A DNA stretch of 34,194 bases from a virus, in the IMG/VR virus record IMGVR_UViG_3300037198_000046, positions 1-34,194 of that record; one strand, written 5' to 3'. Under the pieces are notes generated by a model. The model was not told the origin of the DNA. It worked only from the letters and a program-made list of their open reading frames with translations, and made no database searches. A program made the translations under genes and the position numbers. Of the stretch, positions 1-34,194 are shown piece after piece (position 1 is the stretch's first letter; each line of letters opens with the position of its first letter).

Positions 1-1
1 G

Positions 2-658
2 AATCTTCTTGCTTTGTGTGGAACGAATCTAAGCTCAGTTATATGGACTTCGGTGACTGACGGCTGTCCGATTAAACATCGGTTAATTACCGAAAACAAC
101 CGACAACTTGCAAGATGGGACGAAGAAAATTTTTGTGAGCCTATCAAGATCGAAGAGTTTCAAGATCTGGATCTTTCTAAAGTTGAGGCAATAGTTGTTT
201 CGGATTATGGGAAGGGCTCGATTACTCCTGCATTAGTGGCATGGTTAGTTTCTTTAGATAAACCTCTTTTTGTAGATACTAAAGCCGATCCAATTATTTG
301 GCTTGGAGCTAACGATATCGTTCTTTTTCCAAATTATTCTGAATATGAGAAGGCTCGTAGTACCTATGAGTGGTTTCCAAGGGTTCTGCTAAAGCGTGGA
401 CCTGATGGGCTTGCCTGGGTTCAGTACGGGAAGGTGATTTTTTCGCTTCCTTCCGTAACCCAGGATGTTGTGTGCGTGAATGGTGCAGGAGATACGGTAC
501 TTGCAGCATTTGTGAAAGCTCAAATTATAGATAAAGCTTCGATTCTTTCTGCAATGAAATTTGCAAATTACGCAGCGGGCGTGGCTGTTGGAAAGCCTTA
601 TACCTATATAGTAACCGTAGAAGATATGGTACCAAGTAGTTTCATCTCATCTTACTAA
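2..658 (+). CDS. HldE/RfaE-type PfkB sugar kinase, 5' truncated by window edge
   Basis: This is a ribokinase/PfkB-superfamily kinase, closest in motif pattern to the kinase domain of HldE, which phosphorylates D-glycero-beta-D-manno-heptose 7-phosphate at C1 in ADP-heptose synthesis. Numbering from the TTG at 14, visible motifs are VVSDYGKG (61-68), the strand LFVDTKAD (85-92), LFPNYSEYE (104-112), LLKRGPDGL (125-133), the anion-hole/catalytic loop VNGAGDT (155-161, catalytic Asp160) and AAGVAVGK (187-194). The reading frame is open to position 2 with no stop, and the N-terminal sugar-binding lobe is missing, so the gene probably begins outside the window and the TTG is not its start. There is no C-terminal nucleotidyltransferase domain, unlike bifunctional HldE. 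Its stop overlaps the terminase start (TAATG), so the two are translationally coupled. The fold and catalytic Asp are clear; heptose as substrate is inferred from similarity to HldE, and another sugar is possible. Confidence 0.82.
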   Translation, partial: NLLALCGTNLSSVIWTSVTDGCPIKHRLITENNRQLARWDEENFCEPIKIEEFQDLDLSKVEAIVVSDYGKGSITPALVAWLVSLDKPLFVDTKADPIIWLGANDIVLFPNYSEYEKARSTYEWFPRVLLKRGPDGLAWVQYGKVIFSLPSVTQDVVCVNGAGDTVLAAFVKAQIIDKASILSAMKFANYAAGVAVGKPYTYIVTVEDMVPSSFISSY

Positions 659-1527
659 TGCTCCTCGATTCACAGTTTTTTAAGAAAATCTCTACCCTCC
701 CTTCCAAATCTCAGCGAGAGATATTTAAGGTTTTGGGAGAGAGAGAATTTAAGCATTGTGCAGAGAGCCCAGTGTATTGGTTGGATGCTTCAAAGCATCC
801 ACAACTTGAGCAATTTCCCAAAGGGATTCCATACGTATATACGAAGGACCCTCATTTATTATTTACTTGTAAAGAATGTGGGATGGAAGTTTTACCTCAT
901 AAACGAAGTCTACATCTCTCTGTCGTACATGGGAGAGTAAAAACAAGACTTGTGGAAATTGAATCGGAGTTTAAAGAGTTACCTGCAATCCGACCTTTTC
1001 CAGAACTTCTCTTAAATGCCTACATGCTCCCGCTTATCGAAGAGTGGGTTAAAAATCAATACTTCGTGATTGAGAAGTCTCGGGATATGATGGCCACCTG
1101 GATGATTGTAGCGCTTCATACATGGGATTGTTTATTTCATAAAGGACGCCAGCATCTGTTTCAATCCCAAACCGCCCCAAAAACCCTTGAACTCGTTCAG
1201 CGCGCGTATTTTATTGCAAAGCGTCAACCTAAGTTTCTAAGAGATGTGATTGGTCCGGTAGTTTGGGGAAAAGGGGATCATAGATCTGGAGAGATGTATG
1301 TTTTAAAACAGGAGAGTGAGGTGCTTGGATTTGCACAAGGACCGGATCAAATCCGACAGTTCCACCCTTCTGCCGTGTTTCAAGATGAGGCGGCTTTTCA
1401 AATTGAAGCCGAGTCCGCATTTGCGGCAATTAAACCTGCAATTTTGATGGGTGGAAAGTTTGTTGCGATCTCTTCCGCAAATCGAAGTTGGTTTGAAAAG
1501 ATCTGTAGAGACACTAGCGATGAGTAG
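658..1527 (+). CDS. Terminase large subunit, ATPase half (split TerL) with zinc finger
   Basis: This encodes the motor half of the DNA-packaging terminase, which hydrolyses ATP to drive DNA into the prohead through the portal. Residues 137-148 (VIEKSRDMMATW) match the variant Walker A of phage terminases of the K-S-R-x-M type, residues 240-244 (VFQDE) are Walker B with catalytic Glu244, and ISSAN (271-275) matches the coupling motif. The protein stops at residue 289, immediately after the ATPase core, where usual TerL proteins continue into the nuclease. A C2H2-type arrangement (C71, C74, H86, H91) sits in the N-terminal region and probably binds zinc. The nuclease half is encoded separately at 2288-3205, after an intervening methyltransferase gene. 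The start is fixed by the TAATG overlap with the upstream kinase. No small terminase is visible; it may lie to the left. Confidence 0.88.
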   Translation: MLLDSQFFKKISTLPSKSQREIFKVLGEREFKHCAESPVYWLDASKHPQLEQFPKGIPYVYTKDPHLLFTCKECGMEVLPHKRSLHLSVVHGRVKTRLVEIESEFKELPAIRPFPELLLNAYMLPLIEEWVKNQYFVIEKSRDMMATWMIVALHTWDCLFHKGRQHLFQSQTAPKTLELVQRAYFIAKRQPKFLRDVIGPVVWGKGDHRSGEMYVLKQESEVLGFAQGPDQIRQFHPSAVFQDEAAFQIEAESAFAAIKPAILMGGKFVAISSANRSWFEKICRDTSDE

Positions 1528-1535
1528 ACTGGTTT

Positions 1536-2285
1536 ATGACTACACACGATATTGAAACTCGACATGGAAAGATGCGGGTATTTGCCGAAGATCTCTGGGT
1601 TTCTAGATCTCTTCTTGAACTCGGGGAGTACTCTGAGGATGAATATTTATTTTTACGGGAGATAATTCAGACTTTATCCAGTCGCGGGGGACCGATTGAG
1701 ATGGTCGAGGCGGGAGCTTATATTGGGGATTTAACTATTCCTTTAGCGCGTATAGTTAAACATTTATACGCGTTTGAGCCTCAAGAAGAGGTCCGAGAGG
1801 TTTTAGAGTATAATCTGGAAGTAAATAGAATTAAAAATGTAACGGTCTATCCATATGCTTTAGGGGCCGAAACGGGAACTACTTATTATAACGTTGCAAC
1901 CGGAGAAAATGCGGGCGGAACCTTAATGGAAGCGACTGGGTGTCCACGAAAAGATGGAGAACGAAAAGAAGTCCAAGTAGTAACTTTAGATTCTCTAAAC
2001 CTATCTCCCTCTCTTATTAAAGCGGACATAGAAGGGATGGAGAAAGATTTGATTATGGGGGGCCTTCAAACCCTGCGCTCTACCCGATGCCCTTTGTTTG
2101 TGGAGTTTGATGCAGTGGTATTTGAGAATACTCCTCCGTTATATGAGATTTTAAATAATCTAGGTTATACTGTTTTTGCTCATTTCTTTCCTTTTTGGCG
2201 AGAGCTTAATTGGAAAAAAGCTAAGATTAACCCATTTGGTTCGGTAGTATCTAAGATGTTTTATGCCATACCGCCAATTGAATAG
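1536..2285 (+). CDS. FkbM-family SAM-dependent methyltransferase inserted between TerL halves
   Basis: This is a class I methyltransferase of the FkbM type; known members mostly O-methylate sugars or glycosylated products. Motif I is VEAGAYIGDLT (57-67), with the SAM-ribose acidic residue in YAFEP (78-82), and the family-typical IKADIEGMEKDLIMGG lies at 161-176. At 249 residues it is a complete single domain. It starts 8 bases after the stop of the terminase ATPase gene and ends 2 bases before the start of the nuclease gene, so it sits exactly in the linker of an otherwise collinear terminase. No strong ribosome binding site is seen, so coupling to the upstream gene is likely. It shows no endonuclease, intein or intron features. 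Family assignment is confident. The substrate is unknown; a sugar made or attached by the neighbouring kinase and the GT9 transferase at 15,539 is a guess from context. Confidence 0.9.
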   Translation: MTTHDIETRHGKMRVFAEDLWVSRSLLELGEYSEDEYLFLREIIQTLSSRGGPIEMVEAGAYIGDLTIPLARIVKHLYAFEPQEEVREVLEYNLEVNRIKNVTVYPYALGAETGTTYYNVATGENAGGTLMEATGCPRKDGERKEVQVVTLDSLNLSPSLIKADIEGMEKDLIMGGLQTLRSTRCPLFVEFDAVVFENTPPLYEILNNLGYTVFAHFFPFWRELNWKKAKINPFGSVVSKMFYAIPPIE

Positions 2286-2287
2286 TT

Positions 2288-3205
2288 ATGGCTAAGTCTC
2301 TCCACTCCCAGCAAGGCCTAAAGATCGTTCAAAACTCTAAAAATGGATTTGTAGTAGCGACTCTACATTATACGGCGGACCCTCGAAAGCGCTCGAAGGA
2401 ATGGAAAGCTGAAGCCGTTCAGGGAATGTCTAAAGCTAAAGCCGAACAAGAGTTCGAAATTAGCTATGATGCAATGTTGGGAGAGAAGATTTTTCCTGAA
2501 ATCAAATCTCGACAATCCGAGATTATCTTTCATGAGGGACCATTCCAGTTTAATGACTGGCCTAAGAATATTCCAATGTGGGGAGGATTAGATTATGGAA
2601 GCCGAAATCCTTCTGCCTTCCATATTTATACTATAGTCGATGGGTGCCTATATGCGATATGGGAACTCTACGAACCCTGCAAAGATATCCTGAATTTTGT
2701 CGAGAAGATGAAGAACTGCCCATTTTGGCCACAGATACGATATATAGCCCATGATCCTTCTATGAATTCATTGACTCAACGGGATATGAAGACTGGAGGG
2801 ATGACTACGGTTGCTCGCCAGTTTGTGGAATTAGGGATTACTAGACTTCTCCCAGGTAATACGGATGAGCAGGCTTGGTTTGTTCAGATGCAAAAGCACT
2901 GGTGTGGAGAGGAGATAACTTTTAAGATCATGTCTTCCTGCCCAAAATTAATCGAGGAGTTCGAGGCCGCTACGTATGTTTCAATGTCCGAGAGACAATT
3001 AGAGACTTCGAATTTTAGGGAAGCAATGGTGGATAAAAAAAACCACGCTCTGGATGCTTGTAAGTATGTAATGAACTCCTCTCTTCCACTTAAACCACGA
3101 AATATAGTTCTTCCAAATACCGCCGCAAAGTTTGGATTTGGTAGTATTGGATCGCTACCCTCAAAGCGTATGAGTCAAGATAAGGAATGGATGTTTTTGA
3201 GATAA
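2288..3205 (+). CDS. Terminase large subunit, nuclease half (split TerL)
   Basis: This is the C-terminal RNase H-like endonuclease of TerL, which cuts concatemeric DNA at the start and end of packaging. Candidate metal ligands are Asp102 in GGLDYGS (99-105), Asp156 in IAHDPSM (153-159) and Asp256 in KKNHALDAC (250-258). The first 45 residues (including NGFVVATLHYTADP, 19-32) correspond to the segment that follows the ATPase coupling motif in unsplit terminases, so little or nothing of the protein has been lost. The 305-residue length agrees with a complete nuclease domain. The ATG lies 2 bases after the methyltransferase stop and lacks a clear Shine-Dalgarno, suggesting translation by coupling. 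Together with the gene at 658-1527 it makes a two-polypeptide terminase that must assemble in trans. Confidence 0.88.
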   Translation: MAKSLHSQQGLKIVQNSKNGFVVATLHYTADPRKRSKEWKAEAVQGMSKAKAEQEFEISYDAMLGEKIFPEIKSRQSEIIFHEGPFQFNDWPKNIPMWGGLDYGSRNPSAFHIYTIVDGCLYAIWELYEPCKDILNFVEKMKNCPFWPQIRYIAHDPSMNSLTQRDMKTGGMTTVARQFVELGITRLLPGNTDEQAWFVQMQKHWCGEEITFKIMSSCPKLIEEFEAATYVSMSERQLETSNFREAMVDKKNHALDACKYVMNSSLPLKPRNIVLPNTAAKFGFGSIGSLPSKRMSQDKEWMFLR

Positions 3206-3227
3206 CGCTTCCTAGGAAACCTAATAT

Positions 3228-5603
3228 ATGGCCATAGTCCAACTAGAACACGCATATCCAATCGACTTTGCAGGCGGGCATAACGAAGCTACTCCAGATT
3301 ATCCTTCCAACTCCGAGGAAGCTAAGGTCGCAGCATATATATGTACTTGGCGGCAGCAATGTCGTTCTGTCTTTATTCAACGCCGAAACATCTGGGACGA
3401 TTGCTGGAAGTTATATCGTGGATTGGATGACTGGTCCGTGAAGGATGACTGGCAGTCAAAGATCGTTCTTCCTAAGAGTTGGACCTCGGTTAAGATGGCA
3501 ACAAACACTATTAAACGTCTCTTAACTGCGGCTAAGAAGCCCTGGAATATTGAAAGCGCCAATCCAGACGATATTATTACTACAATTCGTGCCGAGCAAC
3601 TCACATATCTTACTCGGCATTTTCTAGACAAAGCCTACTTCTTAAAGGAATTTACGGAGGGCCTTGAGTGTGGGTTTATGCTGGGAGTGGGTGTATGGAA
3701 ACTTTGGTGGGGACTACTTCCCCGTAAACAAACTCGTATTCAGACGGTGTTCGTTCCAATGCCTTCTCAATCTCCTCAAGGACCTTCAAACGCGATACTT
3801 GGGCAGGAATCGCTCCCGCAACTTGGAAGAAGCGGGGAGGGAATGGGTGGAGAAGAAGGGCAGCCAACTCTCCTTGCCCCGGAGCCCGCCCCTCAAAAAG
3901 TTCCCGCGCCTTTTGGGCAGCCAAGATTTGGGTATCGTCAACAAGATCTAGGTCTCTACCCCTCTCAACTTGGTGGAGAGTATCTCTCTCCTAGTGGATG
4001 GGGAATAGGTGGAGGAGGAAGTGAGGCCCCCCAGTCATATCTTCAAACCACAGTTCCTCAAAAGAAACTAATCCAAGAAGAGATTTTGGAAGGGAGATTA
4101 TTTCTTCGCGCGGTAGATCCATATAACTTCTATTGGCTTCCCGGTTCAAAACTTAATCGTTGGGTAGGAACGATTGAAGATATAGAAATACCAAAGTGGG
4201 AGCTTATAAAGATGGCAGATGCCGGGGTATTTCCCCGAGAGAAGATAGATCGTCTTCAATCCATGAGGATTGATGAGAGATATAAAATGTCAAATCTGAG
4301 ATTCGCCGAAACGGTGATGACTCAGAATGGACCAAACTCCGACACTGCCGTTTGCAAACTCACTGAGTATTATGGTCCTATCGTGTTTGATGGAAAGATC
4401 GTAAAGGAGTTTGCACATGTTATTTTGGGTAATGACTCGACTGTACTGGTATACCAGGATAACCCATTCTTACATCAAAAGCCTCCGTATATTGCGTTTT
4501 CACCCCTCTCCCTCCCCTTTAGGACGGAGGGTGTGGGGCTTATCGAAAATGTACGTTTTATCGATAAAGCTTTGTCGCAAATCGCCAACTTATCGGTAGA
4601 TACGTTGATGTTTAGGTTATTGCCTCTTTTTGAGGTAGCAGTTGAGGCATTTGAGAATCCCGAGGACCTAGAGACGGGTATTGTTCCCGGAAAGATGCTT
4701 CGTAAAAATCTGGGAAATGCCGGGATTGCGGGAATTAGGCCAGTCGAATTTCAAGATATTTCCGGGGGAACTACCCAAGTTGCAGCGATGTTAGATCGCG
4801 CTCATCAGGAAGGAGCATTGATTTCAGATATCGCCGAGGGATTACCTAGATGGAAAGGCCAGCAAACCGCAACTGAATCCAGTCTTCTCCAACAACAATC
4901 GGAATCGTTTATGGGCGGGATGGCGGCGGATATCGAGAAAGAAGCAATCGAGCCTTTGGTAACGATGGCGATGGATCTGATATTTCAGTTTATCGATACC
5001 GCAAACGATCCGAGGGTGGCTTCGATTTTAGGAGTAGGAAGCGACGTTCTTAATGGAATGAGTAGAGAAGAGGTTATAGAACTCATTCAAGGAGATTATA
5101 AGGTTAAGAGCGTGGGGATTACTGGACAACTTATGAAGGCTGAGATGCTTCAGAATCTTGTGCAGCTTATGAACTTGATTGGACAGAATCCTCAGGCGTG
5201 GCTTCCATATATTAACCAAGATGCGCTTTTGAGACGGATCTTGGAGTGTTTTAGACCTCATATTTATGAGATTGAAGATATAATTGCAGATCCGGCGATG
5301 CAGCAAGCTAAGAAACTTGAGATGACTCAGCAAGCTTCGGTATCGCATTTGATTGGGTTATTGCCTGCATTACTTCAACATTCCCAAACCCAAACCCAAC
5401 AAGAACAGGATAAGGGTTTGGCATTACAAGAACAAACTCACCAACGGGATCTTGCTCAGATGGATCAGCATATCCAAGTAGCTCAGATGGCGCTTCAACA
5501 CACCCAGGAGATGGGGGCACAAAATCTTCAGGCCCAACAACTTCAACGGCAGCAAGCCCCGCTCCAACAGCAAGCGGCTTCTGCACAAGGAAATAGGCAA
5601 TGA
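3228..5603 (+). CDS. Portal protein
   Basis: This is the dodecameric portal through which DNA enters and leaves the capsid. It follows the terminase directly, as in most tailed phages. At 791 residues it is in the size range of podovirus portals. Recognisable elements are the N-terminal LPKSWTSVKMATNTIKRLL (81-99), the YNFYWLPGSKLNRWVG segment near 300, long helices rich in Ile/Leu through 440-680 and a strongly glutamine-rich C-terminus (about 715-791) of the kind that forms the portal barrel or disordered tail. Residues about 175-275 are a proline/glycine/glutamine-rich low-complexity insert that interrupts the N-terminal wing and is unusual for portals. An AGGAAA ribosome binding site precedes the ATG. 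The stop overlaps the next start (ATGA). Assignment rests on position, size and motifs rather than on a single diagnostic signature. Confidence 0.85.
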   Translation: MAIVQLEHAYPIDFAGGHNEATPDYPSNSEEAKVAAYICTWRQQCRSVFIQRRNIWDDCWKLYRGLDDWSVKDDWQSKIVLPKSWTSVKMATNTIKRLLTAAKKPWNIESANPDDIITTIRAEQLTYLTRHFLDKAYFLKEFTEGLECGFMLGVGVWKLWWGLLPRKQTRIQTVFVPMPSQSPQGPSNAILGQESLPQLGRSGEGMGGEEGQPTLLAPEPAPQKVPAPFGQPRFGYRQQDLGLYPSQLGGEYLSPSGWGIGGGGSEAPQSYLQTTVPQKKLIQEEILEGRLFLRAVDPYNFYWLPGSKLNRWVGTIEDIEIPKWELIKMADAGVFPREKIDRLQSMRIDERYKMSNLRFAETVMTQNGPNSDTAVCKLTEYYGPIVFDGKIVKEFAHVILGNDSTVLVYQDNPFLHQKPPYIAFSPLSLPFRTEGVGLIENVRFIDKALSQIANLSVDTLMFRLLPLFEVAVEAFENPEDLETGIVPGKMLRKNLGNAGIAGIRPVEFQDISGGTTQVAAMLDRAHQEGALISDIAEGLPRWKGQQTATESSLLQQQSESFMGGMAADIEKEAIEPLVTMAMDLIFQFIDTANDPRVASILGVGSDVLNGMSREEVIELIQGDYKVKSVGITGQLMKAEMLQNLVQLMNLIGQNPQAWLPYINQDALLRRILECFRPHIYEIEDIIADPAMQQAKKLEMTQQASVSHLIGLLPALLQHSQTQTQQEQDKGLALQEQTHQRDLAQMDQHIQVAQMALQHTQEMGAQNLQAQQLQRQQAPLQQQAASAQGNRQ

Positions 5604-6310
5604 TTAAGAGTTTAGTTGAGATTATAATTTGTGGGCTCATTACTTTAGGTCTAGGACAAACGCAACCTTATCATCCAAGCCAAATGACGTATTATCCGGG
5701 ATTGTATTTTGATTTTGGTACCTCAACCCCTTCTCAGTGTTCGGTACCGGCGTATTATTATAATACCTCCGGTTCGGGAACGTTATATGTTTGTGCTCCT
5801 CCAGGAACGATGGTGGCAGCAGGGAGCGGGGCAGGGAGCGGGGCGGGAACGGGTAGTTGTACAAACCAGGTAGTAACGGCGGTAAATACGTCTACGGCAC
5901 CAACTTGTAATACTATTACTAGTGCCTATGTGGATTCGAGTGTGCTGTCGCAATCCGATATTCCGACTTTCGCGATCTGCACCACGGCGGGTTGTGCGGT
6001 AGAAACGACGTTTAATAACTGGTTTGTCTCGGCGTCAAGTGGCATTACTTTTGATGAGTGTGGATTTGCATTACAAACTGCCCCCACTGTGCAGTCGGTG
6101 ATTGTGGATATTCAAACGGCGGCTGGAGTGTCGATCTTTGGGGCCACCAAATTGGTGATTGCAACGAGTGCGAGCACCACCACGTTTCAGTCCACGTTTG
6201 CCAACTCGCCCCAGACGGCGGCGAAGGGAGCTCAGTTCAAGGCGGTGATTACGCAGAGCGACACGGGCGGCGCGGCGCTCGGGGGCTATGTGAAGTGCCG
6301 GGTCCACTAA
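5600..6310 (+). CDS. Secreted protein with composition change inside the gene
   Basis: A 236-residue protein of unknown function. It begins with a hydrophobic signal sequence (1-20, ending GLGQ), then a Tyr/Pro/Ser-rich segment with cysteines, a Gly/Ala/Ser linker (about 73-85) encoded by a short tandem repeat, and a C-terminal domain (about 145-236) rich in Thr, Ser, Val and Ala that looks like a beta-sandwich of the kind found at the ends of phage fibres. The first 200 bases are AT-rich like the rest of the phage, while the 3' third is as GC-rich as the next gene. The gene therefore looks chimeric. It overlaps the portal stop by ATGA and ends 10 bases before the next gene. A host-interaction or secreted role is plausible, but no family is recognised. 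Confidence 0.6.
   Translation: MIKSLVEIIICGLITLGLGQTQPYHPSQMTYYPGLYFDFGTSTPSQCSVPAYYYNTSGSGTLYVCAPPGTMVAAGSGAGSGAGTGSCTNQVVTAVNTSTAPTCNTITSAYVDSSVLSQSDIPTFAICTTAGCAVETTFNNWFVSASSGITFDECGFALQTAPTVQSVIVDIQTAAGVSIFGATKLVIATSASTTTFQSTFANSPQTAAKGAQFKAVITQSDTGGAALGGYVKCRVH
5819..5842 (+). repeat. 12-bp tandem repeat at the left edge of the GC-rich cassette
   Basis: Two exact head-to-tail copies of GCAGGGAGCGGG are followed by a partial copy (GCGGG). They encode the Gly/Ala/Ser linker of the 236-aa protein. The repeat lies where base composition begins to shift, so it may mark a recombination or slippage site. Confidence 0.75.
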
Positions 6311-6320
6311 GGAGGATGCG

Positions 6321-9300
6321 ATGATACGGACACTTCTGCTTCTCATACTTGTCTCACCAGCCTTCGGGCAGATTACGGCGGGGAACTACGGGCAAGGCGG
6401 TCCTAGTGGCTCGGGCGTCTCGACCGTCTCTACTGGGGCGATCACTGGCTGTGCGACGGCGGGGGCGTACTTCTTCGTTGGCAGTTTCACAAACCAGATC
6501 GGCGCGGCTGGGTACACTGTTGCCTCCACATCGATAAGTTCCGGAAACTGGCATCAAAGCGCTCTGTTGAATACCGAAACCGGGTATTTCTGGGCCTACT
6601 CTGCGTCGATCACAGACAGCGAGGTAATCACCGTCACCAAGAGTGGTTCCCTCTACGTAGCAACCATTAAGGGCCAATGCTTTGCGGGAGTTAATGCGAC
6701 CTTCGCCAATCAGTTGGATCAAACCAATTCGCACTGGTGTGGAAACAACACGTATGGGAGCAGTTGCCAGCCGGGCTCGATCACGCCGACGCAGGCGTCG
6801 GAGTTGATTGTGAGTGGTTGCATTGATAATAAAAACGAAATTAACAGCGTCAACAGCGGCTTTACGGCTATCGGCACACTGCCTCTGGGCGGCTCGCAAG
6901 CGTACTTGATTCAGACCTCCGTGTCTGCGGTGAACCCGACCTGGGCATTCACTACGGACTACCACTACTTCGGATGTTGGATTGCATCATTCAAAGCGGC
7001 GAGTCCGACCTTGGACTACACCGTCTCGGGGCCTTCGAGTGGGCAAGACTACAACGCATCCACCGCGTTTACCGTCTCGAAGGTCTCGGGAAACTGGAAC
7101 GGCTCGATGACAATCATCATTGCCGACGGCTCACAGGGTGGTGCGATTACGCCAAGCGTCGGAGCGCCAGGGACCTCGACCGTTACGGTAACACCAACGA
7201 ACGGGAGTTCGTCGTTCACGTTTATGTATACCCCCAACGTGGTGGGAGCCATCACCTTGAGCTTCAGCGGAACCGGCATGGCGGGTTCGAATCCGAATCC
7301 ATCCATCTACACCAGCATCGCGTTGACCATAACCAACTCCTGCGTAAGCAGTACTGGCGTGCTGGGTGTGGCTTCCAGCACCTGTACGATCACGGCGTCC
7401 TTGACCTTTAACGGAACTCAGACTGTCACCTTGGCCGATGATTCTGAGTATGTCTGCGGGACGTTCACGCCGAGCGTGGGCAGCCCGGCGTGTGGGACCG
7501 TGACGGTGACGCCTTCGAGCGGGAGCACCTTCACCTATACGTACACGCCACTGGGTCCCGTCGGGCTGCGGATTTTTGTGGTGACAAACAACTTCTCCGC
7601 GACGAATCCGGCGAACGTGACCTATACGGCCACATCTGCGGATGTCTGCACGATGACCGCTGCGGCCGCCGGCAACTGGAACGCGGCAGGGACGTGGACT
7701 CCATCGGGCTGCACGGGCGGTGGCCACACCACGCCGGCCGCAGGCGACACGGTGACGATCACCGGCTACTCGGTGGTGTGCTCGACGGGGACCTGCTATG
7801 CGGGCACTGCGCCAGCGAACAACACCACGTACGACCTGACTATCGCACAGAGCGGCAGCGGGTCCGGGGTGCTGGAGGTTTCTTCCGGGGCGACTCTTTT
7901 CGTCACAGGCAATTTCAAGTTGAACAGTTCGGCGGGAGCGAGCCCGACCCACTTCGCAGTTTTCAAGCTGGACACTGGAGCGACGTTCGTCCACGACAAC
8001 GCGAATGGGAGCGTTCAGTACCGAGGTTATGGTGGCACGAGCACCAACTGGAACAACATCGTCTTCGGCACGCAGGGCGACGTCTGCACCTTCAGTAGCA
8101 ACTTCGGCTACTCTTGCCAGACGAAGTACATCGGCGCCGATGTCGCCGGAGGTTACAACCCGGTCTTGTTCGCGATGGGTACGTTGTACGATGACATCAC
8201 CTACCAGATTTACGGGAGCAGTTTCAGAAACTGCGGAGCGTCCACCGTCCCCTGCCTGGACTATGGGAGTAACAATAACGCCAATGGGTATGCTAATGCT
8301 GGAGTCATCGATGTGGAGGACAGCGTGTTCGACACCACAAGCACGCTGGGCAGCGCAGGGACGTACTACGCGTCGGCTCTGACAAAGCTGACATGGCTTC
8401 GCAGTCGGACGGTGAACGATATCATAGGATGGTTGAATGCAAATCCAACTCATATGTTGGGTCTCGCTGGAGCCATCAATACCTGTACGGTGGCAGGGAA
8501 CTACTTTGCTTCGGAAACTGGAGTGGGACAGACCGATTACTTTCAGGGCTGTACTTGGAGCGGGAATGTCTTCCCATTGGGGTGGATGCTAAATACGAGC
8601 GCGACTCACCCGACAGGGACATTTACGAATAACGTGGTTGTAACCCAAGGCGCTTACTCTTTCCCGAGCGCCCATTGGAGCAGCCTGAATAACGTTTGGC
8701 TGGCAACCACGAGCGGTCCATCATCCGTTCACATGGGACCGGCATTTAATACAAGTGGTCCCTACAAGCTATTTGGGTCGGTGGCTCAAAAATGGAACAC
8801 GACACCGCAGGCCAGCGAGGGTCACTGTGGTTTGGGTGGGGATTCGGCTACGGGCGAATCCCAGTATGTCCTGGACAATCTTGGCATCGTGGGCAATAGT
8901 GGCGATCCGCCGTGTCAATGGTGGGATTCAGCTAACGGAAATCCGTCCGGTCCAGGGACGGTTGGATACGTGGATCACAACGGCGAGAACGGCTTGGGGT
9001 ACCTTGGGTGGATGGTAACCGCGGGGCACTCGGTTCTACACTACCCTACCAATGCGGCATTGGCGTCATTGCGAGCCAACATCGGCTGGTCGCCGACTAC
9101 GGGCGTGAGCAATCTGATGTTTGCCGATCTTCAAGGCGCTGGCACGGCACCCAATACGATGATCGGAGCTAGTAGTGTTGTGGACTGGAACAACATGTAC
9201 AACGGGTACACTTCGACGTTGTTCAGCGGCGGTCTGGATACGAATTGTAACCCCTCGACGTTCAATAGCAGCCCCTACCAGATTTGCGCCAGCATCGGCG

Positions 9301-9842
9301 GACCTGGTGCCCACGAAATAACCGTGAGTCCCAAGTATGTGGACACCACGCGGGGATTCGACACCTGGGCATCTCGCGTCAAATCGCAGGCATCGAGTTT
9401 GGCCGGTTATCTCCAAGCCCTCTGGCAATGCAGCGACATCAGGTCCTGCATCGACCAGTCGTGGGCCTGGGTCCGACAGGGGTGGCAGCCGACAAACCTT
9501 GCGCTCAAGGGCACGGCCCATGACGGGAAGATCATCGGGTTCAGTGGCACCCTGGGGAGTGGGTACTCGGGGACGTGCGGGGTTACGATCACGCCACGGG
9601 ACGCTTGGGACTTGGGCGGCACCATCGCGCCACATGCGGCGAGCGCGACCTGCACGTTCAGCGGTGGCGTGCCACAGATCACGCTGGTCTCGGGTGGCGC
9701 GCACTACCGGGTTGCGACGCCGGCAACGGTGGCGGTTACAGGCACCTGCACGGGCGGATGTGTGGCGGCATCGCTGGTGCCAATCATTCAGCCATCCGAT
9801 ATTGGGCCGGTGTCGATAGCGATTCTGCCATCGGCGTTTTAG
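6321..9842 (+). CDS. Large secreted multidomain beta-rich protein (G8-like/beta-helix)
   Basis: A 1,173-residue protein with a clean signal peptide (1-16, ending SPAFGQ). Residues about 20-225 form a Gly/Ser/Thr-rich domain with paired cysteines. About 228-440 hold two Ig-like units (starting near TLDYTVSGPSSG, each ending in a TVTVTP-type strand and a Tyr-Thr-Pro turn). From about 445 the pattern GNWNAAGTWTP followed by PAAGDTVTI resembles a G8-type domain, leading into Asn/Gly-rich stretches (500-900) compatible with a right-handed beta-helix. A small Cys-containing beta-domain closes the protein. An AAGGAGG ribosome binding site lies 5 bases before the ATG. Such architecture suits an adhesin, a depolymerase or a receptor-binding protein, but no catalytic residues can be named. 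A Sec signal peptide is unusual in a virion protein, so it may act in or on the infected cell's envelope. Confidence 0.65.
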   Translation: MIRTLLLLILVSPAFGQITAGNYGQGGPSGSGVSTVSTGAITGCATAGAYFFVGSFTNQIGAAGYTVASTSISSGNWHQSALLNTETGYFWAYSASITDSEVITVTKSGSLYVATIKGQCFAGVNATFANQLDQTNSHWCGNNTYGSSCQPGSITPTQASELIVSGCIDNKNEINSVNSGFTAIGTLPLGGSQAYLIQTSVSAVNPTWAFTTDYHYFGCWIASFKAASPTLDYTVSGPSSGQDYNASTAFTVSKVSGNWNGSMTIIIADGSQGGAITPSVGAPGTSTVTVTPTNGSSSFTFMYTPNVVGAITLSFSGTGMAGSNPNPSIYTSIALTITNSCVSSTGVLGVASSTCTITASLTFNGTQTVTLADDSEYVCGTFTPSVGSPACGTVTVTPSSGSTFTYTYTPLGPVGLRIFVVTNNFSATNPANVTYTATSADVCTMTAAAAGNWNAAGTWTPSGCTGGGHTTPAAGDTVTITGYSVVCSTGTCYAGTAPANNTTYDLTIAQSGSGSGVLEVSSGATLFVTGNFKLNSSAGASPTHFAVFKLDTGATFVHDNANGSVQYRGYGGTSTNWNNIVFGTQGDVCTFSSNFGYSCQTKYIGADVAGGYNPVLFAMGTLYDDITYQIYGSSFRNCGASTVPCLDYGSNNNANGYANAGVIDVEDSVFDTTSTLGSAGTYYASALTKLTWLRSRTVNDIIGWLNANPTHMLGLAGAINTCTVAGNYFASETGVGQTDYFQGCTWSGNVFPLGWMLNTSATHPTGTFTNNVVVTQGAYSFPSAHWSSLNNVWLATTSGPSSVHMGPAFNTSGPYKLFGSVAQKWNTTPQASEGHCGLGGDSATGESQYVLDNLGIVGNSGDPPCQWWDSANGNPSGPGTVGYVDHNGENGLGYLGWMVTAGHSVLHYPTNAALASLRANIGWSPTTGVSNLMFADLQGAGTAPNTMIGASSVVDWNNMYNGYTSTLFSGGLDTNCNPSTFNSSPYQICASIGGPGAHEITVSPKYVDTTRGFDTWASRVKSQASSLAGYLQALWQCSDIRSCIDQSWAWVRQGWQPTNLALKGTAHDGKIIGFSGTLGSGYSGTCGVTITPRDAWDLGGTIAPHAASATCTFSGGVPQITLVSGGAHYRVATPATVAVTGTCTGGCVAASLVPIIQPSDIGPVSIAILPSAF

Positions 9843-9851
9843 GAAGGATAC

Positions 9852-10019
9852 ATGGACGAAAGATGGTTCGAGCGGTATATCCTACTGGAAGCAAGGTTGC
9901 GGGAAGAACGCACAAGGCGGGCTCAAATGGAGCGGAGGCTCAACGAGATGGCGGAAGAGAAGAAATCCATACGCCAGTTGATTGAGCAATTAGCCAAGAA
10001 GTTTGGGATCGAGAGATAG
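9852..10019 (+). CDS. Small charged helical protein, 55 aa
   Basis: The reading frame encodes 55 residues, almost entirely charged and helix-forming: an Arg/Glu-rich run (about 14-40) with heptad-like Leu/Ile/Met spacing, ending KKFGIER. AGGAAGG stands 4 bases before the ATG, immediately after the stop of the large secreted protein, so translation is well supported. It shares the GC-rich composition of the cassette and seems to have travelled with it. It could be a coiled-coil oligomerisation partner. No family is recognised. Confidence 0.6.
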   Translation: MDERWFERYILLEARLREERTRRAQMERRLNEMAEEKKSIRQLIEQLAKKFGIER

Positions 10020-10063
10020 GCGAGCGAAATACACCGGACACTTATAGTAGGAAAAGAGCGTTT

Positions 10064-10531
10064 ATGTCGGATTTAACTTCAGTAAATGTAGTAGACCCCC
10101 AGGAGATGTGTCCCATGGTCGCGATATGTGCAGGGCGTTTTGATACGCTCGATCATACGGTAACTGACTTAGGTAAGGAGGTATCGGCCCTAAAAGTAGG
10201 AGTTGCTACCGGAATGGCGGAGATGATAGCAGGATTAGCAGAAGTTCGAGATAAGCTTTCTAAGCTATTTCCTAATGGCCGTCCCGGTATTCTTCAAGAG
10301 ATGCGAGACGATTACTGCACAAAGATTGAAGCAGTATCTAAAAGAACCGAGCAACTTGAGGAGCAGCGAAAAGAACGAGTAGTCGAAGCTAGAGTAAAAA
10401 TGCGTATACGAGAGTATATTGCATATCTTCTAGCTGCATGTGGAACTACATTTGCTATTGCTCAGGAGATTCATCATTGGGAGGATTCCTCCCAAACCAA
10501 CTCCGCAGCTATTATACAACAAAAAAAATAA
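10064..10531 (+). CDS. Coiled-coil protein with C-terminal membrane segment, holin-like
   Basis: A 155-residue protein with AT-rich phage composition restored. Residues about 25-70 and 80-115 are predicted helical and charged (coiled coil), followed by one hydrophobic segment (about 118-135, YIAYLLAACGTTFAIA) and a short polar tail. N-terminal coiled coil plus one C-terminal membrane helix resembles XhlA-like holin accessory proteins. The next gene encodes a papain-like hydrolase, so a lysis or membrane role is plausible. There is no signature sequence, and a minor structural protein with a membrane anchor is an alternative. AGGAAAAG precedes the ATG. Confidence 0.6.
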   Translation: MSDLTSVNVVDPQEMCPMVAICAGRFDTLDHTVTDLGKEVSALKVGVATGMAEMIAGLAEVRDKLSKLFPNGRPGILQEMRDDYCTKIEAVSKRTEQLEEQRKERVVEARVKMRIREYIAYLLAACGTTFAIAQEIHHWEDSSQTNSAAIIQQKK

Positions 10532-10541
10532 GAAATATACT

Positions 10542-11132
10542 ATGACACTTCCATTTAATCTCCCTTATGGAGGGGCAGTATTCTTTTCGGGAAGTTCGGA
10601 TCTTTTAAAAGCTGGCTTTGGAGCAATTTTAAGCGGTATTATTAAAGACGTAACCCATGCTCCTTGGTCGCATTGCGGGTATTTATGTTGGCAACGCGAT
10701 GTTCTTATGTTATTTGAGAGTACCGAATGGCAGCATGTTAGTGGGCCTCAATGGAACGTATTTAGTGAACGTCTACACGAATATAGCAATGGAGGCTTGG
10801 TTGTGATAATTCCGTATCGAAAGGAAACAGCCCCAGACCCAACCAACTTAGAGAACGTTACGGCACAACTAGTAGCTATGCAACGAGCGGGGCAGTGCAA
10901 GTATGGTAGGACAGATCTAGTTGCCGATCTTATTGACTATACCTTAATGCACAGATTTTTACGCTGGGCTGCAAAAAAGTTACTACGGAATTACAATCTT
11001 GTATGTTCGGCGTGTTTACGATTAGTTACAGACCCCACAGCCTCGATTGAAACAGTAAAAGAAACAACTCCTATCCAAGAGTATCGGCGTATATTAGCGC
11101 TTGGTTCCCTGCCAATTCAAGTAATACCATGA
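10542..11132 (+). CDS. Permuted papain-like hydrolase (YiiX/C92 type)
   Basis: A 196-residue protein. An in-frame start exists upstream at 10,440, but it would overlap the previous gene by 92 bases; the ATG at 10,542 gives a natural spacing and a conserved-looking N-terminus. The pattern GAVFFSG (11-17), HAPWSHCGY (39-47) and LMLFEST (55-61), with a late cysteine in NLVCSACLRLV (152-162), matches the permuted papain (NlpC/P60-related YaeF/YiiX) fold: catalytic His44, a supporting acidic residue near Glu59, and nucleophile Cys155 or Cys158. Family members hydrolyse amide or ester bonds in envelope components. Here it may help lysis, entry or remodelling. Its stop overlaps the next start (ATGA). 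Fold assignment is fairly good; the substrate is unknown. Confidence 0.65.
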   Translation: MTLPFNLPYGGAVFFSGSSDLLKAGFGAILSGIIKDVTHAPWSHCGYLCWQRDVLMLFESTEWQHVSGPQWNVFSERLHEYSNGGLVVIIPYRKETAPDPTNLENVTAQLVAMQRAGQCKYGRTDLVADLIDYTLMHRFLRWAAKKLLRNYNLVCSACLRLVTDPTASIETVKETTPIQEYRRILALGSLPIQVIP

Positions 11133-11608
11133 AACTTATAACTTTTTTTATACTTATGTCTGTTGCGTGGGCACAAAGTTCAACTTCTGCACCTTTAACC
11201 GCTACAACAGAACCTGCGTATTTTGCCATGGTATTCTCCGATTATAACTCTCATATAGTTCCAGGAGTAGTAGTTGGAGTTAATGTGAAGGGCTCGATGT
11301 TTATTGTTGGCACTCTTCAGCAAGCGATTTATCGCGGGCAATCTGGAAAGGTGGATTTTGAGATCTGGCAGCACTTCGCGCAAGGTAGACGCGTGGGATT
11401 ATGGGGCGGGGCGGGAGTTGGCGCAAGTATTAACAGTACGGCTACTACTACTCCAGGTAGTGTAACATTTGAAGCTGCCATGTCGTTTCGGGTAGCTCGC
11501 TGGTTAACTATAGTCCCGGGAATTCGTGGTCTGGTCCCCCTAACAGGACAGACAGGACTTCAGACCGATAAGTTTGTCGGTCTGGTTTATGAGTGGTTTA
11601 ATAAGTAA
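11129..11608 (+). CDS. Secreted barrel-like protein, 159 aa
   Basis: It begins with a typical signal peptide (1-16, ending SVAWAQ), followed by short alternating hydrophobic/polar strands with glycines between them (for example VVVGVNVKGSMFIVG, 48-62, and LWGGAGVGASI, 91-101) and a C-terminal aromatic strand (FVGLVYEWFNK). This resembles a small outer-membrane beta-barrel, although no signature confirms it. It is translationally coupled to the papain-like hydrolase (ATGA at 11,129-11,132). A phage barrel exported to the outer membrane could modify the infected cell surface, for example as superinfection exclusion; this is inference only. Confidence 0.55.
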   Translation: MKLITFFILMSVAWAQSSTSAPLTATTEPAYFAMVFSDYNSHIVPGVVVGVNVKGSMFIVGTLQQAIYRGQSGKVDFEIWQHFAQGRRVGLWGGAGVGASINSTATTTPGSVTFEAAMSFRVARWLTIVPGIRGLVPLTGQTGLQTDKFVGLVYEWFNK

Positions 11609-11611
11609 CTA

Positions 11612-11628
11612 TCCCGAAATATTCGGGA
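11612..11628. promoter_or_regulatory. Perfect 7-bp inverted repeat before the 234-aa gene
   Basis: TCCCGAA, a 3-base loop (ATA) and TTCGGGA form a hairpin just after the stop of the secreted protein and 10 bases before the next ATG. No T-run follows, so it is not a standard terminator. It ends right at the ribosome binding site (GAGGAAA) and could affect translation or mRNA stability. Confidence 0.45.
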
Positions 11629-11638
11629 GAGGAAAAAT

Positions 11639-12343
11639 ATGGGAACAATTACGACTTCAATACCAACGATTTCAACGATCCTACCGCATGGATGGACCCC
11701 CCAAACTTATTTTCCAAATGCTTGGATAAGCGATCCAACCGAGAGTACTCCGCTTGGCCCCGCTCATTTAAGCCAATATTGGTATGCTAATCCTACGGCT
11801 GCCGCTACAATGGCGGCTATCGTAGGAGGAGTTGTGGCTGCATACCCAGGAATGGGGGTGTCTGCTGGAGACCCAGATCAACCCAATCAACCAAATCTTA
11901 TGATTGTATTGCCTAATGGTGGAATGATAAATGCAGGACAAGCGGTCTTAACGTTCTTTAACTTTGGTCCTTCCGCACTTGGAGCTATTATAGCTAACCT
12001 ACAAAGTCAGTGCATTCAAGCTCTTAATGCAGATGGAGTGGGGTATAAGGTTTATCTTAATATTACCGTTGCTCCCGCTCCCGCTCCAACTCCTCCGGCT
12101 TTTGTTGGGTGGTGCTATACTCAACTTCCTGCCACACCGCAATATCTAATTCCACAAGGTGTGACTCTTGGACTGATTGCTGGTACGAGTGTGCAGGTTT
12201 ACGATGGGATGGTATTGAACGATCCGGTTCTTGGAACGTTGGTAGCTTCAATTCATAATTGGTCTTTAGCTAAGAATCTGGATGGAACGCCCTATCTAAC
12301 GGGGAACTGGACACAAATAGCGCCACCTCCTCCTACAAGTTAA
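11639..12343 (+). CDS. Hypothetical structural-region protein, 234 aa
   Basis: Not recognised. The N-terminus is Thr/Pro-rich, residues about 50-130 contain Ala/Gly-rich helices (AAATMAAIVGGVVAAYPG, 54-71), and a proline-rich linker (about 143-152, APAPAPTPP) leads to a C-terminal beta domain (about 155-234) with YTQLPATPQYLIPQGVTLG. It ends in a proline-rich tail. A GAGGAAA site precedes the ATG. It lies between the secreted gene group and the scaffold/capsid genes, so a minor head or decoration role is possible, but nothing in the sequence proves it. Confidence 0.55.
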   Translation: MGTITTSIPTISTILPHGWTPQTYFPNAWISDPTESTPLGPAHLSQYWYANPTAAATMAAIVGGVVAAYPGMGVSAGDPDQPNQPNLMIVLPNGGMINAGQAVLTFFNFGPSALGAIIANLQSQCIQALNADGVGYKVYLNITVAPAPAPTPPAFVGWCYTQLPATPQYLIPQGVTLGLIAGTSVQVYDGMVLNDPVLGTLVASIHNWSLAKNLDGTPYLTGNWTQIAPPPPTS

Positions 12344-12358
12344 TTAGAGAAAATCCTT

Positions 12359-12655
12359 ATGGACCCTCACGATAATCTCGTTGCTGCTGCGAAAGCGGAG
12401 GATACTTTTGATTTGCTCCAGCATATTGCTTGGACGGATGTATTAAAACCCAAGCTCTTTATAGTTCGCGAGCAATACTCTAAGGCTCTTGTAAGTCATC
12501 TTCTTGGAAGTCCGCTTCCTGAAGGCCTTACTAAAGAACAACTCGCCGGAAGAATTTATGGCATAGATTTTATCATTGCAACAATTGAATCGGTATTAAC
12601 TCGTGGCGAAAAGGCCGTCGCGGAATTAAACTCTCATGGAATCTCACTAACGTAA
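12359..12655 (+). CDS. Small helical protein upstream of scaffold, 98 aa
   Basis: A 98-residue, mostly helical protein without signal peptide or membrane segment: charged N-terminus, the amphipathic LKPKLFIVREQYSKALVSHL (29-48) and a C-terminal helix. It lies 15 bases before the putative scaffold gene. Small helical proteins of unknown function are common at this position in phage head operons. No family is recognised. Confidence 0.6.
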   Translation: MDPHDNLVAAAKAEDTFDLLQHIAWTDVLKPKLFIVREQYSKALVSHLLGSPLPEGLTKEQLAGRIYGIDFIIATIESVLTRGEKAVAELNSHGISLT

Positions 12656-12670
12656 AAAGGAAAAAATCTT

Positions 12671-13480
12671 ATGGCTACTTCGCCTCAATTAACCGAACCA
12701 CAAGTTCAAACTCCCCTAACTCCTCCGGCTTCGATGGATTTAGAAACACCCGAACAAAAATACGCACGACTTTATAGTGGGCCAACCCAATCCCAAACCC
12801 TACAAGCTCCCACGCCCTCACAGACTCCCTCTGTGGCCGCTCCGGTTTCTATTCCCCCCGAAGTTACCGAGACTCTTCTCGCGCTTCGAAGCGAGCTTGC
12901 AGAGTTAAGAAACAGAGTTCCAGTCTCACCCCCAATTCCTACCGTTCCTAAAGAGGGATGGGTAGATAAAATTCGTCAGGGAGACTTTGATGGAGCGGAA
13001 AAAGTTCTTACAGACTCCGTTCGCCAGAGTATTGTGGAAGAGGTTAAAACCAGAGCCTACCAAGACTCTCTCGCGGCAACCCAAGTTCAACTTGCTATAG
13101 ATCGGCATGTAGAGAAGGTTCGCCGGGAAAATCCAGACCTTATCAGATTTGAGCGCTACCTTGAAGCTCCCGTTAATGCTCGCGTTGAGGAAGCTCGACG
13201 TAATGGACGTATCCGCTCGTCCCAAGAATTTGTTAAAGAGTATACAAGCGCAGTAGACGCAGAGGTAAACGAATTACGAAACATGGGCCTTCAGTATCGT
13301 GCTGATGGCAAACAGGAAGCTATGACGCGACAAACTGCCGTGACCCAGGCTTTCACGCCCGCTCCCCAACAGGTTGGAGACCATACTGCTCCTGCACCGC
13401 AGTTATCTCAGCAGGGCGAATCTAACCAAGATTACTTCGCTCGGCGATCCGCACAGTCGCAGAGACAGCATGGACTTTAA
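12671..13480 (+). CDS. Putative scaffolding protein
   Basis: Assigned from position directly before the major capsid gene and from composition. The 269-residue protein has a Pro/Gln/Thr-rich disordered N-terminus (1-62), long charged helices (about 63-78 and 95-215, including VEKVRRENPDLIRFERYLEA at 148-167) and a Gln/Ala/Pro-rich disordered tail ending in basic residues. This layout is typical of scaffolding proteins that guide coat assembly and leave before or during DNA packaging. No protease domain is visible. Confidence 0.68.
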   Translation: MATSPQLTEPQVQTPLTPPASMDLETPEQKYARLYSGPTQSQTLQAPTPSQTPSVAAPVSIPPEVTETLLALRSELAELRNRVPVSPPIPTVPKEGWVDKIRQGDFDGAEKVLTDSVRQSIVEEVKTRAYQDSLAATQVQLAIDRHVEKVRRENPDLIRFERYLEAPVNARVEEARRNGRIRSSQEFVKEYTSAVDAEVNELRNMGLQYRADGKQEAMTRQTAVTQAFTPAPQQVGDHTAPAPQLSQQGESNQDYFARRSAQSQRQHGL

Positions 13481-13508
13481 ATAGTTAAGGAGCATAAATC
13501 AACACGAT

Positions 13509-13515
13509 AAAGGAG
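13509..13515 (+). promoter_or_regulatory. Strong ribosome binding site of the major capsid gene
   Basis: AAAGGAG, 7 bases before the ATG at 13,523, is one of the best Shine-Dalgarno sequences in the AT-rich part of the window, as expected for the most highly made virion protein. A second AAGGAG (13,487-13,492) lies further upstream with no start codon at usable distance. Confidence 0.7.
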
Positions 13516-13522
13516 ATGATCT

Positions 13523-14476
13523 ATGGCAGGTCAACAGTATTCGACAGGTAGCCTTGGTGGTTATTTGTCTCAGCCTTACCTCACGCAAAGATTGCGTGCG
13601 CAGGCGCAGCCTCAGTTTCGCTTTCGGCAATTTGTCGATGTGAAGGAAAGCATCGGTAAAAACCGGGGCGATACGTGGCTTTTCGATAAGCGAGGAAATG
13701 TGACGACGCAAGGAACGATTCTTGCGGAAACTAACACAATGCCTCAGACCAACTTTACAGTTGGACAAGGGACGGGAGTAATCGTAGAATACGGTAACTC
13801 CGTGCCCTACACCGGAAAGTTGGAAGCTCTTGGCCAAATTATGATCGAGCCTGCCGTTGAGCAGAGTCTTCGAGACGATATGGTTAAGGCCCTAGAAAGC
13901 GCGGCTGGCTCTCAATATGTAACTACCGATTTTATCGCAGTTATGTATGGAACGGCAAGCACGGTTATTACTACAAATAGCGTCGCAGGCTCTACCGCGT
14001 CCGCAGATCTCACGGGCTATAACGTTCGTGCGATTGTGGATTTTATGAAGAAGAAACTTATCCCGAAGTTTGATGGGCAGAGTTATATCTGTATTGCTTC
14101 TACGGCGGCTCTGAGTGGACTGTTTAGCGATACTGCGACTGGTGGTTGGGTGGATGTTTCGAAGTATACCGTGGATTTTGCGAAGAATATTTTTAACGGG
14201 GAAATTGGGAAGTACTACAATACCCGATTCGTGGAAGAGACGGGATATCTTTCGAACACGATTGGAAATAGCTCGATACATGGACAGGCGGTGTTTTTTG
14301 GGGCAGATGCGGTTTATGAGGCCGTGGCAATTCCCGAAGAGCTTCGCGTGAAAGTGTCAACAGACTATGGACGCGACCAGGGTTTGGCTTGGTACTTCCT
14401 GGGCGGGTGGAAAACGGTGTGGAACTACGCGACTACTCCTGCGGAGCAACATATTGTTTATGTGACCAGCCTGTAA
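13523..14476 (+). CDS. Major capsid protein, N4 gp56-like (HK97 fold)
   Basis: The 317-residue protein forms the icosahedral shell. Features of the N4 gp56-type coat family are the N-terminal arm (LTQRLRAQAQPQFRFRQFVD, 20-39), the FDKRG/QGT segment, a central helix followed by KLIPKFDGQSYICIAS (177-192), the GEIGKYYNTRFVEE segment (about 231-244), and a C-terminal strand-rich A-domain with GLAWYFLGGWKTVW (about 290-303). It follows the scaffold gene, precedes a decoration-like gene and has a very good ribosome binding site. No N-terminal prodomain is apparent. The family is inferred from motif pattern and context. Confidence 0.87.
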   Translation: MAGQQYSTGSLGGYLSQPYLTQRLRAQAQPQFRFRQFVDVKESIGKNRGDTWLFDKRGNVTTQGTILAETNTMPQTNFTVGQGTGVIVEYGNSVPYTGKLEALGQIMIEPAVEQSLRDDMVKALESAAGSQYVTTDFIAVMYGTASTVITTNSVAGSTASADLTGYNVRAIVDFMKKKLIPKFDGQSYICIASTAALSGLFSDTATGGWVDVSKYTVDFAKNIFNGEIGKYYNTRFVEETGYLSNTIGNSSIHGQAVFFGADAVYEAVAIPEELRVKVSTDYGRDQGLAWYFLGGWKTVWNYATTPAEQHIVYVTSL

Positions 14477-14490
14477 GAAAGGAAAAAACT

Positions 14491-14988
14491 ATGGCTTACG
14501 TTGATGCGAATTATCAAGTAACACTTCAGGATGCCGTGATAGGGTGTGGCCCTGCTACAGGCGTCGCGCTCGGAACGAATGCCGGGACTGGTACGTCTTC
14601 AACTACCTATACTGGTACGCTTGGTACGGCAGGGAATGGATGGTATCGATTCCCTATTTTTAAGCAGCCCTCAAAGCTAGTTGGGATTAGGGTGTATTGT
14701 GTAGGTGCGGCCGGGACTGGCGTAACTGGGGTTAACTTCCAGTTCTATAACGGTACCAGTCTCGTTGCGACTGCAACAAATGTGGGAACCGCCGTTGGAC
14801 AACTTACAGATGCTACTATGGCATCTGTGACTGTCGCGAGTAACGGGGCTCAAACTGGTGCAGTGTTAATGACAAGCACAACTTCAAATGAGTTAACAAT
14901 GGTTACGACTAATACTGCGACAGCTACAGCTTCAAGTCTTGGTACGTATGCGATTGATGTTCTCATGCAGAATTTGTTTGTTAATTAA
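14491..14988 (+). CDS. Probable capsid decoration/head protein, 165 aa
   Basis: The longer open frame from 14,389 overlaps the capsid gene; the ATG at 14,491, preceded by AAAGGAAAA, gives the normal start. The 165-residue product is rich in Gly, Thr, Ser, Ala and Val with regular short beta-strands (for example LVGIRVYCVGAAGTG, 61-75) and ends in hydrophobic YAIDVLMQNLFVN. Beta-rich proteins encoded just after the coat gene usually stabilise the shell or form head fibres. It is followed by a strong terminator, so it is the last gene of the head unit. No specific family is recognised. Confidence 0.65.
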   Translation: MAYVDANYQVTLQDAVIGCGPATGVALGTNAGTGTSSTTYTGTLGTAGNGWYRFPIFKQPSKLVGIRVYCVGAAGTGVTGVNFQFYNGTSLVATATNVGTAVGQLTDATMASVTVASNGAQTGAVLMTSTTSNELTMVTTNTATATASSLGTYAIDVLMQNLFVN

Positions 14989-15000
14989 GTTAATCTAACC

Positions 15001-15035
15001 TTAGAGGGGAGATAGATATCTCCCCTCTAACTTTT
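15001..15035 (+). terminator. Rho-independent terminator after the head genes
   Basis: A perfect 13-bp inverted repeat (TTAGAGGGGAGAT, loop AGAT, ATCTCCCCTCTAA; 15,001-15,030) is followed by a short T-run (15,032-15,035). It separates the scaffold/capsid/decoration unit from the zinc-finger and GT9 genes. The T-run is short, so partial read-through is likely, which would give high coat and lower downstream expression. Confidence 0.85.
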
Positions 15036-15047
15036 AAAGGATATATC

Positions 15048-15539
15048 ATGGACGCACAAAAAGGAACCTCAACTAAAGTTGAGACTCCTGTCAGTGAGCG
15101 AAAGACTGTTACGAATTGGAAGGTATTTGAGAAGGCAGGACTCGTTCCAACGAGGATTACGTGTAACGGATATTTAGGAAGTCATCCCTCCGACATGAGT
15201 TGCCACTCAAATATTCTCTGTACTACGGATAGTGTGAAACATCATATGGACCCCGTGCATGGAGGGGGATGGTTTTATTTTAAACTTCGCCAGACCGATG
15301 CAAAAGGGAAAAATCCAATTTGGAGAGAATTAGAAGAGGCGGGAGTCGAGATTCAACAACTATATTGCCCACATTGTAGACATCTTGTTTCGATGACCCC
15401 ACGAGACTTACAGTTTCATTTAAGACCTCATCCTGGGGCACTACGGGTTAATATATACCCTCAGCAACTTTGTATGACGTTGGGGTATAATAATCCTGAA
15501 GCGTTAGAAGGAGAATTAGAGGATGAGGAGTTTGTATAA
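15048..15539 (+). CDS. Zinc-finger-like protein, 163 aa
   Basis: Not a known family. A C2H2-type finger is visible at C107, C110, H124 and H128 (within YCPHCRHLVSMTPRDL, 106-121), and an upstream cluster (C39, C52, C58, H65/H66, H71) could bind a second zinc. The finger resembles that in the terminase ATPase half (C71-C74-H86-H91 there). The N-terminus is polar and the C-terminus acidic (about 152-163). Its stop overlaps the start of the GT9 gene (TAATG), so the two are probably made together. AAAGGA precedes its ATG, just after the terminator. It may be a nucleic-acid or protein-binding partner, and a functional link to the glycosyltransferase is suggested only by coupling. Confidence 0.6.
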   Translation: MDAQKGTSTKVETPVSERKTVTNWKVFEKAGLVPTRITCNGYLGSHPSDMSCHSNILCTTDSVKHHMDPVHGGGWFYFKLRQTDAKGKNPIWRELEEAGVEIQQLYCPHCRHLVSMTPRDLQFHLRPHPGALRVNIYPQQLCMTLGYNNPEALEGELEDEEFV

Positions 15540-17035
15540 TGGATAGATGGCCTTCTCATTGGCCCCTCTATCGTTCGGCTGTGTATCTTCGGGGAAAGGG
15601 GCTTACATTTGGAGCCCCAATCCTTCCTCCACAAGAAACCGCAAAGGGGGCATACTCGGTAGTTGTGGATATAGGACAGAACGGACGGACTGCCGCGATG
15701 GATTCGGAGTTTGATATCTTCGCGCAGGAGTCGTTAGATCATATATTTGTTGGACCAAGACTCGAAAATATAGAGAATCTTGAAAAGTTTCTTCGGTCAC
15801 TCGTAAAAAAATTAAAAGTTGGGAAACACCTAATCGTAAATACCTGTATTCGTTATGAGGAGGGACCGGGGATTTATCCTTTAAATCCTTTAAAAATCCA
15901 GGAAGTTCTGTCGAAGGTTGGGCGCTGGCAACTTAAGGCAGAGTATGAACATGAACGAGTAAGTTTGTTAATTCTTAAAAAGCTTAAAGGAAGTTCGGGG
16001 ATATTACCGATCAAATCTTGTCCTTCCCAAAAGCGCGTAGCTATTTGTAGATTTGGTGCATTAGGGGACGCAATTATTTTGTCCGCTGCACTTCGCGCTT
16101 TAAAGGAAGAAGGATTTCATATTACGTTTCTTGGGACTCCATACTCCTGGCCAGCTCTAGAAAATAATCCTTATATAGATAACATAATTCTTCAAGAGAG
16201 GGATGCAATTCCAAATAACGAGCTTGGACCGTATTGGAGAATGTGGGCTCAAGACTACGAACGATTTATAAATCTCTCGGAATCGCTTGAAGGAGATTTG
16301 TTATTGGTTGAAGGAAGGGAGGAGTTTTATACTACCCAGGCTTGGCGGCATCAAAGATGTAATAAAAACTATTACGATTATACTCTTCAAAGATGTGGGC
16401 TTTCAGAGATTAAAGGAAGACTTGGGGAACTGTATTTTACCGAAGCTGAAGAGCGTAGAGCACGAGAGTTTTTTCAGTCTCTAACTAATAAATTTATCGT
16501 GATGTGGGCGCTAAATGGGTCGTCTCATCATAAAGTTTATCCTATGATGGAGTCGGTATTAAGAAAGTTTCTTGCGGAACATCCTCAAGCTATTGCCCTG
16601 ACTGTAGGAGACGATCTTGCAAGATTGCTGGAATTTGAACATCCACAAGTAATTGAGAAAGCGGGAAAGTGGTCGGTTAGAGAGAGCCTTATCGCGACAA
16701 AGTATGTTTCATGCGTGATTGGACCCGAGACGATGGTAACAAATGCCGCAGGATGTTTCGATACTCCTAAGATCACTCTTCTCTCCCACTCTTCTCATGA
16801 GAATCTTTGTAAGTACTGGAAGAACGATTATTGTCTTGAGCCGGATAAAACGCTTGCTCCATGTTATCCGTGTCATTGTTTACATTATAGCCGAGAGAGT
16901 TGTCCGATTGGAACGGTAGAGGATACTGAGACGGGAAAAGAACTAGGCCGCGCCCCAATCTGCCCGATTGCAATCCTTCCAGTTCGAGTTCTCGCTAGAC
17001 TTGAAGAGGTTTATCAAAAGCACTACAAGGCATAA
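15539..17035 (+). CDS. GT9 heptosyltransferase-like protein with degenerate methyltransferase domain
   Basis: Two domains. Residues about 10-150 follow the outline of a small class I methyltransferase: YLRGKGLTFGAP (16-27) is where motif I (usually GLDIGCG) should be, and FDIFAQESLDHI (58-69) and LKVGKHLIV (92-100) match the later 'FD...S..LEH' and 'LKPGG' motifs. Motif I has lost its glycine-rich SAM site, so this domain is probably inactive. Residues about 165-498 are a GT-B glycosyltransferase of family 9 (ADP-heptose heptosyltransferase type): VAICRFGALGDAII (167-180), IGPETMVTNAAG (394-405) and a cysteine cluster C442, C445, C447, C455, C475. GT9 enzymes transfer heptose to lipopolysaccharide or, in the TibC/BAHT branch, to proteins, where four cysteines hold iron. 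The gene lies among head and tail genes, coupled to the zinc-finger gene. Fold is confident; donor and acceptor are inferred. Confidence 0.8.
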   Translation: MDRWPSHWPLYRSAVYLRGKGLTFGAPILPPQETAKGAYSVVVDIGQNGRTAAMDSEFDIFAQESLDHIFVGPRLENIENLEKFLRSLVKKLKVGKHLIVNTCIRYEEGPGIYPLNPLKIQEVLSKVGRWQLKAEYEHERVSLLILKKLKGSSGILPIKSCPSQKRVAICRFGALGDAIILSAALRALKEEGFHITFLGTPYSWPALENNPYIDNIILQERDAIPNNELGPYWRMWAQDYERFINLSESLEGDLLLVEGREEFYTTQAWRHQRCNKNYYDYTLQRCGLSEIKGRLGELYFTEAEERRAREFFQSLTNKFIVMWALNGSSHHKVYPMMESVLRKFLAEHPQAIALTVGDDLARLLEFEHPQVIEKAGKWSVRESLIATKYVSCVIGPETMVTNAAGCFDTPKITLLSHSSHENLCKYWKNDYCLEPDKTLAPCYPCHCLHYSRESCPIGTVEDTETGKELGRAPICPIAILPVRVLARLEEVYQKHYKA

Positions 17036-17037
17036 AT

Positions 17038-17754
17038 ATGAGTTTATACCAACAATGGACTCTTGCTCAAGCCCGAGGAATCGTTCAGCGAGAGTTGATG
17101 GACCCAAACGCTCAGTGGTGGCCGACGGCATATCTAAATTTTGAGATTGCCAACTGGCAATACGAGCTTCAGATGAAGTACGAACTTGCTTGGGGGACTA
17201 GTACGGTTTTAACCACAAATTCTACCGCCTCCTACGATATAATCCCTCTTGGAAGTATTACTCCTTTAATGGAAAGGTTGGAGGCAGTATATTGGGGAAC
17301 GGGAACATCGAGTGGGTTTAGACTTGCAGGGAGATTATTAGAAGATTTGGAGAGAGAGAATCCTATGTGGCGAAGCGCTCTTCCGGATACTCCTCGGGAG
17401 ATTATTCAATATGATTCTCAAAATGCAATTGTTTGGCCCTGCTTTAACGGGACCTCGACGTATGTATTTGAGTATCCTCTACGGATGGGTTTGGTGAACG
17501 ATACGGATAAAATAGGATTACCTATTTGGGCACAGTGGTCACTTAAACCTTATGTTTGTTGGAAGGCTTTCCTTCGTCCCGGACCTACAAACGATCTCCA
17601 AAAAGCTCTTAGATACATGAAGGTTTTTCAAAAAGAAGAGGCAGACTTAAAGTTGGTTTGGGATAATTGGCTTCCCGAACGCTTTAGAAAGCTTGAACCC
17701 TCCGATCATTATGATTGGAATATTATTCATCCTCCTCCGGCTTGGAGTACATAA
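17038..17754 (+). CDS. Head-tail adaptor protein 1
   Basis: A 238-residue protein that begins with the helical motif common in head-tail connectors and T7 gp11-like adaptors (YQQWTLAQARGIVQREL, 4-20, then PTAYLNFEIANWQYELQMKY, 29-48), has a central beta domain and ends in a helix/aromatic tail. It lies between coat and nozzle genes, where adaptor rings are encoded. The next gene has the same architecture and overlaps its stop by one base. It probably forms the ring under the portal. The assignment is from context and fold pattern, not from a diagnostic motif. Confidence 0.68.
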   Translation: MSLYQQWTLAQARGIVQRELMDPNAQWWPTAYLNFEIANWQYELQMKYELAWGTSTVLTTNSTASYDIIPLGSITPLMERLEAVYWGTGTSSGFRLAGRLLEDLERENPMWRSALPDTPREIIQYDSQNAIVWPCFNGTSTYVFEYPLRMGLVNDTDKIGLPIWAQWSLKPYVCWKAFLRPGPTNDLQKALRYMKVFQKEEADLKLVWDNWLPERFRKLEPSDHYDWNIIHPPPAWST

Positions 17755-18455
17755 TGAGTATTGTAACTCAGGTTCAACAGGTTATAAATGACGCAGGGAT
17801 ATTTTGGCCCACACCAGCGGGCACAAATGTAGTATTTGACGCGATAAATGAAGCTCAAATGTGGGTGTTTGCGCGAACCAAGTGGGCAAGAACTAGTTGG
17901 TCTTTATCGATGAGTGTTGGAGAGGATCTATTGACTATTCCGACAGGAGTATTGATTCCTGGATGGATTGAGGGAACTCGTACTAATATTGATGGATCGA
18001 TCTCATCCGTTCGAATGTTTCCTACAACACAGAAAAAGTTAGAGCATTTTTTAAGAACTTGGCGAGGAGCGGGGTTAGATCAACCTACATATTTCTCGAT
18101 TTGGGACGCATTTAATTTTAGGATCTTTCCTCGTCCAGACCAAAGTTATACATATACTTTATGGGGAGTGGGATATCCTCCAGAGGTTACTAGTGTAAAT
18201 GTGGATATTTCCGGGCCTCCAACATACATTATGGCGGTCCAAAACTCCACAGTGGCTCTTCTGTTAAATGCAACGCGTCCAGATCTAGCCGCAGCTTATC
18301 TAGCTATTGCGGAAGATCAAATCCAACAACTTCGGCGGGAACTACGAACCCAACAATCCCATAATATTCGTAGGCTTGTTCCCGGTAAGCGATTCGATCT
18401 TCAGCAATCTGGTGCAATCCGAGAACTTCCGGTGTATTATCCTTTGGAGGCTTAA
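17754..18455 (+). CDS. Head-tail adaptor protein 2
   Basis: A 233-residue protein. The ATG at 17,754 shares a base with the previous stop, which is preferable to the earlier in-frame start at 17,715. It has the same overall layout as its neighbour: N-terminal helices (IVTQVQQVINDAG, 3-15; VFDAINEAQMWVFARTKWAR, 27-46), a beta-rich middle (LTIPTGVLIPGWIEG) and C-terminal helices (about 175-215). It may be a diverged duplicate. Two consecutive adaptors between portal and nozzle agree with the podovirus connector. Confidence 0.68.
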   Translation: MSIVTQVQQVINDAGIFWPTPAGTNVVFDAINEAQMWVFARTKWARTSWSLSMSVGEDLLTIPTGVLIPGWIEGTRTNIDGSISSVRMFPTTQKKLEHFLRTWRGAGLDQPTYFSIWDAFNFRIFPRPDQSYTYTLWGVGYPPEVTSVNVDISGPPTYIMAVQNSTVALLLNATRPDLAAAYLAIAEDQIQQLRRELRTQQSHNIRRLVPGKRFDLQQSGAIRELPVYYPLEA

Positions 18456-18461
18456 ATCTAA

Positions 18462-21400
18462 ATGCCCAATCCCGTTTCCGGTGCAGATGCCGTTAATAAC
18501 CAGATCGATTATGGTGGAGGATTAAATGCCCAAAGTGCGCCGCATCTTTTAGCTCCAGGAGAAGTGCAACTCTCGACAAATATAGATTTTTCGCTTGAAT
18601 GGGGAGCGCTTACGTGTAGAAGAGGAAGTATTCAGGTTGGAACATGTAGTACAAATGCCACAGGACCGATTACACTAATAACCCGATGTTATAATGGAAC
18701 CCAATCAAGTCTAGATAATTCGGTTTGGTATGCGGTTGGGACGGATGGATTTTATAGAGGATCGGGTTCAAACTCTATAAGTTTTACGCAAATCCCAGGG
18801 ATATGGAATAGTGGGAATTTTATTAACGCACCTTCTTGGGGGTATTCATATAGAGGATGGGAGTATTTAACGAATGGATCGTTTGGGATTAGAGATAACG
18901 GTACAAATGCATTTTCATGGTTATTGCCTTCTCCTCCCCAACCATATGCACTAGTTGGAACTCAGGGGACATATCCTCACCAAACAAGTCTTGCAGGAGG
19001 ACAAGCTCCGTTTTCGATCTCTAGTGGAGCAGGAGGATTTAGTGGAACGTGGACGGGATCGAGTGGAGTAGGAACGTTTGTTCATGCTGGAGGAGTACCC
19101 ATTCTTTCCACGTTTACGAATGTTGAAATTACGACTACTACCGTAGGAACAACAACAAGTACCGATAATGGGATTATTGCGCTTGCTACGGTTATTGGCG
19201 CGCAAACAATTGGAGCCCAAACGGTTCAAAATACGGACTTTAATCAGCCTTGGATTAACCCAATCCCTAATCCTGGAGGGACGGTATTTGGAGCGGCAAG
19301 TACTGTGGTTACTTCAATAGGGCCATTTGGAGTAGATTATCTTCCGATAGGTTTCTCTAATCCTAGTGCCGTTCAGGCAATTAGCGTGGATTATTCTATT
19401 GGAGATACGACTTTTACCAACTACTGGCACGCTCAAACAACGATAGGACTAATTCAAAGTGCCGCACCAGATCCAATCGCGCAGTTACTTTCTCAAGATA
19501 GTAATCAATCTTTTACGGGATATACAAATTCTCAGCAACTTCTGGTTAACGTCGCAGATGTCTCGAATGCTTTAAGTTTAATCCAAAATATCCCGGGAAG
19601 CCAGGTTATGACTTGGGCTATTCCTCGAACAAGTTATCAGCTTATTGGAAATATTGGAGGGACTCCCGCCGCTCCTATAACGAATGGTTGGTCTAATATT
19701 CAGGCGATTCGTTTATCGATTCAAACCTCCGATGCAACTGCTATGGTGATAGGAACGCCAAAGACATATGGGGGATTAAGTGGGTGTATTACGGATATTG
19801 TTCGAGGTATCACCTGGTATTCTACTTGGGCTATCACAACGAATATTTCAGGAGTTGGAACGATTATCACCGCAGAGAGTTCTCCTTCTCTACCCTCCGA
19901 AGCTACAGGAACGGCTACAGATACAAATGGAGTATTACTTCAATATAGTCGAGCCGTATTGTCGCTTGGAAGCGTAGGGGATTGGACTGCCGCGAAACTG
20001 GCAGGAGCAGATCATGTAGTGGTATATAGAGCGGGGGGATATTTGGGAGATGCGTATCAAGTAGATATTGCCCCTCTACCGTCTGGAGGAGTGGACTCGG
20101 TAGTTTTTAATGACTACGCTTACCCCGATACTCAGATTGTTGCTAATTCTACAATGACTCGATCTTTGTGGAATAGTTGGCCAACTACAGGAGTAAATGC
20201 GGTCTCCGAACCGTTCCAAGATAGAGTATTTATCGCTTCGGGTAACCAGGTGTATTGGTCTTATCCAGGCAATCCTCTAGCTATCGAAGCCACCTCAGGA
20301 GCCACGGTATCTCAATCGGGAGATCCAGTAGTTGCGTTAATTCCTTGGGGAAACTTGGAGATTGTTAATAATGCCTCAGTTTATGAGATGAGTGGTTCGA
20401 TCTGGGAAGGAGTGAATCAAGACTGGACGCTTCGCCAAACTGGGTGTAAACGAGGATGTGCCGCGCCAAAAACGTGTATTAAAACTCCTTATGGGATATT
20501 TCTATTTGGAGTCGATGGGGCATCGTTGTATTATCCGGGATATGGAGTAGATACTCCGTTGGATTGGGTTTATCAAAAGATTGGAGATTTATGGAGAGGT
20601 ACGGGCACAAATAGTCCTGCTATTCAAAAAGGCCGAATTCCCGCTTTAAACATAGCCGCTATCCAAAATAGCTGCGCGATTTATGTGGATCATAGGATTT
20701 ATCTAGCCGTACCGACAAATACTACCACTCAAGGGTGCGATACGATTTTTGTTCTGGACCTCTCAAAATCTGCGATATGGATGTATCAGAATTTTGGATA
20801 CTATATCACAAGTCTATTTTGGGATTATGTGGGAAATCGCCTTATGGCAGGAACCACAACTGGGCAGATAATCCAACTAGATACAGGTCAGACGGATCTC
20901 GGAAATCCTATCCCCTGGCATGTTCGTACCCGAGCTTGGTCTACAAATCGAACGATGGTTGTAGAGAATTTAAATATTGAAGCTCAAGTTGGAACGGGGA
21001 CTATTGGAGCGAAATCTATCGTTGACGGAACGGCTACAACGCTTTTAGGGACTTATACTACAGGAATTAAACAATGGTATACCTCCCCAATGCTAGGAAC
21101 GGTTGCAAATAATTTTGCGCTAGACTTTTACGGCCTTCAATCCGGGACCGGTCCACAACAAGCGATCTATCAGACAACTTGGGATGCTCTTATTCAACCC
21201 GCAAAGGTACAGTATTGGCGAACGGGATTCGATGAAGGTGGAGGAAAGACGGAGAAGATTTGGGATGTACATTATTCGGAACTCTCTATTCAAGGAACGG
21301 GGACGGTTACGTGTGTAACGTTTGTCGATAACGTTGCAGTAATGACGAATACGTTTATTGGGCCAACAATCGTTAGTCAGGAGCCATTCCCCTTCCCATA

Positions 21401-22553
21401 TGGGACGCAGACTGGAACTATGAGTGGGAGTGGACCGATATTATTTCCTCAGGCCTTTCCAAACGAGACCTATGGGAATACGGTATATTCTACATATGGA
21501 GTAGGAACGTTCTCGAATATTACCTTCCAAATCTATAATGACTATAATATTGCCCGTCAAGAACCGTCTCGGGTAGCGCAGTTTGTTTCGGATCGTTTCC
21601 AACCCCATAATCTTGCGTGGTGGAAATCCGATATGGAAGGATGGTATCACGATTTTCTTACGGAGATCAATCCTTTAAATGGAACTGTAACCGCAACAGT
21701 AATGCTAGATGGAACGGCAATCGGGACTTACAGCATGACTGGAACGCGAAGGGAGGGATATAACTTTGCACTTCCATCAGAAACATATGGAAATGTGGCA
21801 TGGACAATTTACAATGCATCGGCAGGCGGAGTTTTTAAACACTATCAAACATACTATAACTTCGTCCCAGAACCCACTCGTGCGCTACTTTTTGAAACTC
21901 CTCTTATTACTCTTCCCTCCGAGACCTATGTAAAAACGTGGCTTGCGGATATTAACCCGCTTAATGGTACGACTACAGGGACATTGTTTTTAGACGGAGT
22001 GGCGGTCTCAACTCAGACTATGACAGGCACGGTTCGTCATATTTATGAGTTTGGAATGCCAAACGTAACTGTCGCGAAGACCTGTCATGCAGTGTTTAGT
22101 TCAACTACACCATTTAAGTATTGGGAGAGAGAGAAGACCGCTTTTGAGTTTGAGCCAAAACCCTTCGATAAACTTACATGGTTGGTAACATATAAGAAAC
22201 TTGGGGGAGTGACACAATTAGATCTAGCCAGATATTACGCAATGGATCTTGAAGGTCCAATGAATGCAACTATAACAAATACCTGGATTATAGATGGTAC
22301 TGCATTTACCACAAATACCTTCACTCTTTCTGCGACAAATATTGGAGAGGGTACGGGATTGGCAAGGATTTATAACGATCAAATTCCCTTCCCCCCAGGG
22401 GGAAGAGGGTATTTATTTCAACAGCAAATGACTTCAACCTCGGGATTTAAGGTCTGGAGATCGAATATAGATATTGATCGAGTAGGGATTAAGGGATTAT
22501 CCCGAGTTACTCTAAGTGGTACGCCTCAAGGAATGGAGGGCGGGCGTGGCTAA
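18462..22553 (+). CDS. Large tail nozzle/hub protein (T7 gp12/P22 gp10-like)
   Basis: A 1,363-residue protein. The N-terminal GGLNAQSAPHLLAPGE (24-39) and the following 'IDF..GALTCRRG' resemble the opening of podovirus nozzle and DNA-stabilisation proteins. The middle (about 550-760) carries propeller-like motifs: FQDRVFIASGNQVYWSYPGN (586-605) and an 'LEIVNNASVYEMSG' strand. The C-terminal third contains repeated units marked by ETYGN/ETYVK and LNGT...LDG signatures (about 1000-1240), each about 80-100 residues, and further related units. It is encoded right after the adaptors, so it probably forms the tail nozzle. Length exceeds T7 gp12 (about 800 residues), mainly because of the C-terminal repeats, which may serve as attachment or fibre-docking domains. 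Confidence 0.72.
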   Translation: MPNPVSGADAVNNQIDYGGGLNAQSAPHLLAPGEVQLSTNIDFSLEWGALTCRRGSIQVGTCSTNATGPITLITRCYNGTQSSLDNSVWYAVGTDGFYRGSGSNSISFTQIPGIWNSGNFINAPSWGYSYRGWEYLTNGSFGIRDNGTNAFSWLLPSPPQPYALVGTQGTYPHQTSLAGGQAPFSISSGAGGFSGTWTGSSGVGTFVHAGGVPILSTFTNVEITTTTVGTTTSTDNGIIALATVIGAQTIGAQTVQNTDFNQPWINPIPNPGGTVFGAASTVVTSIGPFGVDYLPIGFSNPSAVQAISVDYSIGDTTFTNYWHAQTTIGLIQSAAPDPIAQLLSQDSNQSFTGYTNSQQLLVNVADVSNALSLIQNIPGSQVMTWAIPRTSYQLIGNIGGTPAAPITNGWSNIQAIRLSIQTSDATAMVIGTPKTYGGLSGCITDIVRGITWYSTWAITTNISGVGTIITAESSPSLPSEATGTATDTNGVLLQYSRAVLSLGSVGDWTAAKLAGADHVVVYRAGGYLGDAYQVDIAPLPSGGVDSVVFNDYAYPDTQIVANSTMTRSLWNSWPTTGVNAVSEPFQDRVFIASGNQVYWSYPGNPLAIEATSGATVSQSGDPVVALIPWGNLEIVNNASVYEMSGSIWEGVNQDWTLRQTGCKRGCAAPKTCIKTPYGIFLFGVDGASLYYPGYGVDTPLDWVYQKIGDLWRGTGTNSPAIQKGRIPALNIAAIQNSCAIYVDHRIYLAVPTNTTTQGCDTIFVLDLSKSAIWMYQNFGYYITSLFWDYVGNRLMAGTTTGQIIQLDTGQTDLGNPIPWHVRTRAWSTNRTMVVENLNIEAQVGTGTIGAKSIVDGTATTLLGTYTTGIKQWYTSPMLGTVANNFALDFYGLQSGTGPQQAIYQTTWDALIQPAKVQYWRTGFDEGGGKTEKIWDVHYSELSIQGTGTVTCVTFVDNVAVMTNTFIGPTIVSQEPFPFPYGTQTGTMSGSGPILFPQAFPNETYGNTVYSTYGVGTFSNITFQIYNDYNIARQEPSRVAQFVSDRFQPHNLAWWKSDMEGWYHDFLTEINPLNGTVTATVMLDGTAIGTYSMTGTRREGYNFALPSETYGNVAWTIYNASAGGVFKHYQTYYNFVPEPTRALLFETPLITLPSETYVKTWLADINPLNGTTTGTLFLDGVAVSTQTMTGTVRHIYEFGMPNVTVAKTCHAVFSSTTPFKYWEREKTAFEFEPKPFDKLTWLVTYKKLGGVTQLDLARYYAMDLEGPMNATITNTWIIDGTAFTTNTFTLSATNIGEGTGLARIYNDQIPFPPGGRGYLFQQQMTSTSGFKVWRSNIDIDRVGIKGLSRVTLSGTPQGMEGGRG

Positions 22554-23157
22554 AAGTCTAAATCTTTCAATCCCTCCATTTAATAACTGGGTAGCGGCAA
22601 GAAATGTGCTTGCAAATATGGGGGAAACAATTACCGCCGCTCTACCGGGACCGCAATTAAACGGGAGCGGGTTGGCGGCGGTTAATATTGCAGATCCAAA
22701 CGACAAACAAGATGCGGTGACTTTGGGGTATTTGCAGAAGCAACTAAATGATATTCAAAATACCCAAAACACTGCAACAACTAATAACAATAGTACTACT
22801 ACTACTAGTACTTCTTCTTCAAACTCAATTATATATTCTTTAAGCCTTCTTGTACCTTTAGCAATTGGAAGCGATCTTTGCCCTAAGCAATATATTCTTC
22901 AAAGTATGACTCCAATTTTTCTTCAGGCTGTAGTTAAACAGCCACCTATAGGAGGAGCGCTCCAGATTTCTTTATATTATGGTTCTTTTGATATGAGTAC
23001 GACGAGTTTAGTGGGAAGTTTTAATATCGTAGCAGGTTCTTATTTCTCTACAATCTCTCCTTCTACATCTGTAATAAAAGGAAATTATTGGAGAGTCGAT
23101 ATTACTTCAGTAGGTTCTACTTTTCCAGGAGCGGGACTTACAATAACTATTCAGTAA
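22546..23157 (+). CDS. Short tail fibre or fibre-like protein, 203 aa
   Basis: The GTG start at 22,546 overlaps the nozzle stop and has GGAGGG 5 bases upstream, which selects it over the earlier in-frame start at 22,516. Residues about 45-70 (LAAVNIADPNDKQDAVTLGY) are the 'ADP..DAV...Y' hinge seen in many tail-fibre and collar proteins. A polyasparagine/threonine/serine linker (about 80-100) separates it from a beta-rich C-terminal domain (about 105-203) that probably trimerises or binds a receptor. Confidence 0.65.
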   Translation: MAKSLNLSIPPFNNWVAARNVLANMGETITAALPGPQLNGSGLAAVNIADPNDKQDAVTLGYLQKQLNDIQNTQNTATTNNNSTTTTSTSSSNSIIYSLSLLVPLAIGSDLCPKQYILQSMTPIFLQAVVKQPPIGGALQISLYYGSFDMSTTSLVGSFNIVAGSYFSTISPSTSVIKGNYWRVDITSVGSTFPGAGLTITIQ

Positions 23158-23161
23158 TACT

Positions 23162-25969
23162 ATGCCAACCTCTGCAATATCTAAACTTCAACCTTATCGA
23201 ACTATGCAACTTCAGGGGTTTGACGATTATTCGTCTACGGCATTATTTCATCATGCTTCAGAAAATGGATGGACTATAAGTGGAGAGTGGGGAAGTCAGC
23301 TTACATCGTTTACAGTATTACAGCTTTGGGACGCTCAAAATCAATTTGAGCATCCGGCCTCTCGATATCTTCCAGACTTTGCGTTTGATGGAGTAGTGCT
23401 TAGTTGGCAGGAAACGCGAACAAATTGTTTACCTCTTGATAGTACATTATACCCTGCGGTTACATGGCCATATTTAAGCGTTTTAACTATAGACAATACT
23501 CTCCAACTTGTACCACTTATAAACTATGCCTCGCCAATAGATAGTTATATTTCTGCTTCCGCAACCTTTACGCTTGAGGGAGCCCCAACCGTAGGGAATT
23601 ATATCGAGGTTGCTTGGTTGAGTTATCATTATTATTATGTGATAGCTCCTGGCGATACGCTTGTAAGCGCAATAAATAATCTTGGTGCGGCAATTAATGC
23701 GGATACTACAACCAATGGTGTAACTGCATCGGTTATAGGAACAAGTCTTATAATAACGGTTGGAATTGGAGCGGCGGGAGCGGCATGGATTGGCTCTAAT
23801 GGAAATCGCCTTGGGATATATGCTACGATTAGTACTGGAGCTTCAGTAGATTGGGTTATCCCTACAGTGCAATGTAGTGGTGGTGTATCGCCAATAGTTT
23901 GGCAAATTACGCTTCCCTTTAGCTCACTTGTAGATATAAATAGTATTTCGGTTCCAACTACTATTCAAAAATTATGGTTAACTTATGTTCCAGATTGGCA
24001 AATAGGTGAGTTTATTCGGGGGGAGTTTAGTATTATTGCAACAAACTGGAGCGTTACAGATCCAAATAATCGATGTAGTCTTAAAGTTGCAGGAGAAGGA
24101 TCGGTTAGAATTGAAGAAAACGATGTGTGGGTGGGAAAGAATGGATACTGGGAAAATCCTGCAATTACTTCGCCAATCATAAATCCTTTTTGGTCAAAAG
24201 GATTTGCGCTTCGCTCGGCATATTCGGGAAGTCAACCAAGATCTCTAACTATTGAAACTCATTGTGGAAATACACATAATATATATGTAGGAACTTACTT
24301 TGATAATAACTGCGGACAGATTCAAGCAGTTCTCGATGGAGGTTCTACAGTTACGATAGATTGCTATGGGGCGGGGATATTAGGAAGGGTATTGTTATTT
24401 TCAAATGTCTCTCCTGGACAGCACTCGGTTGTAATTAGGATACTTGCTACAAAAAATCCCGCAAGTTCAGGATGGTATTTTTACTTTGATTTTTTAGATC
24501 TCGCGGTTTTAAGCGATGTACCTATAAACTCACCTATTACTTCTTTGGCGGTTGCATGTGATTTAGATACCGATAATACCTACAAACTCTCTCCTGGAAG
24601 ACTTCTCTGGTCTATTCAGAATAGTGGGATGGTAGGAGAGATCGATTTGTATTTAGGAGTTTTTTGGTGGCCCTCCCGAATTGGAAGCGATTATCAATAT
24701 GCAGAAGGAACGGTTGCATTTAGTGGTACACCAACTTTTGGAAAGACTACAGTTTTAACTCTTGCAGGAACGGATGTTATTACACATCTAAACCTAATTA
24801 CCGATAGTGCTACAAGTATTGCTACAGCTCTAGCATTACTAGTTAACTCCTCAACAAACTCATTTCGTGCAAGTGCAACAGGAACTACTCTAACTCTTAT
24901 TGCTACTACTCCAGGAAGTGCAGGAAATAGTCTAGCCTTCACGATAAATACTAATGATATATTATTTACCACAACTGTAAGTGGAGGAACTTTGAGTGGA
25001 GGAGTCGAAGGAAATTATGGTCCCGATCCTGCCGCTAGCCCAGTAATAAATCGTGCAACTCGCGATTGGCTTACCGATTGGTTTGGTCTTTTAAAGACTG
25101 CAAATATTAGTTGTGTATGTGCAGTATCTCAAGAATTAGTAAATCCTCCAGCAAGTTGGATGCAAAGATTTTATGATGGCACTAGCGCTACAACTGCTAC
25201 GGGATTTGGAATCCTAAGTAGTACCCAATGTAATTTTAGTTCCACAGTTAAAACTTATATAGCTTCAGTTTATGGGTGGCTTGGAATAGCTATGGTAGGA
25301 GCAGGACTTATACCAAAACTTCAACTAGGAGAAATAGGATGGTGGTTTAATGCAGGAGGAGCGCCTGCAAGTATGGCGTATTATGATACGGATACTACTT
25401 CTGCGGCAAATATAAGTCTTGGAAGATCTCTACATATCTTTTTAACTCCAAACGATAATCCTTTTATTCCGCTTTATGGATTTACAGACGCAAATTTTCT
25501 TCGCGGATATTTAGAGAGTTATGTTACAGATCTCCAAGTACTTATTAAATCTATATGTACCTCGGTAGTGTTTGAACTTTTATGGCCACTAGACGTTAAC
25601 GATCCGAATCTTAAACAACTTAATTACTACATAAACCTTCCTCTTAGTTGGCAGTCTCAAGGAGGTGCAGGATTTACTACATTTATAATTGAAGGTTATC
25701 AATATGCAGGTGTTAATCAAAACTTAGATGAAGCAAAGATCTGTATGAGTTATCCCTTTAAAGTTCTTGGTTGGAACCGGGAATCGTGTAGGTATTTAAT
25801 GGGATGGTATACGGCTGCGTGGCCATGGGTATTAGAATATTTTGCAAGTCTTACTAATCAAATCCCACTGCTTAAATTATGGGCATGGGATCACTATTGT
25901 TTGTTTGGATGGCAGCTTCCTTCAAGTCTGATTAATCTTGAGGCTTCTGCTACAATTTCTACAATCTAA
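23162..25969 (+). CDS. Large tail spike/fibre protein with repeated domains and TIM-barrel-like end
   Basis: A 935-residue protein. Two copies of a beta-rich domain are visible: about 128-235 (SASATFTLEGAPTVG start, 'SAINNLGAAINA' helix, 'TASVIGTSLIIT' strand) and about 515-640 (AEGTVAFSGTPTFG start, 'SIATALALLVNS' helix, 'TTLTLIATTPGSAGNSL'). Between them lies a beta-sandwich that may bind carbohydrate. The last 290 residues (after TRDWLTDWFGLLKT) have alternating helices and strands with KLQLGEIGWWF near residue 723, compatible with a glycosidase-like TIM barrel; Glu in that motif is a candidate catalytic residue. It may degrade or bind host surface polysaccharide. No family was assigned with certainty. 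Confidence 0.62.
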   Translation: MPTSAISKLQPYRTMQLQGFDDYSSTALFHHASENGWTISGEWGSQLTSFTVLQLWDAQNQFEHPASRYLPDFAFDGVVLSWQETRTNCLPLDSTLYPAVTWPYLSVLTIDNTLQLVPLINYASPIDSYISASATFTLEGAPTVGNYIEVAWLSYHYYYVIAPGDTLVSAINNLGAAINADTTTNGVTASVIGTSLIITVGIGAAGAAWIGSNGNRLGIYATISTGASVDWVIPTVQCSGGVSPIVWQITLPFSSLVDINSISVPTTIQKLWLTYVPDWQIGEFIRGEFSIIATNWSVTDPNNRCSLKVAGEGSVRIEENDVWVGKNGYWENPAITSPIINPFWSKGFALRSAYSGSQPRSLTIETHCGNTHNIYVGTYFDNNCGQIQAVLDGGSTVTIDCYGAGILGRVLLFSNVSPGQHSVVIRILATKNPASSGWYFYFDFLDLAVLSDVPINSPITSLAVACDLDTDNTYKLSPGRLLWSIQNSGMVGEIDLYLGVFWWPSRIGSDYQYAEGTVAFSGTPTFGKTTVLTLAGTDVITHLNLITDSATSIATALALLVNSSTNSFRASATGTTLTLIATTPGSAGNSLAFTINTNDILFTTTVSGGTLSGGVEGNYGPDPAASPVINRATRDWLTDWFGLLKTANISCVCAVSQELVNPPASWMQRFYDGTSATTATGFGILSSTQCNFSSTVKTYIASVYGWLGIAMVGAGLIPKLQLGEIGWWFNAGGAPASMAYYDTDTTSAANISLGRSLHIFLTPNDNPFIPLYGFTDANFLRGYLESYVTDLQVLIKSICTSVVFELLWPLDVNDPNLKQLNYYINLPLSWQSQGGAGFTTFIIEGYQYAGVNQNLDEAKICMSYPFKVLGWNRESCRYLMGWYTAAWPWVLEYFASLTNQIPLLKLWAWDHYCLFGWQLPSSLINLEASATISTI

Positions 25970-25982
25970 GGAATCTACTCGT

Positions 25983-26594
25983 ATGGAATTACGCACAATT
26001 ATCGGTACCAACGTCGATCTTATTATGCCGTTTCCAGTCTCGGAAATAAATCGAATCTATGGCTGGATGCATTGTTATCGTACTCTCACAGAAAGCGACG
26101 ATACATTTAAAGAGAGAGATAAATATTGTGAGTGGCTTGCAGGACGAATGGCTCACTCAGTAAGTTGGGGTATTATAGATAAAAACCACCTTACAAATAA
26201 CAACCACGAAGCCCCTCTGGTAGGGTATGGATCGTTTGAACCTCTCTTAATGCCTAATAACGCAATTCGGGATGGGTATGTACATCTTGCTACCGCCCGA
26301 AGAAGTTGGAAAGCACGACTAGTAGATGAAGCAGTTCCTTTGATGATGAGGGATTTATTCGATGGAATTCCAACGCTCCTTCGTTTCTCGGGAATGTTTA
26401 ACGAACGTAACGCACCTATGAAGAGTCTTGCGCGTCGAATGGGATGGAAATGTGAGGGAGTTAAGGAAGATGCGTTTACGTTTAATGGAGAAGCTCAAAA
26501 TCTAATTATGTATGGAATAACTCGAAGAAACTACGAGAAGATTCAGACCTCGCTAGTAACTTCGGTAGAGACTACACCAATTAGTAAGGAGTAA
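25983..26594 (+). CDS. GNAT-family acetyltransferase-like protein
   Basis: A 203-residue protein; the ATG at 25,983 follows the spike gene by 13 bases and is preferable to the overlapping start at 25,938. The pattern fits a GNAT fold: PLVGYGSFEPL strand (about 77-87), YVHLATARRSWKARLVDEA (about 99-117, strand plus the CoA-binding turn and helix), RFSGMFNERNAPMKSLARRMGWKCEGV (split strand and 'N..s..la.r.Gw..EG' motif, about 138-164) and a terminal strand YGITRRNYE. The 'N..M...A...G...EG' motif is typical of RimJ/RimL-like acetyltransferases. Similar genes occur near tail genes of podophages, with unknown target. A virion-protein or host-protein modification role is inference. Confidence 0.7.
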   Translation: MELRTIIGTNVDLIMPFPVSEINRIYGWMHCYRTLTESDDTFKERDKYCEWLAGRMAHSVSWGIIDKNHLTNNNHEAPLVGYGSFEPLLMPNNAIRDGYVHLATARRSWKARLVDEAVPLMMRDLFDGIPTLLRFSGMFNERNAPMKSLARRMGWKCEGVKEDAFTFNGEAQNLIMYGITRRNYEKIQTSLVTSVETTPISKE

Positions 26595-26595
26595 T

Positions 26596-27339
26596 ATGGG
26601 TCAAAGCATATTAGGTTCAAATACTACAACTCAGGGGGAGAGTAATAATTATAATACTGGTACTGGAACACAAGCTGGAACAAGTAGTGGAGGAAGTAGT
26701 GGAACGAGTCAAACTTCTTCTACAAGTGCAAATCAAGGTTCTAGTACTTCCACGAATGCATCTGGTACGGCATCGACAGGTGCGGGTACGACTACTCCAA
26801 ACTTACCGTCTTGGTATAACAACTTTCTTCAAGGCTTGGTTCCCCAGTACAATCAACAGATGGCGCAGGCCCAAGCACCAGTTCTTGGCCCACAACAACA
26901 AGCCGCCTACCAACAGGGATTAAACCAACAAACTGGGGCCGCTCAAACTCAAACAATGTCTCAACTCGCAAAAAGCGGGCAACTAAATAGTGGCGCAGCT
27001 ACTCAAGCTATGACAGGGTTGGGTATAAACCAAGCCAACCAGATGAGTAGTTATTTAGCGAATGTTCCAGTTCAAAACGCGCAGTTCTCGCAAACCAACG
27101 CAAATAGTTTATTGAATTCGGGAATGGGATTTAAAGCTCCATATGGTACGACTACTACGCAGGCTGGCCAAACCGCCGCAACCGGTACTGGAACTACCGA
27201 TACTTCAAATACTGCAACTAGCAGTACACTTACGAATCTTTTAAATAGTTATTTTGGTAATACTTCCAATGTTGGAAGTACCACTTCGGGGGGAGAAACC
27301 CAAGGAAATAATCAACAAAGTAGCATGCCAATAAGCTAA
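26596..27339 (+). CDS. Low-complexity Ser/Thr/Gln-rich virion-region protein
   Basis: A 247-residue protein with an N-terminal run of Ser, Thr, Gly and Asn (about 8-67), a central Gln/Ala/Asn-rich helical part (about 70-165, LPSWYNNFLQGLVPQYNQQM at 70-89) and a second Ser/Thr/Gly-rich stretch (about 180-247). An AAGGAG ribosome binding site precedes it. It lies directly before the internal virion proteins, where small ejection proteins are usually encoded. The Ser/Thr-rich ends would be acceptable sites for O-linked sugar, but no direct evidence exists. Confidence 0.6.
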   Translation: MGQSILGSNTTTQGESNNYNTGTGTQAGTSSGGSSGTSQTSSTSANQGSSTSTNASGTASTGAGTTTPNLPSWYNNFLQGLVPQYNQQMAQAQAPVLGPQQQAAYQQGLNQQTGAAQTQTMSQLAKSGQLNSGAATQAMTGLGINQANQMSSYLANVPVQNAQFSQTNANSLLNSGMGFKAPYGTTTTQAGQTAATGTGTTDTSNTATSSTLTNLLNSYFGNTSNVGSTTSGGETQGNNQQSSMPIS

Positions 27340-27349
27340 GAGGAAATTT

Positions 27350-27670
27350 ATGGCGGCAATACCAATAATCTTTGCAATACTTCAACAAATGCAAAAAAAC
27401 CAGGGTTCGGGACCAGCACCCGCTGCAAACGTTCCCTCGGTTCCAACAGCTCCATCTTCTTCTGGTGGAGGGCAACAAGGTGGAGGACAACTAGGAGCAA
27501 ACTCTTTATATCAGTTTTATCAAGATCTTAATAATAAAGGTAATACTGGAGTGGCAGGAGCCACTAAAACTGCGGGGGGTAATACTGCGGGGGCGGGGGG
27601 TAGTGCAGGGGGTAGTGCGGCAGGGGCGGGAGCGGCTGGCGGTGGTGGTACGAGTGGGATGAGTAGTTAG
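27350..27670 (+). CDS. Small Gly/Ala-rich low-complexity protein, 106 aa
   Basis: A 106-residue protein with a short hydrophobic N-terminal helix (AAIPIIFAILQQMQ, 2-15), a Pro/Ser/Gly-rich middle and a C-terminal run of Gly, Ala and Ser from about 70 onward. The DNA behind the tail is a G-rich imperfect repeat (GGGGGTAGTGC type, about 27,580-27,650). AGAGGAAA precedes the ATG. It may be a small membrane-active ejection protein, but nothing more can be said. Confidence 0.55.
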   Translation: MAAIPIIFAILQQMQKNQGSGPAPAANVPSVPTAPSSSGGGQQGGGQLGANSLYQFYQDLNNKGNTGVAGATKTAGGNTAGAGGSAGGSAAGAGAAGGGGTSGMSS

Positions 27671-27687
27671 GAAAAGAGGATTATATA

Positions 27688-29502
27688 ATGGCCAGTCAAG
27701 CGATTAACCCGATAGATATACTTAAACAAATCATCCAAGGAGCCTCAAACTCCTCTTCACAATCCTCTCAGATCTACGACCCCACCGATCCCGCTAACTG
27801 GTCTAAAGGATATAGTAGGACCTTAGGGGCGGGAGCGGCATCTGAAGGTGCCCCCAATCAACAATCCCAACCCTTACAATCCCAAGTTTCCTCTCAAAAG
27901 TCCGCTCAATCTCCTCAACAATCTGGAGGGGGAATAAATGGAATGGATATTGCTCAGGTGTTACTCGGCCATGCTTCACCAGTATTGGGAGCGTTGTTTC
28001 AGGTAATGAACCAATCTAAACAAGATAAACTCAACGCTCAACGAGCACAATACGCGCAAGGATTACAAACAAATAAAGAACTCTGGGATACCGCACGCCA
28101 AACTTTAGAACGGCAACAAACCGCTAAGATCGATGAAAACAAACGCGCTCAAGAAGCAATCCTTGGAGGAAAGTGGGGTCCTGCACGGAAAGAATTAGTT
28201 CCTGGAAGCCCTTCTACTACACCTCTGTCAATAGACCATTCGGAAATGCAACTGCCAGTAACGGATTTTAACCGATCACCCTCAACTGCTTATCCAAGCG
28301 ATACCCAAAAGATCGGGGATTATTTTCTTCGCCAGCTTATAGCACCTCAAACAAAGTCTAATCTTGTAACGATTGGTGCTAATAGTGTATTGGGAAAACA
28401 CTATGCCGAACTAACTGGAGATGAACCGGATAAAAACGGACATTTCGCAATCCCAAGTACAGTCTTCGATAAAATTAGCGATTCTTACGATAAGAGTGGA
28501 AAAGCTCAAACCAATGTACAAGCCCTTGAACTTGCAAGACAGACGGGGTTATTAAATATTTCGGGGGCTCTAAAAAATAGCGCCGATCCTATCGATCAAA
28601 ATATGTTAAAGATGTTTAACGAACGATACCAAACCGCTACAACCTCTGCACAAAGCGAAGGTATTACAAGAGACGCTCAAGAGTATATATCTCAACGTAG
28701 CAAAGCGGCTAAAGCCGCAATTCTTGGAGATAGACTAACCGAAGTTGGTGCAGCGGCAAGAGCTAATGCACAAGCCACTAGGCTAGATAAAGAAGCCTGG
28801 GTTCGTTCCCATAGTATGGGAGTTTATAACTTAATGATGAAGAGCGGGCAAGATCCAACCCAAGCTCTTAAAGGTATGAATCCAGACGATAGAATGATCG
28901 TTTATAAAGACTGGGATGAGAAAGGATTAAAGCTTCCTGAGTATTTATCTCCTAAAGGACAAGAGACTTTAGCGGAGATTAATACCACAAAGCAAATGAT
29001 TTCTAATGTTTATAACTATACTCAAACCCATGATGTCAATGGATTGCCTTTAATTGGAAAAGACGGTAAACCAAATCCGCTTGCGGGAACTCCTATGAGC
29101 GAGGATAATACTCCCTTTTCTAAACTCGCGGACAGCCTTCAATATAAAATGGGTAAAGATAGCGAGCTTAGTTCGTTTTTAAACCAAGTTAATGTTCTGT
29201 CAGAGGTCGCAAAAGGAAGAATTGCAAAAGGCGCGGGAATTCATACTCAAGAGTTTGTAGATGCTCTCAGACCTCACGTTCCAGATCCTCGGTCGGATTC
29301 GCCTAAACTTATGGGAACAAAGATAAAAGATATAAATGGATATCTAACTATTCAAGACCAAAATACGCATAGGTTTTATAATAAATGGGGACGGCTTGCA
29401 GCGGCAGGAGATATTAGCGATCCTCCCACTGAGCTTAATATGTGGAGTGGAAAATCCGAGACCTCAGAGGATGGCCTTGTAGAGAAGTATAAAAAGAAGT
29501 AA
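27688..29502 (+). CDS. Internal virion (ejection) protein 1
   Basis: A 604-residue protein with a Ser/Gln/Pro-rich N-terminal segment (1-90), then almost entirely helical sequence: charged helices (about 110-160, 220-420), an LNQVNVLSEVAKGRIAKGAG segment (about 495-515) and a basic C-terminus (EKYKKK). Size, helical content and position after the tail genes agree with podovirus internal core proteins that are ejected with the DNA. No lytic transglycosylase motif is visible. AAAGAGGA precedes the ATG. Identity is from context only. Confidence 0.62.
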   Translation: MASQAINPIDILKQIIQGASNSSSQSSQIYDPTDPANWSKGYSRTLGAGAASEGAPNQQSQPLQSQVSSQKSAQSPQQSGGGINGMDIAQVLLGHASPVLGALFQVMNQSKQDKLNAQRAQYAQGLQTNKELWDTARQTLERQQTAKIDENKRAQEAILGGKWGPARKELVPGSPSTTPLSIDHSEMQLPVTDFNRSPSTAYPSDTQKIGDYFLRQLIAPQTKSNLVTIGANSVLGKHYAELTGDEPDKNGHFAIPSTVFDKISDSYDKSGKAQTNVQALELARQTGLLNISGALKNSADPIDQNMLKMFNERYQTATTSAQSEGITRDAQEYISQRSKAAKAAILGDRLTEVGAAARANAQATRLDKEAWVRSHSMGVYNLMMKSGQDPTQALKGMNPDDRMIVYKDWDEKGLKLPEYLSPKGQETLAEINTTKQMISNVYNYTQTHDVNGLPLIGKDGKPNPLAGTPMSEDNTPFSKLADSLQYKMGKDSELSSFLNQVNVLSEVAKGRIAKGAGIHTQEFVDALRPHVPDPRSDSPKLMGTKIKDINGYLTIQDQNTHRFYNKWGRLAAAGDISDPPTELNMWSGKSETSEDGLVEKYKKK

Positions 29503-29517
29503 TAAGGATAATACCCT

Positions 29518-31008
29518 ATGCCCACCCAACCTTCAGATAATTTACCGGATATTCCTGGCCTTCTTAAAGATCCCGACTTTCTTACAAAAGATCTTCCAAC
29601 TCAAAAACGAATTCTATCGAGAGTCGATCCTGCAACTATTGGATTTTCAGACGAGGATTACCAAACATATCGAGATAAGTTTAATTCTCCTACAAAAAAG
29701 TCCGACCCGGGATTTATTCCTACCCTTTACAAACAAAATCTGGAACCTCTTATTCAAACCGCTTCGGATGCTTTTGAACATCCACTAAAGAGTTTGGGTC
29801 GCTCAATTTTATATGGACTTTCGGGCGGAATAACAGAGTCATGGCCGATAGTAGCTAAAGAAGCTCTTAGAAGCGGATCGGAGCTTGGACAAGCGGGAAA
29901 AGCTCTTGTATCTCCAAAGCCTTCAACGGCTCAACGTGTAAGCGATGTGGTTGGACATACTCTTACGGCAATTCCGTTTTTTGGTCCACTCTCTATGGAG
30001 GCGTCAGAGGCACTTACTCAAAACCGTCCTGGAGAAGGAGCAGCAGACCTAGTAACAATGGCCGTTCAAATGTTTGGGGATGAGATGTTTGGAGAAGCAA
30101 CTTCTGGATTACGAAATAGATTAGGCCCCCGAATCATAAACGAGTCTCTACCGTGGAACAGTCCAAACTTGAAAGATATTCCTCTTACAGATCGTTTAGA
30201 TTATGCGAAGTTTGCCGGAGAGAATAAACTTGCTACTCCCCAAGCAGCGGATAAGTTAATCGATCAAAATTTCGATGCCGCAACTATTAAAGCGGGAAGG
30301 AGTAGTACTCCAACCTATCGATCTCTCGCACAATATCCACTTCGAGATAAGATCTTAGATAAGATGGGCACATCTCTTCCCAAACAAGCAGTTGGAAATT
30401 TAGTTAATAATCTACACGAGTTTCTTACTTCTGGACCAAATGCCATGACTCCAAGTGAGATGTTAGAACTACAACGAGGAACTTATAAGGAATATCGTGG
30501 TCAACGAGTATATGGAGACGTAGCAGAGTCAAAAATACAGGATAAGATGTTATCCGAGAAACTTCTTGCCGCTGGAGAAAGAGAAGAACTACAACGAACC
30601 GTGCCAGGAATAGAAGAAAATCAATCTATGATTCATAAAGCTGCGGTAATTTCCGATGGTCTGGATTATCTTGCTAAGACTAAACCTAGCTATTTTAAAA
30701 AAGTCTTCCCTTGGCTTATGGGAGGTAGTACGATGGCGGTAGGGCATCTAGCCGGACTTCATTCTGGAACGGGTATGGTACTTGGAGAGCTTGGAAGTTC
30801 TATGATGATAGGATATTTAACCCAAACTGCGGTTAAAGACTCGACTATAGGACTACGAGTAGGGGTAGCCTTTTCGCAAGCGGGTCTTGGTGCAACTGGA
30901 AAACTTCTCCAAGCTACTAGTCTAGGATCTTCCCTAATACGTCAAAAATCAGACCCACTCCAATCCAACCTATCCACCAAATCACCCAGCCAAGTATCCC
31001 AACAATAA
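29518..31008 (+). CDS. Internal virion (ejection) protein 2
   Basis: A 496-residue protein with several Gly/Ala-rich, moderately hydrophobic segments (about 95-115, ILYGLSGGITESWPIVAKEA; 140-165; and 395-435, PWLMGGSTMAVGHLAGLHSG) between charged helices, and a Ser/Pro/Gln-rich tail. Such segments are typical of ejection proteins that insert into the host membrane during genome entry. It follows internal protein 1 with 15 bases between them. No enzymatic motif was found. Identity is from context and composition. Confidence 0.6.
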   Translation: MPTQPSDNLPDIPGLLKDPDFLTKDLPTQKRILSRVDPATIGFSDEDYQTYRDKFNSPTKKSDPGFIPTLYKQNLEPLIQTASDAFEHPLKSLGRSILYGLSGGITESWPIVAKEALRSGSELGQAGKALVSPKPSTAQRVSDVVGHTLTAIPFFGPLSMEASEALTQNRPGEGAADLVTMAVQMFGDEMFGEATSGLRNRLGPRIINESLPWNSPNLKDIPLTDRLDYAKFAGENKLATPQAADKLIDQNFDAATIKAGRSSTPTYRSLAQYPLRDKILDKMGTSLPKQAVGNLVNNLHEFLTSGPNAMTPSEMLELQRGTYKEYRGQRVYGDVAESKIQDKMLSEKLLAAGEREELQRTVPGIEENQSMIHKAAVISDGLDYLAKTKPSYFKKVFPWLMGGSTMAVGHLAGLHSGTGMVLGELGSSMMIGYLTQTAVKDSTIGLRVGVAFSQAGLGATGKLLQATSLGSSLIRQKSDPLQSNLSTKSPSQVSQQ

Positions 31009-31039
31009 CGATAAGTTTAATCAATAAAGGACCTCTTAG

Positions 31040-31249
31040 ATGTATGAAGAAGTTTCTAAATCTGCGTCTCTATCTCCTTCAATATCTATGTTGGTAGCCT
31101 GGTTGCATAGATTACACGGAGATGAAAGGCCGATTCCGCCGATTGTTACGAGTTTATTAAGGTTGCATGGGTTTGGGTTAGATGGCCCATCTATAGGGTA
31201 TAATCCCGATACCACCGCTAACCAGAAATATACATCATATCAGGTATAG
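31040..31249 (+). CDS. Small hypothetical protein, 69 aa
   Basis: A 69-residue protein preceded by AAAGGA (12 bases before the ATG). It has a central helical part (ISMLVAWLHRLHGDERPI, 15-32) and polar ends; no family is recognised. The next 76 bases, before the histidine phosphatase, have no convincing gene: they contain a 14-codon frame at 31,252 without a good ribosome binding site. Confidence 0.45.
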   Translation: MYEEVSKSASLSPSISMLVAWLHRLHGDERPIPPIVTSLLRLHGFGLDGPSIGYNPDTTANQKYTSYQV

Positions 31250-31325
31250 ATATGTTCAATCTAAATCCACTCCTACCCCTACTCAAGGGGGCCTAACCAA
31301 ATTAAACGAAGGAAAATACTAATTT

Positions 31326-32021
31326 ATGGAAAAATTTCGTGGCTCCGCAGATGTACCTCTTACAGATGAAGGTCTTATGAAAGCTCATAAGTTAGGAATA
31401 AACCTCGCAGAACGCGGAGGGATAGATAGGATTATGGCTTCAGACCTAAATCGTACCCTTACTACCGCGAAGGTTTTAAATCATTATACGCGAGCCCCAA
31501 TAGTACATGTAGGAACCGAGCTTCATCCATGGCATCTAGGTGCGCTTGAAGGGCAGGAGGTAACTCCCGAGCGAGTAGATTTTATGAACGATCTTATCCG
31601 TAATCATCCAGACTACCAAATTCCCGGGCGCGGCGAACTATCCACGGGAGACGGAGAGAGTTTTAACCAATTTAAAAACCGAGTTCTTCCCTTATACGAT
31701 AATGTTTTACGCCAACATATTGCTAATCCTGGCGAGAGGACTATGCTTGTATCGCATTTTCGAAACAAGAAACTAATGGAAGCGTGGATACGAACGGGAG
31801 CAAAACCATCCGGCGAGGTAGATAAAGAAGAGATGACCCAAGATGGAGGAAGTCCTGGATCGTTAATGAGAGTTTCATACGATCCAAGAATTGGGTATCA
31901 AATAAACGATGTGGATGAGGAGTCAAATCAAAGATTGCTTGGAGGAGTTTATATATGTAGACACGAGAAAACTCCATGGAATCGTCCCGATTCTATACCT
32001 ACTGGCGCTTCGACCTCTTAG
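31326..32021 (+). CDS. Circularly permuted histidine phosphatase-superfamily protein
   Basis: All signature motifs of the histidine phosphatase (phosphoglycerate mutase-like) superfamily are present, but in rotated order. The protein begins with FRGSADVPLTDEG (4-16), which normally follows the catalytic RHG motif, then MASDLNRTLTTA (37-48, Arg43), ALEGQ (73-77), DGES (109-112) and the second catalytic histidine in TMLVSHF (139-145, His144). The RHG-equivalent strand appears at the very end: VYICRHEKTPWN (208-219, Arg212, His213, with Glu replacing Gly). An in-frame TAA at 31,320 rules out a missing N-terminal motif. The superfamily transfers or removes phosphates through a phospho-histidine. 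The substrate is unknown. It is the last + strand gene and overlaps the convergent gene by 23 bases. Confidence 0.78.
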   Translation: MEKFRGSADVPLTDEGLMKAHKLGINLAERGGIDRIMASDLNRTLTTAKVLNHYTRAPIVHVGTELHPWHLGALEGQEVTPERVDFMNDLIRNHPDYQIPGRGELSTGDGESFNQFKNRVLPLYDNVLRQHIANPGERTMLVSHFRNKKLMEAWIRTGAKPSGEVDKEEMTQDGGSPGSLMRVSYDPRIGYQINDVDEESNQRLLGGVYICRHEKTPWNRPDSIPTGASTS

Positions 32022-32280
32022 GAAAAGCTTTGGAGGCTTCCATAACTCTCATTTCTATAATCGCGTTTTTAGGGATATGAAGTCTCCATCTTCCTGGACG
32101 CGCTGCAGGCTCTCCTTCATATGAAGGTTCCATTTCCATAACAATGGTTATTACCTCGTCAGTCTCTCCTACAAACCATCCTACCTCATCAAGTTCTACT
32201 AGTCCAGGTATAACCGGGCCGGATTCTTCTGCCGCTTCAGAACATGCATCTCGCCAGCGGATGTAGGCGATCCGATTCAT
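31999..32280 (-). CDS. Small hypothetical phage protein, 93 aa
   Basis: A 93-residue protein with an N-terminal YIRWRDACSEA (6-16), an acidic middle containing VGWFVGETDEVITIVMEMEP (33-52) and a strand-turn-basic end (RWRLHIPKNAIIEMRVME, 64-81). 'W.DA' followed by a 'GW' strand and a final 'IPK..I..' is a layout seen in many small phage early proteins of unknown function. It overlaps its upstream neighbour by ATGA and is the last gene of the - strand block, running 23 bases into the histidine phosphatase gene. Confidence 0.65.
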   Translation of the reverse strand: MNRIAYIRWRDACSEAAEESGPVIPGLVELDEVGWFVGETDEVITIVMEMEPSYEGEPAARPGRWRLHIPKNAIIEMRVMEASKAFPKRSKRQ

Positions 32281-32489
32281 TTTTCCTCACAATAAGTTTC
32301 GAGTTCGTCGAGGCTACTATATTTTCCCGTAGATTCGATATAAAAAGGATAGTTTTGATTTAGAAGATCTTCTTCGAACGCCTCCCATTCATTGTTGGGA
32401 ACATCGAAGCCTACTTCAATAATCATCTCTTTCTCCCGCAGTTTTTGCAAGATGTGGGATCTACCGAGTAGATCCCACATTTCTCGCAT
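32277..32489 (-). CDS. Small hypothetical protein, 70 aa
   Basis: A longer frame starts at TTG 32,507, but the ATG at 32,489 has GGAGGGAG 8 bases upstream (32,498-32,505 on the - strand), which decides the start. The 70-residue product is acidic and mixed helix/strand (IIEVGFDVPNNEWEAFEEDL, 23-42). It is coupled to the 93-aa gene by a 4-base overlap. No family is recognised. Confidence 0.6.
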   Translation of the reverse strand: MREMWDLLGRSHILQKLREKEMIIEVGFDVPNNEWEAFEEDLLNQNYPFYIESTGKYSSLDELETYCEEK

Positions 32490-32517
32490 TTTATAGTCTC
32501 CCTCCAACCATTTAGAG

Positions 32518-33036
32518 TTAGAACTTGAGGTCTAACTTTAACTGGGATGGGGGGAGATTTTTTTGGCCTAGCCATATAGGTATATGATCTTTAGGACGAT
32601 TATCGAACTGCCCATATTTTTGGGGGTTTAAATCGTAATGAAGAAGCGATAGCGCGCACCATACCACACTTGCAAGATGATGTTGTCCGTCTTCTTGATC
32701 GTAAGTTTCGCCCCCGAACCATTTCCATGCATGTCTAAGTAAAGCGGCAAAGACTCTTCCATAACTAAGACCTTGTTCCCAATTTCTATCGTTATACTTA
32801 GTAGCCCCAAGTGTGTAGACTTGACCCACCATAAATAGAGAATCCCCGGGGATTAGGTCAAATCGTATTTTTCCTTCGTCATTTTTTCGTCCTTCAAGCA
32901 TTAAAAGTATTTCTTCTCCTATCCAATCATGAAGACCTAAAGCTGGCCCTCCAGAGTCGCGATTTCCTCGAAGAATTTCGCGGGCTGCACGAAGTTGTTC
33001 GAAGTAGCATTTCTGGAGGGCATGAGCTAAATACAT
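32518..33036 (-). CDS. dATP/dGTP diphosphohydrolase-like protein (MazG-like, DUF5664 type)
   Basis: A 172-residue protein. The ATG at 33,036 lies one base after the upstream stop and is preferred to the TTG at 33,072. The core (about 55-135) matches phage dATP/dGTP diphosphohydrolase-like proteins: KIRFDLIPGDSL (56-67), VYTLGATKYNDRNWEQG (73-89), ALLRHAWKWFGGE (98-110) and HHLASVVWCALSLL (119-132). These all-alpha NTP pyrophosphatases remove dNTPs to dNMPs and are used by phages to tune the nucleotide pool, in some cases together with genome base modification. No PurZ or other modification gene is visible here, so such a role cannot be claimed. The gene lies in an operon with a DNA-processing exonuclease. 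Confidence 0.76.
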   Translation of the reverse strand: MYLAHALQKCYFEQLRAAREILRGNRDSGGPALGLHDWIGEEILLMLEGRKNDEGKIRFDLIPGDSLFMVGQVYTLGATKYNDRNWEQGLSYGRVFAALLRHAWKWFGGETYDQEDGQHHLASVVWCALSLLHYDLNPQKYGQFDNRPKDHIPIWLGQKNLPPSQLKLDLKF

Positions 33037-33037
33037 A

Positions 33038-33718
33038 TTAAATTGAATTAGCCACCGGTCTTGCAAAATCAATCACTGCGTGATAGAGTTTTTTAAGATC
33101 TATCACATCGTACCGATTATGTTTAAGAATATAAGCTAACCCTTCAGCCTCTCCTCTAACCCCCGCTCTCCAGTGTTTTGCGTCAACTCTGGTTTTTCGG
33201 GTCTTCCCAAGTATAACCCGACAGGCATTCTCTAAACGATTCGAAGAAAGCTTAAATTTTCCTTTTACTGTAAAGTAGATATCTTTATGTTTAAGAGTAT
33301 TCCAAAGGGGAAAGGGAATACCATCCACCATAGCACGAGTACGAATGTAGGGAAGATCGAACCTAGCTCCATAAAACGTTACAAGCTTATCGAACTTGCC
33401 TAAATCTGAGATAAGTTTTGTAACCAAGACCTTATCTTCCTGGCCTGGAGTAGCGATATTGATGTCTTTTTTGGTTATAACTCCTTCAAGGATTTTATTT
33501 GTAGTATCGTCTAAAATGCAATAGGAGAGAATAATCCCAAAATCCGCATCAAGATTTGAACACTCAATATCTAAATGTCCAATAATCTCTTGTCTTTCTC
33601 CTATCTCTTTAAGATAGCAGTTATAATGATCTAAATATGTGTGTCTATGAGCTTTACAGTGTTGATTTGCAAGACGAATTATAACATCTTTTCGTAAGTT
33701 ATGAATTGGTGCGGGCAA
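33038..33718 (-). CDS. DEDDy 3'-5' exonuclease (RNase H-like, DnaQ/YprB type)
   Basis: A 226-residue protein, the N-terminal part containing Cys/His (C21, H24, H26, H31, C34), then the exonuclease core: GHLDIECSN (47-55, Asp50 and Glu52), TFYGARFDLPYI (114-125, Asp121) and YDVIDLKKLY (203-212, Tyr203 and Asp207). This makes a complete DEDDy set, so it is probably active on DNA or RNA ends, for proofreading, recombination or host-DNA degradation. The start is a TTG with AAAGGAG 7 bases upstream (33,726-33,732), which overlaps the end of the previous gene. It is the second of five tightly packed - strand genes. Confidence 0.83.
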   Translation of the reverse strand: MPAPIHNLRKDVIIRLANQHCKAHRHTYLDHYNCYLKEIGERQEIIGHLDIECSNLDADFGIILSYCILDDTTNKILEGVITKKDINIATPGQEDKVLVTKLISDLGKFDKLVTFYGARFDLPYIRTRAMVDGIPFPLWNTLKHKDIYFTVKGKFKLSSNRLENACRVILGKTRKTRVDAKHWRAGVRGEAEGLAYILKHNRYDVIDLKKLYHAVIDFARPVANSI

Positions 33719-33730
33719 TAAAAGTCTCCT

Positions 33731-34194
33731 TTAAACTTCGGGTTTTGGTCTCCATAAATTAGTTCCTTTCTCTTTATATATCTGTCCACTTGCGCTAAGA
33801 ACCGTTTCTGCGGCCTGTAAGATACGGACCGGGAATTTTTGGTTTAACTTCTTCCACAACTCTGCGGAAGTAGCGGGGAGAAGTTGGAGGATCATACGAG
33901 CGGCTTGAGCCTCGGAGGTTGGAGGGAGGAGGATTTTGTCTATATATTTCCCTACCTCCAAAAGAACTGTTGCTCCAAACTTCATATCCTCCGTATCTAT
34001 CCAATTCCAGTGCTTACGGGATATTGCCATAAGCATTGCAAGCCTTAATACCATATCCCGAGATCTATTCGCATAAGGTAAAACGGTCTTTGAGAAATAC
34101 CTAAACCTATTATGATACCAGTTTGTGTAGTAGTGTCGAGCGTTTTCTAACGGTATCATCTCACAGGGTTTTTTATATTTTCCTAAGATCTCCG
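33731..34194 (-). CDS. C-terminal fragment of a possible primase-helicase-like protein, cut by window edge
   Basis: The frame is open to the end of the window (an internal ATG occurs at 34,159, but codons before it, including EILGKYKKPCEM, are also coding-like). The visible part is helical: RSRDMVLRLAMLMAISRKHW (32-51 from the ATG), then WIDTEDMKFGATVLLEVGKY and a last Lys/Ala-rich winged segment. 'R...V.RLA...A......I...D...A...L' is the layout at the C-terminus of DUF3987 and phage primase-helicase proteins. This is a weak, context-assisted guess; the ATPase domain would lie beyond 34,194. Confidence 0.5.
   Translation of the reverse strand, partial: EILGKYKKPCEMIPLENARHYYTNWYHNRFRYFSKTVLPYANRSRDMVLRLAMLMAISRKHWNWIDTEDMKFGATVLLEVGKYIDKILLPPTSEAQAARMILQLLPATSAELWKKLNQKFPVRILQAAETVLSASGQIYKEKGTNLWRPKPEV

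Follow-up and report, generated by a model that had tools for sequence, protein, structure and literature searches.

The large terminase subunit (TerL) drives DNA packaging in tailed phages and serves as a near-universal single-chain marker. The locus described here, in IMG/VR virus record IMGVR_UViG_3300037198_000046 (34,194 nucleotides, below called the window as a whole), raises the question of how this motor came to be encoded by two genes with a methyltransferase gene between them, and whether it still works in that form. The arrangement is very probably a two-gene large terminase that has long been inherited as separate parts: a fission, cargo acquired later and assembly in trans. A TerL long kept as two chains, broken between core and lid, is a natural experiment on which covalent link the motor cannot do without, and it also bears on how ATP hydrolysis reaches the lid and the DNA-gripping domain. 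Searches that accept TerL only at full length would overlook such phages or cut them short.

On the plus strand, the locus begins with a PfkB-type sugar kinase gene (HldE domain I-like heptose-7-phosphate kinase; positions 14–658) whose 5′ end is missing at the contig end; the copy in the related locus L002 is full-length and matches TIGR02198 (rfaE_dom_I, E 2e-40), under the curated cut-off. The kinase stop overlaps the start (TAATG) of TerL chain 1, the ATP-binding (ASCE) core (658–1527, 289 aa). A spacer of 8 bases (1528–1535) leads to the gene for an FkbM-family SAM methyltransferase (1536–2285, 249 aa), and one of 2 bases (2286–2287) to TerL chain 2 (2288–3205, 305 aa), which combines the lid (transmission) subdomain with a RuvC/RNase H-like nuclease. 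The portal protein gene follows on the same strand as the next gene of the packaging and head cluster (3228–5603; phrog_1216, E 8e-21), with the major head protein further along (13523–14476), neighbors that accord with TerL membership. The three open reading frames between 658 and 3205 each occupy a different frame. The two activities are thus not joined on a single polypeptide, each TerL part having its own stop and start. The fkbM stop and nuclease start (TAGTTATG) would be compatible with coupled translation. An earlier note had proposed these three reading frames with their 8- and 2-base spacing, and the coordinates bear it out; its gene identities (TerL ATPase, FkbM and TerL nuclease) agree with the profile matches and, for both TerL parts, with the predicted folds as well.

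Chain 1 carries the P-loop, Walker B Asp-Glu pair and coupling motif of an ASCE ATPase of the TerL type. It matches the PHROG TerL family phrog_2 in a profile search (E 1e-8), its own family profile finds the gp17 ATPase of T4 among PDB structures (E 1e-7) and is colinear with single-chain relatives (E 1e-30), and its predicted fold is that of a TerL ATPase (pLDDT 93), with T4 gp17 as the top structural match. In the Walker A-like P-loop EKSRDMMATW (1072–1101, plus strand), K140 and R142 are invariant in 39 homologues. The residue equivalent to T4 K166, the usual GK lysine, is Ala in the window and never Lys across the 39 rows; the P-loop lysine is displaced, likewise in fused relatives and RM378. 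The Walker B residues D243 and E244 (1384–1389, plus strand) and S272 of the coupling motif SSAN (1471–1482, plus strand) are also invariant in 39 rows, and the stop codon sits 14 residues past the coupling motif.

For chain 2, the matches include PHROG TerL nuclease families (E 4e-7) and the D6E and SPP1 TerL nucleases. Its predicted fold (pLDDT 84) is that of a TerL nuclease, with D6E TerL as the top structural match and further matches to the SPP1, P22 and G20c nucleases, and its profile is colinear with single-chain relatives (E 1e-54). The acidic active site expected of a RuvC/RNase H-like TerL nuclease is present: D102, E126, D156 and D256 (2591–3055, plus strand) are invariant in 38 homologues. 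The position of the break differs from the ATPase/nuclease border assumed in the earlier note. Profile alignment places it at about T4 gp17 residue 305, where the ATP-binding core gives way to the lid subdomain. The lid corresponds approximately to residues 1–72 of chain 2 (2288–2503, plus strand), of which residues 16–70 align to T4 gp17 303–363; this mapping depends on a direct profile match that is weak (probability 32%, E 5e-4), with the fused relatives as a bridge. The break precedes the lid, inside the ATPase domain, and chain 2 is therefore lid plus nuclease.

The split copy might be a decaying pseudogene, with packaging carried out by another terminase. In its favor, the ATPase half of L047 has a frame break and L086 is in pieces, but this reading is very unlikely. 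The catalytic residues are invariant in 38–39 homologues of each half, and the divergence is purifying: both halves show low non-synonymous divergence (dN about 0.2), and dS is saturated, so that only dN is usable. Of 12 records, 11 have a single copy of the ATPase half and the remaining one holds one broken gene in two overlapping pieces; the nuclease half is single-copy in all 11 records that reach that far. An intact second TerL, the companion of a decaying duplicate that the earlier note had named as fatal to its reading, was absent from the 12 records (up to 75 kb) searched with the phrog_2, A6 and A7 profiles; phrog_2 misses 7 of these 12, so that the A6 and A7 searches carry the weight, and a TerL wholly unrelated to the profiles could escape them. 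The cluster, moreover, runs on into the portal and major head protein genes.

Assembly error, the other danger foreseen, was ruled out because this DNA recurs in separate assemblies. The entire stretch is found in two other IMG/VR contigs at 99.9% identity or more; a third contig (99%) runs through fkbM, nuclease and portal, covering the second junction. The break is not confined to this DNA. About 30 diverged viral contigs (39–76% amino-acid identity) share its position, with intervening genes that span 0.8–4.9 kb, and in a sister clade the halves abut or overlap by 1–4 bases, with no cargo; those of L080 also abut or overlap. A search for related genomes with the same order, as once suggested, has thus yielded both gapped and cargo-free forms, and these favor the option of an ancient two-gene terminase. 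A one-off insertion is excluded as a description: a whole lineage encodes TerL in two genes.

The FkbM assignment itself is secure in profile terms, with scores over the curated cut-offs for Pfam PF05050 (E 1e-13, 52.2 bits vs 22.7) and NCBIfam fkbM_fam TIGR01444 (E 7e-23, 81.6 bits vs 37.7), and a match to phrog_8156. In relatives, it is rare for the gap to lack both an HldE-type nucleotidyltransferase and a methyltransferase, the latter drawn from three families. Most of what the gap contains is metabolic or lysis genes rather than homing genes: an HNH endonuclease (phrog_2255) immediately follows the ATPase half in just 3 of 31 loci (L010, L038 and L047), and no homing endonuclease was found in the window. 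The tight fit of FkbM between spacers of 8 and 2 bases might suggest a recent chance insertion at a tolerated site in the terL of this one phage. This is hardly credible, as L022, L023, L008, L012 and others have the same break in a gap without FkbM, and other relatives have it without any gap. The gap is therefore old and the split predates FkbM, just one of several genes that fill it interchangeably. The proposal of an accessory gene inserted exactly at a domain border is not supported, the border concerned being that between core and lid. Separately, many fkbM changes in L004 all lie within the first ~50 bases of the contig and were set aside as an end effect.

An interrupted terminase coding sequence, with other genes in the interval, is familiar from herpesvirus UL15; there, eukaryotic mRNA splicing rejoins one chain. 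UL15 thus resembles the present locus in its interruption and differs in its single spliced product. Closer to phages, the gap could be a self-splicing intron whose ORFs are the intervening genes, the mature message encoding one TerL chain. Jug phages provide the precedent: their terL lies in 2–3 fragments with other ORFs between, the locus has group I introns, and RNA reads reveal that splicing restores one frame (PMC12363816). Three related gaps also hold their HNH endonuclease right behind the ATPase half. For the lineage studied here, an intron is nonetheless highly improbable. No recognizable group I or II ribozyme lies between the halves: no Rfam intron was detected in the window (E≤1 over 1–5000; gathering threshold over the whole), and no Rfam match in 13 related loci (gathering threshold), although a ribozyme of a type absent from Rfam is possible in the gapped forms. 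The halves of the sister clade and L080 abut or overlap, so an intron does not fit there. Each half's own stop or start is conserved in position across the clade, and the contents of the gap, mostly metabolic or lysis genes, are not those of a homing element. The lineage therefore differs from the Jug phages in having no detected intron, cargo-free relatives without space for one and a mostly metabolic gap.

Two further routes to a single chain were rejected. An intein or split intein would require splicing domains; chain 1 ends 14 aa past the coupling motif, chain 2 begins at the lid, and Pfam scans of both halves gave no intein domain. As for programmed frameshifting, the nuclease start occurs in all three relative frames among the abutting sister-clade relatives, which argues against a conserved frameshift, and in the window the two parts lie 760 nt apart, with another gene between them.

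TerL is a single chain in more distant relatives, as it is in every T4-like example examined. In a T4-rooted tree, the single-chain forms diverge first, followed by one group of all split forms plus L081 (SH-aLRT 83); the gapped clade has support of 100/98. L081 is a single-chain row nested among split forms. On the two-gene reading, a single gene fission in the common ancestor would have produced an abutting pair, with translation kept by stop/start overlap. Later, in the window clade, a module of an HldE-like nucleotidyltransferase and SAM methyltransferases (here FkbM) would have come into the gap. Given the moderate support of the fission node and the position of L081, re-fusion or several fissions are possible. 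Several independent fissions at one tolerated core/lid junction, perhaps via free-standing HNH homing endonucleases, are unlikely: L081 fits them, and so do the HNH genes that come straight after the ATPase half in L010, L038 and L047. Parsimony prefers one fission and one re-fusion, however, and the window-clade records share a single break position while the HNH occurrences are scattered. Such repeated fissions would contest the history, not the two-chain function.

Assembly of two TerL chains in trans is the best inference. The two chains would be made separately and assemble at the portal, core and lid meeting across a chain interface in place of a covalent loop; lid and nuclease remain covalently joined, so the lid-to-nuclease linker is intact. 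The two-gene arrangement suggests that separately made parts, an engine and a combined lever and cutter, can form a working motor. Among single-chain Caudoviricetes TerLs, T4 gp17 and others have the same two enzymatic parts in the same order, with the same Walker B, coupling motif and nuclease acids, and both predicted folds of the window TerL match TerL structures. The difference is that T4 gp17 is one chain and the window TerL two, broken between ATP-binding core and lid. When T4 gp17 was cut at the later ATPase/nuclease linker, both activities were reportedly kept and translocation was abolished (PMC3012670, PMC9958956). The phi29-type packaging ATPase gp16 likewise has no active nuclease fused to it. 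Its nuclease-like domain is vestigial and fused (PMC7672431), whereas the window nuclease is intact, with all catalytic residues, in its own gene. Reassembly of two polypeptides in trans has been demonstrated experimentally for Aeh1 nrdA/mobE and phage 25 gene 43A/43B, in single phages, the splitter being a homing endonuclease in Aeh1 and possibly an untranslated insert in phage 25 (PMC2988022). These cases share with the window lineage the division of an essential phage enzyme into two genes, trans assembly being presumed for TerL. They concern other enzymes, whereas the present split is clade-wide, with a gap usually filled by sugar-metabolism and methyltransferase genes and HNH in 3 of 31. 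No report of a two-gene TerL without splicing was found in the open literature (subscription papers lay outside the search).

More speculatively, the motor of this lineage may be an obligate two-chain machine, in which a ring of ATP-hydrolysing cores acts through non-covalent lids on a separate lid-nuclease chain. How much of the cutting chain is made, or whether it is present at all, could in that case be set apart from the engine. The sugar-nucleotide and methyltransferase module might then be held in the gap by selection, e.g. with the conserved terL halves as fixed flanks for recombinational exchange of gap genes. This extension is tentative, and rather doubtful as a whole.

The carriers are all uncultured contigs. 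No isolate among 50,697 phage records carries the split TerL, and isolate matches are at best weak (<27% identity), to TerLs annotated as ordinary. Among genome contigs, the nuclease profile search returned no relatives, and the ATPase profile search returned 8 loci, 7 labelled as Acidobacteriota groups, Angelobacter and Bryobacteraceae among them, and 1 as Thaumarchaeota. The hosts of the carrier phages are probably soil Acidobacteria.

In the window, a 34,194-base virus record from IMG/VR, the large terminase subunit (TerL) is encoded by two genes in a run of five, all on the plus strand. A cut pfkB-type kinase ORF (14-658) is followed by TerL chain 1, the ATP-binding core (658-1527, 289 aa; TerL family phrog_2, E 1e-8), an FkbM methyltransferase gene with matches to its family (1536-2285, 249 aa), TerL chain 2, the lid and nuclease (2288-3205, 305 aa; three TerL families, best E 4e-7), and the portal gene (3228-5603). 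The three middle ORFs occupy three different frames and are separated by 8 and 2 bases. These ORFs and family matches bear out the earlier note, which had read two terL halves with an FkbM gene between them. An assembly fault is ruled out as the source of the split by near-identical IMG/VR contigs: the complete arrangement recurs at at least 99.9% in two of them, and a third, beginning inside fkbM, matches at 99%. All three differ from the window at 6498, 6499 and 6504, within a 1173-aa ORF (6321-9842), and are otherwise nearly identical nearby. Sequence, fold and genomic context clearly mark the split protein as a TerL, but it is not one chain.

Viral and genome contigs were scanned with one ATPase-half and one nuclease-half profile, yielding about 110 loci (L-numbers), some sharing a record, which were sorted into three forms by scoring with HMMs of both halves. 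TerL is a single chain of 574-596 aa in L014-L021, L112 and L113, and of 778 aa in L081. Two abutting or overlapping genes make up the second form (L052-L078, L083, L084 and others, and L080, which lies inside the window's own clade). The third form, seen in the window and some 30 further records, has a 0.8-4.9 kb gap between the genes. In the aligned gapped forms, chain 1 ends a few residues past the coupling motif region (consensus SSANxxWFxxxCRD) and chain 2 starts just ahead of LHxxxGLxI...LHYTADPxKR; because these ends sit at the same motifs, the break is homologous across the clade sharing it, at 39-76% identity. The TerL ATPase parts of L081 (969-3305) and L049 (7338-8513) carry an N-terminal extension of ~200-260 aa. 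By eye, it contains a pair of transposase-like helix-turn-helix repeats, and it may be a DNA-binding part resembling a small terminase and fused to TerL.

Seven of the eight genome-contig matches are titled as Acidobacteriota groups and one as Thaumarchaeota; only L079 and L080 belong to the window's own clade. The Thaumarchaeota title belongs to L079, whose 63.6-kb contig comes from a MAG; either mis-binning or an archaeal host may explain it. The two-gene arrangement is absent from 50,697 phage isolate records, and no description of a two-gene TerL without splicing was found in the open literature.

Chain 1 aligns to residues 98-305 of the single-chain T4 gp17 (E 1e-22), and the match of chain 2 residues 16-70 to T4 303-363 is weak alone (probability 32%, E 5e-4). 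Fused relatives bridge both: chain 1 aligns to them until just beyond the coupling motif, chain 2 aligns from their lid onwards (E 1e-54), and they align to T4 across the same lid region. Subdomain II of T4 gp17, the lid, is made up of residues 1-58 and about 314-360. Given these alignments and limits, the natural break maps between the ATP-binding core and the lid, keeping lid, hinge and nuclease together. For chain 2, AlphaFold predicts a distinct N-terminal region (strands 3-26, helices 37-56), followed by the nuclease sheet from residue 97. Foldseek aligns chain 2 with D6E TerL over about 198 columns, and in some chains over as many as about 253 with a large rmsd, as expected if lid and nuclease are both present in a different orientation. 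According to reviews, an artificial cut at the ATPase/nuclease linker leaves T4 gp17 with both activities but without translocation (PMC3012670, PMC9958956); the natural break lies at a different joint.

In an IQ-TREE tree of the joined halves (56 rows), the gapped clade, 27 gapped rows plus L080, has support of 100/98. The abutting forms make one clade (100/100), which also contains L049, single-chain L081 and L051 (small gap). Rooted on T4-like TerLs, the single-chain forms branch first and the split forms fall all together (SH-aLRT 83), with L081 nested inside them. The simplest history is one fission into an abutting pair, entry of gap genes at a later stage within the clade of the window, and a single re-fusion; several fissions are possible and compatible with the SH-aLRT of 83 at the split-form node. 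The interpretation in the earlier note is thus supported in part: what matters is less the insertion of an FkbM gene than a terminase of two chains, ancient and clade-wide, that is parted between engine and lever.

Both halves carry signs of function. Invariant residues include E139, K140, R142, D143, M144, D243, E244 and S272 in 39 chain 1 sequences, and D102, E126, D156, D256, H253 and others in 38 chain 2 sequences. The Walker A variant EKSRDMMATW (1072-1101) is a P-loop without the usual GK lysine; that position (T4 K166) is never Lys in chain 1 homologues, while the invariant lysine, K140, stands two residues ahead of the arginine. Fused relatives (PKSRQ) and phage RM378 (EKPRQ) share this lysine shift. 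With dS saturated, dN is about 0.2 for each terL half, a divergence that looks purifying; fkbM has a dN of 0.46. In twelve larger records, all drafts, no other TerL was found; each gene occurs once per record, chain 2 wherever the contig extends to it, except that chain 1 of L047 is in two overlapping pieces. These are overlapping frames at L047:7986-8847, a real frameshift or a sequencing error.

The chain 1 start overlaps the pfkB stop (TAATG), the fkbM stop and chain 2 start overlap or nearly touch (TAGTTATG), and ATGA or TAATG overlaps occur in many abutting relatives. Such touching stops and starts suggest one operon with coupled translation of the terL chains and their upstream genes, from which the two chains are probably produced. 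Splicing is the main rival, since group I introns split terL in the Jug phages and RNA reads show the pieces rejoined (PMC12363816); here an Rfam search found no ribozyme, and the abutting relatives lack the space for one. Conserved frameshifting between the halves is unlikely, given that they are found in all three relative frames, and the chain ends are too short to accommodate split inteins. Split phage enzymes that come together again in trans have precedents in Aeh1 NrdA and the phage 25 DNA polymerase (PMC2988022).

The gap content is not random. An HldE domain II-like nucleotidyltransferase lies in the gap of 24 of 31 gapped loci, and 29 have at least one SAM methyltransferase there (FkbM 9, TylF-like 7, Methyltransf_11-like 15). 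In nearly every gapped locus that extends far enough, a PfkB kinase with a relationship to HldE domain I is encoded upstream of chain 1, so two HldE-like domains flank the terL core gene. Together, this recurrence and flanking point to a sugar-nucleotide and methylation module interleaved with terL; that it targets a cell-surface glycan or virion sugar is a guess. Queries drawn from the gaps found none of these nucleotidyltransferase and methyltransferase genes in 312 kb of flanks of the same loci; L044, outside that set, has FkbM upstream of pfkB. The HldE-like kinase (window 14-658) and nucleotidyltransferase (24 related gaps) are separate genes, as at L012:3552-4337 and 6169-6717; the window's subclade is without the nucleotidyltransferase. 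Other gap genes are lysis-type (Amidase_2, endolysin-like), DUF1353 and ribonucleotide reductase-like, among them a 631-aa class II protein at L035:9737-11632. HNH endonucleases (phrog_2255) directly behind chain 1 (L010:1083-1598, L038:8873-9244, L047:8852-9298) hint by their position at a homing role; HNH relatives lie elsewhere in L013, L026 and L101.
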